This document shows, one piece after another, positions 1-64,000 of a DNA stretch of 64,000 nucleotides. Source of the DNA: Rhizobium sp. Root483D2 (GTDB lineage: Bacteria > Pseudomonadota > Alphaproteobacteria > Rhizobiales > Rhizobiaceae); NCBI RefSeq assembly GCF_001426685.1, contig NZ_LMFB01000008.1, positions 74,800 through 138,799 on the forward strand. The letters run 5' to 3'. The notes below the pieces were generated by a model, which ran no database searches, had not been told where the DNA came from, and saw nothing but the letters and a program-made list of their open reading frames with translations. Every line of letters starts with the position of its first letter. Positions within the stretch are counted from its first letter, which is position 1. The translations under genes were made by a program, and so were the position numbers.

Positions 1-1726
1 CGGACGTCGCGCGGCTGTCCATGGCGCCATTGTAGCGGCCGCCGCCGCCCTCCTCGATCTCGGTCAGGTTCTTGCCCCCGACAAGGATGCCGGCCGCCTG
101 GCCCCAGATGGTCCAGCCCGGATCGACGGCGACGTCGTGGCCCATTTCCGTCAGCAGTTTCAGCGTATCCGACGACAGCGCGAAGGGTTCCATGTACACT
201 TTATCGGGCAGCCATTGATGATGGATGCGCGGGGCGTCGATGGCTTCCTGGATGCTCATGCCGTGGTCGATGACATTGATGATCGCTTCGAGTGTGATGG
301 TGATGATGCGCGCGCCGCCGGGGCTCCCGATGACCATGAACGGCTTGCCGTCTTTGGAGATGATCGTCGGGCTCATCGATGACAGCGGCGTTTTCTTCGG
401 CGCGATCGCATTGGCCTCCCCCTGGACCAGACCGTAGAGATTGGGCGAACCGGGCTTTGAGGTGAAATCGTCCATCTCGTTGTTGAGCAGGATACCGGTT
501 CCCGGAGCAACGACGCCCGCACCGAAGGAGCCGTTCAGCGTATAGGTGACCGCGACCGCGTTGCCATCATTGTCGATGATCGAATAGTGGGTGGTCTCGG
601 TGCTTTCGCCCATGCCCTTTGGCATCAGGTCCTTCGAAATCCCAGCCTTGAAGGGATTGATCCCAGCGCGGATTTCCTTGGCATAGGCCTTGTCGGTGAG
701 CTTTTCGACGGGGTTTTCAACGAAATCGGGATCGCCGAGCGCCGAGTTGCGATCGACATAGGCATGGCGCATCGCCTCGACCATCGCATGCACTGTTTCG
801 GCCGAGCCATAGCCGAGATAGGAGAGCGGATAGCCTTCCAGCACGTTGAGGATTTCGCAGATGATGACGCCGCCGGAGCTTGGCGGGGGCGAGGAGGCGA
901 TCTCATAGCCGCGATAATTGCAGGTCACGGGTTTCAGTTCACGGACCGTGTATTGTTCGAAATCGGTCTTGGCGAGAATACCGCCGGTCGCCGCACTCGC
1001 CTTGACGATATCGCCGGCAATCGCCCCCTTGTAGAAGGCGTCGGGGCCTTTCTCCGAGATGCTGGCCAGGCTAGCGGCCAACTCCGCCTGGACCAGGGTG
1101 TCGCCGATCGAAAACGTCTTGCCGTCGGGCTTGAGAAAGATTGCGGTGGCGGCCTTGTCCATGGACAGCTTCTTGGCGCCGTTCTGCAGCGAGGCGACAT
1201 CGCCCTGATCGAGCACGAAACCGTCTTTGGCAAAGCGGATGGCGGGCGCCAGAAGTTCCTGCCGCGACAGCGTGCCGTATTTTTCCCGCGCCGTCTCAAG
1301 GCCCAGGACGGAGCCGGGCACGCCGACGGCCAGATAGCCGGCGGTGCTGGCACCCTTGACGATCTCGCCCTTGCTGTCGAGATACATGGTCTTGGTGGCG
1401 GCGAGCGGTGCGCGTTCGCGGAAATCGAGGAAGGTGGTCTTGCCGTCTTTCAGCCGGATGGTCATGAACCCGCCGCCTCCGATATTGCCAGCGGTTGGAT
1501 AGACGACGGCCAGCGCATAACCGACGGCCACCGCCGCATCGACGGCATTGCCGCCCTTCTTCAATACCTCGACGCCGATGTCGGAAGCGAGATGCTGGGC
1601 GGTGACGACCATGCCATGTTCGGCCTCGACGGGCTCGGGCGAGGCCGCTGCCGCCGGGTTAAGCGGCAGGAGAGGAATGGAAACGATAAGCGCGGCAATC
1701 GCGCCGGTACGGGGGTGAGGCAACAT
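1..1726 (-). CDS. ggt: Gamma-glutamyltransferase, 3' end cut by window edge
   Basis: Periplasmic N-terminal-nucleophile hydrolase that cleaves or transfers gamma-glutamyl groups of glutathione and gamma-glutamyl amides. The start at 1726 gives an N-terminus with a hydrophobic secretion signal ending near AAAASPEP. The autoprocessing site, motif TTHYSIID, lies at about 585-610; the first Thr should become the new N-terminus and nucleophile of the small subunit. Further family motifs (GNIGGGGFM, SPPPSSGGV, GSPGGARI) are present. No stop is reached before base 1, so the last part of the small subunit is missing only because of the window. It is the last visible gene of a leftward run beginning at 7185. 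A role in releasing a gamma-glutamyl-linked substrate for the other enzymes is inference. Confidence 0.93.
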   Translation of the reverse strand, partial: MLPHPRTGAIAALIVSIPLLPLNPAAAASPEPVEAEHGMVVTAQHLASDIGVEVLKKGGNAVDAAVAVGYALAVVYPTAGNIGGGGFMTIRLKDGKTTFLDFRERAPLAATKTMYLDSKGEIVKGASTAGYLAVGVPGSVLGLETAREKYGTLSRQELLAPAIRFAKDGFVLDQGDVASLQNGAKKLSMDKAATAIFLKPDGKTFSIGDTLVQAELAASLASISEKGPDAFYKGAIAGDIVKASAATGGILAKTDFEQYTVRELKPVTCNYRGYEIASSPPPSSGGVIICEILNVLEGYPLSYLGYGSAETVHAMVEAMRHAYVDRNSALGDPDFVENPVEKLTDKAYAKEIRAGINPFKAGISKDLMPKGMGESTETTHYSIIDNDGNAVAVTYTLNGSFGAGVVAPGTGILLNNEMDDFTSKPGSPNLYGLVQGEANAIAPKKTPLSSMSPTIISKDGKPFMVIGSPGGARIITITLEAIINVIDHGMSIQEAIDAPRIHHQWLPDKVYMEPFALSSDTLKLLTEMGHDVAVDPGWTIWGQAAGILVGGKNLTEIEEGGGGRYNGAMDSRATS

Positions 1727-1836
1727 GGTGTTTCTCCCGGTTCCGGTTTTCGGATCGGCCATCTTCGCCGAGATCGGCCGGCAATGCCAGCTTTTGCTAT
1801 GCTGCAAAGCCGCAATCGCCGGAGCCTGCTATCGTG

Positions 1837-3213
1837 TTATCGCGGCGGAATGACCTTGCCGGGGTTCATGATGCCATTGGGATCGAGCGCCGTCTTGATG
1901 CGGCGCATGACGCCAATCTCCGCTTCGCTGCGGGAATGATCGAGGAAGTCGCGCTTCAGCGTGCCGATGCCGTGTTCGGCCGAAATCGACCCCTTGTATG
2001 TCCGCACGAGATCATAGGCGATGGCGTCGATCTCATGCAGGTCCTCATCGCGCGGCGTGTTAATCCAAGCTGCCACATGCAGGTTGCTATCGCCGACATG
2101 GCCGAAGAAGGAGACGTGGGCGGCGGGAAAGCGCGCCAAAAGGGCTCTTTCGCAATCGCCGGCGAAATCGTCGAGCTGTCCCACCGGCAGGCTGACGTCG
2201 AGATTGATCAGGCCCGGCAGAAGCTGATCCACCATGTGGCCCTCGCGCACCGACCAGAAGGCGCGGGCTTCCTTTTCCGACTGGGCGATCAGCGCATCAG
2301 TGACTAGGCCATCTTCGAAAGCCTTGCCGAGGAAGGCCTCGAAACGGTCCTTGTCCTCATCGCTGCCATCGACATCCTGTTCGATGATGACGGCAAACGG
2401 ATAGGCCTTGTCGAAGAACGTCAGGTTGAGCGCTTCGGCGTTGAAGCGGAAATAGCTTTGCCACATGGCTTCGAAGGCCGACAGGCCTGAAAGGCTGCGC
2501 TGGGCCGATTTGAGCAGCGCGACGACGGACACGTAGCTTTCGATGGCGCACAGTGCGGTCAGCCGGGAGGCGGGCAGGGGGCGCAGCCGCAGCACGGCGC
2601 GCGTGACGATGCCGAGCGTGCCTTCCGAGCCGATGAACAACTGGCGCAAATCATAGCCGGTATTGTTCTTGGTCATGCGGTTCAGCGACGACAGCACGGT
2701 GCCATCGGCCAGCACGGCCTCGACGCCCAGCACATTGTCACGGGTGACGCCATGGCGGATCACGCGGATGCCGCCGGCATTGGTGGAGATATTGCCGCCG
2801 ATCTGGCAGGAGCCGCGGGCACCCAGATCGATCGGCAGCAGGAAGCCGGCGGTTTCGGCGACAAGCTGCGCCACCTCGAGCGGCGTTCCGGCCAGAAGGG
2901 TCATGGTGCCGGCGGCAATGTCGATCTCCTCGACGCCGGACATGCGCTCCAGCGATATTGCGATATCGCCAGCGCGCGCATTGGCGCCGCCGGCAAGGCC
3001 CGTGAGGCCACCCTGCGGCACGACGGGCTGGCAGTGCCGGTCGCAGATGGAAAGGGCGGTTGCGACCTCTTCGGTGCTGGCGGGACGCAAAACGGCAAGC
3101 GGTAGAGCTTTGCCGGTGCCGCTGGCATCGCTGCGGTAACGGCCGCCGATGGCCTCACCGGTCAGCACCACGTCTGTACCAAGGGCTTCAATCAGGTCAT
3201 CGATAACGGTCAT
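1837..3213 (-). CDS. FAD-linked 2-hydroxy-acid dehydrogenase, GlcD/D-2-hydroxyglutarate dehydrogenase family
   Basis: About 458 residues, with an N-terminal FAD-binding PCMH domain (PQGGLTGLAGGA, GGNISTNAGG, GSEGTLGIVT) and a C-terminal FAD-oxidase domain ending in GHVGDSNLHV and SAEHGIGTLK. Family members oxidise D-2-hydroxy acids to 2-oxo acids and pass electrons to a quinone or carrier. The frame is open to 3345, but ATG 3213 is chosen because it follows a GGAGAAG ribosome site and lies just downstream of the stop of the preceding gene at 3230. Paired with an L-2-hydroxy-acid-type FMN enzyme, so the two could oxidise both enantiomers of one compound; this is inference. The substrate cannot be read from the sequence. 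Confidence 0.88.
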   Translation of the reverse strand: MTVIDDLIEALGTDVVLTGEAIGGRYRSDASGTGKALPLAVLRPASTEEVATALSICDRHCQPVVPQGGLTGLAGGANARAGDIAISLERMSGVEEIDIAAGTMTLLAGTPLEVAQLVAETAGFLLPIDLGARGSCQIGGNISTNAGGIRVIRHGVTRDNVLGVEAVLADGTVLSSLNRMTKNNTGYDLRQLFIGSEGTLGIVTRAVLRLRPLPASRLTALCAIESYVSVVALLKSAQRSLSGLSAFEAMWQSYFRFNAEALNLTFFDKAYPFAVIIEQDVDGSDEDKDRFEAFLGKAFEDGLVTDALIAQSEKEARAFWSVREGHMVDQLLPGLINLDVSLPVGQLDDFAGDCERALLARFPAAHVSFFGHVGDSNLHVAAWINTPRDEDLHEIDAIAYDLVRTYKGSISAEHGIGTLKRDFLDHSRSEAEIGVMRRIKTALDPNGIMNPGKVIPPR

Positions 3214-3229
3214 GGTTTTCTTCTCCGCT

Positions 3230-4402
3230 TCAGCCCTGCCGGGCATTGTGACGGGCGGGCGCATAGAGGAAGGAGGGCAGCTCGGCAACCGTCCGGCAGC
3301 CAAGCTGGGCCATCGCGCCGGACAGTTCGGCCTTGAGGATATCAATCAGATGATTGCCACCGGCAGCCCCCATCGCGGCGCTGGCAAAAATGAAGGGGCG
3401 GCCGATCAGAACGAAATCGGCGCCGAACGCCAGCATGCGGGCGACATCGAGGCCCGAGCGGATACCGCCATCGGCGGCGATCAGCACGCCGGGACCCAGC
3501 GCTGCGCGAATGGCGGGCAGGACGGAGATGGCGGTGGGGGCCGCGTCGAGCTGACGGCCACCGTGATTGGAGACGATCAGGCCGTCGGCGCCCATGGAGA
3601 GATAGGCCTGCGCTTCCGAAACGTCGAGCACGCCCTTGATCAGCAGCGTGCCCTTCCAGGCATCGCGGATGCGGCGCACGCGGTCGGCGCCGAGATGACC
3701 GGTCATGACGCGGCCGACGAATTCAGCCGACTGTTTCAGCGACGAACCCTTGGGGTAATAGGGGGACAGGTTTTCGAAATCCGGAATGCCGTGGCGCAGC
3801 ACATGGCTTGCCCAATGCGGATGGGTGGCGATCTGGACCATCGTCTTCAGATCAAGGATCGGCGGCACGGACATGCCGTTGCGAATATCGCGCTCGCGGC
3901 GGGTCGGCGCGGGGATATCGACGGTCAGAACCAGCGTCTGATAGCCGGACCGGGCGGCGCGGGCGAGCATATCGGCTTCCATGGCCGGATCGTTGGGCGG
4001 ATAGAACTGGAACCAGCCATTGTCGCCGGTGACCGGTCCGATGGTTTCCATGGCGCGATTGGCAAAAGTCGAGAGCACATGCGGGATGTTGTGAGCCTTG
4101 GCCGCTTTCGCGATCGGCACTTCGCAGCCGGGCCAGAGCAGGCCGGCAAGACCGAGCGGGGCGACGCCGAATGGCGTGTCGAACCGTTTTCCGAGCACCG
4201 TGACGCTCAGATCCGGCGCGGGCGCTTCCGACAGGTAGCGTGGCATCAGTTCGATCGTGTCGAAAGCTTCAGCATTGCGCCGGACGCCGCTTTCCCGGCC
4301 AAGGCCGCCAATCAGATAGTCATGCACAAAGCCCGGCATGCGCCGCGCGGCCGCTTTCTCCATGTCGGGGATGCAGGGAAAACGTCTGTGAAGATCTGTC
4401 AT
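3230..4402 (-). CDS. FMN-dependent alpha-hydroxy-acid dehydrogenase (L-lactate dehydrogenase/glycolate oxidase family)
   Basis: 390 residues, TIM-barrel flavoprotein family that oxidises L-2-hydroxy acids to 2-oxo acids. Visible active-site features are K256 in LLIKGVLD, the catalytic base H280 and R283 in SNHGGRQLD, and phosphate-binding DGGIRSGLD and IGRPF. Start at 4402 (MTDLHRRF) fits the family N-terminus; an in-frame upstream extension to 4501 has no family similarity. It precedes the GlcD-type gene with a 16-base gap, consistent with one transcript. A RIME-like repeat lies between this gene and the upstream DDAH-type gene. Substrate unknown; 2-hydroxy-5-guanidinovalerate is an attractive candidate from context only. 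Confidence 0.88.
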   Translation of the reverse strand: MTDLHRRFPCIPDMEKAAARRMPGFVHDYLIGGLGRESGVRRNAEAFDTIELMPRYLSEAPAPDLSVTVLGKRFDTPFGVAPLGLAGLLWPGCEVPIAKAAKAHNIPHVLSTFANRAMETIGPVTGDNGWFQFYPPNDPAMEADMLARAARSGYQTLVLTVDIPAPTRRERDIRNGMSVPPILDLKTMVQIATHPHWASHVLRHGIPDFENLSPYYPKGSSLKQSAEFVGRVMTGHLGADRVRRIRDAWKGTLLIKGVLDVSEAQAYLSMGADGLIVSNHGGRQLDAAPTAISVLPAIRAALGPGVLIAADGGIRSGLDVARMLAFGADFVLIGRPFIFASAAMGAAGGNHLIDILKAELSGAMAQLGCRTVAELPSFLYAPARHNARQG

Positions 4403-4536
4403 GCTCGGTCCGGATGCTCCTCGAATCGCCGGGAACCTTAGCGGGTTTGAAGGGTCCGGAGAAAGCCCTGCAACTCCAGTGTCAGTCGATTGGAAGTGCA
4501 ATTCTGCCCGTCATTCTGGCCGGTTCGGACCTCTTT

Positions 4537-4669
4537 CCCTTCTCCCCAGCGGGGAGAAGTGCCGAACGGAGTGAGGCGATGAGGGGGCGGTTCGGCAAAC
4601 TCGTCAATGAATGGCTTCGCCCCCCTCATCCGGCGCTACGCGCCACCTTCTCCCCGCTGGGGAGAAGGG
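4537..4669. repeat. RIME-like palindromic intergenic element, copy 1
   Basis: An intergenic element with a hairpin at each end: CTTCTCCCCAGCGGGGAGAAG at the left and a matching CTTCTCCCCGCTGGGGAGAAG-type arm at the right, with GAGGCGATGAGGGGGCGG and CCCCCTCATCCGGCGCTACG inside. The same arrangement recurs at 10601-10724. Elements of this kind (RIME and relatives) are known from Rhizobiaceae; the family assignment is from memory, the hairpins are seen directly. It separates two genes of the leftward operon and may influence mRNA processing. Confidence 0.8.
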
Positions 4670-4679
4670 AAGACCCCTC

Positions 4680-5597
4680 CTACGCCGCTTCCCGTACCAG
4701 AGCCTGCGCCATGCAATGGATGCCGCCGCCAGTCTTGGAGATTTCGCTCATATCGACGGCGGCGACTTCGAAGCCGCGGGCGCGCAGTTTGTCGATCAAT
4801 GTCTTCGACGATGTCGGGGCGATGACGCGGTCGCGGCCGAGCGACATGAAATTGCAGCCCAGTGCCATCGTGTCCTGGAAGGGCACGTCGATGATTTCGT
4901 GGCCCTTGGCCTTCAGCCAATCGACGATGCCCGGTTCGGTACAGGCAAGGCAGACGGCCGTCAGCTTAGGCGCGATCGGAACGACCATCAGGTCGATATG
5001 CACGTAATATTCGTCGATGAAGGCGAGGCGGGTTTCCCAGCCTTCCTTTTTAAACCAGTCCTCCACCTGGCGGGCGCCTTCCTCCTGCGTGCGGGCGCCG
5101 CCGCAGCCGATCAGCACGACGCCGTCCTCGATGACGTTGAAATCGCCGCCCTCGAAGGTGCCTGCCGTCACCATATCGTAGATGGGAATGCCGAGCTTTT
5201 CATAGGTGCGGATGGCGGCATAGTTTTCGCCGCGCCGCCACCAGTTGGCCATGGCGGTGATGATGGCGCCGTAGGGGGTCATGACACTCGAATCGCGTGA
5301 ATAGACCTGCATCGGCAGTTCCGGCGTCGGCTCATGCCAGTGGATCTTCACGCCGAAATGCTCATAGGCCGAGACCAGTTCCTTGTGCTGCGACTGCGCC
5401 ACCTGGATATTGCAGGGCGCCTCGCGCAGATGCTTGCGCGACAGTGAGCTGGTGGAGAGGTGCCGCAGGTGCGCCGGCGAGCCGAGCAGCACGTCGGTCA
5501 AGGGATCGGTCTCGTTCTTGAAGCCCCAGCGGGTAAGCGGCGCGGTGCCGCCCTTCGGATTGCGGCGCTGAAGCGAAAAGGGCTCGTTGAACTGCAT
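4680..5597 (-). CDS. Guanidine-modifying hydrolase, dimethylarginine dimethylaminohydrolase/amidinotransferase superfamily
   Basis: 305 residues of the pentein fold. The expected catalytic set is visible: D102 in YSRDSS, E149 in FEGGD, H200 in HIDLMV and the nucleophile C295 in GGGIHCM. Superfamily members hydrolyse or transfer the guanidine carbon of arginine derivatives (DDAH, arginine deiminase, agmatine deiminase, amidinotransferases). ATG 5597 is chosen because it begins one base after the upstream gene's TGA (TGATATG), suggesting translational coupling. With an AruI-like decarboxylase in the same region, a guanidino compound is a likely substrate, but DDAH versus deiminase versus transferase activity cannot be decided here. 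Confidence 0.87.
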   Translation of the reverse strand: MQFNEPFSLQRRNPKGGTAPLTRWGFKNETDPLTDVLLGSPAHLRHLSTSSLSRKHLREAPCNIQVAQSQHKELVSAYEHFGVKIHWHEPTPELPMQVYSRDSSVMTPYGAIITAMANWWRRGENYAAIRTYEKLGIPIYDMVTAGTFEGGDFNVIEDGVVLIGCGGARTQEEGARQVEDWFKKEGWETRLAFIDEYYVHIDLMVVPIAPKLTAVCLACTEPGIVDWLKAKGHEIIDVPFQDTMALGCNFMSLGRDRVIAPTSSKTLIDKLRARGFEVAAVDMSEISKTGGGIHCMAQALVREAA

Positions 5598-5598
5598 A

Positions 5599-7185
5599 TC
5601 ATGCCTCCGGGGTTGAGGGTTTGGGGATCCACCAGTCGCGGCCACGGGCGGTGGTCACATATTCGGGCCAGCGGAAATGAATGGGGGGTTCGTAATCGCA
5701 AAGGGGCGGGATCCAACTGGACCCGCCGATGCCGCCACCGGTGCGCTCGTTAAACTCGGTTCTGGCGGCTTTGCGAAGAGTATCGTCTTGCAAAAGCCGG
5801 ATGGCAGAGACCGCAATCGTCTTGGCGGCGCAGAGCACGGTCGGATCGATGGTGGCCGGTATGCCGCCGAGCGCATTGGAGACCCAGACGGGATAGGTGT
5901 AACCCGCCGGTGCCTTGAGCGCCGGACGGGCGATGTAGAAGCGGGCAGTCGGCGCGTGCCAGCTCATGTCGGTATAATCGTCCGAGGTGGAATTCAGCTG
6001 CGACGGGGCGAGATCGCGCCGCAGGATGGCTTCTGCGTCCTGCGGGGAGATCAGCTTTTCCATCTCGTCGATGAAAGGATTTTCCATTGTCTCGACGCCC
6101 AGGTTTGCCTGGATTTCGCGGGCGGCGGTCCTTGCGGCCTCGTCCCAGCGCGGCGGGCCGACGCTCTGCAGGGCGTCCCAGACGAGATCGGCCATCGCGT
6201 GGTTGGCAAGGCCTGGCCGGGATTTGGAAACCCAGTGGCGTTCGTAGCGGCAGCCGGTCATGGCTGCGGCCGCGCCCGCATTGCGGTCGAGCACCGAGGC
6301 CACTTGCTCGGCCATGGCGATGGTTGGCACGCGGATCATATATTGGATTTCGGCAAGGCTGGCCGGCAGGTTGTCTGCGGTTGCCTGGCCCGCCGTCAAG
6401 ATCGCTTCGCTGATCGACCAGCCGCCCTGATGGGTAAGCATCGAATCGCGCAGTGCCTTGGACGCCATGTACATGGTCATCAGCGCATCGTTGGCACCGG
6501 GCGCGCGCACGGCGGAATGCGATTGCGGGATCGGCGCATCGTCGCTGCGGCCCCAGGCCTCCGGCTGGTCGCAGACGAAACGGTAGATCATCGAATAGGC
6601 AGCACCACAATGCGTATCCCAGCGCACCGTATTGCACATTGGCAGCATGTAGAACGGGTGGAACGAAAACATGCCGTCCAATCCGTCATAATAGCCCTTG
6701 GCCGCGTGGATCGGCTTGGAGCCGCGCACTTTTTCCGCCGGTTCGCCAGTGAAGCGCAGGGTTCCTTTGATATCGTGCCGCTGCATCGCTGCCTTGGTGG
6801 CGAGCAGGCCGCCGAGTGCGCCGATACCCAGCGCCGAATGCGGATCGGTATGGCCTCCCGCCTCAAAACTCAGGTTTTCGCGCGGTTCGCGGCGCGTCGT
6901 GGCCGCCTGACAATTGCCGGGCACGGCGTCATATTCTGCATACATGCCGATGACGGGGCCGGGACCATTGCTCCATTCGGCCGAGAAGGCCGTCGGCATG
7001 CCGGCTGAGCCTTCCTCGACGGAAAAGCCCTGTTTGCGCAGGAGATCGACATACCAGGCGGCTGATTCATATTCACGCCAGGCTGTTTCGCCAAACGAGA
7101 AGATCCGCGCCGTCCAGTCCGACAGGTCGGCCCGGATGGTCTCGACATAGCTCAGGGCTGAGGTCTGGGCGGCGGATATCGGCAC
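5599..7185 (-). CDS. M20-family amidohydrolase, AbgB-like
   Basis: 528 residues, metal-dependent M20 peptidase/amidohydrolase. The metal-site region is recognisable as MYAEYDAVPGN and GGHTDPHSALGIGAL, followed by the lid-domain stretch around HCGAAYSMIYRF. Length and overall pattern match AbgB (p-aminobenzoyl-glutamate hydrolase subunit B) and related amide hydrolases rather than the shorter ArgE/DapE type. First gene of the leftward operon that continues to gamma-glutamyltransferase; its start is about 64 bases downstream of a sequence shared with the ABC operon promoter. It probably hydrolyses an N-acyl or carbamoyl-type amide; the substrate is unknown. Confidence 0.85.
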   Translation of the reverse strand: MPISAAQTSALSYVETIRADLSDWTARIFSFGETAWREYESAAWYVDLLRKQGFSVEEGSAGMPTAFSAEWSNGPGPVIGMYAEYDAVPGNCQAATTRREPRENLSFEAGGHTDPHSALGIGALGGLLATKAAMQRHDIKGTLRFTGEPAEKVRGSKPIHAAKGYYDGLDGMFSFHPFYMLPMCNTVRWDTHCGAAYSMIYRFVCDQPEAWGRSDDAPIPQSHSAVRAPGANDALMTMYMASKALRDSMLTHQGGWSISEAILTAGQATADNLPASLAEIQYMIRVPTIAMAEQVASVLDRNAGAAAAMTGCRYERHWVSKSRPGLANHAMADLVWDALQSVGPPRWDEAARTAAREIQANLGVETMENPFIDEMEKLISPQDAEAILRRDLAPSQLNSTSDDYTDMSWHAPTARFYIARPALKAPAGYTYPVWVSNALGGIPATIDPTVLCAAKTIAVSAIRLLQDDTLRKAARTEFNERTGGGIGGSSWIPPLCDYEPPIHFRWPEYVTTARGRDWWIPKPSTPEA

Positions 7186-7249
7186 GACGGTTCGTTTCGC
7201 TGGAGGGATCGGCTGAGTTGCTGCGATCAGTTAAGCGCCGATCCCATCT

Positions 7250-7297
7250 TTGAAAAAGTGAAATGTTTTCCCGCCTTCGACAAATTAAGTTCGCCAA
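7250..7297 (-). promoter_or_regulatory. Candidate LysR-controlled promoter box, leftward operon
   Basis: Read leftward from 7297, this stretch begins TTGGCGAACTTAATTTGTC and continues through GGGAAAACATTTC. It matches the rightward sequence at 8267-8314 at 34 of 48 positions (30 of the first 38) without gaps. It lies between the divergent LysR gene and the amidohydrolase gene. The match is counted by hand; binding by the LysR protein is inference. Confidence 0.65.
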
Positions 7298-7343
7298 TGC
7301 TCAAAATCCGGACTAGCCTTTCCTCCTTATCAGGAGGGCGCCG

Positions 7344-8240
7344 ATGCAGAGAATTCCATCGACACAGGCTTTGCGGGCGCTGGAGAGTTTTGCACGCCAT
7401 GGCACGGTCTGGAAGGCTGCCGACGAACTCAACCTGACGCGCAGCGCCATCAGCCATCAACTGCGCCTGCTGGAGCGGGAGCTCGGCTTCCAGATCTTCA
7501 ACCGGGTCGGCACGCGCATCGAGTTGACCGAGCAGGGGCTGGGCTATGCCGCCGATATCAGGCAGGCGCTGAACGCCATTGCGGGGTCGGCCTCGCGCCA
7601 TGCCAGCCGCGGTGTCAGCGGCTCGATCACCGTCAGCTGCCCGCCGGGCTTTGCCTCCAACTGGCTGTGCAATTACATCTCGCATTTCCGCGATGCCTAT
7701 CCGGATGTGCGCATCTCCATCGTCACGCCGCGCCGGCTCGACGATATCAGCAATCCCGATGTCGATGTTTTCATCGCATTCGGCACGGGAAACTGGCCGT
7801 CGATGCAGGTGGAACTGATCATCGAGGTGGAGTTTGCGCCGCTCTGCAGCCCGGTCCTCTTGAACAAGATCGGCGGGTTGAACGACCCCAGCGACATCAA
7901 GAAGATGTGCTTGCTGCACCTCACCGACTACGAAGATTGGGAGACCTGGCTGGCATTGGCGGGAGTGGACCAGAGCTACGCGTCGACCGGCATCGTGTTT
8001 TCCGACATGAACCTGGTTTTCGCCGCGACTTTGTCGGGACAGGGGGTTGCCGTGGGCGACCGCTTTACCTGCCGGCACGCCATGAACAGCGGGCAATTGG
8101 TGCAGCCCTTCGATATCAGCATCAATTCCAGCCGCTCCTATTACCTGGTGACATCGGAGGCCAAGGCCGACAACCAGGCCGTGGTGGCCTTCAGTTCGTG
8201 GCTGCGCTCGGAGATGCTTATAAATGACGCAGATGCCTAG
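7344..8240 (+). CDS. LysR-family transcriptional regulator
   Basis: 298 residues. N-terminal winged helix-turn-helix (residues about 5-65: ALRALESFARHGTVWKAADE, then SAISHQLRLLERELGFQIF) followed by a substrate-binding domain of the GcvA type. The start at 7344 follows a strong AGGAGG site. It sits between a leftward catabolic operon (7185 to the window edge) and a rightward ABC importer operon (8361 on), and the DNA flanking it carries two similar boxes, so it is the probable co-inducer-dependent regulator of both. The effector is presumably the imported compound or an intermediate; this is inference. Confidence 0.9.
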   Translation: MQRIPSTQALRALESFARHGTVWKAADELNLTRSAISHQLRLLERELGFQIFNRVGTRIELTEQGLGYAADIRQALNAIAGSASRHASRGVSGSITVSCPPGFASNWLCNYISHFRDAYPDVRISIVTPRRLDDISNPDVDVFIAFGTGNWPSMQVELIIEVEFAPLCSPVLLNKIGGLNDPSDIKKMCLLHLTDYEDWETWLALAGVDQSYASTGIVFSDMNLVFAATLSGQGVAVGDRFTCRHAMNSGQLVQPFDISINSSRSYYLVTSEAKADNQAVVAFSSWLRSEMLINDADA

Positions 8241-8266
8241 GCAGCTGCGGGGGGAGAAGGCGGCTT

Positions 8267-8314
8267 TTGGCAAATTATATTTGTCCAAGCGGGGAAAAGA
8301 TTTCGTTTGTCCTG
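8267..8314 (+). promoter_or_regulatory. Candidate LysR-controlled promoter box, ABC importer operon
   Basis: Starts TTGGCAAATTATATTTGTCC and continues AAGCGGGGAAAAGATTTCG. It contains the short inverted repeat CAAAT-TAT-ATTTG typical of a LysR T-N11-A type site. Same orientation relative to the downstream gene as the box at 7250-7297, ending 46 bases before the ATPase start codon. Confidence 0.65.
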
Positions 8315-8360
8315 CCGCTCAAACGCCCATACGATTTCGGGGGTTGGAAAAGGAGCGTCG

Positions 8361-9434
8361 ATGAAGAGCGGGCACGAGGCGGCCGAAATCACAGCGAACG
8401 GGATAGGCAAGGCCTATGGCGATTTCCATGCCCTGAGCGATATCTCGCTGACCATCGGCTCCGGTGAGTTCCTGACACTTCTCGGCCCCTCCGGCTCTGG
8501 CAAAAGCACCTTCCTGATGATCCTGGCCGGCTTCGAGACGCCGACATCGGGGACGCTTCGCAAGAACGGCGCGGATATCACCACCGTCCCCGCCGAAAAG
8601 CGCGCCTTCGGCATGGTCTTCCAGGGCTATGCGCTGTTTCCGCATATGACGGTCGAGCAAAACATTGCCTTTCCGCTGCAGGTGCAGGGACGCGCTGACA
8701 CTGACATCAAGAGCAGCGTCGATCGGATCATTGATCGTGTCGGCCTGCGCGGGCATGAAAAGAAGCGGCCATCCGGCTTGTCCGGCGGCCAGCAGCAGCG
8801 GGTGGCGCTGGCCCGCGCCCTGGTCTTCGAGCCTTCCGTGCTTTTGCTCGACGAGCCGTTTTCCGCACTCGACAAGAACCTGCGGTCCTCGATGCAGGAA
8901 GAGGTCCGGCGGCTGCATCAGGAGACCGGCACGACCTTCGTCTTCGTCACTCACGACCAGTCCGAGGCCTTGGCGCTCTCGACCCGCATCGGGATTTTCA
9001 ATCACGGCAAGTTGCAGCAGCTGGGCACGCCGAAGGATGTCTACGAGCGGCCGGCAAACAGGTTCGTGGCGGAATTTCTGGGCGATGTGAATTTCCTGTC
9101 GCTGTCAGCCGTCAAAGCAACGGCGGATGGCGCGGAGGGGCTATTCGAAGGGCATCCGATGCGGATTTCAGCGCCGGGTCAGTCTGTCAGCGAACATTTC
9201 GCCATCCGGCCCGAACATATGGTGATGTTCGAGCAGGCGCCGCCCGAGGGCAATATGCTGAAGGCCGAGATTGGCGACATCACTTATCTCGGTGCCGAAA
9301 CGCGCTTTGGCCTGAAGACGCCGGGGGGCATCGATCTCGTTTTGCAAATGCCGACGCGGGAGGTGAAAAGCGCCTTCCAGCCGGGACGGCAGGTCTGGGC
9401 CGGCTGGCCCGCCAACCAGGGTTTCTTTCTGTAA
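8361..9434 (+). CDS. ABC importer ATPase, PotA-like
   Basis: 357 residues. Walker A (LGPSGSGKST), ABC signature (LSGGQQQRVALARAL), Walker B (LLLDEP), H-loop (VTHDQ) and a C-terminal TOBE-type regulatory domain match the spermidine/putrescine class of ATPases. Start 8361 follows AAAAGGAG; the open frame upstream to 8307 is not needed. First gene of an ATPase, binding protein, permease, permease operon, the usual order for polyamine/opine-type importers. Energises uptake of an unidentified cationic or guanidino compound; the class is supported by sequence, the substrate is not. Confidence 0.92.
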   Translation: MKSGHEAAEITANGIGKAYGDFHALSDISLTIGSGEFLTLLGPSGSGKSTFLMILAGFETPTSGTLRKNGADITTVPAEKRAFGMVFQGYALFPHMTVEQNIAFPLQVQGRADTDIKSSVDRIIDRVGLRGHEKKRPSGLSGGQQQRVALARALVFEPSVLLLDEPFSALDKNLRSSMQEEVRRLHQETGTTFVFVTHDQSEALALSTRIGIFNHGKLQQLGTPKDVYERPANRFVAEFLGDVNFLSLSAVKATADGAEGLFEGHPMRISAPGQSVSEHFAIRPEHMVMFEQAPPEGNMLKAEIGDITYLGAETRFGLKTPGGIDLVLQMPTREVKSAFQPGRQVWAGWPANQGFFL

Positions 9435-9512
9435 GTGCTTTGAACGTGCCTGAACGTGCATGACACGAGCGACGCCGATAAAGGCGCGCCGCAAAAACCA
9501 GAGGAGAACGGC

Positions 9513-10592
9513 ATGAGCGAAATATTGGCCAATGGCGGCATATCCCGCCGCAGATTTACCCAGCTGGCAGCCCTGTTTCTGTCGGTCAGCCCGATCGCGC
9601 TTGGCGCGACGCGCGGCTGGGCGGCGGAAGGCGAACTGGTCTTCGTCAACTGGGGCGGCGATGCCGGTCCAGCCTATGACAAGGCCTATGGCGCGCCCTT
9701 CAAGGAAGAAGCCGGCGTCACCGTGAAGCAGGACGGCTCCGGCCCGACCGAGGGCGCTGTCGCCGCACAGTTTTCAAGCGGCAAGCCGGCCTGGGATATC
9801 GTCGATATCGATCCCTTCTCGGCAGAAGCGCTCGGCAAGAAGGGCATGATGGAGCCGATCGATTACGCGATCGTCGACAAGGCAAAGATGCGCGAAGGCT
9901 TCGGCTGGGAATATGCCGCCTCGACCTATTTCTTCTCCTATATCATCGCCTATGACGCCTCGAAATTCGGCGACAAGGTGCCGGCCGACATGGCCGATTT
10001 CTTCGATGTTGAAAAATTTCCAGGCAAGCGCTCGCTTTACAAATGGGGTGCGGGCATGTGGGAGGCAGCACTTCTCGCCGATGGTGTGGAGCCCGCAAAG
10101 CTCTACCCGCTCGATCTCGAGCGCGCCCACAAGAAGATCGAAGCTTTCAAGGACAACATCGTTTCCTATTGGGGTGGCGGGGCCGAGAGCCAGTCGGTGC
10201 TTCTGAACGGCGAGGCGTCGATGGCGCTGATCTGGTCGACCCGTGCCGGGCTGATCGAAAAGGATTCCGGCGGTTCGATCAAGTTCGTCTGGGACCAAGG
10301 CCTGATCTCGCCCGGCGCCATGGGCGTGATCAAGGGCAATCCGGGCGGCAAGGACGCAGCGATGAAGTTCATCGCCTCGGCGCAGGACCCGAAGAAGCAG
10401 GTCATCATGTTCGAGATGCTCGGCCAAGGCCCGGCAAACCCGGCTGCCGATGCGCTGTTGTCTCCGGAACAGGCCCGTCTCAGCCCCGTCGATCCGGCGA
10501 ACATGTCCAAACAGATCGCGCTCGACATGGCCTGGTACGAGACCAATTACGGTCCGGCTTTGGATGAGTATACGAAGATTATTTCGGCTTAA
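9513..10592 (+). CDS. ABC importer periplasmic binding protein, PotD-like
   Basis: 359 residues, extracellular solute-binding protein of the polyamine class. The N-terminus has a twin-arginine-like motif (SRRRFTQLA) followed by a hydrophobic segment ending in GWAAEG, so export may be by the Tat route. The mature part begins ELVFVNWGGDAGPAYDKAYG, a typical first strand of PotD-type proteins. ATG 9513 follows GAGGAGAACGGC. It lies between the ATPase and permease genes and is followed by a RIME-like repeat. Ligand unknown; the neighbouring enzymes point to a guanidino or amide compound. Confidence 0.9.
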   Translation: MSEILANGGISRRRFTQLAALFLSVSPIALGATRGWAAEGELVFVNWGGDAGPAYDKAYGAPFKEEAGVTVKQDGSGPTEGAVAAQFSSGKPAWDIVDIDPFSAEALGKKGMMEPIDYAIVDKAKMREGFGWEYAASTYFFSYIIAYDASKFGDKVPADMADFFDVEKFPGKRSLYKWGAGMWEAALLADGVEPAKLYPLDLERAHKKIEAFKDNIVSYWGGGAESQSVLLNGEASMALIWSTRAGLIEKDSGGSIKFVWDQGLISPGAMGVIKGNPGGKDAAMKFIASAQDPKKQVIMFEMLGQGPANPAADALLSPEQARLSPVDPANMSKQIALDMAWYETNYGPALDEYTKIISA

Positions 10593-10600
10593 GCGGTCTT

Positions 10601-10724
10601 CCTCTTCTCCCCTTCGGGGAGAAGAGCCGAACGCAGTGAGGCGATGAGGGGGCGGCGAATTCAGAGCCTGCCGCCCCCTCATCCGGCGCTACGCGCCACC
10701 TTCTCCCCGGCGGGGAGAAGAGGG
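10601..10724. repeat. RIME-like palindromic intergenic element, copy 2
   Basis: Second copy of the element at 4537-4669, with terminal hairpins (CTTCTCCCCTTCGGGGAGAAG at the left; the matching CTTCTCCCCGGCGGGGAGAAG-type arm at the right) and the same inner blocks GAGGCGATGAGGGGGCGG and CCCCCTCATCCGGCGCTACG. It sits between the binding-protein and permease genes of one operon, where a stable hairpin could raise binding-protein mRNA relative to permease mRNA. Confidence 0.8.
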
Positions 10725-10775
10725 AGCCTGACGCTGCCATCGTATCAAGTCCGCATCACAGAAAGGAGCACCGCC

Positions 10776-11603
10776 ATGAAATCCGACAGACTGAAACCGG
10801 TGCTCTTGCTCAGCCCTCTCGTGCTGTTTCTTGGCCTTGCCTATCTCGTGCCCTTCCTCGGCGTCATGCAGTGGAGTGTCACCCTGCCGGAGCCCGGGTT
10901 TTCGCAATATGGCAAGGCGGTCACCGATCCGCTGATCCAGTCGGTGTTTTTCCGCACCTTCCGCATCTGCCTGATCGTCACCTTCTGCGCTGTCGCGGCT
11001 GCCTATGCGGTTGCCTATGTCTGGGTGCGCGGTACGCCGGCGCAGCGGCTGGTGACGGAGCTCTGTATCCTCATTCCGTTCTGGATTTCGGTGTTGACCC
11101 GCGCCTTCGGCTGGGTGGCGCTTTTGTCCAATCGCGGGCTGATTAACACCTGGCTGCAGGCGGCCGGCATTATTTCCGAGCCGCTAACGATGGTGCGCAA
11201 CGAGTTCGGCGTCGTGCTCGGCATGATGCATTTTCTCATACCGTTTGCCGTCTTTCCGATTGCGTCCGCCATGCGCAGCCTAGACGAGCGGGTGTTTCTG
11301 GCGGCCCGCGGCATGGGGGCATCGCGGCTCAGGATCTTCTGGTCGATCTTCGTGCCGATGACGCTGCCCGGCATTCTCGGCGCCGGGCTGATGGTGTTCG
11401 TCTTTGCGCTCGGCTTTTTCATCACGCCAGCGATCCTGGGTGGCGGCCGCAGCGTCATGATTGCGGAACTGATCTACCTGCGCCTGTTCCAGAGCCCGGA
11501 CTGGGGGCTGGGCGCTGCGATCAGCGTCATCCTCATGCTGATTGTCGCAGCACTTTTGATCCTGATGCTGCGGCTGGTGCGGCCCAACAAGATGCTGGGT
11601 TGA
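10776..11603 (+). CDS. ABC importer permease, PotB-like
   Basis: 275 residues with about six hydrophobic membrane segments. The cytoplasmic EAA-type loop that contacts the ATPase is visible as LAARGMGASRLRIFWSIFVP followed by MTLPG. Start 10776 follows GAAAGGAG; the open frame back to 10644 runs through the palindromic repeat and is rejected. First of two permeases, ending four bases before the second. Part of the rightward importer operon from 8361. Confidence 0.92.
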   Translation: MKSDRLKPVLLLSPLVLFLGLAYLVPFLGVMQWSVTLPEPGFSQYGKAVTDPLIQSVFFRTFRICLIVTFCAVAAAYAVAYVWVRGTPAQRLVTELCILIPFWISVLTRAFGWVALLSNRGLINTWLQAAGIISEPLTMVRNEFGVVLGMMHFLIPFAVFPIASAMRSLDERVFLAARGMGASRLRIFWSIFVPMTLPGILGAGLMVFVFALGFFITPAILGGGRSVMIAELIYLRLFQSPDWGLGAAISVILMLIVAALLILMLRLVRPNKMLG

Positions 11604-11607
11604 GCCG

Positions 11608-12414
11608 ATGTCGATGAAACCCACGCCGATTGCCGTTTTCCTCGCCTTTGCGGTGGCGCTGTTCCTGCTCCTGCCGCTGATTGCGGTCGTGCCGGTCTCC
11701 TTTACCCCGGCGCGCTTTCTGTCGATGCCGACCGATGTGTGGTCGCTCCGGCACTATCAGGCGCTTCTCGACAATCCCGCCTGGCTGCAAAGCATCTGGC
11801 TCAGCCTGCGCATCGGTATTCTCAGTTCTGTCATCGCGACGCTTCTGGCGCTGATGTTCAGTCTCGGCATCTGGATGTTCCGGCCGTGGTTCGGCAGCCT
11901 GCTGTTCGGCTTCGTACTTTTGCCAATGGTGGCGCCGCCGGTCGTGTCGGCCATTACGCTGTATTTCTTCCTGACGACGCTGTCCAAGGTCAACGATGTC
12001 GTGGCCTACGATACCTGGGTGGGCGTCGCCATCGCCCATGCTGTGATGATCGCGCCGTTCGCGGTGGTGATGGTGACCGTTGCCCTGGCGCAGGTGGACC
12101 GGCGCATCGATCTGGCCGCGCGCGGTTTTGGTGCTTCGGTCAGCCAGCGGGTGTTCAAGGTCATTTTGCCCAATATCAAGTTCGGTATCTTCACCGCCTT
12201 CTTCCTGTCCTTCATGCTCTCCTGGGAAGAAATCGGCGTGACACTGTTCATTACCAGCGTCGATGCCGTGACCCTGCCGCGGATGATGTGGATGGGGCTG
12301 CGCGACAATATCGATCCCGCCATTGCCGCGATCTCGGTGATCCTGATCGGTATCGTCATTACGGTCATTCTGGTGAAAACCGCCTTTACCCTCAAGCTTT
12401 CCCGCAAATCCTGA
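11608..12414 (+). CDS. ABC importer permease, PotC-like
   Basis: 268 residues, about six membrane segments, EAA loop visible as LAARGFGASVSQRVFKVILP. It pairs with the preceding permease to form the transmembrane channel of the polyamine-type importer. Start and stop are closely packed between the first permease and the palindromic site at 12446. The order of ATPase, binding protein and two permeases is complete, so the transporter appears intact. Confidence 0.92.
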   Translation: MSMKPTPIAVFLAFAVALFLLLPLIAVVPVSFTPARFLSMPTDVWSLRHYQALLDNPAWLQSIWLSLRIGILSSVIATLLALMFSLGIWMFRPWFGSLLFGFVLLPMVAPPVVSAITLYFFLTTLSKVNDVVAYDTWVGVAIAHAVMIAPFAVVMVTVALAQVDRRIDLAARGFGASVSQRVFKVILPNIKFGIFTAFFLSFMLSWEEIGVTLFITSVDAVTLPRMMWMGLRDNIDPAIAAISVILIGIVITVILVKTAFTLKLSRKS

Positions 12415-12445
12415 GAGAAGCCCGCGCAGGTCTTGCACGCGGCTA

Positions 12446-12463
12446 AATTATACAATTGTATAG
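12446..12463. promoter_or_regulatory. AT-rich palindromic operator candidate
   Basis: AATTATACAATTGTATAG contains the perfect 14-base palindrome TATACAATTGTATA. It lies 26 bases upstream of the decarboxylase start at 12490. A related sequence at 58050-58067 matches 14 of 18 positions and also precedes a catabolic gene. It could be a GntR-type operator; the regulator is not identified. Confidence 0.55.
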
Positions 12464-12489
12464 CAAAGAATGAGACGAGGACTATCCGC

Positions 12490-14103
12490 ATGATCAGTAC
12501 CGGCATGTATCTGACGAAACTGCTCACCTCCTATGGCGTCGATACCGTCTTTGGTATTCCGGGCGTGCATACGGTCGAGCTCTATCGCGGGCTGGCGGGC
12601 AGCGCGATCCGGCATGTGACGCCACGCCACGAGCAGGGGGCGGGGTTCATGGCGGATGGTTATGCGCGCGCGACCGGCAAGCCGGGCGTCTGTTTCATCA
12701 TCACCGGGCCGGGCATGACCAATATCGTCACCGCGATGGGGCAGGCTTACGGTGACAGCATACCGATGCTGGTGATCTCGACCGTCAATGCACACGGCCG
12801 GATGGGATCAGGAGAAGGCTGGCTGCATGAGCTGCCCAACCAGCAGGCGCTGGTCAGCGGCGTCTCGGCCTTCAGCTGCACCGTCAACCGGCCGGAGGAT
12901 CTTGCGCCGGCTTTGGCGCGCGGCTTTGCGATCTTCGACAGTGCCCGGCCGAGGCCCGTTCATATCGAGCTTCCGATCAATGTCATGCTGGCTCCGGCGG
13001 ATCATCTGACCGTTGCGGACAACCCGTTGCGCCTGTCGCGGCCGGCGGGGGATGCAGGTGCCTTGAGCATGGCGGCAGCGGTTCTGGATGCGGCCAAGGC
13101 ACCGGTGATCTTGGCAGGAGGTGGCGCCATTGGTGCGGCGGCGCAGATCCGGGCGCTGGCCGAAAGGCTCGATGCGCCGGTGGTGATGACCACCAATGGC
13201 CGGGGCATTCTGCCGCCGGGGCATACGCTGGCGGTCAATTTTTCTGCCAGCATGCCGGCCACCCGTGCGCTGATCGAGGCGGCCGATGTGGTGCTCGGCA
13301 TCGGCACGGAGCTTGGAGCCACCGATTACGACATGTACGAGGACGGGTTCTTTTCCATTCCCGGAACCTTTATTCGCGTCGATATCGACCCGGCACAACT
13401 GATGCGGACGCGCGCGCCCGAAATCGGCATTGTCGGTGATTCAGCGGCATGCGCAGCCGGATTGGCAGCTCTGGTGTCCGTGCGTGTGCATGACGGTGCC
13501 CTGCGCGCGGCTGAAGTCGAAACGCGCGTCCATCACGATATTCCCGCCGCCATGATCAACGATCTGATCATTCTGGAGGCGATCCGTGATACGTTGCCCG
13601 GCGTGCTGATCGCCGGGGATTCCACCCAGCTGGTCTATGCCGGGAATACCGCTTATGTGGCGGCCTCGCCCGGCTCCTATTTCAATTCGGCGACCGGTTA
13701 CGGCACGCTTGGCTATGGCCTGCCTGCCGGCATCGGCGCCAAGATCGGGCAGCCGGACCGTCCGGTGGTGGTGCTGGCGGGCGATGGCGGCTTGCAGTTT
13801 TCGCTCGCCGAGCTTGCGTCTGCGATGGAGGCGAAGGCGCCTGTCATCCTCATGCTGCACGACAATGGCGGTTACGGCGAGATTAAGTCCTATATGGTGG
13901 CGAAGAACATCCCACCGCTCGGCGTCGATCTGCACACTCCCGATTTCATCGCCATCGGCCGTGCCTATGGCTGGCATGCGCAGCGGCTGGAAAGCTTTAA
14001 GGGCTTGAAACCGGCGCTGGAGGCGGCGGCAAAACGGGATGTGCCAACGATGCTGGTGTTCGGCGACGATTTTCGCGCTGAGGCCGCAGCTGAAGGAGCG
14101 TAA
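12490..14103 (+). CDS. Thiamine-diphosphate enzyme, AruI-like 5-guanidino-2-oxopentanoate decarboxylase
   Basis: 537 residues of the acetolactate-synthase-like ThDP family. The N-terminal Glu that activates the cofactor is in TPRHEQGAGFMADGYAR; the C-terminal ThDP/Mg motif is GDGGLQFSLAELASAM followed by HDNGGYGE. The closest remembered relatives are AruI-type enzymes, which decarboxylate 2-ketoarginine to 4-guanidinobutyraldehyde in the arginine transaminase route. No AruH-type transaminase is adjacent; instead two hydroxy-acid dehydrogenases lie nearby. Start 12490 is preceded by GACGAGG. It may be cotranscribed with the importer or have its own promoter at the palindrome just upstream. The specific substrate is moderately certain. 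Confidence 0.8.
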   Translation: MISTGMYLTKLLTSYGVDTVFGIPGVHTVELYRGLAGSAIRHVTPRHEQGAGFMADGYARATGKPGVCFIITGPGMTNIVTAMGQAYGDSIPMLVISTVNAHGRMGSGEGWLHELPNQQALVSGVSAFSCTVNRPEDLAPALARGFAIFDSARPRPVHIELPINVMLAPADHLTVADNPLRLSRPAGDAGALSMAAAVLDAAKAPVILAGGGAIGAAAQIRALAERLDAPVVMTTNGRGILPPGHTLAVNFSASMPATRALIEAADVVLGIGTELGATDYDMYEDGFFSIPGTFIRVDIDPAQLMRTRAPEIGIVGDSAACAAGLAALVSVRVHDGALRAAEVETRVHHDIPAAMINDLIILEAIRDTLPGVLIAGDSTQLVYAGNTAYVAASPGSYFNSATGYGTLGYGLPAGIGAKIGQPDRPVVVLAGDGGLQFSLAELASAMEAKAPVILMLHDNGGYGEIKSYMVAKNIPPLGVDLHTPDFIAIGRAYGWHAQRLESFKGLKPALEAAAKRDVPTMLVFGDDFRAEAAAEGA

Positions 14104-14108
14104 GGCAT

Positions 14109-15317
14109 TCATCCAGCAGGCTGCACCCGGGCAAGCGACATTGCGGCATAGCCGGCCGATGTCAGAACGATGATGACGCAGACATAGATATCCGCAGTCA
14201 TGGTCAGCCCGACGGCGCGCGACAGGAAGCCAGCCAGAATGGCGGGAATGCTGAAGGCCAGATAGCTCTGGACATAATAGGCCGACAGCAGACCGGCGCG
14301 TTCTTCCGGCTTGGCTAGCGGCATGATCGTGCTGACCGCACCGAGGAAGCAGGCGCCGAAACCGGTTCCGGCGATGATCGTGCCGGCAAACAACAGAGCC
14401 ACCCAGCCGGTATGGACGCCGGCGACGACGATCAGCAGTCCGATCATCATGGTGAAAACGCCGAGCGTGAGATTGGCACGGGCGGGCTTCTGGCGGCGGA
14501 AGAAGACGGCGAGCGCGCCGCTCAGCGTCAGGGCCGCGACCGTCAGGCCGCCTGTCATCGGCGAATGATTGCCGGTGGCGGCACCCACGAGCGACGGCAT
14601 CAGCGAGAGATAGAAACCGCCAAGCGACCAGATCGAGATGTTGATGGGCGTGATCGCCATCAGCGACGGGCGGACCTGCGGCGGTACGCCGACATGCGGA
14701 CGCAGCGATGCCAGCGCGCCGGGCTTGGACATAGCCGTTTCGGGAACGCTCCACACGAAGACGGCCTGCGCCAGCAAGGCTGCAAACAGCACGAGATAGA
14801 CGAGACGCATCGGATCGGGCGCAAACTGCACGAGCGCGCCGGCACCCAGCGCACCCACCGCCATGCCGAGCAGCGGCGAGATGCTGTTGACGATCGGGCC
14901 GCTTGTCTTGTTGGCATCGACCAGGGCCGCGCCGATGGCGCCGCTTGCAGCCCCGGTGGCGATGCCCTGCACGATGCGGGCGGCGATCAGCCAGGAGGGG
15001 CTGTCTGCCAGCATGAACAGGAGCATGGCGGCAGCCTGTAAGAGGATGGCAGCGAAGATGACGGGGCGCCGGCCGATATGATCGGACAGGGAGCCGACGA
15101 TCAACAGCGTCGTCAGCAGGCTGAACGCATAGACGCTGAAGATGAAGGTGAGCAGGATCGGCGAGAAATGCCAGCTCACCTGATAGAGATGATAAAGCGG
15201 GGTGGGCGCAGCCGAGGCGGCGAGGAACGTGATCAGGGTTGCCGCGTGAAAGCTCAGCGCCCACAGCCGCTTGGCGGGTGAAAAATCGCCGAAAACCGGT
15301 TCACTTTTGCTCGACAT
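14109..15317 (-). CDS. MFS transporter, drug/metabolite efflux type
   Basis: 402 residues with about twelve hydrophobic membrane segments. The motif A between the second and third helices is visible as GSLSDHIGRRPV. Convergent with the AruI-like gene (5-base gap) and divergent from a TetR-family gene at 15427; the shared intergenic region contains two inverted repeats. This arrangement is typical of an exporter repressed by its neighbouring TetR protein and induced by its substrate. The substrate is unknown. Confidence 0.88.
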   Translation of the reverse strand: MSSKSEPVFGDFSPAKRLWALSFHAATLITFLAASAAPTPLYHLYQVSWHFSPILLTFIFSVYAFSLLTTLLIVGSLSDHIGRRPVIFAAILLQAAAMLLFMLADSPSWLIAARIVQGIATGAASGAIGAALVDANKTSGPIVNSISPLLGMAVGALGAGALVQFAPDPMRLVYLVLFAALLAQAVFVWSVPETAMSKPGALASLRPHVGVPPQVRPSLMAITPINISIWSLGGFYLSLMPSLVGAATGNHSPMTGGLTVAALTLSGALAVFFRRQKPARANLTLGVFTMMIGLLIVVAGVHTGWVALLFAGTIIAGTGFGACFLGAVSTIMPLAKPEERAGLLSAYYVQSYLAFSIPAILAGFLSRAVGLTMTADIYVCVIIVLTSAGYAAMSLARVQPAG

Positions 15318-15335
15318 GGCACTATTGTCCCTAAA

Positions 15336-15356
15336 AGCTAAAATATTGCGTTAGCT
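15336..15356. promoter_or_regulatory. Inverted repeat near MFS start, possible second TetR operator
   Basis: AGCTAA and TTAGCT separated by nine bases, 19 bases upstream of the MFS start codon. It is shorter than the repeat at 15379-15397 and could be a secondary operator. Confidence 0.4.
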
Positions 15357-15378
15357 CTTGTAACGCGACTGCGATATA

Positions 15379-15397
15379 AAAGCAAATTATTTGCTTT
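15379..15397. promoter_or_regulatory. TetR operator candidate, 19-base perfect inverted repeat
   Basis: AAAGCAAAT-T-ATTTGCTTT is a perfect 9-1-9 inverted repeat midway between the divergent MFS and TetR genes. Size, symmetry and placement are typical of TetR operators controlling both promoters. Confidence 0.7.
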
Positions 15398-15426
15398 AGC
15401 GATGGTGCTGATAACATTGAGCGGAG

Positions 15427-16017
15427 ATGGCGCCGATGAACATACGGGAAAATATCCGGCCGGGCGGACGCAGCGCTCGCGTGCAGGCCTCGGTGCACCA
15501 GGCTGTGCGCAGTCTTCTGGTGGCGATGGACCGCAGCGACGTGACCATCCCGCTGATTGCAGCCGAAGCCGGCGTCACGCCCTCGACGATCTACCGGCGC
15601 TGGGGCGACCTGCAGGAGCTTCTGGCCGACGTTGCCGTCGAGCGGCTGCGCCCGGATGCACCGCCCAAGGATACCGGGTCGGCGCGCACCGATCTGATGC
15701 AATGGGCGGAACAATATGCCGACGAAATGGCCTCCGGGCCTGGCCGCGCCATGATCCGCGATGTCCTGTCCAGCGTCGCAACCGACAGCCGCAACGCCGG
15801 AAAATGCTGCGGCTATACCCGCGAACAGCTGCAGGTCATCGCCGGCCGCGCGCGGGAGCGCGGCGAAGACTTTCCGGATGTGGAGACAGTGATCGACGCC
15901 GTGGTCGCCCCGATCATGTACCGCATCCTCTTTGCCGATGCACCGCCCACCGCCAGCAAGGTATCAGCGCTGATCGAGCGGATGATGCCGCAATGGCGTT
16001 CGAGCGCTTCGTCTTGA
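15427..16017 (+). CDS. TetR-family transcriptional regulator
   Basis: 196 residues. The N-terminal helix-turn-helix is recognisable at about residues 35-60 (IPLIAAEAGVTPSTIYRRWG), followed by an all-helical ligand-binding domain resembling the TetR_C_11/C_16 type. Divergent from an MFS exporter and separated by a perfect inverted repeat, so autoregulation and repression of the exporter are likely. The start MAPMNIRE is favoured; an internal ATG three codons later is an alternative. Confidence 0.87.
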   Translation: MAPMNIRENIRPGGRSARVQASVHQAVRSLLVAMDRSDVTIPLIAAEAGVTPSTIYRRWGDLQELLADVAVERLRPDAPPKDTGSARTDLMQWAEQYADEMASGPGRAMIRDVLSSVATDSRNAGKCCGYTREQLQVIAGRARERGEDFPDVETVIDAVVAPIMYRILFADAPPTASKVSALIERMMPQWRSSASS

Positions 16018-16071
16018 ACTTGGCTTGCCAATGTAATACCTTTGTAAAAACAATCCTTACCGAGGTGCAGC

Positions 16072-16305
16072 ATGAGCGCGACAGTGACGACGAAAGGGCA
16101 GGTGACCATTCCCAAGCCGGTGCGCGATTTTCTCGGCATCGTGCCGGGAACGCGGGTGGATTTTCAGCGCAGCCCCGACGGCAGCGTCGTCCTGACGCGC
16201 GCCGACGAAAAACGCCCTGCCAGCCGCTTCAGCAAGCTGCGCGGCCATGCGGGCAAGGGCTTGAGCACCGATGCCATCATGGCGCTGACGCGCGGTGATG
16301 AGTGA
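16072..16305 (+). CDS. AbrB/MazE-type antitoxin (VapB-like)
   Basis: 77 residues. The N-terminal swapped-hairpin DNA-binding domain is visible (SATVTTKGQVTIPKPVRDFL), followed by GIVPGTRVDF and a short acidic/basic tail expected to wrap the toxin. Start 16072 follows GAGGTGCAGC. It overlaps the PIN toxin gene by four bases (GTGA), giving coupled translation. Such pairs autorepress through the antitoxin, but no clear operator was identified upstream. Confidence 0.88.
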   Translation: MSATVTTKGQVTIPKPVRDFLGIVPGTRVDFQRSPDGSVVLTRADEKRPASRFSKLRGHAGKGLSTDAIMALTRGDE

Positions 16306-16706
16306 CGCTGATCGATACCAATATTCTGCTCGATGTGGTGACGGACGACCCCAACTGGTCGGACTGGTCGATCGACCAGCTGGAGGCCGCTGCCCTGCGC
16401 GGTCCGCTGCTGATCAATGATGTCGTCTATGCCGAACTGGCGGTGCGCTACGAGCGGATCGAAAGGCTAGAGGCGTTTTTATCCGAAGCCGGGATCGAGA
16501 TTGCGGCGATGCCACGCGCGGCATTGTTCCTTGCCGGAAAAGTCTTTCAGACATACCGCAAAGCGGGTGGTTCGCGCGCCGGCGTCCTGCCGGATTTCTT
16601 TATCGGCGCGCATGCGGCCGTTGAGCGGCTAGCGCTGTTGACGCGGGATAGGGCGCGCTACAGGACATATTTTCCGACCGTGGTGCTGATCACGCCCGAC
16701 CGGTAG
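16302..16706 (+). CDS. PIN-domain ribonuclease toxin (VapC-like)
   Basis: 134 residues. The first acidic active-site residue is in LIDTNILLDV, the second in NDVVYAELAVRYE, and later acidic residues in VLPDFFIGAHA and LLTRDRARY. These give the acidic metal-binding cluster of PIN ribonucleases. It begins with GTG at 16302, inside the antitoxin stop region. Together they form an intact type II toxin-antitoxin module between an efflux regulator and an RND pump operon. RNA target unknown. Confidence 0.87.
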   Translation: MTLIDTNILLDVVTDDPNWSDWSIDQLEAAALRGPLLINDVVYAELAVRYERIERLEAFLSEAGIEIAAMPRAALFLAGKVFQTYRKAGGSRAGVLPDFFIGAHAAVERLALLTRDRARYRTYFPTVVLITPDR

Positions 16707-16731
16707 GGCACGGGACGCCCTGAAAGAAAAA

Positions 16732-16752
16732 GCCGGGCAAACGCTGCCCGGC
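16732..16752. terminator. Hairpin between convergent vapC-like and RND pump genes
   Basis: GCCGGGCA-AACGC-TGCCCGGC is a perfect 8-bp stem with a five-base loop. It lies 25 bases past the toxin stop and 10 bases past the RND pump stop, so it may end transcription from both sides. No long U tract follows it rightward (CCGTTATTTC); read leftward it is followed by TTTTTCTTTC, which favours leftward termination. Confidence 0.75.
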
Positions 16753-16762
16753 CCGTTATTTC

Positions 16763-19700
16763 TCAAATCATCCCCGCTTCCGGCGGGATCGGTTTTTCCT
16801 TTGGCCTGTAGCCGAACGAGCGCAGCGCGACGTAGAAGACCGGGGTGAGGAACAGGCCGAGGATGGTCACGCCGAGCATGCCGGAGAAGACGGCGGTGCC
16901 GAGAGACTGGCGCATTTCGGCGCCGGGGCCTGTGGCGATCATCAGCGGCACGACGCCGAGAATGAAGGCGAAGGCGGTCATCAGGATCGGCCGCAGGCGC
17001 AGGCGGCTGGCCTCGATGGCGGCATTGACCGGGTTCATGCCCTCATCCTGCGCTTGCCGCGCAAACTCGACGATCAGGATCGCATTCTTGGCCGCAAGGC
17101 CGATCAGCACGATCAGTCCGATCTGGGTCAGGATATTGTTGTCCTGGCCGCGCAGATGAACGCCGATCAGAGCGGCAAGCACGGCCATCGGCACGACGAG
17201 GATGATCGCCAGCGGCAATATCCAGCTTTCATATTGGGCCGATAGCGCCAGGAACACGAAGATCACCGAGAGGGCGAAGATGAAGATCGCCGTATTGCCG
17301 GTATTGCGCTCTTGGAAGGCAAGGTCCGTCCATTCGAACGAGGTGCCAGGCGGCAGGATCTGGGCGGCCAGTCCCTCCATCTTGTCGAGGGCCGCGCCGG
17401 TCGAGATGCCGGGTGCCGGATTGCCCTGGATCGGGACAGACACATACATATTGTAGCGCTGGACGAGCGCAGGGCCTGTGGTATCGCGGATATCGACAAG
17501 CGTTCCGAGCGGCACCAGCGCCCCGGTGGCGGAGCGCACCTTCAGGGCGAGAATGTCTTCCCGGTCCAGCCTATATTGCTGATCGGCCTGCGCGCGCACC
17601 TGATAGACGCGCCCGAAAGCATTGAAGTCGTTGACATAGGACGTGCCGAGGTTGATCGACAGGGTCTCAAAGATATTGGGGATCGGCACGCTCAGCGCCC
17701 GCGCCTTGTCGCGGTCGATCGCCAGAAAATATTGCGGGCTGGAGGCGGAGAAAGTGGTGAAGACACCGGTCAGCCCCTTCGTCTGGTTGGCGGCACCCAT
17801 CATCTGATAGGCAAGGCCCAGGGCCCGGCGCATGTCGGAGCTTTCGCGGTCGACGATCTGCATCTTGAAGCCGCCGGAATTGCCGATACCGCGGATGGAT
17901 GGCGGCGGCACGGCGATGATGAAGGCTTCCTCGATGCTCTGCATCGAACCGTAGAGCTGGCCGATGATCTGGTTGGCGCTATAGCCGTGTTTCAGGCGTT
18001 CCTCGAACGTGTCGAAGGCGGCAAAGACCACGCCGGAATTGGACGCATTGGTAAAGGTCGCGCCGTTGAAGCCGGAGAAGGCGACGGCGTTCTTGACACC
18101 CGGCACCTTGAGGATCATATGGGACGCGCGCTGGATGACGGCGTCGGTGCGGGCAAGCGAGGCGCCTTCGGGCAATTGCACGACGACGATCGCATAGCCC
18201 TGGTCCATCGTCGGCACGAAGCCGCGCGGCACGATCTGCGCCATGTACCAGGTCGCCGCCAGCAATCCGAAAAACACGATCAGGCTGGCGCCGAGCGCGA
18301 TCCGCGTCGAGACCAGATGATGGACAACCCAGGAATAGCCCCTGGTCATCCGGTCGAAACCGGAGTTGAACCCATTGGCAAGGCCTCTGGCGACGCGCGT
18401 CAAAGGATTGCGGGTTTCGTGGTGGTCCTGATGCGGACGCAGGATCAAGGCAGCAAGAGCGGGCGACAGCGTCAGCGAATTCAAGGCGGAAATCGCCGTT
18501 GCCACGGAAATTGTCACCGCGAATTGCAGGTAGAACTGCCCGGAAATGCCGGGGATGAACGCAGTCGGCACGAAGACTGCGATCAGCACCAGCGAGATGG
18601 CGATGACGGCGGTGCCGACCTCGTCCATCGTCACATGCGCCGCCTGTTTGGGCGTCATTCCCTTGGAGAGATTTCGCTCGACATTTTCCACCACAACGAT
18701 GGCGTCATCCACGACGATGCCGATTGCCAGAACCAGACCGAACAGGGTTAGCATATTGAGCGAGAAGCCGAAGGCCAGCAACAGCGCGAAAGTTCCGATC
18801 AGCGACACAGGGATGGCGACGATCGGGATCAGCGCGGTGCGCCAGGACTGCAGGAAGATCAGCACGACGATGGCGACCAGAATGGCCGCTTCGAGGATGG
18901 TCTTGTAGACCTCGTTGATGGATTCGGAGATGAACTCCGTCGGATTGTAGACGATGGTATATTCGAGACCGGGCGGGAAATCCTTCTTCAGGGTTTCCAT
19001 CGTCCCCTTGATCTGTTCGGCAGCTTCCAGGGCATTGGTGCCAGGGCGCGAGAAGATGCCCATGGCGACGGCGGCCTTGCCGTTCAGGTAACTGTTGGTG
19101 ACGTAGTCCTTGGCGCCAAGCTCGATGCGGGCGACATCCTGCAACTGCACGAGACGTCCGCTCGCCGTCGATTTGACGATGACATAGCGGAACTGCCGGG
19201 CATCGCTGAAGCGGCCCTCGGTGGTGACCGTATACTGGAAGGCATTGGTGCCCGCGTTCGGCGGCCCGCCGATCGAGCCGCCGGACACCTGGACGTTCTG
19301 ATCGCGCAACGACTGCACGACATCGCCGGAGGTCATGCCGTAGGAGGCAAGCTTTTCCGGATCGAGCCAGATGCGCAGCGCATATTCGCGTTCGCCGAAC
19401 AGGATGACGTCACCCACGCCTTCCAGCCTCACCAGCTGATCGCGAGCGCGGCTGCGGGCATAGTTGGAGACATAGAGCTGGTCGTAGCGGTCATTCGGCG
19501 AGATGAGATGGACGACCATCATCAGGTCTGGCGAGCTTTTCGCCGTGGTCACCCCGATGCGGCGGACCTCTTCCGGCAGGCGCGGCTCGGCGATCGAGAC
19601 GCGGTTCTGCACCAGCACCTGCGCCTTGTCGAGATCGGTGCCGAGCTTGAAGGTGACGGTGAGCGCCATCGAACCGTCCGCTGTCGAATAGGAGGACATG

Positions 19701-19936
19701 TAGAGCATGTCCTCGACGCCGTTGATTTCCTGTTCCAACGGGGTGGAGACCGTATCGGCGATGGTCTCGGCATCGGCTCCGGGATAGGCGGTGCGGATGA
19801 CGATGGTCGGCGGCGCGATCTCCGGATATTGGGCGATCGGCAGCTGAAAATAGGCGATGCCGCCGACGATCAGGAGCACGATCGACAGGACCGATGCGAA
19901 GATCGGCCTGTCCACGAAGAAATGGGCAAATCTCAT
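16763..19936 (-). CDS. RND multidrug efflux permease, AcrB/MexB/BepE family
   Basis: 1057 residues, the usual length of HAE-1 RND pumps. The N-terminus MRFAHFFVDRPIFASVLSIV forms the first membrane helix; the proton-relay double Asp is in GIVVDDAIVVVENVER; the periplasmic porter and docking domains and C-terminal helices are all present. It overlaps the adaptor gene by four bases. It would act as an inner-membrane proton antiporter in a tripartite pump with the adaptor and an outer-membrane TolC-type channel that is not encoded here. Substrates are probably hydrophobic drugs, bile-like compounds or plant phenolics. Confidence 0.95.
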   Translation of the reverse strand: MRFAHFFVDRPIFASVLSIVLLIVGGIAYFQLPIAQYPEIAPPTIVIRTAYPGADAETIADTVSTPLEQEINGVEDMLYMSSYSTADGSMALTVTFKLGTDLDKAQVLVQNRVSIAEPRLPEEVRRIGVTTAKSSPDLMMVVHLISPNDRYDQLYVSNYARSRARDQLVRLEGVGDVILFGEREYALRIWLDPEKLASYGMTSGDVVQSLRDQNVQVSGGSIGGPPNAGTNAFQYTVTTEGRFSDARQFRYVIVKSTASGRLVQLQDVARIELGAKDYVTNSYLNGKAAVAMGIFSRPGTNALEAAEQIKGTMETLKKDFPPGLEYTIVYNPTEFISESINEVYKTILEAAILVAIVVLIFLQSWRTALIPIVAIPVSLIGTFALLLAFGFSLNMLTLFGLVLAIGIVVDDAIVVVENVERNLSKGMTPKQAAHVTMDEVGTAVIAISLVLIAVFVPTAFIPGISGQFYLQFAVTISVATAISALNSLTLSPALAALILRPHQDHHETRNPLTRVARGLANGFNSGFDRMTRGYSWVVHHLVSTRIALGASLIVFFGLLAATWYMAQIVPRGFVPTMDQGYAIVVVQLPEGASLARTDAVIQRASHMILKVPGVKNAVAFSGFNGATFTNASNSGVVFAAFDTFEERLKHGYSANQIIGQLYGSMQSIEEAFIIAVPPPSIRGIGNSGGFKMQIVDRESSDMRRALGLAYQMMGAANQTKGLTGVFTTFSASSPQYFLAIDRDKARALSVPIPNIFETLSINLGTSYVNDFNAFGRVYQVRAQADQQYRLDREDILALKVRSATGALVPLGTLVDIRDTTGPALVQRYNMYVSVPIQGNPAPGISTGAALDKMEGLAAQILPPGTSFEWTDLAFQERNTGNTAIFIFALSVIFVFLALSAQYESWILPLAIILVVPMAVLAALIGVHLRGQDNNILTQIGLIVLIGLAAKNAILIVEFARQAQDEGMNPVNAAIEASRLRLRPILMTAFAFILGVVPLMIATGPGAEMRQSLGTAVFSGMLGVTILGLFLTPVFYVALRSFGYRPKEKPIPPEAGMI

Positions 19937-21084
19937 TGGCCGTTCTCCACAGCCACTGCTTCCGGCGGCAGGACAACCAGTTTCGGATCGACGATCACGC
20001 CTGGTCTCAACCGCATCAGGCCGTTGACGACGATGGTCTCGTCGCCGGTCATGCCTTCGCGGATCACCCGGTAACCGTAGAGTTTCGGTCCGATGCGAAC
20101 GGGTTTGGTGGTGAAGCTGCCATCCTCGGCAACAACATAGACGACGCGCTGATCTTGGTCGGAACCGACGGCTTCATCGGGCACGAGAATGCCCTTGTAG
20201 GTATTGGACGCATTGACCTCGACGCGGCCAAACAGGCCAGGCTGCAGCACGAATTGCGGATTGTCGAAACGGGCGCGCACCCGCATCGTGCCGGTTTCCT
20301 GATCGACGCGGTTTTCGGCGAAATCCAGTTTGCCCTTGAAGGGTTTTTCGGTGCGGTCGGCGATGGTCACGGAGACCTCCAGCGCGCCGCCGCCTTCCTG
20401 CAGGTCGCTGCCATGTTCGCGGGCGACACGGGCATAGTTCAACAGCCGGCGTTCGTCGACATCGAAGTAGAAGTCGATCGGATCGAGCGACACGATCGTC
20501 GTCAAGGCGGTCTGGTCGGCCTGCACCAGGTTGCCGACCGAGATCAGCCGCCGGTCGATGCGGCCGCCAAGCGGGGCGACGATCGTGGTATATTCCATAT
20601 CGAGCTTGGCGCGGGCGAGACTTGCCTCGGCGCCGCGCAGATTGGCCTGGCCGGACTGCAGCTCGCGGCGGCGGTCATCGAGGGTGGAGATCGAAAGCGT
20701 GCCTTTCTGCACCAGGGCTTCGGTACGGTTGAATTCCGATTCCGCGAAGGTCAGTGTTGATTTTGCCACTTCCTGCGCCGATGTCGCGACATCAAGCGCT
20801 GTTTTGAAGGGGCGCTGGTCGATGACGAAAAGCGGATCGCCCTTCTTCACCATCGCGCCATCCTTGAAATTGACCTGGTCGAGATAACCGCCGACCCGCG
20901 AGCGCAGGGTGACTTCATCGACGGCTTCAAAGCGGCCGATGAACTCGTCGCTATCGACGACATCGCGCACAACCGGTTTGGCCACAGTGACCGGGGCTTT
21001 CTGTTGTTCCTGTGCGAAGGAGGGGCCCGCGGTCAGGGTCGTGGAGAAAAGCAGTATTGCCGGAACAAGCCAGTATCGTAGCAT
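19933..21084 (-). CDS. RND efflux periplasmic adaptor (membrane fusion protein)
   Basis: 383 residues with an N-terminal signal (MLRYWLVPAILLFSTTLTAG, cleavage likely after SFAQ). The split lipoyl domain is visible (RVGGYLDQVNFKDGAMVKKG and later APLGGRIDRRLISVGNLV), flanking a coiled-coil hairpin of about 60 residues, then beta-barrel and membrane-proximal regions. There is no lipobox Cys. Translationally coupled to the pump gene. No local regulator gene is present, unlike many acrAB-type operons. Confidence 0.94.
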   Translation of the reverse strand: MLRYWLVPAILLFSTTLTAGPSFAQEQQKAPVTVAKPVVRDVVDSDEFIGRFEAVDEVTLRSRVGGYLDQVNFKDGAMVKKGDPLFVIDQRPFKTALDVATSAQEVAKSTLTFAESEFNRTEALVQKGTLSISTLDDRRRELQSGQANLRGAEASLARAKLDMEYTTIVAPLGGRIDRRLISVGNLVQADQTALTTIVSLDPIDFYFDVDERRLLNYARVAREHGSDLQEGGGALEVSVTIADRTEKPFKGKLDFAENRVDQETGTMRVRARFDNPQFVLQPGLFGRVEVNASNTYKGILVPDEAVGSDQDQRVVYVVAEDGSFTTKPVRIGPKLYGYRVIREGMTGDETIVVNGLMRLRPGVIVDPKLVVLPPEAVAVENGQ

Positions 21085-21455
21085 TGATAAGCCCCCTGAA
21101 GCGCATGAAACACGTTTCCCCGCACGGGTGCACGGGTCAGTTCACGACGTTTTTGAGTGGTCAGCCTTGCCGGACTTAACGTGATTTCGGGCAGTCTGGG
21201 CACGGGTATGACCAAGTCGCGGTTCGTTCAAAATCAGCAAATATTTCAAGTCGGTAGATGCTTTGCCCGTTGGCTGCCCCCGGCTTTGACGCCACAGCCC
21301 TGTCAAACAGGCAATGCTATTTCATTTGTAGCTTACATCATTCGCACCGCGTGTCATCACGGAAAAGACACGATCGGAGAACGGGGTGGCTTTTCAGGCT
21401 TTGTGTCTTTCGTCATGCGAAAAGCCACACCCGGATATCCGTATTTTCATTCCCG
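21085..21455. other. 371-base region without a recognised gene
   Basis: No open frame here resembles a known protein. The right part holds an inverted repeat (separate entry, 21386-21428) just downstream of the DUF1097-like gene. The left part should contain the promoter of the leftward RND pump operon, but no convincing sigma-70 boxes or operator could be assigned. Confidence 0.6.
21386..21428 (-). terminator. Possible terminator hairpin after DUF1097-like gene
   Basis: GTGGCTTTTC (21386-21395) pairs with GAAAAGCCAC (21419-21428), a perfect 10-bp stem with a 23-base loop that could form further short pairs. It begins 27 bases past the stop of the leftward gene. The loop is long and there is no clear U run, so termination is uncertain. 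Confidence 0.4.
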
Positions 21456-21959
21456 CTAATCTGCCCGGGCGATTTTCGCTTGGAGCTGATGGGCGGTCCA
21501 GCCGGCGAAGGAGCCGAGCCCGCTGACGGCGGCAAGCTCTGAAAAGGCAAGCATGCCCGGTTCGAGATGGGCGGCGAAGAAAGTGATCAGGCCAAGGAAA
21601 TAGGCTGGAATGTTGTTGATGGGGGCCGCCGCCCGCAACGAGACGACGATAACAGCCACGACAAAGACGACGGCGCCGAAGGCGAACGGCCCGATCAGCG
21701 GCAATAATGCGCCGACGGCAAGGGCGGCCCCGGTTCCGATCGCGATGCCGATGGCAAGGCACAGGTAGCTGTAGAGCGCGTCCTTGCCGGAATGGCCGCA
21801 GGTAAAGAATGCAACCCAGCCCATGAACATCGCCCAGACCGGCCAGCCGAGGCTGGCGGAGGTGGTTGCGGCGATGGCTGCGGTCAGGGCGGCTGCAAGC
21901 GTCAGGACGGTGAAGCGTAGAGATGCCGGGCCGGGGGGCGCCTTGATATCGGAGGTCAT
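21456..21959 (-). CDS. DUF1097-like integral membrane protein
   Basis: 167 residues, hydrophobic throughout with about four to five membrane segments (for example LTLAAALTAAIAATTSASLG and LCLAIGIAIGTGAALAVGAL). It resembles the DUF1097/YcdZ group, of unknown function. Start 21959 follows AAAGGAGAAGAC; the frame open to 21989 adds no recognisable sequence. It lies 63 bases downstream of an SDR gene on the same strand, possibly cotranscribed. No function is proposed. Confidence 0.75.
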   Translation of the reverse strand: MTSDIKAPPGPASLRFTVLTLAAALTAAIAATTSASLGWPVWAMFMGWVAFFTCGHSGKDALYSYLCLAIGIAIGTGAALAVGALLPLIGPFAFGAVVFVVAVIVVSLRAAAPINNIPAYFLGLITFFAAHLEPGMLAFSELAAVSGLGSFAGWTAHQLQAKIARAD

Positions 21960-22022
21960 TGTCTTCTCCTTTGAGATGTTTGGAGCCAAGGCCGGTTCGA
22001 CACGAAACCGGCGAGTTGCGGT

Positions 22023-22925
22023 TCAGCCGTTACCGGCAGGTGTCAGGAGATCGGTCAGGCCGATATTGCGGAACATTTCAGCCCTGACGCGGTCGGCAAC
22101 GCCGTTGACGATTTCGGCACCATCCTGCGATGGATCGATATGGACGCGGAATGGGCGCGTGCCGAAGGGCCTGTTGACGATATTGACAATGGCCTCAGCA
22201 ACGGAAGCCGGATCGGCATCGGCAGGCTCCAGAGCTGCGAGACCTTTCAACGCCTTTTCTGCCACGCCCTTGTAAGGGCCGCCGTTATATTCTGCGGCAC
22301 GGGCTTCGTCCGCCGGCGAGCCGGAATGGGCGAAATGGTTGGTGCCTTTGGTAAAAGCGCCGGGCACGACGATCGATGTTTCGATGCCCCAGCGGGTGAG
22401 CTCCGCCGCATAGGAGACGGCGAGCGAATCCATCGCGGCCTTTGCGGCAAAGTAGGGGGCCAGATAAGGCGGTGTGCCGCCGCGTGTGGAAGAGGACGAG
22501 ACCCAGACGACCAGGCCCTGGCCCCGCTTGCGCATATGCGGGAGTGCCGCGCGGTTGATCCGCTGGGTGGACAGGACGTTGATGTCGTAGAGTTCGGCAA
22601 ACTGCTCCGGCGTGAAGGCTTCGGCGGGACCGAAGGACATATGGCCTGCATTGTGGATGACGACGTCGAGACGGCCGGCATCCGCGATGATTTCAGCGAT
22701 CCCTTCCTCGACGGAGGCATCGGCGGTGACGTCAAGTTCGACGGAGCGCAGATCGACACCGTGCTCAGTGGCAAACGCTGCCGCATCGGCGACGGCTTTG
22801 GCATTGCGGGTTCCGGTGGCGCGCATGCCGGCATAAACCGTATGGCCTTCTGTTGCGAGCGCCCTGGCGGCCATGGCACCGAAGCCGCTGGAAGCGCCGG
22901 TGATGACGATGATGTGCTTGCTCAT
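22023..22925 (-). CDS. Short-chain dehydrogenase/reductase
   Basis: 300 residues of the classical SDR fold. The nucleotide motif TGASSGFG lies at residues 9-16, the NAG motif in VIHNAGHMSF, the catalytic Ser in VWVSSSSTRGG and the YxxxK pair in PYFAAKAAMD. The start follows AAGGAACAGGACC. It lies 117 bases from a second SDR on the same strand, both divergent from a LysR gene at 23907. NADP preference and substrate are not evident; a redox-related aldehyde or ketone reductase role is possible. Confidence 0.9.
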   Translation of the reverse strand: MSKHIIVITGASSGFGAMAARALATEGHTVYAGMRATGTRNAKAVADAAAFATEHGVDLRSVELDVTADASVEEGIAEIIADAGRLDVVIHNAGHMSFGPAEAFTPEQFAELYDINVLSTQRINRAALPHMRKRGQGLVVWVSSSSTRGGTPPYLAPYFAAKAAMDSLAVSYAAELTRWGIETSIVVPGAFTKGTNHFAHSGSPADEARAAEYNGGPYKGVAEKALKGLAALEPADADPASVAEAIVNIVNRPFGTRPFRVHIDPSQDGAEIVNGVADRVRAEMFRNIGLTDLLTPAGNG

Positions 22926-23042
22926 GGTCCTGTTCCTTCGGAAAAATAGGTGGGCGGGGGGCCGTTGATCTCTGGGCCTTCGACGGCGAATGGGGAGGCG
23001 CGGATCAAAGTGCGACGCTCCCTGGGAAGGCTCGGTTGACGC

Positions 23043-23783
23043 TCAGACCATGCCGCCATTGGCGCGCAGGACCTGGCCGTTGATCCAGGCGCCATCGGGG
23101 CCAGCGAGGAATGCGACGGCGGAGGCGATATCTTCTGGCGTGCCAAGGCGTTCCAGCGGGTTCATCTTCGCCATGCGGGCGATCAGCTCTTCGCTCTTGC
23201 CGTTGAGAAAGAGATCGGTGGCTGTCGGGCCGGGCGCCACCGCATTGACCGTGATCGAGCGGCCGCGCAGCTCCTTCGACAGGATGGCGGTCAGCGTTTC
23301 GACGGCGGCCTTGGTGGCGGCATAGACGCTGTAATTCTCAAGCTTCAGGCCAACGACGCTGGTCGAGAAATTGATGATCCGGCCGCCGTCGCGCAGGCGT
23401 CTTGCCGCTTCCCGCAGCGTGTTGAACGTGCCCTTGAGATTGACGGCGATCTGGCGGTCGAACAGGGCGTCGCTGCTGTCGGCGAGCGATGAAAGCGTCA
23501 TGATGCCGGCATTGTTGACGAGCACATCGACGCCGCCAAAGGCTGTTTGCGTGGCGTCGAACATCTGGCGGACCGCTTCCGCGTCGCTGACATCGGCCTT
23601 TGCGGTCAGTGCGCGGCCGCCGCGGTCTTCGATTTTCCGCGCCAGGATTTCAGCGGGTGCGGCATCGCCCGAATAGTTGAGGACGACGGTGAAACCATCC
23701 GCAGCGAGACGTTCGGCAATGGCTGCGCCGATGCCGCGCGAGGCGCCGGTGACGATGGCGATCCTGTTGCTGTTATCCGGCAT
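23043..23783 (-). CDS. Short-chain dehydrogenase/reductase, FabG-like
   Basis: 246 residues. The motifs TGASRGIGAAIAERL, VNNAGIMTL, INFSTSVVG (Ser) and YAATKAAVE (Tyr, Lys) give a complete classical SDR active site; PGPTATDLF and the C-terminal INGQVLRANGG are typical. The start follows AAGGAGAAAGAC. Divergent from the LysR gene with about 120 bases between them, so it is the probable first target of that regulator. The specific carbonyl substrate is unknown. Confidence 0.9.
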   Translation of the reverse strand: MPDNSNRIAIVTGASRGIGAAIAERLAADGFTVVLNYSGDAAPAEILARKIEDRGGRALTAKADVSDAEAVRQMFDATQTAFGGVDVLVNNAGIMTLSSLADSSDALFDRQIAVNLKGTFNTLREAARRLRDGGRIINFSTSVVGLKLENYSVYAATKAAVETLTAILSKELRGRSITVNAVAPGPTATDLFLNGKSEELIARMAKMNPLERLGTPEDIASAVAFLAGPDGAWINGQVLRANGGMV

Positions 23784-23906
23784 TGTCTTTCTCCTTGGTT
23801 AACCACGCCACAGCGCGTTTTTGATGAGGAGAAGATGCCGCTTTTCATTCTGCGGATAATTAGCCATTATTCGGCATCACTATTCGAAATTGGCGAACAA
23901 TCCGCG

Positions 23907-24806
23907 ATGGACAGATTTGAAGCGATGCGGGTGTTTTCGCGCGTGGTGGAGCGGCGCAGTTTCACGCTGGCAGCCGAAGACACCGGCCTGCCGCGCTCGA
24001 CCGTGACCGACGCGGTCAAGCAGCTGGAAGCGCGCCTCGGGGTCCGTCTTCTCCAGCGCACCACACGCCATGTCAGCCCGACGCTCGATGGCGAAGCCTA
24101 TTATCGCCGCTGTCTGACCATTCTCTCCGATATCGAGGATGCGGAGGGCGCCTTTGCAGGGGCCAAGCCGAAGGGCCTGTTGCGGGTCGATGTACACGGC
24201 AAGCTCGCCCGGCATTTCGTCCTGCCGGGATTGCCGGCGTTCCTGCAGGAATTTCCGGATATCCAGATCTATATGAGCGAAGGCGACAGGCTGGTCGATC
24301 TGATCCGCGAGGGGATCGATTGCGTGCTGCGGGTCGGCGACCTGCAGGATAGCGACATGATCGCGCGGCGCGTCGCCCTTCTGGAAGAGGTGACCTGCGT
24401 CTCGCCGGCCTATCTCGCCCGCTTTGGCCTGCCGAAGAGTATCGACGATCTGGGTGGCCACCAGATGGTCGGCTTCTGGTCGACGGCGATCGGCGGCCTG
24501 CTGCCGCTGGAGTTTACCGTGGATGGCACTGTCCGCACCGTTTCGCTGCCGTCCACGGTGTCCGTCAACGGTGCCGATATGCTGGCGGCGGCGGCAAGGC
24601 TGGGGCTCGGCATCATGCAGGCGCCGCGCTATTCGCTGGAGGAGGATTTGAGGCAGGGCACGCTCGTCGCCGTCCTTCCCGACAATCCGCCGACCCGCAC
24701 GCCTGTGTCGCTGCTTTACCCCCGCAGCCGTCAGCTTTCGCCGCGCGTGCGCGTCTTCATCGATTGGCTGTCGCGCGAATTTGTCACACGCCAGGACGAT
24801 ATGTAA
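23907..24806 (+). CDS. LysR-family transcriptional regulator
   Basis: 299 residues. The N-terminal helix-turn-helix (MDRFEAMRVFSRVVERRSFT, then PRSTVTDAVKQLEARLGVRL) is of the common AaeR/DmlR-like group. Start 23907 is chosen because the upstream open frame to 23547 overlaps the SDR antisense and has no family sequence. The divergent intergenic DNA includes TTCG-AAATTGG-CGAA and repeated TATTCG blocks near 23868-23898, possible contact sites. It probably controls the two SDR genes and the membrane protein leftward. Confidence 0.88.
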   Translation: MDRFEAMRVFSRVVERRSFTLAAEDTGLPRSTVTDAVKQLEARLGVRLLQRTTRHVSPTLDGEAYYRRCLTILSDIEDAEGAFAGAKPKGLLRVDVHGKLARHFVLPGLPAFLQEFPDIQIYMSEGDRLVDLIREGIDCVLRVGDLQDSDMIARRVALLEEVTCVSPAYLARFGLPKSIDDLGGHQMVGFWSTAIGGLLPLEFTVDGTVRTVSLPSTVSVNGADMLAAAARLGLGIMQAPRYSLEEDLRQGTLVAVLPDNPPTRTPVSLLYPRSRQLSPRVRVFIDWLSREFVTRQDDM

Positions 24807-24990
24807 AAAGACACTTGTTTAGCCTTGCCGTCCGGCTGCAGCTTCCCCACATGGGGCGGCAACGTCACGAGGCTCCCCCTCACATATCTCCCCGCATGGC
24901 CGGTAGACCGGCCCCGTTTCTGAATTCGATTCCGGATCGATCGGTTATGCGATAGACGTGTGAATGTGGGCAGGAATCAGGGAAATCGAT

Positions 24991-26214
24991 ATGAACGCCA
25001 ACGATATCAGCGAGATTTCCGCCTGGTTGACGACGCAGGGCCTGAAGGGCACCGACGAAATGGACATCGTCAACGGCTTCTGCCAGCGCGTTCGCGAGGC
25101 AGGCATGCGGCTCGATCGTGGCCTGGCGCTGATCGATACGCTGCACCCGGTCTATGAAGGGCGGGCCTTCCAGTGGGACAGCCAGGAGCCGGTGAAAACG
25201 GCCTTCGAATATGGCCCCACCAATGAGGGCGTTTCGGCCGATAACTGGGAGCGATCCGCGTTCTTTCACTTACGTGAAAACAATCAGAATGAGCTGCGCC
25301 GGCGGCTTGGTTTCGGCGATCCCGCCGATTTCTACATGCTGGATGTGATGCTGGCGGCCGGGCATAAAGACTATATCGCGATGATCCATCGCTTTGCCCA
25401 GGAAAGCCATATCGGCGATATGGACTGTTTCTATTCGCATTGGACCACCACGGATGAAGAGGGGTTTCGCGACGAGGATCTCGCAGCGCTGCGGCAGCTG
25501 GTTCCGGTGCTGGCGCTGGCGATCAAGTCGGGATCGCTGACCCGTATTTCGCGGACCATTGCCGAAGTCTATCTCGGCGAAGATGCGGCAAAGCAGGTGC
25601 TCGAAGGCCGCATCTCGCGCGGCAAGGCCGAGCGGATTTCCGCCGTTTTATGGTTCTCCGACCTGCAGAACTACACGCGCATTTCCGATAACCTGCCGCC
25701 CGACGAAATCATCCCCTTTCTCAACGATTATGCCGATGCGGTAATCTCCTCCATTCACGAGGCCGGCGGCAATGTGCTGAAACTGATCGGCGACGGCACG
25801 CTGGCGATCTTCAAGGCAGAGGAACGCGAGGACGCCTGCGGCCGGGCGCTGCTCGCCGAACAGAACCTGCGCGCCAAACTGAAAGGCCTGAACGAGCTGC
25901 GCCTGCTGGAGGGGCGGCCCGTCACCGAGGTCTATCTCGGGCTGCATATCGGCGATGTCTTCTACGGCAATATCGGCTCCAGCGACCGGCTGGATTTCAC
26001 GGTGATCGGCCCGGCCGTCAACGAGGTCAGCCGCATTGCCTCCATGTGCCGCTTCGTCGATCGCAGCGTGATCATGTCGTCGCAATTCGTGGCTGCCGCA
26101 CCGCCGCCGCGCAATTCGGAAGTGGTGTCCATCGGCCGATATGCCCTGCGCGGCGTCAAGCGTGCGCAGGAACTGTTCACCCTGATGCCGGTGGAAGCTC
26201 CAGCGGTCGAATAG
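24991..26214 (+). CDS. Class III adenylate/guanylate cyclase
   Basis: 407 residues. The C-terminal half is a class III cyclase domain: metal Asp in VLWFSDLQNYTRISD, second metal-binding region KLIGDGTLAIFK, and a later block FTVIGPAVNEVSRIASMC where transition-state residues are expected. The N-terminal half (about 200 residues) is not a recognised sensor domain but is shared by many rhizobial cyclases of this size. Start 24991 is chosen for GGGAAATCG upstream; 24964 is an alternative. No membrane segment, so cytoplasmic. Product cAMP is likely. Confidence 0.85.
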   Translation: MNANDISEISAWLTTQGLKGTDEMDIVNGFCQRVREAGMRLDRGLALIDTLHPVYEGRAFQWDSQEPVKTAFEYGPTNEGVSADNWERSAFFHLRENNQNELRRRLGFGDPADFYMLDVMLAAGHKDYIAMIHRFAQESHIGDMDCFYSHWTTTDEEGFRDEDLAALRQLVPVLALAIKSGSLTRISRTIAEVYLGEDAAKQVLEGRISRGKAERISAVLWFSDLQNYTRISDNLPPDEIIPFLNDYADAVISSIHEAGGNVLKLIGDGTLAIFKAEEREDACGRALLAEQNLRAKLKGLNELRLLEGRPVTEVYLGLHIGDVFYGNIGSSDRLDFTVIGPAVNEVSRIASMCRFVDRSVIMSSQFVAAAPPPRNSEVVSIGRYALRGVKRAQELFTLMPVEAPAVE

Positions 26215-26248
26215 GCCGCAGGCGGCAGCGTCTTTGCGGTACTCGGCG

Positions 26249-26809
26249 CTATCTTTTTTCTGGGATGGAGAAACGGATATCCGCGACCGAGGCGACGACG
26301 ATGATTTCGTCGCCGAGCGACCATTCTGCTGATCGTGCGGCCATGGCGGCTGGAACCAGTCCAGAACCGCCGGGGCCGGGCGGGACGTCATAGGTTGCGT
26401 GGCCGTCATGCGGCAGGATGACACCATAGCCGCGCTGCATCGCGCCCCGAGCCGTCGCGGCCACGCACATCTCCGAGAGGACGCCGCAAAGCGCCAGGGT
26501 CTGAATACCAAGCCCGGTGAGGATATCGTCCAGTCCGGTTTGTTCGAAGCCATTGTCCATGGTTTTTCTGACGACGATTTCATGTGCACGTGGCGGGAAG
26601 TGCAATTCCCAGCCCGGTTGATGCGGCGCATCCACCGTGCCGGGTGCACCGTCATTCTGCAGGAAGATGACTGGGGTTGTCGCAGCGCGCGCGGCATCGA
26701 TAGCGGCTTGGACCGCCTCAAGCAGCGCGGCATGTCCTGGAACGGCTGCATTGCCAGTGACGAATGCCGCCTGCATATCAACGATTAGAAGTGCTTCCGC
26801 CTGCTGCAC
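26249..26809 (-). CDS. Isochorismatase-family cysteine hydrolase
   Basis: 186 residues. The catalytic triad of the family is visible: D11 in LLIVDMQ, K82 in VVRKTMDNGF and C115 in VLSEMCVAATA. Family members hydrolyse amides, nicotinamide, N-carbamoyl compounds or isochorismate. Convergent with the cyclase gene and 116 bases downstream of the leftward ABC operon, so it may be an outlying member of that operon. The substrate cannot be assigned. Confidence 0.88.
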   Translation of the reverse strand: MQQAEALLIVDMQAAFVTGNAAVPGHAALLEAVQAAIDAARAATTPVIFLQNDGAPGTVDAPHQPGWELHFPPRAHEIVVRKTMDNGFEQTGLDDILTGLGIQTLALCGVLSEMCVAATARGAMQRGYGVILPHDGHATYDVPPGPGGSGLVPAAMAARSAEWSLGDEIIVVASVADIRFSIPEKR

Positions 26810-26925
26810 GGCTACTCCAAAAAAGTCTTTTTGGCCGAACTTCTCTCACAAACGCTTGCTTATGTGGAAATTACTGAATTGCCGGGCAATGTCAAAACCG
26901 CAAGCCACCGCTGTGCCCTATGAAA

Positions 26926-27996
26926 TCAGACCTTCTGACCAGCCTCGTTGAAGAAATGCAGGTTTGTCACCGGTAGCCTGACATTGACCTCGCCGTGCAT
27001 GCCAAGGAAACGGCGGTCGAGCGTGAAGGCCTTGAAGGCGACGGGGCCGAGTTTCAGGTGGACGATGATGCCGAAGCCGGTCGGCTCGACCAGATCGACG
27101 GTCGCTGCGAGCACATCCGGGCCCTCGGCGCCGAGAACCACATGTTCCGGCCGGATGCCGAGGGTGGCGCGGCTGCCATCTTCGAGATTGGCGGTGCCAC
27201 CGAGCGGCAAGACGATGCCGCCGGTCAGAGCGAAATTTGCGGTCTCGCCGGCCGCCATGTAGCGGCCTTCGAAGAAGTTCATGCCCGGCGAGCCGATGAA
27301 GCCGGCGACGAAGAGGTTGGCGGGGTTGTCATAGAGTTCGAGCGGGCTGCCGACCTGCTGAATAATGCCGCCATGCATGGCGACGATCCGGTCGGCCAGC
27401 GTCATGGCTTCGATCTGGTCGTGGGTGACGTAGATCGAGGTAGCGCCGAGGTCCTGGTGCAGCTTCTTGATCTCGGCGCGCATCTGCTCGCGCAGGCGGG
27501 CATCGAGGTTGGACAGCGGTTCGTCGAACAGGAAGGCCTTGGGCTCGCGCACGATGGCGCGGCCCATGGCGACGCGCTGGCGCTGGCCGCCGGACAGAGC
27601 TTTCGGACGCCGTTCCATCAAAGGGTCGAGCCCGAGCTTGCTGGCAGCACCGGCAACCACGGAGGCGATCTTTTCCTTGGCGGTTTTTCTGAGGCGCAGG
27701 CTGTAGCTCATGTTTTTCGCCACGCTCATATGCGGATAGAGCGCGTAGGACTGGAACACCATGGCAATGTCGCGGTCTTTCGGGGCAAGGTCGTTGACGC
27801 GTTTGCCGTCGATGCGGATTTCGCCTGACGTGACCGCTTCCAGACCGGCGATCATCCGCAGCAGCGTGGACTTGCCGCAGCCCGACGGGCCGACCAGGAC
27901 GACGAACTCGCCATCCTTGATCTCAAGATCGACACCATGCAGCACCGGGTGGATGCCATAGGACTTGCGGATAGCGGCGATATCGATGGATGCCAT
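26926..27996 (-). CDS. ABC sugar-type importer ATPase, UgpC/MalK-like
   Basis: 356 residues. Walker A VGPSGCGKST, signature LSGGQRQRVAMGRAI, Walker B FLFDEP, H-loop VTHDQ and a C-terminal regulatory (TOBE/OB) domain of the MalK/UgpC type. Last gene of the leftward importer operon, four bases after the second permease. Energises uptake with the two permeases and the binding protein upstream. The class usually handles sugars, glycerol-phosphates or glycosides. Confidence 0.93.
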   Translation of the reverse strand: MASIDIAAIRKSYGIHPVLHGVDLEIKDGEFVVLVGPSGCGKSTLLRMIAGLEAVTSGEIRIDGKRVNDLAPKDRDIAMVFQSYALYPHMSVAKNMSYSLRLRKTAKEKIASVVAGAASKLGLDPLMERRPKALSGGQRQRVAMGRAIVREPKAFLFDEPLSNLDARLREQMRAEIKKLHQDLGATSIYVTHDQIEAMTLADRIVAMHGGIIQQVGSPLELYDNPANLFVAGFIGSPGMNFFEGRYMAAGETANFALTGGIVLPLGGTANLEDGSRATLGIRPEHVVLGAEGPDVLAATVDLVEPTGFGIIVHLKLGPVAFKAFTLDRRFLGMHGEVNVRLPVTNLHFFNEAGQKV

Positions 27997-28000
27997 GGGA

Positions 28001-28834
28001 TCAGCCTTTCACGGCGCCGGCCGTCAGGCCCTGCACGAGGTAACGTTGGATCAACAGGAAGAACAGGCAGGCCGGGATGAGCGCCATGACGCCCGCCGCC
28101 ATCATCTGTCCGAAATCGACCGAGAATTTGGACACGAAGGACAGGAGCCCAACGGGGAAAGTCGCCGCATCATTGCCGGAGATCAGCATCAGCGAGAACA
28201 GGAGTTCGCTCCAGGCGGCCGTGAAGACGAAGCCGAGGGTCGCGGCGATACCCGGCAGCGTCAGCGGCAGAATGATTTGGCGGAAGGCAACGAACTGGGT
28301 GGCGCCGTCGATCATCGCGGCCTCCTCGAGATCCTTCGGGATGCCGTCGAAGAAGGACTGCATCAGGAACGTCGCGAACGGCACGTTGAAGGCGGTGTAG
28401 ACGATGACGAGGCCGGTCAGGCTGTTGGTGAGGCCGAGCGGCGAGAGGATCTTGAAGATGGGTGCCACCAGCATGACCAGCGGGAACATCTGCGTAAGCA
28501 GCATCAACGTCACGATCCAGTATTTGCCGCGGAAATTGAAGCGCGACATGGCATAGCCGGCCAGCGAAGCGAGTATCGTGACGATGATCGCGGTGGAGCC
28601 GGAAACGATCAGGCTGTTCTTGAAGAAGGTCGGGAATTCGCTGTGTTTCAGCACGAAATCGAAATGCTCGAAACTTGTCCGCGACGGCCACATCCGGATG
28701 CCTTCGGAATAGAGCAGCTTGTTGGGCGTGACCGAAACTTTGAGGAGCCAGTAGAGCGGAAACAGCGCGAAGACGACATAGGCGAGAATGGCCAGACGAT
28801 GCGCGAGAACGGAGAGGATGCGTGTGCCGGTCAT
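28001..28834 (-). CDS. ABC importer permease, MalG-like
   Basis: 277 residues, about six membrane segments. The EAA loop is EAAMIDGATQFVAFRQIILP followed by LTLPG. The N-terminus carries a single helix (LAILAYVVFALFPLYWLLKV) and a periplasmic stretch typical of MalG. It follows the MalF-like gene with four bases between them. Confidence 0.93.
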   Translation of the reverse strand: MTGTRILSVLAHRLAILAYVVFALFPLYWLLKVSVTPNKLLYSEGIRMWPSRTSFEHFDFVLKHSEFPTFFKNSLIVSGSTAIIVTILASLAGYAMSRFNFRGKYWIVTLMLLTQMFPLVMLVAPIFKILSPLGLTNSLTGLVIVYTAFNVPFATFLMQSFFDGIPKDLEEAAMIDGATQFVAFRQIILPLTLPGIAATLGFVFTAAWSELLFSLMLISGNDAATFPVGLLSFVSKFSVDFGQMMAAGVMALIPACLFFLLIQRYLVQGLTAGAVKG

Positions 28835-28838
28835 GATC

Positions 28839-29801
28839 TCAATCCTTGCTCAGGAGCCACTGCCGCAGGATCACGATCAGCATCGAATAGGTGATCAGCA
28901 GCACAAGCAGGACCAGTGCGATGGCTGAGGCATAGCCGAAATCCAGCCGCTTGAAGGCTTGCGTGAAAATATAGCTGGCGACGATCTGGCTGCGGTCGGC
29001 CGGGCCGCCATTGGTCATGACGATGATCAGGTCGGCGAAATTGGAGATCCAGACTGTGCGCAGGAGAACGGTGATGGCAATGGTCGGGGCGAGAAAGGGC
29101 AGGGTGATCGAGACGAAACGCTGCACCGGACCGGCGCCGTCAATGCTGGCCGCTTCATAGAGGTCACGCGGGATCGCCTGCAGCGCTGCCAGAAGCGTGA
29201 TGGCGAAGAAGGGAATTCCCCACCAGACATTGGCAATGATCGGCCCCCACATGGAGAGGTGCGGATCGGAGAGGATATTGGACGGCTCGCTCATGAGTCC
29301 CATCGCAAACAGCCAATGCGGAATGGGGCCGACGACGGGATTGAACAGCCAGGCCCAGTTGAGGCCGGCTAGAAAGCTGGGAACGGCCCACGGCAGGAAG
29401 ACCAAAGCCTGGACGATAGCGCGGCCATAGAAGGGCTTGTCGAGCAAAAGCGCGAGGATCAGGCCGAAGACGAATTGCAGGAGCACCGACCAGCCCGTCC
29501 ACCACAGCGTGTTCTTCAGGGCCCGGTAGAAATTCTGGTCTTCATAAAGCGTGCGGAAATGATCGAGCCCGATAAAGCCGCCGGAAAAGGGATTGAGCAG
29601 CTGGATATCGCGGAAGGCATAGGAAATGCCGAGCACCAGCGGCACCAGCATGACGGTGACGATCAGGATCAGCGCGGGCGCGCTATAGAGATAGGGCGCG
29701 GAGGCATCGGCAAGCCGCTTTTTCAGCGGCCGCTGATCCCTGTGCGCGCCGCAATTGCGGGCTGCTGCTTGTGAGGCCATCGTCAGATATTTCCGTTTCA
29801 T
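28839..29801 (-). CDS. ABC importer permease, MalF-like
   Basis: 320 residues, with six membrane helices beginning at APALILIVTVMLVPLVLGIS and the EAA loop EAASIDGAGPVQRFVSITLP. The start is uncertain: ATG 29801 has no clear ribosome site, whereas an in-frame ATG seven codons later is preceded by GGAAA. It follows a palindromic intergenic segment downstream of the binding-protein gene. Belongs to the carbohydrate uptake 1 class. Confidence 0.92.
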   Translation of the reverse strand: MKRKYLTMASQAAARNCGAHRDQRPLKKRLADASAPYLYSAPALILIVTVMLVPLVLGISYAFRDIQLLNPFSGGFIGLDHFRTLYEDQNFYRALKNTLWWTGWSVLLQFVFGLILALLLDKPFYGRAIVQALVFLPWAVPSFLAGLNWAWLFNPVVGPIPHWLFAMGLMSEPSNILSDPHLSMWGPIIANVWWGIPFFAITLLAALQAIPRDLYEAASIDGAGPVQRFVSITLPFLAPTIAITVLLRTVWISNFADLIIVMTNGGPADRSQIVASYIFTQAFKRLDFGYASAIALVLLVLLITYSMLIVILRQWLLSKD

Positions 29802-29875
29802 AGCTGTTCGCGGAGTTCGGCATTCAAGGGCGCACGCTTGCTCGCAGGCAACACCCCCTCTAGCCTGTCGGCCAT

Positions 29876-29969
29876 CTCCCCCACAAGGGAGGAGAAAACT
29901 CGGGGTAAACCTCTCGCCTCAAGCCTTGGGCAGTGCGGTGTCCGAGCCCCTCCCCCTTGTGGGGAGGGG
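29876..29969. repeat. Double-hairpin intergenic element
   Basis: Left hairpin CTCCCCCACAAGGGAGGAG at 29876-29894; right hairpin of CCCCTCCCCCTTGTGGGGAG type at 29947-29969, followed by a further GGGGAGGGG. The two are related as opposite ends of one palindromic element and differ in sequence from the RIME-like copies. It occupies the gap between the binding-protein and permease genes. Confidence 0.6.
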
Positions 29970-30003
29970 TTGGGGAGGGGCACGCCTCAGCACAGTCCTT
30001 GGC

Positions 30004-31263
30004 TTACTTTTTCGCAAGGAACTTTTGTTGCGCCTTGGTCATATAGTCAGCCCATTGCTTGGCCATCTCTTCCGGCGTGATATCGCCGAGCATGGCTTCC
30101 TGGCTGGTCTTGATCGCCATGGAATCCTTGAAGAAGGCGAATTCTTCGAGGTAAGTCGGCATCACCGTCGGAACCGCGTCCTTGTCGGCCAATTCCTCGA
30201 ACCAGCCCTTGAACTGATCGGTGGCAAAGAAGGGGTCCTTCTCGGCTGATTTGAGCGCGGGCAGGGCGCCGATCTTCTTGTTCCACTCGATATTGCCTTC
30301 CGGGCCTTCGAGCGTGGCGATCAGCTTCCAGGACAGGTCCTTGTTGGCGCTGGCCGACATCATCGACCAGCCGGCAAAACCGATGGTCGGGAAGGTCTTG
30401 CCGGAGGGTCCCTTCGGCATGGTCGTGATGCCGTAATCGGCGGCGTCCATGCGTTCGGCAATGGCGATCAGCGCATCCGGATCCTGGTCGAGCATCGCGC
30501 AGGTGCCGGTGTAGAAGCCGGCGACGATTTCGTTGAAGCCCCAGTTGACGCTGTCCTTCGGCGCATAGCCGTTCTTGTAGAGGTCGGTCATCCAGGTAAA
30601 GCCCTTGACCCAGCCTTCCTCCGAAAACTTGGATGTGCCATCGGCATTGAAATAGGTGTTGTCGCCCGCCATGGTGGCGCCCATCATCATCCAGCCGTTG
30701 AGGCCGCCCGGACCGCCGCGCATGCAATAGGCATATTTGCCCGGCAGCTTCTTGATCTTTTCGGCGGCGGCGACAAAGTCGTCCATCGTCTTTGGCGGGC
30801 CATCGACACCGGCTTCGGCGAAGATCTTCTTGTTGTAGAACATCGCCCGCAGATAGAAGCCGTAGGGCAGCATATACGCCGTGTCCTTGACGTCGCGGCC
30901 GAGTTCCAGCGCGCGATCCGTCAGTTCCGGCGTCTGGTCCCAGGTCTTGAGATAAGGCTCCAGGCTTTCGAGCATGCCGTTATTGGCGTAGAGCGACAGC
31001 CAGGTATCCGGCATTTCCATCACATCCGGGATTTCACCTGCCGACACCATCGTGGCGAACTTCTGGAAGGCTTCGCCCCAGGGCAGCGAGATGATCTCGA
31101 CCGTGGTGCCGGGATTGGCGGCTTCGAACTTGGCGACGATCGACTTCAGCGTCTCGGTGCGTTCCGGGCTGGTGATGACTTCAACCAGTTTCAGCTTGGT
31201 GTCGGCGAGCGCTGTGCCTGCCATCAGCGTGGCGACCAAGGTCGCGGCAATCAGTTTCCTCAT
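30004..31263 (-). CDS. ABC importer periplasmic binding protein, family 1 (MalE/UgpB-like)
   Basis: 419 residues. Start 31263 (MRKLIAATLVATLMAGTALA) gives a Sec signal with cleavage after ALA, and follows AAGGGAAACG. The mature protein starts DTKLKLVEVITSPERTETLK and contains the family pattern FEAANPGTTVEIISLPWGEA. Located between the PLP-enzyme gene and the permeases. The ligand is not known; the class suggests an oligosaccharide, polyol or glycosylated compound. Confidence 0.92.
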   Translation of the reverse strand: MRKLIAATLVATLMAGTALADTKLKLVEVITSPERTETLKSIVAKFEAANPGTTVEIISLPWGEAFQKFATMVSAGEIPDVMEMPDTWLSLYANNGMLESLEPYLKTWDQTPELTDRALELGRDVKDTAYMLPYGFYLRAMFYNKKIFAEAGVDGPPKTMDDFVAAAEKIKKLPGKYAYCMRGGPGGLNGWMMMGATMAGDNTYFNADGTSKFSEEGWVKGFTWMTDLYKNGYAPKDSVNWGFNEIVAGFYTGTCAMLDQDPDALIAIAERMDAADYGITTMPKGPSGKTFPTIGFAGWSMMSASANKDLSWKLIATLEGPEGNIEWNKKIGALPALKSAEKDPFFATDQFKGWFEELADKDAVPTVMPTYLEEFAFFKDSMAIKTSQEAMLGDITPEEMAKQWADYMTKAQQKFLAKK

Positions 31264-31307
31264 TTTCGTTTCCCTTTTATTGTTCAAGTGGTTTGCTTGC
31301 TGTCGTG

Positions 31308-32480
31308 TCAGCCTATCGAGGCGGCTGTGATTGCCGCTTCAATATCGCTCCAGAGGGCCTCCGTTCCCTCCAGGCCGACATGGAGCCTTACCGACCGCGG
31401 GCTGATGCCGAAGGCGACCGCGGAATTGGGTTGTGCTTTTTGTGAAAGGACGACTTCGCCCGGTACGATCAGGCTTTCGTGGCCGCCCCAGCTGACACCG
31501 AGCTTGAACAGCTCAAGGTGATCGGAGAAGGTGCGGACATTGACGCCGTCCTTGAAAATGAACGAGAATAGGCCGGACGTGCCCTTGAGGCCTGGAGCCA
31601 GCTGATTGGCAAGGCCCGGATAGCAGACCGTCTCAATCGCATCGTGCGCCTGCAGGCGCTTGGCGATTTCGACGGCCGATTGCTCATGCGCCTTCATGCG
31701 GATCGGCAACGTGCGCATGCCGCGGATCAGAAGCCAGGCATCGAACGGCGACAGCTTGCCGCCGAGATAGGGATAGGCTTCCGAGCGGATGCGGCCAATC
31801 AACTCTTTGGAGCCCGCAACGACACCGGCGACGACATCGCTGTGGCCACCAAGATATTTTGAGGCCGAATGGATGACGAGATCGACACCGAGCGCGATCG
31901 GCTGCTGGAAGACCGGGCTTGCCCAGCTATTGTCGATGGCACTGATGACGCCATGGCGCTTGGCGAGCGCTGCAAGGGCTGCGACGTCATGCGTTTGCAT
32001 GACCCAGCTTGTCGGGCTTTCGAGATAGAGAAACTTTGCGCCTGGCAGGGCCTTGGCGACCTCTTCCTCGTCGCGGCCATCGACATAGGTCACCTCGATG
32101 CCCATGCGCTTGAAGAAGGTGCCGAACAGGCGGTAGGCATCAGGATAAAGATGCTTGACGGCAACGATGCGGTCTCCGGGCTCAACGAAGGACAGCACCG
32201 TCGATGAGATGGCCGACATGCCGCTGGCAAAGCCGATGGCGTCTTCGGCGCCTTCGAGTTTCGCCAGCATGTCCTCGAAAATCCGCACGGTCGGGTTCAG
32301 GCCGCGCGTATAGATCGGCCGGACCTTTTCGCCGCGATAGGAAGCGACCATGTCGTCATAATCGGTGAAGGTGAACAGCGACGTCTGCACGATCGGCGGC
32401 ACGACGGCATCATAGGCATTGCTCACGTCATGGGCGACGATGAGGGAGGCTTCTTCGAACGGATCGAACCCGTTGCTCAT
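31308..32480 (-). CDS. Trans-sulfuration-type PLP enzyme, cystathionine beta-lyase-like
   Basis: 390 residues of the Cys/Met metabolism PLP family. The PLP Lys is K208 in HSASKYLGGHSD; phosphate-contacting Y58 and R60 are in IYTRGLNPT; the cofactor-ring Asp is in AIDNSWASP. Family members catalyse beta- or gamma-elimination or replacement on sulfur amino acids. It overlaps the GntR gene by four bases and precedes the importer genes, so it probably acts on the imported compound, perhaps a cysteine S-conjugate. The exact reaction (MetC, MetB, MetZ or novel) is undecided. Confidence 0.87.
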   Translation of the reverse strand: MSNGFDPFEEASLIVAHDVSNAYDAVVPPIVQTSLFTFTDYDDMVASYRGEKVRPIYTRGLNPTVRIFEDMLAKLEGAEDAIGFASGMSAISSTVLSFVEPGDRIVAVKHLYPDAYRLFGTFFKRMGIEVTYVDGRDEEEVAKALPGAKFLYLESPTSWVMQTHDVAALAALAKRHGVISAIDNSWASPVFQQPIALGVDLVIHSASKYLGGHSDVVAGVVAGSKELIGRIRSEAYPYLGGKLSPFDAWLLIRGMRTLPIRMKAHEQSAVEIAKRLQAHDAIETVCYPGLANQLAPGLKGTSGLFSFIFKDGVNVRTFSDHLELFKLGVSWGGHESLIVPGEVVLSQKAQPNSAVAFGISPRSVRLHVGLEGTEALWSDIEAAITAASIG

Positions 32481-33196
32481 TTGGACATTTCCTTGATGTC
32501 TTCCTCGACGATCGCGAGGATTTTCAGTGTTTCGCTGCGGGCGGCTTCAGGGTCCTGGGCCGCGATCGCATCGAAGAGAGTGCGGTGGAACGGAAAGGAG
32601 CGGCGGGCAAAGTCCGGCCGGTCGAAAGGCTTTTCCCAAAAACGCTCGAAAGCGCCGCGCATCTGTTCGAGCAGCTGCTTGAACAGCGGATTGTGGGTGG
32701 CGTCGTAAATGGCAAGATGGAAGGCAAGGTCTTCCGGCCCGGATGTGCCCTTGGAGAGATGCACCCGTTCCATCTCGTTGAGCTTCTCCTCGATCATCCG
32801 CACGTCCTGCGCTGTGCGGACGCGGGCGGCAACCATGCCGGCTTCCGCCTCGATGCCGCGGCGCACCTGCAGGGTCATCAAAAGCACGTCGCGCAGATGC
32901 GTGGTGTCCAGCGACAGAGGCATGTGGATCGTGGTGCCGGAAATCGGCTTCAACAGGTAGGTGCCGCTGCCCTTGCGGGCCTCGACGACGCCGAGTGCCT
33001 GGAAATGGCGGATGACTTCGCGGATGGTCGAGCGGCCGACGGCAAGCGCACTCATCAGCTCGCGCTCGGCCGGAAGACGGTCGCCCGGAACAAGGTTGGA
33101 GCGCTGGATGTAATCGGCAAGCGCCGCCGTCACCTGCTGCGCCCGGTCGGCCGGGGGCAGGGGGACAAGCGCTGCTCTTGCATCCAAATGCTTCAT
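32477..33196 (-). CDS. GntR-family regulator, FadR subfamily
   Basis: 239 residues. N-terminal winged helix (LPAERELMSALAVGRSTIRE followed by VIRHFQALGVVEARKGSGTY) and an all-helical FCD ligand domain whose metal-binding His residues may include those in DLAFHLAIYDATHN and FHRTLFDAI. Start 33196 is chosen over 33250 because the family sequence begins there. First gene of the leftward operon and translationally coupled to the PLP enzyme, so it probably represses its own operon until the substrate is present. No clear operator palindrome was found upstream. Confidence 0.9.
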   Translation of the reverse strand: MKHLDARAALVPLPPADRAQQVTAALADYIQRSNLVPGDRLPAERELMSALAVGRSTIREVIRHFQALGVVEARKGSGTYLLKPISGTTIHMPLSLDTTHLRDVLLMTLQVRRGIEAEAGMVAARVRTAQDVRMIEEKLNEMERVHLSKGTSGPEDLAFHLAIYDATHNPLFKQLLEQMRGAFERFWEKPFDRPDFARRSFPFHRTLFDAIAAQDPEAARSETLKILAIVEEDIKEMSK

Positions 33197-33420
33197 CGTC
33201 CGCTTTCCAGCCGAAACCAGAATTGGTCTGACATCTGAGCAATAGTGCAAATCATGACGCTGCCGTCAAGCGCGTTTATCCGGCGCTGATGAAAGCTGTG
33301 TGGAGTAGGGGACACGTTTGGATGGGTGATCCGGTCTGCTGGCACACAAGAGGAAGGGATTCACCAGACAGGGGACGCCGTCCTCCCGCGAAGAACAATA
33401 GAACCCAGCCTGTCATTCAT

Positions 33421-34419
33421 TCAGGGAATGTCACTGGGCGTTACTGCCGCTGAATCCGCAAGCCCTGCAGGATAGGTACGGCCGCTCAGCGGTACCGCGT
33501 CGATCGCGGCAACCAGTCTGTCCACCAGCAGATTTTCGGCGCGGCTGCCGCGCGCAAACCGCCGGGTGACTAGGTAGACATCGGCGGCGGGCGGGTTTTC
33601 GTAGGGCGGCAATTGCCAGAGTTGCCGCGCCTCGATATCGGCGGCGACGACATGGATAGGGAGCGGCCCGAAGCCGAAACCGACTTTGATCAGCCGCTTG
33701 ACCTCTTCGAGATTGGTGAAAAGACCAAGCACCTGGCCGCTGAAATTTTCCCGCTGCCGCAGCCGGGCGACCGGTGCGAGTGCGCCGCCGAGGTGATCGG
33801 TCTTGAAGGATACGTAATCAAGCGTAGCGAGATCGGCAGTCTGCGTCCCGCGTTTGCCGAACAGCGGATGACCGGGGGCGCAGAAAAAGCCGAAATGCTC
33901 GCGATAGAGCACGGTGTAGTCCAGTTCCGGGTGCTTTTCATGGGCAAGACAGATGCCGAGGCAGGCTTCGCCGGACAGGACATTCTCGATCACCGTTTGG
34001 CTGGCGGAGACCGTGGTGGAGAAACTGACACGCGGAAACGTCCTGTGGAAGTCGGCCAGGAACCGGTCGAGGAACGGGCATTCGATATGGCTGGCAAAGG
34101 CCATCTCCACATGGCCGGTCACCAGATCCGGATCGTCCTTCACGAGATCCGGCAGGCCGTTGACGATGTTGAACATGGTCTGGCATTCGGCATAGAGCCG
34201 GGTTCCTGCCGGCGTCGTGCGGAAATGGTTGGAGGCGCGGTCGATCAGGCGGCAGGCCATATGCTCTTCGAGGCGGCGCAGCGCATTGCTGATGGTCGGC
34301 TGCTTCAGCGACAGCCGGTTGCCCGCAGCCGTCAGGCTCTTTTCCTCGACGATCACCGTGAAGGTGCGCAGGAGGTTCCAGTCGATCTCCCAGACAAAAC
34401 GGCGTCTTGGGCTGGCCAT
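33421..34419 (-). CDS. LysR-family transcriptional regulator
   Basis: 332 residues. Helix-turn-helix at about residues 13-72 (NLLRTFTVIVEEKSLTAAGN, then KQPTISNALRRLEEHMACRL), then a two-lobed effector domain. The N-terminus has a short basic extension (MASPRRRF) and the C-terminus is about 20 residues longer than usual. Divergent from the dimethylformamidase-like operon with about 108 bases between, containing an imperfect inverted repeat. It is the likely activator of that operon. Confidence 0.88.
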   Translation of the reverse strand: MASPRRRFVWEIDWNLLRTFTVIVEEKSLTAAGNRLSLKQPTISNALRRLEEHMACRLIDRASNHFRTTPAGTRLYAECQTMFNIVNGLPDLVKDDPDLVTGHVEMAFASHIECPFLDRFLADFHRTFPRVSFSTTVSASQTVIENVLSGEACLGICLAHEKHPELDYTVLYREHFGFFCAPGHPLFGKRGTQTADLATLDYVSFKTDHLGGALAPVARLRQRENFSGQVLGLFTNLEEVKRLIKVGFGFGPLPIHVVAADIEARQLWQLPPYENPPAADVYLVTRRFARGSRAENLLVDRLVAAIDAVPLSGRTYPAGLADSAAVTPSDIP

Positions 34420-34433
34420 GGGTCACCTCATTC

Positions 34434-34462
34434 ATTTGGTGAATGCTGGTCCTTCACCTAAT
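34434..34462. promoter_or_regulatory. LysR operator candidate, 10-9-10 inverted repeat
   Basis: ATTTGGTGAA and TTCACCTAAT, nine bases apart, are inverted repeats with one mismatch. The site is 15 bases upstream of the LysR start and about 65 bases upstream of the divergent operon, the usual place for an autoregulatory and activation site. Confidence 0.55.
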
Positions 34463-34527
34463 GTATTTGTCGGGTGGAGTCCATTGTGGTTTGATCATCG
34501 TGGACCGACGACCCAGCGAGGCATGAC

Positions 34528-36165
34528 GTGACCGATCAAGACCCAGTTTTCCCCGATTTCGGATTGACCCCGGAGCAGCGGCACCAGGCCGTTCGCGGTC
34601 ACTATTACGAATATCCGGGCATGGACGGCGCCCGTGGCGAAATCTGGTGCTACACACGGTCCTATGCCTATGCGCCCGGCGCAATGGTGGACCTGCATAT
34701 CAGCTCGACCGCGTCCTCCTGCCGTCTGGAAATCGTGCGTGACGGTGCCGCCGAGACCAGCGTTTATGGCACCGACAATATCGAAACGGTCTGGCAGGAA
34801 ACGCCGGACCAGGTCTCCGTCACCGGCTGTGGCTGGGAGCCCACTTTTAAGTTTCAGGTCCATGACAGCTGGCCATCCGGCGCCTATCGCATCACGCTGA
34901 CGGCTGAAGGGCGCGACGGCAAGCCGATCCAATGTCACCACATGATCATCGTCCTGCCGAAACCCGGTCCGAAACCCGGCCGCATCCTGCAGGTCGCCGC
35001 CACCGGCACCTGGACGGCCTATAATACCTGGGGCGGATCGAACCATTATCAGGGCATTACCGGTCCCAACCGCGACAAATATGCGACTACCGTCAGCATC
35101 GAGCGGCCGCTTTGCCGCGGCTTTGTCGTACTGCCGCTGGATGCGCCGCGCGTGCCGCTGGAGGTCAGCCTGCCGCCGGGCACCATCCCGCGGTATCCGC
35201 ATATGGAATGGGCCTTTGCCAACGGCTATTCGAAGAAATACACCTCGTCCGGCTGGGCAAGCTATGACAGCCAGTTCTTCCGCTGGGCCGAGCGCGAGGG
35301 CTATGGCGTCGATCTGGCCAGCCAGCACGAGTTGCACAACAATCCCGGCATTCTCAATGATTACGACTGCGTCGTCTTCGTCGGCCATGACGAATACTGG
35401 ACCTGGGAAATGCGCGATGCCGTCGATGCCTATGTCGATCAGGGCGGACATGTCGCGCGCTTTGCCGGCAATTTCATGTGGCAGACGCGGCTTGAAGACG
35501 AGGGCCAGCGGCAGGTCTGCTACAAATATGTCGCGCGCAAAGAAGACCCGATCTACCAAAGCGGCGATGTCACCCGCGCCACCAATTCCTGGGAAGCGCC
35601 GGAGATAGGCCGCCCCGGCGCACTGACTTTCGGGCTCAACGCCACCAATGGTGTCTATTCCGGCTGGGGCGGCTGCGCGCCGCGCGGCGTGCGCGGTTTC
35701 CCGATCTACCGGCCGCGTCACTGGGCCTTTGCCGGAACCGGCCTGTTCTACGGCGACCTGCTCGGCGCCGACAGCCATATCTATGGCTACGAAGTCGATG
35801 GTCTTGCCTATGAGATTCGCTACGGCCTGCCTTATCCGGCAGCTGACAGCGGCGCGCCGGAGGGGCTGGAAATCCTGGCTCTGGGCATGGCGAGCCAGGT
35901 CGAGGAAAGCGATATCCTGACGCGCGAAGATCTGTTTTTCGGCGACGAGGACGGGCGGTTCATTGCCGAGACGCTCTATGGCGAAGCGAGCGACGAGAAC
36001 ATGGAAAAGGTTCGCTACAGCAACGGCATGATCGTCAACTTCAAGCGCGGCAAGGGCGAGGTTTTCCACGCTGGGACCTGCGAATGGGTGGCAGGCCTGC
36101 TGCGCCGTGACGCCATGGTCGAGCGCGTCACCGCCAATGTGCTGAACCGCTATCTCAACCGATAA
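34528..36165 (+). CDS. N,N-dimethylformamidase large-subunit-like protein
   Basis: 545 residues. It shows the large-subunit pattern of dimethylformamidase, including AYNTWGGSN (residues 164-172) and VGHDEYWTWEMRD (285-297), the second rich in Tyr/Glu residues of the kind that bind the mononuclear iron in the known enzyme. The characterised enzyme has a longer large subunit and a separate small subunit; neither the extra N-terminal length nor a small-subunit gene is seen here. It starts with GTG at 34528 after GCGAGG. First gene of an operon with an aminotransferase, BKACE, GNAT and deacetylase. Probably hydrolyses an amide; the substrate is unknown. Confidence 0.75.
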   Translation: MTDQDPVFPDFGLTPEQRHQAVRGHYYEYPGMDGARGEIWCYTRSYAYAPGAMVDLHISSTASSCRLEIVRDGAAETSVYGTDNIETVWQETPDQVSVTGCGWEPTFKFQVHDSWPSGAYRITLTAEGRDGKPIQCHHMIIVLPKPGPKPGRILQVAATGTWTAYNTWGGSNHYQGITGPNRDKYATTVSIERPLCRGFVVLPLDAPRVPLEVSLPPGTIPRYPHMEWAFANGYSKKYTSSGWASYDSQFFRWAEREGYGVDLASQHELHNNPGILNDYDCVVFVGHDEYWTWEMRDAVDAYVDQGGHVARFAGNFMWQTRLEDEGQRQVCYKYVARKEDPIYQSGDVTRATNSWEAPEIGRPGALTFGLNATNGVYSGWGGCAPRGVRGFPIYRPRHWAFAGTGLFYGDLLGADSHIYGYEVDGLAYEIRYGLPYPAADSGAPEGLEILALGMASQVEESDILTREDLFFGDEDGRFIAETLYGEASDENMEKVRYSNGMIVNFKRGKGEVFHAGTCEWVAGLLRRDAMVERVTANVLNRYLNR

Positions 36166-36187
36166 TTTCACCAAAGAGCAGAGCATC

Positions 36188-37552
36188 ATGACCATCCAAG
36201 CCAATGAGCGGCCCGCATCCCATCTCTTCTACGTGACCCGCCTGCGCCGGCCGCTGGTCGATCGCGCCGAGGGCATTTATTTCTGGACCGCGGACGGCCG
36301 CCGCTTCATCGACGGCTCGAGCGGGCCGATGGTCAGCAATATCGGCCACGGCAACCGGCACGTCATCGATGCCATGAAGCGGCAGATGGAGAAGACGAGC
36401 TTTGCCTACCGTCTGCATTTTGAAAACGAGCCGGCCGAAGAGCTGGCCCGGCGGCTCGCCGGAAAGATGCCTGGCGATCTCGACCGGATCTTTTTCGTCT
36501 CCGGCGGTTCGGAAGCCGTGGAATCGGCAATCAAGCTGGCGCGGCAATGGGCAGTGGCAACCAGCCAGCCGAAGCGCTGGAAAGTGATCTGCCGGTTTCC
36601 GTCCTACCATGGCGGCACGATGGGCGCACTTGGCGTGACCGGAGACCTGGCGCTGACTGAAACCTTTGCGCCGCAGATCCAGCCGATGCCGGCCATTCCG
36701 GCTCCGACAGCCTACCGCGACCGCGACAACCTGACGATGGAACAGCGCGGCCTGCGTTACGCCGACATGCTGGAGGAGAAAATCCTTGCCGAAGGGCCTG
36801 ACAGCGTCGTTGCGTTCATCATGGAGCCAATCGGCGGGGCGGCAACGGCAGCGCTTGTCGCACCCGATAGCTATTTTGCGCGCATCCGCGAAATCTGCGA
36901 CAAATACGGTATCCTGCTGATCCATGACGAGGTGATGAGCGGCGCGGCGCGCACCGGCCGCTATCTCGGCGGCGACCACTGGAACTGCAAGCCTGACATC
37001 ATCACTCTCTCGAAGGGCATCGGCTCCGGCTACGCCGCGCTTGGCGCCATGGTTGCCTCGTCCAAGCTGGTCAAGCCAGTGCTCGACATGGGCGGCTTCC
37101 AGCATGGCTATACCTATGCCGGCAATCCGCTGGCCTGCGCTGCCGGTCTGGCTGTGCTTGAGGAAATGGAACGGCTTGGCGTCGAAGCCAATGCGGCTGC
37201 GATGGGGGATCTGCTGAAATCCGAACTGGAGGGGCTTTCCAGGCGCTTCCCCTTTATAGCCGGCGTGCGCGGCAAGGGGCTGTTGATCGGCGCCGATCTC
37301 GTCGCCGATCCTGTGACCTTTAAATCCTTTCCGAAATCACAGGCGACCAACCAGCGGCTGCTCGATATCGCCTATGAAAAAGGCCTCATCCTCTATTCGC
37401 GCCGTATCCGCGGCGATGGCTACGAGGCCGACAATCTCATTCTGGCCCCGCCGCTGATCATCACGGCTCAGGAAATCGGCGATATGGTCTCGATCCTTGG
37501 CGATAGTTTCGAGCAGCTGGCACGTGAACTCGACCTGCCGGTGAACGGCTGA
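36188..37552 (+). CDS. Class III PLP-dependent aminotransferase
   Basis: 454 residues, fold type I omega-aminotransferase family. The PLP Lys is K276 in TLSKGIGSGYAALG, the pyridine-binding Asp D247 in LIHDEVMSG, and phosphate-binding residues lie in FVSGGSEAVESA. Members deaminate omega-amino acids, polyamines, beta-alanine, taurine or glutamate semialdehyde. Twenty-two bases after the amidase-like gene and ten bases before BKACE, so surely one transcript. It could turn an amine released by the first enzyme into an aldehyde or keto acid; this is inference. Confidence 0.9.
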   Translation: MTIQANERPASHLFYVTRLRRPLVDRAEGIYFWTADGRRFIDGSSGPMVSNIGHGNRHVIDAMKRQMEKTSFAYRLHFENEPAEELARRLAGKMPGDLDRIFFVSGGSEAVESAIKLARQWAVATSQPKRWKVICRFPSYHGGTMGALGVTGDLALTETFAPQIQPMPAIPAPTAYRDRDNLTMEQRGLRYADMLEEKILAEGPDSVVAFIMEPIGGAATAALVAPDSYFARIREICDKYGILLIHDEVMSGAARTGRYLGGDHWNCKPDIITLSKGIGSGYAALGAMVASSKLVKPVLDMGGFQHGYTYAGNPLACAAGLAVLEEMERLGVEANAAAMGDLLKSELEGLSRRFPFIAGVRGKGLLIGADLVADPVTFKSFPKSQATNQRLLDIAYEKGLILYSRRIRGDGYEADNLILAPPLIITAQEIGDMVSILGDSFEQLARELDLPVNG

Positions 37553-37562
37553 GAGCGCGATC

Positions 37563-38492
37563 ATGAAGAACAAAGTCATCATCACCTGCGCCGTCACCGG
37601 CTCCGTCCACACACCGTCGATGAGCCCCTATCTGCCGGTCACGCCGGACGAGATCGCCGGACAGGCGATCGCTGCGGCCGAAGCCGGCGCGTCGATCCTG
37701 CATCTGCATGCCCGCAATCCAACGGATGGCCGCCCGACCGCCGATCCCGCCGTGTTCATGCAATTCCTGCCACGCATCAAGCAGTCGACGGATGCCGTCA
37801 TCAATATTTCCACCGGCGGCAGCTCGCTGATGACGCTGGACGAGCGCCTGGCCGCCTCGCTCCAGGCACAGCCGGAAATGTGCTCGCTCAACATGGGCTC
37901 GATGAATTTCGGTATTTTCCCGCTCGCCAAGCCCGGCATGGAATGGCAACACGACTGGGAGCCGCAGCTGCTGGAGGCGACGCGCGGCACGATCTTCAAG
38001 AACACCTTTGCCGATATCGAAGATATTCTCAAACGGCTGGGCGAGGGGTGCGGCACGCGTTTCGAATTCGAATGCTATGATGTCGGCCATCTCTATTCGC
38101 TGAAGCATTTCTACGATCGCGGGCTGGTGAAAGGCCCGCTGTTCATCCAGTTCGTGCTGGGAATTCTCGGCGGCATCGGCGCCGATCCCGACAATCTCAG
38201 CCATATGAAGCGCATTGCCGACAAGCTGTTCGGCGCGGACTATCGCTTCTCTGTTCTGGCGGCCGGCCGCCAGCAGATGCCGCTGATCACCATGGGAGCG
38301 GCGATGGGCGGCAATGTGCGGGTCGGGCTCGAAGACAGCCTCTATCTCGGGCGCGGTGAACTGGCCAAATCCAATGCGGACCAGGTGAGCCGCATCCGCA
38401 CCATTCTTGAAGCCCTGTCGCTGGACGTCGCGACCCCCGGCGAGGCGCGCGCGATGCTGGCGCTCAAGGGCGGCGATCGGGTGGGCTTCTGA
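37563..38492 (+). CDS. Beta-keto acid cleavage enzyme (BKACE, DUF849)
   Basis: 309 residues, zinc-dependent TIM barrel. The zinc ligands H47 and H49 are in ILHLHARNPTDGRPT, and the conserved Glu of the C-terminal metal site is in GNVRVGLEDSLYLGRGELA. BKACE enzymes condense a beta-keto acid with acetyl-CoA to give acetoacetate and a shorter acyl-CoA; the first known member, Kce, acts in lysine fermentation. Its stop overlaps the next gene's start. The identity of the beta-keto acid is the key unknown of this operon. Confidence 0.9.
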   Translation: MKNKVIITCAVTGSVHTPSMSPYLPVTPDEIAGQAIAAAEAGASILHLHARNPTDGRPTADPAVFMQFLPRIKQSTDAVINISTGGSSLMTLDERLAASLQAQPEMCSLNMGSMNFGIFPLAKPGMEWQHDWEPQLLEATRGTIFKNTFADIEDILKRLGEGCGTRFEFECYDVGHLYSLKHFYDRGLVKGPLFIQFVLGILGGIGADPDNLSHMKRIADKLFGADYRFSVLAAGRQQMPLITMGAAMGGNVRVGLEDSLYLGRGELAKSNADQVSRIRTILEALSLDVATPGEARAMLALKGGDRVGF

Positions 38493-39004
38493 TGGCGGAG
38501 CATTCGAACCCGCCCGTAACGATCCGCGTTGCGGCCGCCGAGGACGTGCATCTCATCCATGCCGGCCTGCTCATCATCGCCCGGCATCTCGATGCGGAAG
38601 GCAAGGTGACTGCGACGCCGGAAGACCTGCGCAAGCATGGTTTCGGGCCAAAGCCTGCCTTCACCGTTCTGCTGGCGGAATCCGGTGGCGAATTTGCCGG
38701 CATGTGTCTGTTTTTTCCAAGCTTTTCCACATGGCGCGGCTGCACCGGCGCCTATATCCAGGATATTGCCGTCGAAGAACGCTTTCGCGGCACAGGGGTC
38801 GGCGTGGCGCTCCTGCGCCACACGGCAGCGCATGTCCGCACCGAGGGGGGCCGCTATCTGCGCCTGTCGGTCGAAGCGAAGAATGTCTCGGCGCAGCATT
38901 TTTATGAGCGGATGGGGCTTGCCTGGTCCAGCGAGGAGCGCATTCATGCGGCCTATGGCGAGGCTTTCGAAGCGCTGGCCGGAGAGCATGAGAGCGGGGT
39001 TTAA
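38492..39004 (+). CDS. GNAT-family N-acetyltransferase
   Basis: 170 residues. The acetyl-CoA-binding motif A is visible as IQDIAVEERFRGTGVGVALL (RGTGVG P-loop-like turn), followed by the LRLSVEAKNVSAQHFYERMG motif B. Resembles small-molecule acetyltransferases such as diamine or aminoglycoside types rather than protein acetyltransferases. One-base overlap with BKACE and three-base gap to the deacetylase. It may acetylate an amine intermediate or detoxify the substrate. Confidence 0.87.
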   Translation: MAEHSNPPVTIRVAAAEDVHLIHAGLLIIARHLDAEGKVTATPEDLRKHGFGPKPAFTVLLAESGGEFAGMCLFFPSFSTWRGCTGAYIQDIAVEERFRGTGVGVALLRHTAAHVRTEGGRYLRLSVEAKNVSAQHFYERMGLAWSSEERIHAAYGEAFEALAGEHESGV

Positions 39005-39007
39005 GCA

Positions 39008-40033
39008 ATGAGTATGAAGACATTTTACGCTGAAGAGCAGGCGAAACACGATCCGAAAATGTTTCTCTCCAGCGGCGCCCCCCAGCCCAATCCGGAAAAG
39101 CCGGAGCGGATCGCACGGCTTCTCGCAGGCGCAAAGGCGGCGGGCTCCGAGATCGTCAGACCGCGTAATCATGGCCTAAAACCAATCGCCGCTGTGCATA
39201 CGCCGGAATATCTGGAATTCCTGCAAAACATCTTTCTGCGCTGGCAGCGCATCGAGGGTGCCTCGCAAGAGGTGATCCCGAATATCCATCCGCTGGCAAG
39301 AACCGGCTGCTATCCAGCCTCCGCCGTCGGCCAGGCCGGTTATCACATGGCCGATACGGCTTGCCCGATCTCGTCCGATACCTGGGGCAGCGCCTGCTGG
39401 AGCGCCTGGAGCGCTGTCGAGGCGGCGGAAGCGATTCTGGCCGGCGCCCACCACACCTATGCGCTCTGCCGCCCGCCGGGTCACCACGCCTTTGCCGATG
39501 TGGCCGGAGGGTTCTGCTTCCTCAACAATTCCGCAATTGCTGCTCAGCATCTGCTGACGTCGTCGAAACGCGTCGCTATCCTCGATATCGATCTGCATCA
39601 CGGCAACGGAACGCAGGGCATCTTCTATGGCCGCAGCGACGTGCTGACGGTATCGTTGCATGCCGATCCCGTGCGCTTCTATCCGTTCTTCTGGGGCAAT
39701 GCCGATGAACGCGGCGAAGGCCTGGGGCTGGGCTACAACTACAATCTGCCACTGCCACGCAAGACCGCCGACGCCGGTTTCCTCGAAGCACTCGACGCCG
39801 CCAACCGCCGCATCGAAGCCTATGCACCGGACGCGCTGGTGGTTGCGCTTGGCCTCGACGCCTTCGAAGGCGATCCCTTCGGCGGACTATCCGTTTCCAC
39901 CCCCGGCTTTGCCCGCATCGCCGAAGCCATCAGCAACCTCAGCCTCCCAACCGTCATCGTCCAGGAAGGCGGCTATCTCTGCGACGCGCTCGGCGATAAC
40001 CTGACGTCGTTTTTGACCGGGTTCGGGCATTGA
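39008..40033 (+). CDS. Histone-deacetylase-family hydrolase, acetylpolyamine amidohydrolase-like
   Basis: 341 residues with a complete zinc active site: H159 and H160 in RPPGHHAFADVAGG, metal ligands D195, H197 and D284 in DIDLHHGNG and GLDAFEGDP, and the transition-state Tyr Y323 in EGGYLCD. Class II HDAC-like bacterial enzymes of this size often deacetylate acetylpolyamines or other acetylated amines. Last gene of the operon, three bases after an acetyltransferase, so opposing acetylation and deacetylation steps are encoded together. The natural substrate is unknown. Confidence 0.9.
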   Translation: MSMKTFYAEEQAKHDPKMFLSSGAPQPNPEKPERIARLLAGAKAAGSEIVRPRNHGLKPIAAVHTPEYLEFLQNIFLRWQRIEGASQEVIPNIHPLARTGCYPASAVGQAGYHMADTACPISSDTWGSACWSAWSAVEAAEAILAGAHHTYALCRPPGHHAFADVAGGFCFLNNSAIAAQHLLTSSKRVAILDIDLHHGNGTQGIFYGRSDVLTVSLHADPVRFYPFFWGNADERGEGLGLGYNYNLPLPRKTADAGFLEALDAANRRIEAYAPDALVVALGLDAFEGDPFGGLSVSTPGFARIAEAISNLSLPTVIVQEGGYLCDALGDNLTSFLTGFGH

Positions 40034-40182
40034 TGGGTGGATTGGCGGCGGCATAGGTGAAAGTTCCATAACTAACCTTATCCATTCCGGAGCTGTAGCC
40101 GGGTGGGTTCAAGGATGAAGTGCAACATCCCGACCATGCCGGCGGCTTCTCTCGAGTTCCGGCGCGGCTTGCCTCAGGCCCG

Positions 40183-40611
40183 TCAGGTCTTGCGCTTGCG
40201 GCAGTAGAGTTCCAAGCGGTGGCGGACCAGGTCGTAGCCGAGTTCTGCGGCGATCTCGGCTTGTAGCTGCTCGATCTTGTCGGAACGGAATTCGATGACC
40301 GCGCCGGTGTCGATGTCGATCAGATGATCGTGGTGCGGTGCATCCGCAGTCTCAAATCGGGCGGTGGCGCTTTCAAAGGCGTGGCGATGCACGACGCCCT
40401 GCTGCTGCAGCGCAGACAGCGTTCTGTAGACAGTTGAAAGCGAAACAGTAGCGTCGATTTCCTTTGCCCGGCGGTGCAATTCGCTGGCATCCGGGTGATC
40501 CTCGGCATTGGCGAGTATCTTCAGGATCGCTGCGCGCTGACGCGTCACGCGCACGCCGCCGTCCCTCAGCACGCCCTCCAATTCCACAACGCGATTCTGG
40601 TTCTGTTTCAT
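40183..40611 (-). CDS. mur: Mur: manganese-responsive Fur-family regulator
   Basis: 142 residues. Fur-type winged helix (VRVTRQRAAILKIL, then SLSTVYRTLSALQQQGVVHR) and metal-binding domain with HHDHLID. It lacks the CxxC structural-zinc motifs of enteric Fur (only one Cys near the C-terminus), as is usual for rhizobial Mur. Divergent from sitABCD, the same arrangement described in Sinorhizobium meliloti. With Mn(II) bound it should repress sitABCD through the palindrome at 40688-40708. Name assigned from context and sequence; an iron-responsive Fur role is less likely. Confidence 0.88.
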   Translation of the reverse strand: MKQNQNRVVELEGVLRDGGVRVTRQRAAILKILANAEDHPDASELHRRAKEIDATVSLSTVYRTLSALQQQGVVHRHAFESATARFETADAPHHDHLIDIDTGAVIEFRSDKIEQLQAEIAAELGYDLVRHRLELYCRKRKT

Positions 40612-40687
40612 GGCCGTACACTAAAGCGCTTCATCGTTAAACGGAAGCCATTTAGCCCAAGCATGACGCGTTTGAAAATAGCCAGTT

Positions 40688-40708
40688 GCGAATGCTTCTC
40701 ATTTGCAT
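40688..40708. promoter_or_regulatory. Mur-box candidate in sit promoter
   Basis: TGCGAATG-CTTCT-CATTTGCA is an inverted repeat of 8-5-8 with one mismatch, abutting the -35 element at 40709. Position and symmetry fit repression of sitABCD by metal-bound Mur. Confidence 0.7.
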
Positions 40709-40737
40709 TGACTTGTGCAGATCATTCCCGTTATCCT
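40709..40737 (+). promoter_or_regulatory. sitABCD promoter, sigma-70 type
   Basis: TTGACT (40709-40714) and TTATCC (40732-40737) are separated by 17 bases. The -35 is directly adjacent to the Mur-box candidate, and the sitA ATG lies 25 bases past the -10. Confidence 0.65.
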
Positions 40738-40761
40738 GCCCGCGTCATCAAGGAGCATGGA

Positions 40762-41667
40762 ATGATCGATCAGACGAGACGCTTTATACTGGCTGGAGCA
40801 ACGGTACTGGCAGTCCTGGCGCTGGCTGCGGGAACCGCAGCGGCGCAGGAGAAATTCAAGGTTGTCACCACATTCACCGTGATTGCCGATATGGCCAGCA
40901 ACGTTGCCGGTAATGCCGCAACCGTCCTATCGATCACCAAGCCAGGTGCGGAAATCCATAATTACCAGCCGACCCCGCGCGACATCCTGAAGGCGCACGA
41001 CGCCAAGCTGATCCTTTGGAACGGCCTCAATCTCGAACTCTGGTTTGAAAAATTCTTCCAGAATTTCGGTGATGTTCCCGGTGTTGTCGTTTCAAAGGGT
41101 GTGGAGCCGATGGGCATTGCCGAAGGCCCCTATAGCGGCAAGCCTAACCCGCATGCCTGGATGTCGCCCTCATCGGCGCTGATCTATGTGGATAATATCC
41201 GCGATGCTTTCGTCAAATACGACCCCGCCAATGCTGCGATCTACCAGGCCAATGCCGCGGCCTATAAACAGAAGATCGAGGCGGCAATCGCGCCCATTCG
41301 CGCCGAAATCGGCAAGATCCCTGAAGACAAGCGCTGGCTGGTGTCGAGCGAAGGCGCTTTCAGCTATCTCGCCCGCGACTTTGGTCTGAAGGAGCTTTAT
41401 CTCTGGCCGATCAACGCCGATCAGCAGGGTACGCCGCAACAGGTGCGCAAGGTGATTGACGCGGTCCGCGCCAACACAATCCCTGTCGTTTTCTCCGAAA
41501 GCACGATTTCGCCCGGTCCGGCACAGCAGGTGGCCCGCGAAACCGGCGCACGCTATGGCGGCGTGCTTTATGTGGATTCCTTGAGCGAGACGGACGGTCC
41601 GGTTCCGACCTATATCGACCTCCTGCGCGTCACGTCCGAAACGATCGTCAAGGGTCTTTCGCAATGA
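40762..41667 (+). CDS. sitA: Manganese ABC importer binding protein SitA
   Basis: 301 residues, cluster A-I metal-binding protein with a Sec signal ([20 protein letters not shown]). The metal ligands H66, H131, E197 and D272 are visible in [25 protein letters not shown] and YVDSLSETD, the His-His-Glu-Asp set of Mn(II) transporters. Start 40762 follows AAGGAGCATGG; the frame upstream is open to 40474 but overlaps mur antisense. Overlaps sitB by four bases. Delivers Mn(II), possibly Fe(II), to SitCD. Confidence 0.94.
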
Positions 41668-42614
41668 CCCGGCAGGTTGAAACCGGGCCCGGCCAAGAGA
41701 TAAAATCCGGGCAGCCAGGCAGCGGCATTCGCGTTTCCGGCGCAACGGTGACCTATCGCAACGGCCATCGCGCCTTGCTCGATGCTTCCTTCGACATCCC
41801 GACCGGCACCATCACGGCGCTGGTGGGCGTCAACGGCAGCGGCAAATCGACCCTGTTCAAGGCGATCATGGGGTTTGCCCGGCTGGCACGCGGCGACATC
41901 TCGGTGCTTGGGCTTTCGGTGCCGCAAGCGCTGAAGAACAACCTTGTCGCCTATGTGCCGCAGGCGGAAGAAGTGGATTGGAATTTTCCGGTTCTCGTCG
42001 AAGACGTGGTGATGATGGGCCGCTACGGCCACATGAACATGCTGCGCATCGCGCGCAAGGCCGATCACGATGCGGTCGAAGCCGCCCTCGCCCGCGTCGG
42101 CATGAGCGATTTCCGCAAGCGCCAGATCGGCGAATTGTCGGGCGGGCAGAAGAAGCGTGTCTTCCTGGCGCGTGCGCTCGCGCAGGATGGCCGCGTCATC
42201 CTGCTCGACGAACCCTTCACCGGCGTCGATGTCAAGACCGAGGACGCGATCATCCGGCTGCTGATGGGCTCGCGTGACGAAGGCCGGGTGATGCTGGTCT
42301 CGACACATAATCTCGGCAGCGTTCCGGAGTTTTGCGATCGCGCTGTGCTTCTCAAGAACACGGTGCTGGCCTACGGGCCGACGGAAACCACATTCACCCG
42401 GGAAAACCTTGAACGCGCATTCGGCGGCGTGCTGCGCCATTTCGTCCTTGGCGGCAACAGCCTGCACGACGACGCCGATCCACGGCAACTGTCGGTTATC
42501 AGCGACGACGAGCGGCCACTGGTCATGTACGGCGCCAAGGGGCAGATGGTGCCGCAGCCCGCAAAGCCGCAGACTGCAACGCCGAAAACCGGCGCGGAGG
42601 TCAACAGACGATGA
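41664..42614 (+). CDS. sitB: Manganese ABC importer ATPase SitB
   Basis: 316 residues. Walker [11 protein letters not shown], signature [17 protein letters not shown], Walker B VILLDEP, and H-loop STHN. N-terminal ~20 residues ([16 protein letters not shown]) and a C-terminal tail of about 60 residues extend beyond the core domain. Coupled to sitA and sitC by ATGA overlaps. Drives Mn(II) uptake. Confidence 0.93.
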
Positions 42615-43471
42615 TCGCCACGCTGATGGAGCCGTTTACCTACGGCTATATGCTGAACGCCATGTGGGTGAGTGCGCTGGTTGGCGCCGTCTGCGCGTTC
42701 CTGTCGTCCTATCTCATGCTGAAGGGCTGGTCGCTGATTGGCGATGCGCTCTCGCACGCGATCGTTCCCGGCGTTGCCGGCGCCTATATGCTCGGCCTGC
42801 CCTTTTCGCTCGGCGCCTTCTTCTCCGGTGGGCTTGCCGCTGGCGCGATGCTGTTCCTCAACCAGCGTACCCGGCTGAAGGAAGACACCATTATCGGTCT
42901 GATCTTTACGTCTTTCTTCGGACTTGGCCTGTTCATGATCTCTCTGTCGCCAACGTCGGTGAATATCCAGACGATCGTGCTCGGCAATATTCTGGCCATT
43001 ACACCGGCCGACACCCTGCAGCTTGCGCTGATCGGGATGATCTCGCTGATCATCCTGACGGCGAAATGGAAGGATCTGATGGTGACCTTCTTCGACGAAA
43101 GCCACGCGCGTTCGATCGGTATCCGCACCACATTGCTGAAGGTGATGTTCTTCACCCTGTTGTCGGCCTGCACGGTCGCGGCATTGCAGACGGTCGGGGC
43201 GTTTCTCGTCATTGCGATGGTGGTTACGCCCGGCGCCACCGCCTATCTGCTGACCGACCGCTTTCCCCGGCTGATCATCATCAGCGTGGCGATCGGCGCG
43301 TTGACGAGCTTCTTCGGCGCCTATGTCAGCTATTTCCTGGATGGCGCCACCGGCGGCATTATCATCCTTTTCCAAACGCTTCTCTTTTTCGCTGCCTTCG
43401 TTTTTGCCCCGAAACATGGGCTGCTTGCCGCCCGCAGGCGCACAGCTCAGGCTCTGGAGGTGACCGCATGA
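42611..43471 (+). CDS. sitC: Manganese ABC importer permease SitC
   Basis: 286 residues of the ABC-3 metal permease family, about eight hydrophobic segments. Family patterns [20 protein letters not shown] and [20 protein letters not shown] are present. It overlaps both neighbours by four bases. It pairs with SitD as a heterodimeric channel. Confidence 0.93.
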
Positions 43472-44319
43472 TGTCCCTCGACATGCTCATGGCCGTCTTC
43501 GAATTCCCGTTCATGCGCAATGCGCTGCTGATCTCGGTGCTGGTGGCGGTCCCGACGGCGCTGCTTTCCTGCTTTCTCGTCCTGAAAGGCTGGTCGCTGA
43601 TGGGCGACGCGATTTCGCATGCGGTCTTTCCAGGTGTCGTCATCTCCTACATTGCCGGTCTGCCGTTTGCCGTTGGTGCCTTTGCCGCCGGCATGTCATG
43701 TGCGCTTCTGACCGGATATCTCAAGGAAAACAGCCGTATCAAGCAGGATACGGTGATGGGCGTGGTGTTCTCAGGCATGTTCGGCTTCGGTTTGGTGCTC
43801 TACACCAAGATCCAGAGCGATGTGCATCTCGACCATATCCTCTTTGGCGACATGCTCGGCATTGGCTGGGCGGATATCCTCCAAACCGGACTGATCGCGC
43901 TGGTGACGACCGCTATTCTTGCGGTAAAGTGGCGGGATTTCCTTTTGCATGCCTTCGATCCGGCCCAGGCAAAGGCCGTCGGTCTGCCCGTCAACTGGCT
44001 GCACTACGGATTGCTCGTCCTTCTTTCGCTGACGATCGTCGGAGCCCTGAAGGCCGTCGGGCTGATCCTCGCCATCGCCATGCTGATTGCACCGGGCGCC
44101 ATTGCCTTCCTGATCACTCGGACGATGGGAACGATGCTGATTGCCGCTGTCCTCGTCGCAACCGTGGCATCGTTCTTCGGGGTCTATCTCTCGTTCTTCA
44201 TCGACAGTGCGCCAGCCCCGACCATCGTGCTCCTCATGACAATTATCTTCATAGCCGCGTTCATCTGGTCGTCATGGAGGTCCGCCAGCGCAGAGGCGCA
44301 GCAAACCATCAGCGAGTGA
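43468..44319 (+). CDS. sitD: Manganese ABC importer permease SitD
   Basis: 283 residues, ABC-3 family, with CFLVLKGWSLMGDAISHAVF and LILAIAMLIAPGAIAFLITR matching SitC region by region. Start 43468 overlaps the sitC stop (ATGA); ATG 43471 is the next codon. The same frame is open a further 353 codons upstream, but that part overlaps sitB and sitC and is not coding. Last gene of the operon; no convincing terminator hairpin was seen after it. Confidence 0.93.
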   Translation: MMSLDMLMAVFEFPFMRNALLISVLVAVPTALLSCFLVLKGWSLMGDAISHAVFPGVVISYIAGLPFAVGAFAAGMSCALLTGYLKENSRIKQDTVMGVVFSGMFGFGLVLYTKIQSDVHLDHILFGDMLGIGWADILQTGLIALVTTAILAVKWRDFLLHAFDPAQAKAVGLPVNWLHYGLLVLLSLTIVGALKAVGLILAIAMLIAPGAIAFLITRTMGTMLIAAVLVATVASFFGVYLSFFIDSAPAPTIVLLMTIIFIAAFIWSSWRSASAEAQQTISE

Positions 44320-44352
44320 TCTTGCGTCATCTTGAGCTTGCGACGCTGGATT

Positions 44353-45429
44353 TCAAACGATCCTGCCGCGGGCGGCGACGGGCCAGACGGCTGAAATCTC
44401 GCCGTTTTCGATGATGTTGACCGCGTCGACCAGGTTGGTGACGACGCAAGCGTGATTGGGGACGATGCGCAGCCGGTCGCCGACTTTCAGGTTGATCGGC
44501 CCGTCGCTGACCAGGCGGCCGTGCTCTTCCGAAAGCTGGTCGATGGCGATGTCGTCGCGGTTAAGCACATGGCCATAGCCCGAGAGGCCGAGCAGGTCGG
44601 AGGTCAGCGCCTTTGAGCCGGCGTCGATGATGGCACGATTGGCAGCGGGCACGGACACCACAGTTGCCACCACCGTCAGCGCGCAGTCGTCCCATGTGCA
44701 GACGCCGCGCGTCACCAGAGAGCGGTCGTTATAGACATAGGTTCCCGGCCGGTATTCGGTCGTCACCGGTGCCTTGGCCGCGTCCATCATCGAAGGTGTG
44801 CCGCCCGATGTGATGACCGGCACCGTAATGCCGGCTGCCTCGATGAACGCCTTGGCGCGGGTCATGAAGGATTCGACCGCGGCCGCATCATTGGCCGGCG
44901 GATAGGTCATCAGCCCGCCGAAGACCAGGCCTTCGGCCTTGGCGATCCGTTGCGCAAGCGTGGCTGCGGCTTCGGGCGTCGGCACGCCGCAGCGGTCAGC
45001 CCCGGTATTGCATTCGACCAGTACCCGCAGCGGCTGAGCTTCCTGCGCAAAGGCGGCGGAGAGGCCGTCGATGACCGTCTCGTTGTCGGCAACGACACTC
45101 AGCGTCACCTTGCGTGCAAGCGCTGCGAGATGCGCGAGCTTTTCGGCGCCGAGAATATTGTAGGTGATGAGAACGTCGCGGATTTCAGCGCTGGCGGCGA
45201 CCATGGCCTCGGCTTCCGAAACCTTCTGGCAGGTCACGCCGATGGCCCCTGCCCTAAGTTGCATCTCGGCCACCGCCGGCAGCTTGTGCGTCTTGATATG
45301 CGGGCGGACCTTCAAGCCATGGGCGTCAGCATAGGCCTGGAAATGATCGATATTGCGCTGGGCGATGTCGAGATCGACCAGGACAGCTGGCGTGCTCACG
45401 GTCTGAAGCGTCGATGGGTCCTTGCTCAT
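44353..45429 (-). CDS. D-threonine aldolase/3-hydroxy-D-aspartate aldolase-like PLP enzyme
   Basis: 358 residues, alanine-racemase-fold PLP enzyme. The PLP Lys is K46 in RPHIKTHK and the divalent metal site is PNHACVVTN (His and Cys), both hallmarks of metal-activated D-threonine aldolases. The reaction would be cleavage of beta-hydroxy-D-amino acids to glycine and an aldehyde. The relationship to D-serine dehydratase (DSD1 type) leaves that as an alternative. Monocistronic, convergent with sitD and on the same strand as pobR, 134 bases away. Confidence 0.85.
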   Translation of the reverse strand: MSKDPSTLQTVSTPAVLVDLDIAQRNIDHFQAYADAHGLKVRPHIKTHKLPAVAEMQLRAGAIGVTCQKVSEAEAMVAASAEIRDVLITYNILGAEKLAHLAALARKVTLSVVADNETVIDGLSAAFAQEAQPLRVLVECNTGADRCGVPTPEAAATLAQRIAKAEGLVFGGLMTYPPANDAAAVESFMTRAKAFIEAAGITVPVITSGGTPSMMDAAKAPVTTEYRPGTYVYNDRSLVTRGVCTWDDCALTVVATVVSVPAANRAIIDAGSKALTSDLLGLSGYGHVLNRDDIAIDQLSEEHGRLVSDGPINLKVGDRLRIVPNHACVVTNLVDAVNIIENGEISAVWPVAARGRIV

Positions 45430-45563
45430 GGGATCTCCGGAAGTTCTGCTATGATGACGGAAGCGCTAGCGCATTCCGCCCGAATTCCTATCCGGCAAAG
45501 TTCTGCCCGTCCATGCGCGTCGCGTAAATTGCGGCGATTGCCATGGACGTCAGTTAAAGCGGC

Positions 45564-46445
45564 TCAGCTCTCACCCTGGCTGCGCCGCCATTGCCGTGGC
45601 GAAAGGCCTGTCCGCGTCAGGAAAAAACGGGAGAAATAGGCGGGATCGGCAAAGCCGAGCCGGAAGCCGATTTCCTGCACGGGAATTTGCGTGAACAGCA
45701 GTTCGCGTTGCGCCTCGTCGATCAGCTTGCCGTTGATCAGCATCTGGGTGCTACCGCCGGTCAGCTGTTTGACGATGCGGTTGAGATGTGTGGGCGACAA
45801 CCCCAGCGCATCTGCATAGAAGGATGCTGGTTTGTGGGAGCGGAAATGCTGGTGGATCAAACCGGTCAACCGGCTCAGCCGCCGCTCGTTCGCCGTCGCT
45901 CCCGCCTCTTCGTCCGCCTGCCCCCCGGACGTCAGCCGTGCCGTCAGCCTGAGCGCGGAGGTGAGATAGGCCTCGCAAAGATCGGCCGCCCCGGTGCGCC
46001 GGGCTGCTGCCTCTGCCGCCAGCCGGTGCAGCGTATCGGCGATATAGCGGCTGCCGGTGTCGTCCGGCAGCAGCGCCGTCAGGCGCGGCAGGCTGAGCCA
46101 GGCGCCAAACCGGCTGTGATCGCCGGGCATGGTTTTCAGATGCGACGCAAGCACCGTGAACACGTAACCATCGATATCCCTGGAGAACCGGAAGCCGTGA
46201 CGGCAAAGCGGCGGCACCGTGATGACGGCGGGGGCTGCAATGGCCTGGACGGCATCGCCAAAAACCGCGTCGCCCGATCCTGCCGCGATGTACAGGATCT
46301 GAAAGAACTGCTCGTGGCGATGCTGACCGATTTCCCAATGATGCAGGCTGCTGCGTGACGGGATCGTTTCGCAATGCAGCCAGAAGCGCGGTGAATCACT
46401 GGATTTTTCGCCATAGAGCTCATAGGTGGGGATCGCGCGCATCAT
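45564..46445 (-). CDS. pobR: AraC-family regulator of pobA
   Basis: 293 residues. N-terminal cupin-like effector domain (HRHEQFFQILYI) and C-terminal AraC domain with two helix-turn-helix motifs (HKPASFYADALGLSPTHLNR and IPVQEIGFRLGFADPAYFSR). Divergent from p-hydroxybenzoate hydroxylase, the arrangement known for rhizobial and Azotobacter PobR of the AraC class. Likely activates pobA in response to 4-hydroxybenzoate. The long upstream frame to 46661 overlaps pobA and is not used; start 46445 or 46442. Confidence 0.88.
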   Translation of the reverse strand: MMRAIPTYELYGEKSSDSPRFWLHCETIPSRSSLHHWEIGQHRHEQFFQILYIAAGSGDAVFGDAVQAIAAPAVITVPPLCRHGFRFSRDIDGYVFTVLASHLKTMPGDHSRFGAWLSLPRLTALLPDDTGSRYIADTLHRLAAEAAARRTGAADLCEAYLTSALRLTARLTSGGQADEEAGATANERRLSRLTGLIHQHFRSHKPASFYADALGLSPTHLNRIVKQLTGGSTQMLINGKLIDEAQRELLFTQIPVQEIGFRLGFADPAYFSRFFLTRTGLSPRQWRRSQGES

Positions 46446-46451
46446 GTCCTG

Positions 46452-47727
<1,276 letters not shown>

Positions 47728-47732
47728 GCAAT

Positions 47733-47755
47733 GGGAGGCATCCGAAAGGCCTCCC
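47733..47755. terminator. Hairpin between convergent pobA and pcaF
   Basis: GGGAGGC (47733-47739) pairs with GCCTCCC (47749-47755) around a nine-base loop, six bases past the pobA stop. No U tract follows, so efficiency is uncertain; it could serve both convergent genes. Confidence 0.5.
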
Positions 47756-47805
47756 TCTCCAACCAGGAATGTGTCGGCAACCGATATCGCCGCCGCTTCC
47801 TTGCA

Positions 47806-49011
47806 TCAGGCACGTTCGAGCGCGATTGCGATCCCCTGCCCGACACCGATGCACATGGTCGATAGGGAAAAGCGGCCACCGGTCAGCTGGAGGTCGAGGG
47901 CGGCGGTGCCGGTGATGCGGGCGCCGGACATGCCAAGCGGATGCCCAAGCGCGATGGCGCCGCCGTTGCGGTTGACGCGTGGATCCTCATCGGCGATGCC
48001 GAGTTCGCGAAGGACGGCGAGACCCTGGCTGGCAAAGGCTTCGTTGAGCTCGATCACATCGAACTGGTCTTGCGTCATGCCCAGCCGCGCCATCAGCTTT
48101 TGCGAGGCGGGTACCGGGCCGATGCCCATGATGCGCGGCGGCACGCCTGCAGCCGCACCTCCCATGACGCGGGCGACCGGCGTCAGGCCATGTTTCTTCA
48201 CGGCGGCTTCCGAGGCAATGATCAGCGCGGCAGCGCCATCGTTGACGCCGGAGGCATTGCCGGCGGTCACGGTACCGCCTTCCTTCCTGAAGGGTGTGCC
48301 GAGCTTGGCAAGCGTTTCGATCGTGGTTGCGCGGGGGTGCTCATCCCTGTCGATGGTGACCGGATCACCCTTGCGCTGCGGGATGACGACGGCGGTGATC
48401 TCGCGCGCAAGACGTCCGTTGTCCTGGGCAGCGGCCGCCTTGTTCTGTGAGTGGAGTGCGAAGGCGTCCTGGTCTGCCCGGCTCACCTTGTAATCCTCGG
48501 CGACTTTTTCGCCGGTCTCCGGCATCGAATCGACGCCATATTGTTTCTTCATCAACGGATTGATGAAGCGCCAGCCGATTGTCGTATCGTGAATTTCGGC
48601 GGCGCGGGAAAAGGCAGTTTCGGCCTTGGGCATGACGAACGGCGCGCGCGACATGCTTTCCACGCCCCCGGCAATCATCAGTTCGGCCTCGCCGGCACGG
48701 ATGGCACGGGCGGCCGTGATGACGGCATCCATGCCGGAGCCGCACAACCGGTTGATGGTGGTGCCGGACACGTCAAGCGGCATGCCGGAGAGCAGCAGCG
48801 ACATGCGCGCGATGTTGCGATTGTCCTCACCCGCCTGGTTGGCGCAGCCGAAAATCACATCGTCCACCGCCTGCCAGTCAACGGAAGCATTGCGTTGCAT
48901 CAGCGCTTTCAGCGGAATGGCGCCGAGATCATCGGCCCGCACGGAAGAGAGAGAACCACCGAAACGGCCGATCGGCGTGCGGATATAGTCGCAGATATAG
49001 GCTTCAGCCAT
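47806..49011 (-). CDS. pcaF: 3-oxoadipyl-CoA thiolase
   Basis: 401 residues, thiolase II. The nucleophile is C90 in NRLCGSG, the His in HPLGMSGARI and the second Cys in CIGVGQGIAI; NEAFASQ is also present. Cleaves 3-oxoadipyl-CoA with CoA into succinyl-CoA and acetyl-CoA, the last step of the beta-ketoadipate pathway. The start ATG overlaps the pcaJ stop (TGATG); a GTG one codon earlier is an alternative. Confidence 0.94.
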   Translation of the reverse strand: MAEAYICDYIRTPIGRFGGSLSSVRADDLGAIPLKALMQRNASVDWQAVDDVIFGCANQAGEDNRNIARMSLLLSGMPLDVSGTTINRLCGSGMDAVITAARAIRAGEAELMIAGGVESMSRAPFVMPKAETAFSRAAEIHDTTIGWRFINPLMKKQYGVDSMPETGEKVAEDYKVSRADQDAFALHSQNKAAAAQDNGRLAREITAVVIPQRKGDPVTIDRDEHPRATTIETLAKLGTPFRKEGGTVTAGNASGVNDGAAALIIASEAAVKKHGLTPVARVMGGAAAGVPPRIMGIGPVPASQKLMARLGMTQDQFDVIELNEAFASQGLAVLRELGIADEDPRVNRNGGAIALGHPLGMSGARITGTAALDLQLTGGRFSLSTMCIGVGQGIAIALERA

Positions 49012-49793
49012 CACGCCGCCTCCCCGTCGCCCTGATGGGCTTTCCTGGTGCGGGCGTTGATGTCGCGCAGGGTCTGCAGCTCGGTTTCAGTCGGAGCGGG
49101 CGTGTCCATCACCGTGTCGGCAAACTTGATCGGCCAGCCGCAATTCTCAGAGATTTGCGCGCGGGTCACGCCCTGATGGATCGACACCACGGTCAATTCC
49201 TTGGTGACCGGGTCCGGCTCGAGGATGCAGAGGTCCGTGATCACGCGGCTCGGTCCCTTGGTCTTCATGCCGAGCCGTTCGCGGTGATTGCCGCCTTCGC
49301 CGTGGCCCATCGAGGTGATGAAATTGAGCTTATCGACGAAGCCGCGTTTGGAGAGCGCCATGGTAATGAAAATCTGGCCGCAATTGCTGGCAATCTCCGG
49401 AGCGCCACCACCACCGGGCAGGCGCACCTTCGGATGATCGTAGGGACCGACCACCGTGGTGTTGAGATTGGCGAATCTGTCGATCTGGGCGCCGCCGAGA
49501 AAGCCGGTGGTGATGCGCCCGCCCTGCAGCCAGTAGCGGAACATTTCAGGCACTGGGACGGTGAACAGCGCCGTGGCGCACAACTCGCCATCGCCGATCG
49601 ACAGCGGCAGAACATCCGGCCTGGTGCCGACCGTGCCGCTTTCATAGATCAGCGTGATATCCGGCGCATGGGTGAGCCGTGCCACGTTGCAGGCAGCCGA
49701 TGGCGCGCCGATGCCGACGAAACAGACATCCTCGTTGGTCAGTGCACGCGCGGCCGCAATGGTCATCATTTCGGTGGGGGTGAAGTCGCTCAT
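49011..49793 (-). CDS. pcaJ: 3-oxoadipate CoA-transferase subunit B
   Basis: 260 residues, class I CoA-transferase beta subunit. The catalytic Glu is probably in LIYESGTVGTRPDVLP; the glycine-rich LPGGGGAPEIAS is typical. Start 49793 is preferred over the ATG two codons earlier because the ribosome site GAGGAG is directly adjacent to the earlier ATG but six bases from this one. Transfers CoA from succinyl-CoA to 3-oxoadipate with PcaI. Confidence 0.92.
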   Translation of the reverse strand: MSDFTPTEMMTIAAARALTNEDVCFVGIGAPSAACNVARLTHAPDITLIYESGTVGTRPDVLPLSIGDGELCATALFTVPVPEMFRYWLQGGRITTGFLGGAQIDRFANLNTTVVGPYDHPKVRLPGGGGAPEIASNCGQIFITMALSKRGFVDKLNFITSMGHGEGGNHRERLGMKTKGPSRVITDLCILEPDPVTKELTVVSIHQGVTRAQISENCGWPIKFADTVMDTPAPTETELQTLRDINARTRKAHQGDGEAA

Positions 49794-49803
49794 CGTCATC
49801 TCC

Positions 49804-50652
49804 TCACGCGGCCTTCTTTGCATGCCTGGCAAAGTCTTCCGGCCCGGCCTTCATGATGTTGTCCTCGATCCAGGCCTGGAACGTATCGCGGTCGCGGGCG
49901 ATCTCGTCCCAGGCAATGTAGAAGGCGTTCGAGCGTGGATAATAGCCGTGCGCATAGGATGGAAAAGCGCCACCGGGCACGGCAACAACCGCAGTCACGG
50001 CCCAGGAAGGCAGAATGACGGAATTGGGTGAAGGCGCGTTCAGGTCATCGACGATCTCCTCGACCGTGACGATCGAGCGCTTTGCACCAAGCACCGCTTC
50101 CTTCTGCACGCCAACGATCCCTTCGAGCAGCACATTGCCCTTCCGGTCGGCCTTGAGAGCATGGATGATCGTCACGTCCGGGCGGATGGCCGGCACGGCC
50201 GCCAGCACCTCGCCTGTGAAGGGGCATGTGACCTGCTTGATATTCGGGTTCACCTTGGGAAGGTCGGCGCCGATATAGCCGCGCAGCATGGCAAATGGCA
50301 GGTTTGCGGCGCCGGCTTCATAGCCGTTCGCCATCGCGGCGTGGGAGTGTTCCTCGATCTCCAGCGGCCGTGGCCACTGGTTTTCGACGGCATCGCGGAA
50401 GCGGTGCAGCGAGCCGACGCCCGGATTGCCGCCCCAGGAGAATTTCATGCCGCGCGCAGCACCCGCCCCGATCAACTGATCGTAGAGAATATCCGGCGTC
50501 ATGCGGATCAGGAACAAATCCTTTTTGCCCTGCCGGATCACCTCGTGACCGGCGGCATAGGGGATCAGATGGGTGAACCCTTCCATGGCGACAGTATCGC
50601 CGTCCCGCACGTTTTCGGAAATGGCTTCCGCCAGCGAAGTCAGTCGCGCCAA
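49804..50652 (-). CDS. pcaI: 3-oxoadipate CoA-transferase subunit A
   Basis: 282 residues from a TTG start at 50652, chosen because AGGAG lies six bases upstream and the product then begins ARLTSLAEAISENV, matching the family start; the longer open frame to 50712 would run into the PcaR operator region. The sequence (EGFTHLIPYAAGHEVI) is of the glutaconate-transferase-like type found for rhizobial PcaI rather than the Pseudomonas type. First gene of the pcaIJF operon. Confidence 0.9.
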   Translation of the reverse strand: MARLTSLAEAISENVRDGDTVAMEGFTHLIPYAAGHEVIRQGKKDLFLIRMTPDILYDQLIGAGAARGMKFSWGGNPGVGSLHRFRDAVENQWPRPLEIEEHSHAAMANGYEAGAANLPFAMLRGYIGADLPKVNPNIKQVTCPFTGEVLAAVPAIRPDVTIIHALKADRKGNVLLEGIVGVQKEAVLGAKRSIVTVEEIVDDLNAPSPNSVILPSWAVTAVVAVPGGAFPSYAHGYYPRSNAFYIAWDEIARDRDTFQAWIEDNIMKAGPEDFARHAKKAA

Positions 50653-50719
50653 GGCATTCTCCTCCTGATCTTTGGGTAGCGCAAATAAGCGCCCGAATCC
50701 GTGCGCCGTCAAATATTTC

Positions 50720-50752
50720 GTGCGTTATTTGATATTTGTTCGTATAACGCAC
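50720..50752. promoter_or_regulatory. PcaR operator candidate between pcaI and pcaR
   Basis: GTGCGTTAT (50720-50728) and ATAACGCAC (50744-50752) form a perfect 9-bp inverted repeat with a 15-base spacer, centred between the divergent pcaI and pcaR genes. Size and location fit an IclR-type regulator acting on both promoters. Confidence 0.75.
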
Positions 50753-50782
50753 AGACAAAGATCAAATTTGCGAGGCGTGGTT

Positions 50783-51538
50783 ATGCGGGAATCGGATTTC
50801 GTCAGCGGCTTTGCCCGCGGCCTGAAGGTCATCGAAGCCTTCGGGGAAGCACGTCCGAAGCTCACCATCGCCGAGGCTGCGAAGCTCACGGAACTCGACA
50901 GGGCGACGGTGCGCCGCTGCCTGCTCACACTCGCCGATCTGGGTTACGCCGATTATGACGGCAAGTTTTTTGCGTTGACGCCGAAGGTGCTGCGGCTCGG
51001 CCATGCCTATCTTTCGGCAACGCCCCTGCCCCTGGTGATCCAGCCCTATCTCGACCAGCTCTCGGAAAAGGCGGGGCAAAGTGCCTCCGCCTCTGTTCTC
51101 GATGGGACCGAGATCGTCTATATCGCCCGCGCCGCGCAAAAGCGGGTGATGTCGATCAATCTTTCTCCGGGATCGCGCTTGCCTGCCTATTGCGCCTCGA
51201 TGGGGCGGGCTCTCTTGGCTTCGTTGCCCGAAGCGGAGGCGCGCAGCATTCTGGACCGCTCGGAACTCAAGGCCAATACGCCGGTGACCAAGACGGCCCC
51301 GGACGCGCTCATGGAAGAGCTTCGCCTTGTGCGGTCGCAGGGATATGCCGTCATCGATCAGGAGCTGGAACTCGGCCTCTGCTCCATCGCCGTCCCCGTT
51401 GAAAACGATCGCGGGCGTGTGCTGGCTGCCATCAATATCGGCGCGCCGGCAGCGCATGTGCCGGCAGCCGAGATGGGGCATCGCTACCTGTCTTTGCTCA
51501 AGGACACGCAAAAAGCGCTGCGGCTGGTGCTGCGATAG
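50783..51538 (+). CDS. pcaR: IclR-family regulator of pcaIJF
   Basis: 251 residues. N-terminal winged helix (FARGLKVIEAFGEARPKLTI, then AKLTELDRATVRRCLLTLAD) and a C-terminal IclR effector domain with LPAYCASMGRALLA and LGLCSIAVPV. Divergent from pcaIJF, as in Sinorhizobium meliloti, where PcaR activates with beta-ketoadipate-pathway intermediates. Start 50783 follows GCGAGGCG. The upstream frame to 50672 overlaps the operator and is not used. Confidence 0.92.
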   Translation: MRESDFVSGFARGLKVIEAFGEARPKLTIAEAAKLTELDRATVRRCLLTLADLGYADYDGKFFALTPKVLRLGHAYLSATPLPLVIQPYLDQLSEKAGQSASASVLDGTEIVYIARAAQKRVMSINLSPGSRLPAYCASMGRALLASLPEAEARSILDRSELKANTPVTKTAPDALMEELRLVRSQGYAVIDQELELGLCSIAVPVENDRGRVLAAINIGAPAAHVPAAEMGHRYLSLLKDTQKALRLVLR

Positions 51539-51695
51539 CCAATATGGGCGCGGCAAGCGGGCAAAGGCCGATCGTTCTGCCGAAGAAGGTGTGGCGCGGC
51601 AAACATCGGAAACTTGACCTTGCCGGGACGCCTGGAACATAGATGACAGCGTGCTCCGGCCGATGCCGGTCGATGGAATATATGGAAGCGATGGC

Positions 51696-52616
51696 ATGCG
51701 GAAATTACCTGCGCTTTCGGCGATGAAGGTGTTCGAGGTCGTCGGGCAGACACGCAGTTTCACGCGTGCGGCCGAGCTGCTGAACCTCACGCAAAGTGCG
51801 GTCAGCCGCCAGGTGCGCAATCTGGAAAAGCAGCTGGGCGAAAACCTTTTGATCCGCCATCATCATGATCTCGAATTGACGCGCGCGGGTGCCGAACTTC
51901 TGGCAACGCTGCAGCTTGCCTTTCACAATGTCGAGCAGACAGTGCGCTCGATCATGGAGAAGAGCAACCGCAACCGGCTGCGTATCAACGTGCCGCCGAC
52001 CTTTGCCAAGCGCTGGCTGATGCCCCGGCTGTCGCGGCTGCGCGAGGCCTTGCCGGAGATCGAGATCAGCCTCAGCACCGATCTCAAGGATACGCTGGCC
52101 GAGCGCAGCCTGCTCGATTGCGCCATTCGCTTCGGCGATGGCGAATGGCCGATGCTGCAATCGCGCATCCTGATGACCGAACGGCACATTGCAGTCTGCG
52201 CGCCCGGCCTTTTGAGGGCAGCGGAGCGCGGTGGCCGGATCGACCTTTCGTCCTTTACCTTCCTGCATGTGCTGGCCGCCGCCGACCAGCGCTATCTCAC
52301 CTGGCAGCATTGGCTGGATGCCGCCGGTCTCGGCGGCACCGATGTGCGCGGCGGTATGGAATTCGATCTTCTCGACCTGGTGATCGAGGCCGCCTGCAAC
52401 GGGCTTGGAATTGCCGTGGTCGATCGCTTCATGGTGGAAAGCCAGCTGCAAAGCGGCCAGCTTGTGCCCGTGCTCGATGTCGAGATCGAGGGCCATGAAT
52501 CCTACTGGCTGGTTACCCGCACCGACCAGCCTGAGAGCGCCAGTGTCCAGCAATTTCGCACATGGCTGATGAATGAGATCGCGCTGGCTGAAGGCTCCAA
52601 CGCCGCAGCACAATGA
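51696..52616 (+). CDS. LysR-family regulator, GcvA-like
   Basis: 306 residues. Helix-turn-helix region (MRKLPALSAMKVFEVVGQTR, then TQSAVSRQVRNLEKQLGENL) and effector domain with the GcvA-type WQHWLDAAG stretch. Start 51696 is preferred; 51663 is possible. Same strand as the aldehyde dehydrogenase gene 110 bases downstream, so it probably controls the following catabolic operon. No clear T-N11-A palindrome could be picked out in the gap. Confidence 0.88.
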   Translation: MRKLPALSAMKVFEVVGQTRSFTRAAELLNLTQSAVSRQVRNLEKQLGENLLIRHHHDLELTRAGAELLATLQLAFHNVEQTVRSIMEKSNRNRLRINVPPTFAKRWLMPRLSRLREALPEIEISLSTDLKDTLAERSLLDCAIRFGDGEWPMLQSRILMTERHIAVCAPGLLRAAERGGRIDLSSFTFLHVLAAADQRYLTWQHWLDAAGLGGTDVRGGMEFDLLDLVIEAACNGLGIAVVDRFMVESQLQSGQLVPVLDVEIEGHESYWLVTRTDQPESASVQQFRTWLMNEIALAEGSNAAAQ

Positions 52617-52726
52617 GCAAGGCGAAACATTCGTTTTTGGAATGCTTGGCCCGATAATAAGTCGCTTGCGAACGGGGCCCAAGGTCCCGTCTACTGCGTG
52701 AAACAGACTATGTTTCGGGTGGGCTC

Positions 52727-54151
52727 ATGACGCAATATCGCAACTTCATCGGTGGCCGTTTTGTCGATAAGGCCGGCTTGGCTGAGATCGAGGTGCGCAA
52801 TCCGGCCAATGGCCAGATCTTCACCACGGTTCCGGCCGCAGACGACGCGGATGTCATAGCGGCGGTCGAGGCAGCGAAAAGCGCGCAGAAGCTTTGGCGC
52901 AAGCTCGCGGCGATCCAGCGTGGCAATGCCTTGCGCAAACTGGCCGATGCGGTCGAGCGGCATGCCCCGACGATTGGCGAGGCGCTGGCGCTGGAATCCG
53001 GCAAGAGCCTTGCGGACGCCATCGCCGAAGCCATCTACGGCGTCGAACTGATGCGCTATCACGCGGAATGGGCGCGCCGCATCGAAGGCGAGATCATCGA
53101 AAGCGATACGCCGGATGAGACGCTGCTGCTTAAGCGCGAGCCGATCGGCGTCGTTGCCTGCCTGATCCCGTTCAATTTTCCGATCTATACGCTGGTGCGC
53201 AAGATCGCGCCCGCCCTCATCACCGGCAATGCCGTCGTTGTCCGTCCGAGTAACACAACCCCGGCCTCCGCCTTCGCGTTTGCACAAGCGGTGCTGGAAG
53301 CGGGTCTGCCGGACGGGCTCGTCAACATCATGACGATGTCGCACGATGTGGCCCGCACCATGTGCACGCATCCGGCCGTCGGCATGATCACGCTGACCGG
53401 CAGCGTTTCGGCGGGCCAGACGGTGCTCGATTACTGCAAGACCAATATTGCCAAACCCTCCCTGGAGCTTGGCGGCAAGTCGCCTGTCATCGTCGAGCCC
53501 GATGCCGATCTCGACGCCGTGGCCCGCATGGTCCTCGGCGCAAAGACGGCCCATTGCGGACAGGTCTGTACCTCTGCCGAGCGGCTTTACGTCCATAGGT
53601 CGATCCACGATGCTTTGGTCGAGAAGCTGCGCCAGGGCTTCGCCGCCCGCCGTTTCGGCGACCGCGCCATTGACCCCGAGATGATGGGACCGCTTGCCAA
53701 TGCGGCGGCGCGAGCCCGTATTCACGGCATGGTCGAGCGGGCCGTGGCGGAGGGAGCGACAGTTATTGCGGGTGGTGCGATTCCGGATGGCGAAGGCTAT
53801 TTCTATCCGCCGACCCTGATGACCGGCTGCCGCCAGGAAATGGAGATCGTCCGCGAAGAGGTGTTTGGCCCGGTGCTGGCGGTGTTGTCCTACGAGACGT
53901 TCGATGAGGCTTTGGCGCTTGCCAGCGATCACCAGTTCGGGCTCGCCTCGGTGCTGTTTTCGGAAAATTACCGCAAGGTCATGCAGGCGGCGAGCGAGAT
54001 CGAAGCAGGCGAGCTTTACGTCAACCGTTTCCCGGCCGATCCCTACCAGGGCTATCATGCGGGCTGGAAGAAATCCGGGCTCGGCGGCGATGACGGCAAG
54101 CACGGCATGCTCGAATTCACGCAGACGCGGCTTGTTATCCTGAAACATTGA
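52727..54151 (+). CDS. NAD(P)-dependent aldehyde dehydrogenase
   Basis: 474 residues, ALDH superfamily of the lactaldehyde/succinate-semialdehyde type. General-base Glu in LELGGKSPVIV, nucleophile Cys in HCGQVCTSAERL, and EEVFGPVL near the C-terminus. First gene of a run followed 25 bases later by an enolase-superfamily enzyme, then a GMC oxidoreductase and a hydroxyacid-dehydrogenase-like gene. Oxidises an aldehyde produced in this route; which one is unknown. Confidence 0.92.
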   Translation: MTQYRNFIGGRFVDKAGLAEIEVRNPANGQIFTTVPAADDADVIAAVEAAKSAQKLWRKLAAIQRGNALRKLADAVERHAPTIGEALALESGKSLADAIAEAIYGVELMRYHAEWARRIEGEIIESDTPDETLLLKREPIGVVACLIPFNFPIYTLVRKIAPALITGNAVVVRPSNTTPASAFAFAQAVLEAGLPDGLVNIMTMSHDVARTMCTHPAVGMITLTGSVSAGQTVLDYCKTNIAKPSLELGGKSPVIVEPDADLDAVARMVLGAKTAHCGQVCTSAERLYVHRSIHDALVEKLRQGFAARRFGDRAIDPEMMGPLANAAARARIHGMVERAVAEGATVIAGGAIPDGEGYFYPPTLMTGCRQEMEIVREEVFGPVLAVLSYETFDEALALASDHQFGLASVLFSENYRKVMQAASEIEAGELYVNRFPADPYQGYHAGWKKSGLGGDDGKHGMLEFTQTRLVILKH

Positions 54152-54176
54152 TGACCCGGCGAGGAGGAATCACCCC

Positions 54177-55394
54177 ATGAAGATCGCATCGCTGAAAACC
54201 CACGTGGTTGCCGTTCCACCACCGCATGTCGGCGGCATGTACTGGATTTTCGTCGAGCTTGAGACGGCCTGCGGCATTTCGGGCGTCGGCGAAATCTATG
54301 CGACCTCGTTTCATCCCTCGGCCATGGTTGCGCTGATCGACGATGTCTTCCAGCGCTATCTTCTCGATCACGACCCCCACCAGATCGAGCGTTTCTGGCG
54401 GGCGGCCTATTCGAGCGGCTTCACGCAGCGGCCTGATACGACGATGATGGGGATCGTCTCGGGCCTGGAAATCGCCTGTTGGGACATTATCGGCAAGGCT
54501 GCCGGCCGGCCGGTCTCCGATCTGCTGGGTGGGACCGTCCACGAAAAGCTGCGCGCCTATACCTATCTCTATCCGAAGAACGCGGCCGGCGACTACGATT
54601 ACAACGACCCGGATCTTGCCGCCGAAGAGGCCATCCGCATGGTCGAGATGGGCTTCACCGCCGTCAAGTTCGATCCGGCCGGTCCCTACACCAATTATTC
54701 CGGCCACCAGCTTTCGATGGGTGTTCTCGACCGTTGCGAACTCTTCTGCGCCAAGATCCGCGAAGCGATCGGCAGCCGGGCGGATATCCTTTTCGGCACG
54801 CATGGACAGATGGTGCCGTCCTCGGCGATCCGGCTGGCGCGGCGGCTGGAGAAATACGATCCGCTGTGGTTCGAAGAGCCGGTGCCGCCCGGTCAGGAAG
54901 CGGCCATGGCCGAAGTGGCGCGCGCCACCTCCATCCCGATCTCGACCGGCGAGCGGCTGACGACGAAATACGAATTCCAGCGTGTGCTGCAGCTTGGCGC
55001 AGCGGCGATCCTGCAGATGAATGTCGCCCGCGTCGGCGGCCTGCTGGAGGCCAAGAAGATCGCCGGGATGGCCGAGGCCTTCTATGCCCAGATCGCACCG
55101 CATCTCTATAACGGGCCGGTGGGCGCCGCCGCCAGCATCCAGCTTTCGGCCGCAACCCCCAACTTCCTGATCCACGAAGCGATCATGGATTTCGGCGGCT
55201 TCCACGCAGAGGTGCTGAAAACCAAGCTGCAGTTCGACGATGGTTATCTCATTCCCTCGCGCGAGCCGGGCCTTGGCATCGAGCTCGATCTCGATGTGAT
55301 CGCAAAGCACTCTCCCTATACCGGCGACCGCCTGCACTTGCAGATGGCCGCAACGCCCGCCGATATCAAGGAATTCATGCCCGCCAGGGGCTGA
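54177..55394 (+). CDS. Mandelate racemase/muconate lactonizing-type enzyme (enolase superfamily)
   Basis: 405 residues. The capping domain and TIM barrel are present. The second and third metal ligands are recognisable as E233/E234 in WFEEPVPPG and E259 in ISTGERL, and a C-terminal His in APHLYNGPVG (H309). The usual first metal ligand, an Asp at the end of the third strand, is replaced by the sequence ILFGTHGQ (206-211), and KFDP replaces the common KxK. It may be a sugar-acid dehydratase or a racemase/epimerase; the altered ligand makes the reaction hard to predict. Start 54177 follows GCGAGGAGG. Confidence 0.85.
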   Translation: MKIASLKTHVVAVPPPHVGGMYWIFVELETACGISGVGEIYATSFHPSAMVALIDDVFQRYLLDHDPHQIERFWRAAYSSGFTQRPDTTMMGIVSGLEIACWDIIGKAAGRPVSDLLGGTVHEKLRAYTYLYPKNAAGDYDYNDPDLAAEEAIRMVEMGFTAVKFDPAGPYTNYSGHQLSMGVLDRCELFCAKIREAIGSRADILFGTHGQMVPSSAIRLARRLEKYDPLWFEEPVPPGQEAAMAEVARATSIPISTGERLTTKYEFQRVLQLGAAAILQMNVARVGGLLEAKKIAGMAEAFYAQIAPHLYNGPVGAAASIQLSAATPNFLIHEAIMDFGGFHAEVLKTKLQFDDGYLIPSREPGLGIELDLDVIAKHSPYTGDRLHLQMAATPADIKEFMPARG

Positions 55395-55413
55395 GCCTGA
55401 ACAGAGACCGTCC

Positions 55414-57027
55414 ATGATCTACGATTTCGTCATTGTTGGCGCGGGTTCGGCCGGCTGCATCCTTGCAAGCCGCCTCAGCGAGAGCGGCCGCTACAGCGTT
55501 CTCCTCATCGAGGCGGGCGGCAAGGACACGTCCTTCTGGTTCAAGATCCCGATCGGATACGCCAAGAGCTATTACAATCCCAAGGTCAACTGGATGTATT
55601 CGACCGAGCCGGAAGCGGGGCTCGACGGGCGCAGGATCTATGTGCCGCGCGGCAAGGTCCAGGGCGGGTCCGGTTCGATCAACGCCATGGTGTTCGTGCG
55701 GGGTGCGGCCGATGATTTCGACGATTGGGAAGCGGCGGGGAATCCCGGCTGGGGCGCTGCCGATGTCCTGCCCTTTTTCAAGAAGCTCGAGACCCATGAA
55801 AATGGTGCCTCCCCCTGGCATGGCGGCCATGGCCCGATCCATGTGACGCCGATGCGCGGCATGACCCACCCTGTCACCGATGCCTATCTGAAGGGCTGCG
55901 AGGAGTTGCATCTGCCAGCCACCGCCGATTTTAACGGCGCCTCGATCGAAGGTGCGGGGGTCTACGATATCAACACCCGCAACGGCCGGCGCTCGCATTC
56001 CAGCGCCGAATATCTGCGCCCGGCGCTGAAAAGAGCTAATGTCTCGATCGCGCACCGTTCCCTTGCGCAAAGGCTGGTTTTTGCGCCGGACGGGCGCGCG
56101 GCCGGCGTCGAGGTCCTGCAGGATGGCGTCAAGCGGATATTTTCGGCGCGGCGCGAGGTCATCCTGTCGGCCGGTGCGATCGATACGCCGAAACTGCTGC
56201 AACTTTCGGGCATCGGCGATGGAAAAGCGCTTAACGAAAAAGGTATCGAGAGCCGCCGCCATCTGCCGGCCGTCGGGGAGAACCTGCAGGATCATCTGGC
56301 GGCAAGCTTTTACTACCGTGCCAACCGGCCGACATTGAACGGCGTGTTCGCAAGCCTGTTCGGCCAGGCGCGGCTGGGACTGCAATATATGCTGACCCGC
56401 AAGGGGCCTTTCGCCATGAGCGTCAACCAGGCGGGCGGGTTCTTCCGCGGGTCGCCAGCGCAGGCGCGGCCCAATATCCAGCTCTATTTCAATCCGCTGT
56501 CCTACCGCATCCCTGTCGATGCCAGCGCGTCCATGGTGCCCGAGCCTTATGCGGGTTTCCTGATTGCGTTCAATTCCTGCCGCCCGACAAGCCGTGGCCG
56601 GATTGCGCTGGCCTCCAGCGATCCTGCCGCCGCAGCGCTGATCCAGCCGAACTATTTATCGACGGAGCGCGATATCACTGAAGTCATCGAGGGGAGCCGG
56701 CTGGTGCGGCGGATCGCTTCGGCGCCGTCGCTGGCGGCCATTATCGACGCCGAGGTTTCCCCGTCGCCAACAGCTGCAAGCGACGAAAGCCTGCTCGATT
56801 ATTTCCGCGCCAATGCCAGCTCGATCTATCACCTCTGCGGCAGCTGCGCGATGGGACCGGATGCGGAGACCTCGGTGGTGGATGCCCGGCTTCGGGTGCA
56901 CGGGGTGGAGGGCCTGCGCATCGTCGATGCCTCGGTCTTTCCCAATGTCACCGCCGGCAACATCAATGCACCGACGATGATGGTGGCCGAAAAGGGCGCA
57001 GCCATGATCCTTGAGGATGCGGCTTGA
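55414..57027 (+). CDS. GMC-family FAD oxidoreductase, choline-dehydrogenase-like
   Basis: 537 residues. FAD-binding [18 protein letters not shown], second signature [14 protein letters not shown], and the C-terminal active-site region [13 protein letters not shown] with [19 protein letters not shown]. The family oxidises alcohols to aldehydes. It follows the enolase-type gene by 19 bases. It could supply the aldehyde oxidised by the dehydrogenase at 52727. Choline itself is possible but unproven, and no betB-like or betI gene is adjacent. Confidence 0.9.
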
Positions 57028-57102
57028 GACTATGACGACCATGGCCGGCGGCGGATGAAGCCATTTCATCACTCCCGGAGCGACCTGAAACGGAGGACGG
57101 AT

Positions 57103-58008
57103 ATGCGCTACGGCTTTATCGGACTTGGGCATTTGGGCCAGTACCTGGCGGGCAGTCTCGTGCGCGAGGGTTTTCCGCTCACCATTCACGACCGGGACCG
57201 CAGCCGTGCGGAACCATTGCTGGAACGCGGCGCGCTGTGGGCCGACAGTCCGCAGGCGCTGGCAGCCGGCGTCGATGCCGTTATCACCTGTCTGCCCTCG
57301 CCAGCGATTTCGCAGGCTGTACTGACGGGTCCGGACGGCATCCTGTCAGGCTTGAAGGCCGGTGGCACCTGGATCGAGATGAGCACGCTCGACCAGAACG
57401 ATATCGAGAGACTTGCAGCACTTTCGGCTGCAAAGGGCATCCGCATGCTGGAGGCGCCGGTAACGGGCGGCGTCCACCGCGCAGCCGCTGGCGACATCAC
57501 CGTCATTGCAGGCGGTGACCGCGATCTGTTCGACACGCATCTTCCGGCGCTGAGCGCGATGGGCGGCGAAATCTTTCATGCCGGGCCGCTCGGCAAGGCC
57601 GCTGTGATCAAGGTCATCACCAATATGCTGGCCTTCATCCATCTTCTGGCGACCGGCGAAGCGCTGATGCTGGCCAAGAAAGGCGGCATCGACCTGACCG
57701 ATGCCTTCAACATCATCAAGGCGAGCTCCGGCAACAGTTTCGTGCATGAGACCGAAGGCCAGGTGATCCTGAACGGCAGCTACAACATCAATTTCACCAT
57801 GGATCTCGCCTGCAAGGACCTCGGCTTCGCGCTCGGTTTCGGTAAACAGTTCGGCGTACCGCTCGATCTCGCCTCGCACACCTTGCAGACCTTCATCCGC
57901 GCCCGCTCGACCTATGGCGGCGACGCCTGGTCGTCGCAGGTGGTGAAGCTGCTCGAGGACGCCGTGGGCACCGATCTGCGCGCTCCAGGCTTCCCGGCGG
58001 AGTTGTGA
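57103..58008 (+). CDS. 3-hydroxyisobutyrate dehydrogenase-family NAD(P) oxidoreductase
   Basis: 301 residues. Rossmann motif GFIGLGHLGQYLAGSL, substrate region APVTGGVHRAAAGDITVIAGG, and the catalytic Lys in GPLGKAAVIKVITNML. Start 57103 follows CGGAGGACG; the open frame to 57055 is not needed. Members reduce or oxidise beta-hydroxy acids (tartronate semialdehyde, 3-hydroxyisobutyrate, 6-phosphogluconate relatives). Last gene of the run from 52727 before the palindrome at 58050. The substrate is unknown. Confidence 0.9.
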   Translation: MRYGFIGLGHLGQYLAGSLVREGFPLTIHDRDRSRAEPLLERGALWADSPQALAAGVDAVITCLPSPAISQAVLTGPDGILSGLKAGGTWIEMSTLDQNDIERLAALSAAKGIRMLEAPVTGGVHRAAAGDITVIAGGDRDLFDTHLPALSAMGGEIFHAGPLGKAAVIKVITNMLAFIHLLATGEALMLAKKGGIDLTDAFNIIKASSGNSFVHETEGQVILNGSYNINFTMDLACKDLGFALGFGKQFGVPLDLASHTLQTFIRARSTYGGDAWSSQVVKLLEDAVGTDLRAPGFPAEL

Positions 58009-58049
58009 GGCTTCCGCTGAAATTGAGATATATCAAGGCACTACACGCT

Positions 58050-58067
58050 AATTATATGAGTGTATAA
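58050..58067. promoter_or_regulatory. AT-rich palindromic operator candidate
   Basis: AATTATATGAGTGTATAA with flanking T forms ATTATA-TGAGTG-TATAAT. It matches the site at 12446-12463 in 14 of 18 positions and lies 69 bases upstream of the demethylase-like gene. Both would fit a common half-site ATTATACA. Confidence 0.5.
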
Positions 58068-58136
58068 TTTCTCTTGCAAGATGGCCGCAGCTCGCTATCC
58101 TGATTTTGCAGACTGTCCGTCAAACCCGGCGGCGGC

Positions 58137-60263
58137 GTGAATGACGAGCAGACGATGACGAGAGATCCCCGCTATGACGTGCTTTTCGAGCCGGTGAAAA
58201 TCGGGCCTCTGACGGCACGAAACCGCTTCTATCAGGTCCCGCACTGTTCGGGCATGGGCTATCGCTATCCCAATGCCGAAGCGCATATGCGGGGGATCAA
58301 GGCGGAAGGCGGCTGGGCCGTGATCTCGACGCAAGAGGCGGAAATCCACCCGACGTCCGAGCTGACGCCGGCCAACGAGGCCCGGTTATGGGATGACGGC
58401 GATATCGGCGCGCTGTCGCTGGTTGCCGACAAAATTCATGCGCATGGCAGCCTGGCTGCAATCCAGCTGGTTCACAACGGCTTGCACGCCGCCAATCGCT
58501 TCAGCCGGATGATCCCGCTTGCGCCGTCGCATGTCATTGGCGACGGGCTGGATCCGGTTCAGGCGCGATCCATGGATAAGTCCGATATTGCCGATATGCG
58601 CCGCTGGTACCGCAATGCCGCCATCCGCGCCAAACAGGCAGGCTTTGATATCATCTACATCTATTCCGGTCATGACATGAGCGTGATCCAGCACTTCCTG
58701 TCACGGCGGCACAATCATCGCACGGATGAATATGGCGGCTCGTTCGAGAACCGGCTGCGGCTGTTCCGGGAGATTCTGGGCGATGCACGCGATGTGGTGG
58801 GCGATACCTGCGCGCTCGCCGTCCGTCTGGCCGTCGATGAACTGCTCGGGCCTTCAGGCATCACCTGCGAGGGCGAAGGGCGCGACATTATCGAAGCGCT
58901 GGCCGAAGTACCCGATCTTTGGGACGTCAACCTCTCGAACTGGTCGAACGACAGCCAGACGGCGAGATTTTCAGAGGAAGGCTTTCAGGAGCCCTATATC
59001 CGCTTCGTCAAATCGGTGACCACCAAGCCTGTCGTCGGCGTCGGCCGCTATACCTCTCCCGACAGCATGGCACGGGTGATCCGTCAGGGTATCATGGACT
59101 TCATCGGCGCGGCGCGGCCCTCGATCGCCGATCCGTTTCTGCCGGTGAAAATTGAGGAAGGACGCATCGACGATATCCGCGAGTGTATCGGCTGCAACAT
59201 CTGCACGTCCGGAGACAACACCTCGGTTCCGATGCGCTGTACGCAAAATCCGACGGTGGGCGAGGAATGGCGCAAGGGCTGGCATCCGGAAAGGATCGCA
59301 GCTTCGCGGACCGCCGATGCCGTACTGATCGTCGGAGGCGGGCCTGCCGGACTGGAAGCCGCGCGTGCGCTGGCGCAGCGTGGTCTGGACGTGACCCTGG
59401 CCGAATCCGGCAGGGAATGGGGCGGCCGCGTCAGCCGCGAAAGCAGGCTGCCGGGACTGGCGACATGGGCGCGCGTGCGCGACTGGCGGGTCGGGCAGTT
59501 GAAGACCTACCAGAATGCGCAGATGTATCTGCAAAGCCCTCTCTCAGCCGGTGATATCTTGCAATATGGCATTCCCCACATTGCCATCGCCACCGGATCG
59601 CATTGGCGCACCGACGGTGCCGGCCGCACGCACTGTCTGCCGCTGGATTATCTGCACGCCGGGGTCACCCTATCTCCGGACGCATTGATGACGGAGGGGG
59701 CGAAAACCATCGCTGCGAATGGACCTGTGGTGGTTTTTGACGATGACTGTTTTTACATGGGCAGCGTGCTGGCCGAGTTGCTGGCGGCGGCAGGGCGGAC
59801 CGTCATTTTCGTGACGCCGGAAGCCCAGGTTTCGCCGTGGAGCAACCACACACTGGAGCAGGCGCGTGTGCAGCGGCGGCTGATCGATCTGGATGTAACG
59901 ATCATCACCGCCCACTGTCTGTCAGGCCGTAGGGCCGATAGCCTCGAACTGGCCTGCATCTATAGCGGCAAGACGCGCTGGATCGATTGCGCTGCGCTTG
60001 TTCCCGTCACGGCCCGCCTGCCCGACGAAACACTCTGGCTGGATTTGACCGCCCGCAGGGAGGAATGGGCGGATGCAGGCATACAATCCGTGACCCGCAT
60101 TGGCGACTGTCTGGCGCCGGGGCTGATCGCTGCGGCGAACTATTCCGGTCACCAATATGCGCGGGAGTTCGGAACGGAGCCTTCAAAGGATGCCGTGCCA
60201 TTCAAACGCGAGGACATCGCCATGATCCAGGCAACCGGAGCTGCGGCATTGTCTCTTACATGA
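58137..60263 (+). CDS. Trimethylamine/dimethylamine-dehydrogenase-like iron-sulfur flavoprotein, probable N-demethylase
   Basis: 708 residues: N-terminal old-yellow-enzyme barrel, [4Fe-4S] cysteines C350, C353, C356 and C368, and C-terminal FAD/ADP-binding domains (LIVGGGPAGLEAARALAQRG). C37 in FYQVPHCSGMG aligns with the covalent flavin Cys of trimethylamine dehydrogenase. The catalytic Tyr-His-Asp set is kept (Y176, H179, D272). Two of the three aromatic substrate-bowl residues are replaced (E67 and the region at D360), while W269 remains. Relatives act on dimethylamine, N-methylproline (stachydrine) and choline-like amines. Preceded by a palindrome; convergent with an importer. Confidence 0.87.
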   Translation: MNDEQTMTRDPRYDVLFEPVKIGPLTARNRFYQVPHCSGMGYRYPNAEAHMRGIKAEGGWAVISTQEAEIHPTSELTPANEARLWDDGDIGALSLVADKIHAHGSLAAIQLVHNGLHAANRFSRMIPLAPSHVIGDGLDPVQARSMDKSDIADMRRWYRNAAIRAKQAGFDIIYIYSGHDMSVIQHFLSRRHNHRTDEYGGSFENRLRLFREILGDARDVVGDTCALAVRLAVDELLGPSGITCEGEGRDIIEALAEVPDLWDVNLSNWSNDSQTARFSEEGFQEPYIRFVKSVTTKPVVGVGRYTSPDSMARVIRQGIMDFIGAARPSIADPFLPVKIEEGRIDDIRECIGCNICTSGDNTSVPMRCTQNPTVGEEWRKGWHPERIAASRTADAVLIVGGGPAGLEAARALAQRGLDVTLAESGREWGGRVSRESRLPGLATWARVRDWRVGQLKTYQNAQMYLQSPLSAGDILQYGIPHIAIATGSHWRTDGAGRTHCLPLDYLHAGVTLSPDALMTEGAKTIAANGPVVVFDDDCFYMGSVLAELLAAAGRTVIFVTPEAQVSPWSNHTLEQARVQRRLIDLDVTIITAHCLSGRRADSLELACIYSGKTRWIDCAALVPVTARLPDETLWLDLTARREEWADAGIQSVTRIGDCLAPGLIAAANYSGHQYAREFGTEPSKDAVPFKREDIAMIQATGAAALSLT

Positions 60264-60280
60264 AGACGTGATCACCCTAT

Positions 60281-61072
60281 TCAATTCCGGCGCAGCATGA
60301 AATGCAGCGAGGCCAGGGCGACGCAGGCTACCGAAACCAGGAAGATGGCGCCGGACATGGCATAGATCACCGGAGAAGCGCCGGAATTCATCTTGCCGAA
60401 CAGGACCACCGGCAAGGTGTTCTGGCGGCCGGCGAGATAGAAGGCGCGGGTGAATTCGTTGAGCGACAGCAGGAAAGAAAAGATGAAGGCGCTGACGAGA
60501 CCGGGGCGGATCAGCGGCAAGGTGATATCGGCGAACTGACGCCACCATGTCGCCCCGAGATCGGCTGCGGCGGTCAGGTAGGACCGGCGCACCGCGGCGA
60601 AGCTGGTCAGAATAACGATGAAGGCGAAGGGCATCGCCCAGAGAAGATGGCCGGCGATTACCGTCAGGCTCGAGGCCTTGATGCCGCTGCGGGTAAAAAC
60701 GGCCGACAGCGCCAACCCCTGAATAACCCCCGGCACAAACATCGGCAGGATCACCGTCAAGAACCAGGCCGTCCGCTGCGCCCGCAATTCGAAATAGGCA
60801 AGCGCTGCCAAAAGCGACATGCCGGTCGCCAGCACGGCGGTGACGGTTGCGATCATCAGCGATTGCTGCAGGGCTCCGACCAGCGCACGGTCATTCGGCA
60901 GTGCCGCATACCAGGTAAGGCTGAGATCCGACAGGCGCGGCAGGCCGGGCTGCAGGGCTGGGTTGAAGGATACCGCGAGCAGATAGAGCGGCGGCGCATA
61001 GATGACGATCAGCCCGGCGATGGTGATCGCCCAGAGCAGGATACGGTTGGCCAATCCTTCGCGGATCATCAT
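60281..61072 (-). CDS. ABC importer permease, PotC-like
   Basis: 263 residues, about six membrane segments, EAA-type loop visible as LTAAADLGATWWRQFADITL and PLIRPG. The long open frame to 62083 is only read-through into the first permease; ATG 61072 overlaps that gene's stop (ATGA) and gives the normal N-terminus. Last gene of the leftward importer, 17 bases from the convergent demethylase-like gene. Confidence 0.92.
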   Translation of the reverse strand: MMIREGLANRILLWAITIAGLIVIYAPPLYLLAVSFNPALQPGLPRLSDLSLTWYAALPNDRALVGALQQSLMIATVTAVLATGMSLLAALAYFELRAQRTAWFLTVILPMFVPGVIQGLALSAVFTRSGIKASSLTVIAGHLLWAMPFAFIVILTSFAAVRRSYLTAAADLGATWWRQFADITLPLIRPGLVSAFIFSFLLSLNEFTRAFYLAGRQNTLPVVLFGKMNSGASPVIYAMSGAIFLVSVACVALASLHFMLRRN

Positions 61073-61938
61073 GGCGACTGATCCTCGAACAGCGAGGCAA
61101 GGCCGAAAACACGGTTGCCGATCAGCACGAGACCGAAGATCACGATCAGGACGATGGTGGAGATGGCAAAAGCCAGCGGGTAATTGGCGACGCGCATGAC
61201 ATCGTTGATCATCACCGAGACGATCGACGCACCGGCACCGCCGAGCATTTGCACTTCGGTGGACGAGCCCACCACCATGACGAAGACGAACAGGAACCCC
61301 GCAAAGATCCCAGACATTGTCAGCGGCAGCAGAATGCTGGTGAGGCTTTTCCAGAAGCCGGCGCCGAGGTCCTGGGCTGCGGCAAGAAAGGTTGGATCGA
61401 CGCGGCGCATCGACAAGAGGATCGGAAAGGTCGCAAACGGCAAATAGGACGCGACAAGCCCGACGACGACGGCAAAATTGCTGAACAGGAGCCAGTCGAG
61501 CGGTGCGCCGATGATCCCCAGATCCTGCAGCCAGGTGTTGAGCACGCCGGTGCGGCCCAGGACCAGACGCCAAGAGAAGGACCGGATCAGATAGGATGTG
61601 AAGAAGGGAATGGTGATCAGGGCCAGAAGCAGGATGCTGAGCCTTCTGCCAGCAAGGAAATGCACGGCGTAGGCGGTCGGATAGGCGATGAGCAGGCAGA
61701 GCAGCGCGGTGCCGAAGGCCTTGACCAGGGTCGAGATGATGACCGTCCAGCGCCCGGCCTCCAATATGCCGGCATAGCCTGTGAGGCTGAGGTCCGGCTT
61801 GATCCAGTATGTCGAGGGATCCCAGCTCCAGAAACTCCAGACGACGACGATGGTCAGCGGCACCAGTCCCAGCGCCAGGATCACCAGGAGCGGCGGCGTG
61901 ATCAGAACAGGTGAAATGGGCAGGCGCGATCCGGTCAT
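61069..61938 (-). CDS. ABC importer permease, PotB-like
   Basis: 289 residues with six membrane segments; EAA-type loop FLAAAQDLGAGFWKSLTSIL then PLTMSG. Start 61938 (MTGSRLPISPVLITPPLL) follows AAAGGACCAGC. The in-frame extension to 62025 is hydrophilic and lacks similarity. Coupled to the second permease by a four-base overlap, and 59 bases after the binding-protein gene. Confidence 0.92.
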   Translation of the reverse strand: MTGSRLPISPVLITPPLLVILALGLVPLTIVVVWSFWSWDPSTYWIKPDLSLTGYAGILEAGRWTVIISTLVKAFGTALLCLLIAYPTAYAVHFLAGRRLSILLLALITIPFFTSYLIRSFSWRLVLGRTGVLNTWLQDLGIIGAPLDWLLFSNFAVVVGLVASYLPFATFPILLSMRRVDPTFLAAAQDLGAGFWKSLTSILLPLTMSGIFAGFLFVFVMVVGSSTEVQMLGGAGASIVSVMINDVMRVANYPLAFAISTIVLIVIFGLVLIGNRVFGLASLFEDQSP

Positions 61939-61997
61939 GCTGGTCCTTTGAGGGTGGAGGCAGCGGCAAGCGAACCTGCCACTGCCAGGGATCGGTC

Positions 61998-63176
61998 TCA
62001 GGCGTTGCGCAGCTTCTGCCACCATTCTTCGTAAAGCTGGAAATTATCCGGCCGGGCATTCTGCCAGTAGATCTTGCCGGCAAATTTCGCCTTCACATGC
62101 TCGGCCAGCTTCTCGACCTCTTCCGGCTTGTATTCGTCCGGGTGGGCCTTGGCATAGACAACATTGTTGTCGGTCGGCACCAGATAGCCGCGCGCCTGGC
62201 CGAGTTCGCAACCGTAGAAGCCGCCAAGCAGGCCATCGACGAACTTGTGCGCGGTATCGGCAACACCGCGGTCGCCGGCACCTTTGAGCAGGACCATATT
62301 GTTGCCCCAGCCCTCGTAGCCTTCGACGGGTGCTGCATATTCCACCTGCAGTCCGCGTTTGCGGCCCTCATAGACGATCGGCTCCCAGCCGGTCATCGCA
62401 TCCACTTCCTGATCGGCCACCAGCTGGACGCCCTGCTCCCAACCGTTCCAGAACGTACGGAACTGGCCGTCGGACTTGTGCTTGATCAGGAATTCCATCA
62501 CCAGGCCGAGTTCGGATTCCGACAGATTGCCGGGGTCGGCGATCGGCTGGTTTTCGCTTTCCTTGAGATACATCGCGGTGAAGATGGCGCTGTTGATCCA
62601 AGCATCCTCCATCGCCACGCGGCCCTTCAGTTTCGGATCGAAGATCGCGCCATAGCTGTCGATCTTGCCGAGCTTGTCGGGCCGGTAGATGATCGAGTCG
62701 GCATTGACGACGGCCGGAATGCCGTACTGCTTGCCCTCATGCTTGAGATAGGGAATATCCTTGGCCCATTGCCAAAGGCTTTCGTAGTTGGGGATCTTGG
62801 CCGTATCCCAGGGGATGATTACGCCCTGACGCGCCAGTTCCTTTTCAGCACCGCCCTGAAAGCCGCCGATATCGAAGAGATCATTGGCATTGCCGGCGGC
62901 AAGCCGGGCAATGACCGGGCCGAGATCGTTGCCATTATCGGTGAATTCCGGCGTCACACCGGCCTGCTTGGCAAATTCCGGCCATTTCTCGCCGATATCC
63001 AGCGTCGCCGTCGCCCAAAACGCGACTGTTGCTGCATCCTGGGCCGCAAGGCGCGAGGCAAAACCCAGGCCGCCGGCAGACAGCGCGATCCCGCCTGCCC
63101 CCATCAGCTTGAGGAAGTCACGCCGTTGCACATTGCTGTGTGCCCGGGGTGAAAATGGTCTGCTATGCTTGGTCAT
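61998..63176 (-). CDS. ABC importer periplasmic binding protein, PotD/spermidine-type
   Basis: 392 residues. Twin-arginine motif QRRDFLKLMGAGG followed by a hydrophobic stretch ending near RLAAQDA, so Tat export is likely. The mature part (AFWATATLDIGEKWPEFAKQ) resembles polyamine/betaine-class receptors. Start 63176 follows GGGGAATGATC; an ATG two codons earlier is possible. With W and Y rich segments (NYESLWQWAKD, GWEPIVYEGR) it could bind a quaternary amine, but this is inference. Likely feeds the N-demethylase next door. Confidence 0.9.
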   Translation of the reverse strand: MTKHSRPFSPRAHSNVQRRDFLKLMGAGGIALSAGGLGFASRLAAQDAATVAFWATATLDIGEKWPEFAKQAGVTPEFTDNGNDLGPVIARLAAGNANDLFDIGGFQGGAEKELARQGVIIPWDTAKIPNYESLWQWAKDIPYLKHEGKQYGIPAVVNADSIIYRPDKLGKIDSYGAIFDPKLKGRVAMEDAWINSAIFTAMYLKESENQPIADPGNLSESELGLVMEFLIKHKSDGQFRTFWNGWEQGVQLVADQEVDAMTGWEPIVYEGRKRGLQVEYAAPVEGYEGWGNNMVLLKGAGDRGVADTAHKFVDGLLGGFYGCELGQARGYLVPTDNNVVYAKAHPDEYKPEEVEKLAEHVKAKFAGKIYWQNARPDNFQLYEEWWQKLRNA

Positions 63177-63227
63177 GATCATTCCCCTTTTTGGTTTTGG
63201 CATGCGATTGATCAGTCGGTGGTCGCG

Positions 63228-64000
63228 TTATCCCGCCGGTAATCCTGCATTGGAAATCAGCACGGCCGCATCGGGCTTCAGCCCGACAGGAACCTGCTGC
63301 CCCGTGGAAAGCTGGCCGATATCGGCATCAGCCTCGATGGCGATCACCAATGTCTGGCCGTCGGCAAAGGCCAGTTTCAGATCGCGATGCAGGCCACAGA
63401 ACGTCGTTTCGACGACCGTCAGGATCAGCGCATGCGGCGCTCCCTGCGGCGCGAGAAACAACCGGTCGGGCCGGATCGCAATGACGCTTCCAACAGCATC
63501 GGCGGCGCCTTGTGCGCGCACCGGCAACGTCTGGCCAGCGACCGTTGCTTCCGTTTTTCCGGCGTTTACGGCGACCGTTTCCGGCCGCAACAAGGTGTCG
63601 ATCCCGACGAAGCGGGCGACGAAAGCGTTGGCGGGCGCTTCGAAGAAACGGGCGGGTGCATCCACCTGCTCGATACGGCCCCGGTGCATGACGGCCATGC
63701 GGTCAGACAGGCTAAGCGCCTCGTCCTGATTGTGCGTGACCAGAATGAAGGTAGCACCCGTTCGCTTGTGCAGCCGTCCGAATTCGTCACGCATCTGTTG
63801 GCGCAGGCGCTCATCAAGCCCGGTCAGCGGCTCGTCGAGCAGAAGAATGCCCGGTTCCATCACCAGCGCCCGTGCAAGCGCCACGCGCTGCCGCTGGCCG
63901 CCGGACAGGAGATTGACGTCGCGCGGGCCGAAGCCGGAAAGTTCGACCAGATCGAGCGCATCGCTGATTTTCGTGTCCAGTGACGCCCCGGACAGTCCCT
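63228..64000 (-). CDS. ABC importer ATPase, PotA-like, 5' part beyond the window
   Basis: The C-terminal part of an ATPase: signature LLSGGQRQRVALARALVMEP, Walker B LLLDEP, H-loop VTHNQD, and a C-terminal TOBE domain. The frame is open to base 64000, so Walker A and the start lie outside. Fifty-one bases upstream of the binding-protein gene; completes a four-gene polyamine/betaine-type importer. Confidence 0.92.
   Translation of the reverse strand, partial: GLSGASLDTKISDALDLVELSGFGPRDVNLLSGGQRQRVALARALVMEPGILLLDEPLTGLDERLRQQMRDEFGRLHKRTGATFILVTHNQDEALSLSDRMAVMHRGRIEQVDAPARFFEAPANAFVARFVGIDTLLRPETVAVNAGKTEATVAGQTLPVRAQGAADAVGSVIAIRPDRLFLAPQGAPHALILTVVETTFCGLHRDLKLAFADGQTLVIAIEADADIGQLSTGQQVPVGLKPDAAVLISNAGLPAG

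Follow-up and report, generated by a model that had tools for sequence, protein, structure and literature searches.

Known routes of beta-amino acid degradation and the present locus

Aerobic degradation of L-beta-lysine, an amino acid with known natural sources, was reportedly described in a Pseudomonas by the Barker laboratory around 1979-1981 (EC 2.6.1.65 and EC 3.5.1.51). The route is said to proceed through an acetyltransferase, an aminotransferase, an acetoacetate-forming cleavage and a deacetylase/thioesterase to 4-aminobutyrate; to our knowledge, no genes have been attached to it. A literature search retrieved no description of this aerobic route (in titles and abstracts) or of the five-gene set considered here among the matches listed. 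The fermentative lysine pathway, which includes 3-keto-5-aminohexanoate cleavage by Kce, shares the logic of converting a beta-amino acid to a beta-keto acid that is then processed by a beta-keto acid cleavage enzyme (BKACE). This pathway is anaerobic, uses lysine 2,3-aminomutase and retains a free amine, with no acetylation. Ectoine catabolism (doe/eut) involves ring opening, deacetylation and transamination of an alpha,gamma-diamino acid and, unlike the operon analyzed here, includes no BKACE. On Rhizobium plasmids, genes for dimethylformamidase (DMF)-like proteins adjoin M24, AsnC and M20 genes, in two cases together with eutB or eutC.

The operon of Rhizobium sp. Root483D2 shares four of its five activity classes with the Pseudomonas route, and the GNAT acetyltransferase, class III aminotransferase (AT), BKACE and histone-deacetylase-fold (HDAC) deacetylase are encoded together; the thioesterase of that route has a counterpart gene in two related modules (L104 and L196). 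The two differ in that the Pseudomonas route has no amide-hydrolase front end, whereas the rhizobial one has a predicted amide hydrolase and is proposed from genes. The initial statement that no described pathway employs this set is doubtful, given the match of four activities out of five. With a probability of roughly 0.6, the operon serves to degrade a basic beta-amino acid, either free or amide-bound, for which L-beta-lysine is the leading candidate.

Organization of the operon

The window, that is, the whole analyzed stretch of 64,000 nt, corresponds to positions 74,800-138,799 of NZ_LMFB01000008.1; all coordinates are window positions (Table 1). The five ORFs, all on the plus strand, occupy 34528-40033 and are separated by gaps of 22 bp and 10 bp, a 1-bp overlap and a gap of 3 bp. 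The initial annotation of five packed genes under a divergent LysR gene is borne out, with all ORFs in place, and Pfam recovers each of the families that it named (DMFA2_C, Aminotran_3, BKACE, GNAT, Hist_deacetyl and LysR). The regulator passes no NCBIfam cut-off among the best 25 of 50 families; in numerous relatives, the module is bordered by related LysR genes. Both arms of the inverted repeat in the intergenic region are retained in an alignment of the window with 8 relatives, making this repeat a candidate LysR binding site.

Table 1. Genes and putative regulatory element of the operon region (window positions)
Feature	Position	Strand	Family or remark
LysR-type regulator	33421..34419	-	PF00126/PF03466; divergent, 108 bp upstream of first operon gene
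Inverted repeat ATTCA-N5-TGAAT, flanking C and G	34429..34445		between LysR and first gene
DMFA2_C-family (2-Tyr-1-carboxylate iron amidase-like) hydrolase, 545 aa	34528..36165	+	PF20254
Class III aminotransferase (AT)	36188..37552	+	PF00202 Aminotran_3, 304 bits
Beta-keto acid cleavage enzyme (BKACE)	37563..38492	+	PF05853, 365.4 bits
GNAT acetyltransferase	38492..39004	+	PF00583
HDAC-fold acetylpolyamine-amidohydrolase-like deacetylase	39008..40033	+	PF00850 Hist_deacetyl, 253 bits

Conservation of the gene set

Gene neighborhoods were surveyed for the best 80 of 322 relatives of the first gene, counting same-strand genes within 7 kb at minimum identities of 55% (AT), 70% (BKACE), 38% (GNAT) and 55% (HDAC). 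All four genes are linked to the DMF-like gene in 44 of these 80 loci, and AT, GNAT and HDAC without BKACE in 27; smaller sets are BKACE with HDAC (4 loci), AT with GNAT (2) and BKACE with GNAT and HDAC (1), and two loci are cut by a contig end. A plasmid of Pararhizobium qamdonense shows the identical gene order with similar annotation. The five genes, for which the initial annotation had proposed a co-occurrence search and whose lack of joint conservation would have refuted it, are thus conserved together, and their co-location is confirmed to exceed chance.

Among the BKACE-less loci, ten Mesorhizobium genomes contain BKACE relatives of only 59-63% identity, and the four Mesorhizobium loci of this kind that were placed in the tree (L092-L094 and L097) do not fall within the module group. 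In four other loci, both AT and GNAT are missing next to the first gene; here, GNAT is present elsewhere in the genome (53-54%), and the AT relatives in these four and in L065 reach only 36-38%. No nearby GNAT or HDAC match was found in three loci from one genus (L132, L135 and L136) or in L141, and only L109 among the nine type-B modules examined contains GNAT. When GNAT alone was used as the query, 8 of the 18 contexts examined (out of 24 matches) adjoin or overlap the module, against 10 that are unconnected with it; the GNAT family is therefore not module-specific. Similarly, the deacetylase alone is not diagnostic, because among the eight plasmid loci fetched by HDAC, L099-L103 (53-59%) lack BKACE. 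From 77 BKACE contexts, which comprise 17 of 33 and 60 of 85 places, drawn largely from the highest-ranking matches, and are not a random sample, 17 contain AT, 13 AT plus deacetylase, and 58 none of the scored genes.

The BKACE tree includes 104 of 138 rows (34 of 54 type-A rows were dropped for thinning) and excludes matches shorter than 295 residues or containing stops as well as loci after L190. The phylogeny of BKACE agrees with module membership, in that 36 of the 38 rows from modules belong to one group of 40 rows, of which 4 are unlinked, with support of 93/90 that is not starred and a bootstrap that is not settled.

Predicted functions of the components

The first protein belongs to the DMFA2 family (PF20254, 229.4 bits against a cut-off of 27). 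A phmmer search of the PDB with this protein alone yielded no real relative; a profile search found relatives, and the protein shares the fold of dimethylformamidase (DMFase) and of N-acetyl-(R)-beta-phenylalanine acylase, its model being equally near to both. The original label "dimethylformamidase-like" therefore holds for the family but is too narrow. The acylase (8huy, 8i59 and 8i5a, named from PDB titles) is 21-22% identical in the structural alignment, is longer (723-734 residues against 545) and acts on an aromatic substrate; a literature search found no paper on it among the matches listed. The Paracoccus DMFase (6lvb) is also larger, with 761 residues, a pentraxin domain and a small subunit (PMC7686228). 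The DMFase iron ligand E521 and catalytic H519 correspond to E289 and H287, invariant in 47 of 47 sequences, in a stretch with an i-Evalue of 2.5e-9. The ligand Y399 aligns to Y165, likewise invariant in 47/47, in a weak stretch (14.0 bits, i-Evalue 0.12), and the profile alignment contains no aligned stretch between DMFase positions 400 and 478, where the second tyrosine ligand, Y440, is located. This protein is predicted to hydrolyze N-acyl- or amide-bound beta-amino acids.

The AT passes none of the best 25 of 69 NCBIfam families (top NF005375, 421.4 against 535). Judging from its counterpart in S. medicae, a beta-transaminase relative, it is predicted to be a beta-transaminase of an acetylated beta-amino acid.

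The BKACE passes NF053538 (3,5-dioxohexanoate:acetyl-CoA acetone transferase; 532.8 against 430 bits), which provides a name and not the activity of this enzyme, and fails the lysine-fermentation Kce model NF052387 (244.7 against 382 bits). Among the relatives examined, the nearest with reported substrates appears to be BKACE15 of Paracoccus denitrificans (8RIO), a member of the same family whose catalytic Glu171 is retained as E170 in the motif FEFECYD. BKACE15 is reported to accept neutral 5-6-carbon beta-keto acids, including beta-ketohexanoate and 3,5-dioxohexanoate (PMC11961710); the same paper assigns it no physiological role and states that its context suggests aromatic degradation. The acceptance of neutral substrates matches a capped (acetylated) intermediate, which would be neutral as well.

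The best solved relative of the GNAT protein is a probable N-acetyltransferase (2fe7, 1.8e-13), followed by thialysine acetyltransferase (12jc, 4.8e-13), diamine acetyltransferase 2 (2bei, 2.8e-10) and ornithine N5-acetyltransferase NATA1 (8xj5, 8.2e-9); the best and the third (7zhc) carry no specific name, nor do others in between. It passes no NCBIfam cut-off. An omega-amine acetyltransferase for a basic beta-amino acid is predicted. The best solved relative of the deacetylase is an acetylpolyamine aminohydrolase (3men, 335 bits), and H159, H160, D195, H197, D284 and Y323, which we take to be the zinc ligands and the catalytic His and Tyr of an acetylpolyamine amidohydrolase with the class II HDAC fold, are conserved with respect to 3men and 9gkz.

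Variant modules and gene replacement

In S. medicae pSU277_3, an amino-acid ABC transporter and the DMF-like gene (68%) are followed by LysR on the other strand, beyond which lie genes for 3-oxoacid CoA-transferase A/B, an ArgE/DapE deacylase (50% identical to its L106 counterpart), a thiolase, GNAT (41%) and a class III AT that is only 25% identical to the one in the window. The best solved relatives of this AT are beta-transaminases (2yku, E 1.6e-129; 6iz9) and beta-phenylalanine aminotransferase (4ao9). The complete swap was found once, with the DMF-like gene and the swapped set in separate transcription units; the resemblance of the transporter is distant, at 49% for the ATPase and 27% for the binding protein. 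In S. terangae, CoA-transferase and thiolase are encoded about 5 kb away on the opposite strand, and matches to GNAT, AT and deacylase are absent; two contexts of S. medicae beta-transaminase relatives (L251 and L252, of 17 matches) contain no module genes beyond transporter matches. A deacetylase swap, AT-BKACE-GNAT-ArgE/DapE, is present in three genomes of one genus (L106, L123 and L124).

The set AT-BKACE-GNAT-HDAC also occurs without the DMF-like gene, either with an amino-acid ABC transporter and a thioesterase (L104 and L196) or with a polyamine-type transporter (L109, L242, L243 and L246); an FAD-oxidoreductase-like gene adjoins the module in L109, L242 and L243 and is absent from L246. 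Type-A transporters belong to the polar amino acid class, and the type-B binding protein distantly resembles putrescine-binding proteins. The L104 binding protein remains under the NCBIfam cut-offs for cystine (190 of 312 bits) and lysine/arginine/ornithine (177.8 of 256 bits). Among solved structures it is closest to glutamine-type and ancestral proteins, so that the transporter does not indicate the substrate.

Lysine 2,3-aminomutase, whose linkage would support a beta-lysine route without being essential to it, was rejected as a module neighbor because none is adjacent. None of 385 genomes contains a match above the cut-off, and in the 37 genomes with weaker matches, none lies less than 70 kb from BKACE on the same contig (by eye, and limited by contig breaks). 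BKACE is co-present in 11 of these 37 genomes and in 62 of the 348 others (by eye), which indicates no strong link.

The proposed pathway and alternative interpretations

The genes, their conservation, the assignments to families and folds and the pattern of replacements are established, and the reaction steps are predicted from them. The general scheme, in which the far amine is capped, a beta-keto acid is formed, two carbons are removed and the cap is taken off, appears to be quite likely. The DMFA2-family iron hydrolase would release the beta-amino acid where it is bound as an N-acyl derivative or amide, and GNAT would acetylate the omega-amine, so that the later ketone intermediate could not cyclize and the chain would be neutral. 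The AT would then strip the beta-amino group, converting beta-lysine to 6-acetamido-3-oxohexanoate, and BKACE, by the known chemistry of its family on a predicted substrate, would combine this with acetyl-CoA to yield 4-acetamidobutyryl-CoA and acetoacetate. Finally, the acetylpolyamine-amidohydrolase-like enzyme would remove the acetyl group (and CoA) to give 4-aminobutyrate, probably assisted by an acyl-CoA thioesterase in some relatives.

The observed gene replacements argue for this scheme: the S. medicae swap brings in CoA-transferase plus thiolase, ArgE/DapE and a beta-transaminase-like AT, HDAC gives way to ArgE/DapE in three further loci, and the four-gene core persists without the DMF-like gene next to varied transporters. 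It is further supported by the named GNAT relatives, which acetylate thialysine, ornithine or diamines, by the proximity of the DMF-like model to an N-acetyl-beta-amino acid acylase as much as to DMFase, and by the BKACE phylogeny. The steps proposed initially are supported: an amide is plausibly hydrolyzed first, the amino group is lost to give a beta-keto acid that BKACE cleaves, and an amine is reversibly acetylated. Weighing against the scheme are the lack of a linked lysine 2,3-aminomutase, the single occurrence of the complete S. medicae swap with its separate transcription units and distant transporter, the S. terangae arrangement, the loci without BKACE, without GNAT and HDAC matches or without AT and GNAT, the presence of GNAT in just one of nine type-B modules, the unlinked rows and unsettled bootstrap of the BKACE group, and the NF053538 match, whose name refers to 3,5-dioxohexanoate.

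The choice of beta-lysine over a near homologue such as beta-ornithine is tentative. The same scheme acting on beta-ornithine (3,5-diaminopentanoate) or a 3,5-diaminohexanoate would lead through 3-acetamidopropionyl-CoA to beta-alanine or through 3-acetamidobutyryl-CoA to 3-aminobutyrate. NATA1 stands next to thialysine acetyltransferase among the GNAT relatives, and the NF053538 match is compatible with such chains; no gene fixes the chain length. Beta-lysine has a described aerobic route and known natural sources, and a different chain is considered rather unlikely.

The remaining interpretations are improbable. The DMF-like enzyme could cut a beta-lysyl amide, for example of the streptothricin type, the other genes consuming the beta-lysine released, as hinted by the acylase in the front-end family, by streptothricin acetyltransferase as the top NCBIfam match of GNAT, far under the cut-off (41.3 against 420 bits), and by nourseothricin acetyltransferase (5c82, 1.9e-5) among its distant solved relatives. 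However, diamine and thialysine enzymes are closer solved relatives of GNAT, and the modules of L104 and L196 have no DMF-like gene. Equally poor odds attach to degradation of acetylpolyamines or omega-amino acids, in which HDAC would deacetylate acetylputrescine or acetylspermidine, the terminal amine would be the target of the AT, and BKACE would belong to a separate step: the best solved HDAC relative, the putrescine-like type-B binding protein and the putrescine and GABA transaminases among class III ATs fit, but BKACE, its CoA-transferase plus thiolase substitute and the beta-transaminase relative would be superfluous, and type-A transporters are of another type. A pathway for a neutral beta-keto acid, either 3,5-dioxohexanoate or a short-chain one, with GNAT and deacetylase as unrelated passengers would agree with the NF053538 match, with the reported BKACE15 substrates and with the absence of GNAT and/or deacetylase from some loci; it is just as improbable, as GNAT recurs in differently organized modules and with a non-homologous deacetylase, and passengers would not be swapped for enzymes predicted to catalyze the same reaction. 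Readings in terms of carnitine, of polyamines alone or of protein acetylation fit the gene replacements poorly and were dropped.

Implications

If the beta-amino acid route is right, the operon provides candidate genes for four activities of beta-lysine degradation that are not known to have assigned genes, a natural substrate class for a DMFA2-family enzyme and a physiological role for the module BKACE across several alphaproteobacterial families; the CoA-transferase plus thiolase replacement would represent a second, independent route. More speculatively, and with considerable doubt, this could be an alphaproteobacterial plug-in module for amino acids of the beta-lysine type, in which exchangeable front ends strip them from conjugates, possibly including beta-lysyl antibiotics of soil Streptomyces. 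Such front ends may be the DMFA2 iron amidase, an FAD oxidoreductase (accompanied in L148 by a RidA-like gene) or an amidohydrolase with a racemase. If true, this would supply genes for enzymes long known only as activities and a natural role for the DMFA2 family.

Predicted pathway and genomic context

A scheme in which the far amine of a beta-amino acid is capped, a beta-keto acid is made, two carbons are removed and the cap is taken off is well supported on genomic grounds for this operon; its exact substrate, for which beta-lysine is favored, is not. The encoded proteins contain the Pfam domains DMFA2_C (DMF-like), class III aminotransferase (AT), BKACE, GNAT and histone-deacetylase (HDAC). 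Both arms of an inverted repeat in the spacer preceding the first gene are kept in nine sequences. Beyond the LysR gene lies a separate gene set whose PLP enzyme (NF004627, 703.8 bits vs. a cut-off of 508) is an odd companion of a sugar-type transporter. Genes for a Fur-type regulator and a metal transporter are located 3' of the operon. The genome is 6.04 Mb in size, and a 615-kb plasmid of Pararhizobium qamdonense bears the same genes, with protein identity of 95-100%.

Features of the operon region and of related loci
Feature	Sequence	Positions	Strand	Description
Gene set adjoining the LysR gene	window	26926-33250	-	sugar-type ABC transporter, Cys/Met-metabolism PLP enzyme, GntR/FCD regulator
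LysR gene	window	33421-34419		divergent from the operon
Inverted repeat	window	34429-34445		ATTCA-N5-TGAAT, LysR/first-gene spacer
Operon	window	34528-40033	+	five closely spaced genes
BKACE paralog, own genome	L091	8398-9303		61% identity
Separate GNAT gene, genome of L120	L249	8669-9397		52% identity
Unlinked BKACE of the module group	L154	10088-10831		followed by a creatininase-like gene
Swapped gene set, S. medicae pSU277_3	L184	13220-19020
Second DMF-like copy, S. terangae plasmid	L192	2306-3788		~8 kb before the intact copy

Conservation and variants of the module

Among the best 80 of 322 DMF-like relatives in species genomes, all four partners adjoin the DMF-like gene in 44 loci; the others lack BKACE (27), have only BKACE and HDAC (4), AT and GNAT (2) or BKACE, GNAT and HDAC (1), or are truncated (2). 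In the 20 loci viewed in detail, the flanking genes vary among Rhizobium-, Ciceribacter- and Mesorhizobium-type loci, which points to selective retention of the set. Four loci (L016, L019, L020 and L030; two named Ciceribacter, two metagenome bins) retain only the DMF-like, BKACE and HDAC genes; a GNAT orthologue (53-54%) is located on the same contig, ~40-60 kb away and without module partners, and no AT above 38% identity was found. The module AT is also missing in L065. In ten Mesorhizobium genomes with BKACE-less loci, the best BKACE relatives are only 59-63% identical, and all four that the tree includes fall outside the module group. DMF-like genes (66-74%) also occur on Rhizobium conjugative plasmids amid M24, AsnC and M20 genes (L185, L190, L191), in the latter two near genes annotated eutC and eutB.

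Type A loci combine LysR, a polar-amino-acid ABC transporter, DMF-like, AT and BKACE. L120 adds HDAC and a thioesterase; GNAT is missing from its operon, and the GNAT gene elsewhere in its genome lies beside a 67-residue HDAC-like match; L132, L135 and L136 (one genus) and L141 have no GNAT or HDAC match. Two plasmids labeled Roseateles sp. XES5 (L104) and Shinella sp. PSBB067 (L196) encode a transporter, AT, BKACE, GNAT, HDAC and a thioesterase and lack the DMF-like gene; the L104 transporter has a binding protein of the polar amino acid type that points to no clear ligand. Type B comprises LysR, a polyamine-type transporter, AT, BKACE, HDAC and an FAD-oxidoreductase-like gene (L096, L109, L148, L163, L169, L170, L172, L174 and L180), with GNAT only in L109. 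A GNAT-anchored search, biased toward finding GNAT, recovered complete type B loci with GNAT (L242, L243), one without an FAD gene match (L246) and one without a transporter match (L245). L125 has the type B transporter, BKACE and FAD gene and lacks the module AT and HDAC. Type C, from one genus (L106, L123, L124), consists of AT, BKACE, GNAT and an ArgE/DapE deacylase. In L098, the module is joined by an amidohydrolase and an alanine-racemase-like gene.

BKACE and acetyltransferase

The operon BKACE passes NF053538. As far as a second-hand table (PMC4922564) indicates, one BKACE group acts on hydrophobic and uncharged polar substrates; neutral, capped 6-acetamido-3-oxohexanoate would suit such a pocket. 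In the BKACE tree, 36 of the 38 module sequences fall in one group of 40 (support 93/90), together with four unlinked ones; the exceptions are L125 and L105, the latter with only HDAC nearby. Of 77 BKACE contexts, 17 include AT, 13 AT and a deacetylase, and 58 no scored gene, so that most relatives of this BKACE do other things. The own-genome paralog, outside the module group and adjoining aldehyde dehydrogenase-like and GMC oxidoreductase-like genes (read by eye), probably belongs to a different beta-keto acid pathway. The creatininase-like gene (by eye) next to one unlinked BKACE represents another amide-ring hydrolase.

The best solved relatives of the GNAT are a probable N-acetyltransferase (2fe7, 1.8e-13), thialysine acetyltransferase (12jc, 4.8e-13) and the unnamed 7zhc, followed by diamine acetyltransferase 2 (2bei, 2.8e-10) and plant ornithine N5-acetyltransferase (8e-9); nourseothricin acetyltransferase is more distant (1.9e-5). 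Going by names, the first three with a named substrate target a terminal amine, either of a lysine-like amino acid or of a diamine. GNAT relatives lack the module in 10 of 18 contexts.

Enzyme replacement in S. medicae

Plasmid pSU277_3 keeps the DMF-like (68%), GNAT (41%) and LysR (49% to that of L096) genes and an amino-acid ABC transporter, the latter showing distant likeness only. BKACE is replaced by 3-oxoacid CoA-transferase A/B and a thiolase, HDAC by ArgE/DapE, and AT by an aminotransferase that, among solved structures, is closest to beta-transaminases and beta-phenylalanine aminotransferase. Activation of the beta-keto acid as a CoA ester followed by thiolysis removes a net C2 unit, just as BKACE does. 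Three non-homologous substitutions each retain the predicted reaction, and with it the same predicted pathway, a pattern difficult to account for with any intermediate other than an N-acylated beta-keto acid derived from a beta-amino acid. The complete swapped set was found in this one plasmid only, where it and the DMF-like gene form distinct transcription units. In S. terangae, a CoA-transferase, thiolase and transporter are encoded on the opposite strand ~5 kb from the DMF-like gene, in a locus without GNAT, AT or deacylase matches; the additional DMF-like copy of S. terangae is divided among several matches and hence probably broken.

The BKACE-less loci, those without AT and GNAT, and the lack of linkage between lysine 2,3-aminomutase and the module are real evidence against the scheme; given this lack of linkage, beta-lysine would come from outside. 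By analogy, the operon would work like the aerobic beta-lysine route known from enzymology.
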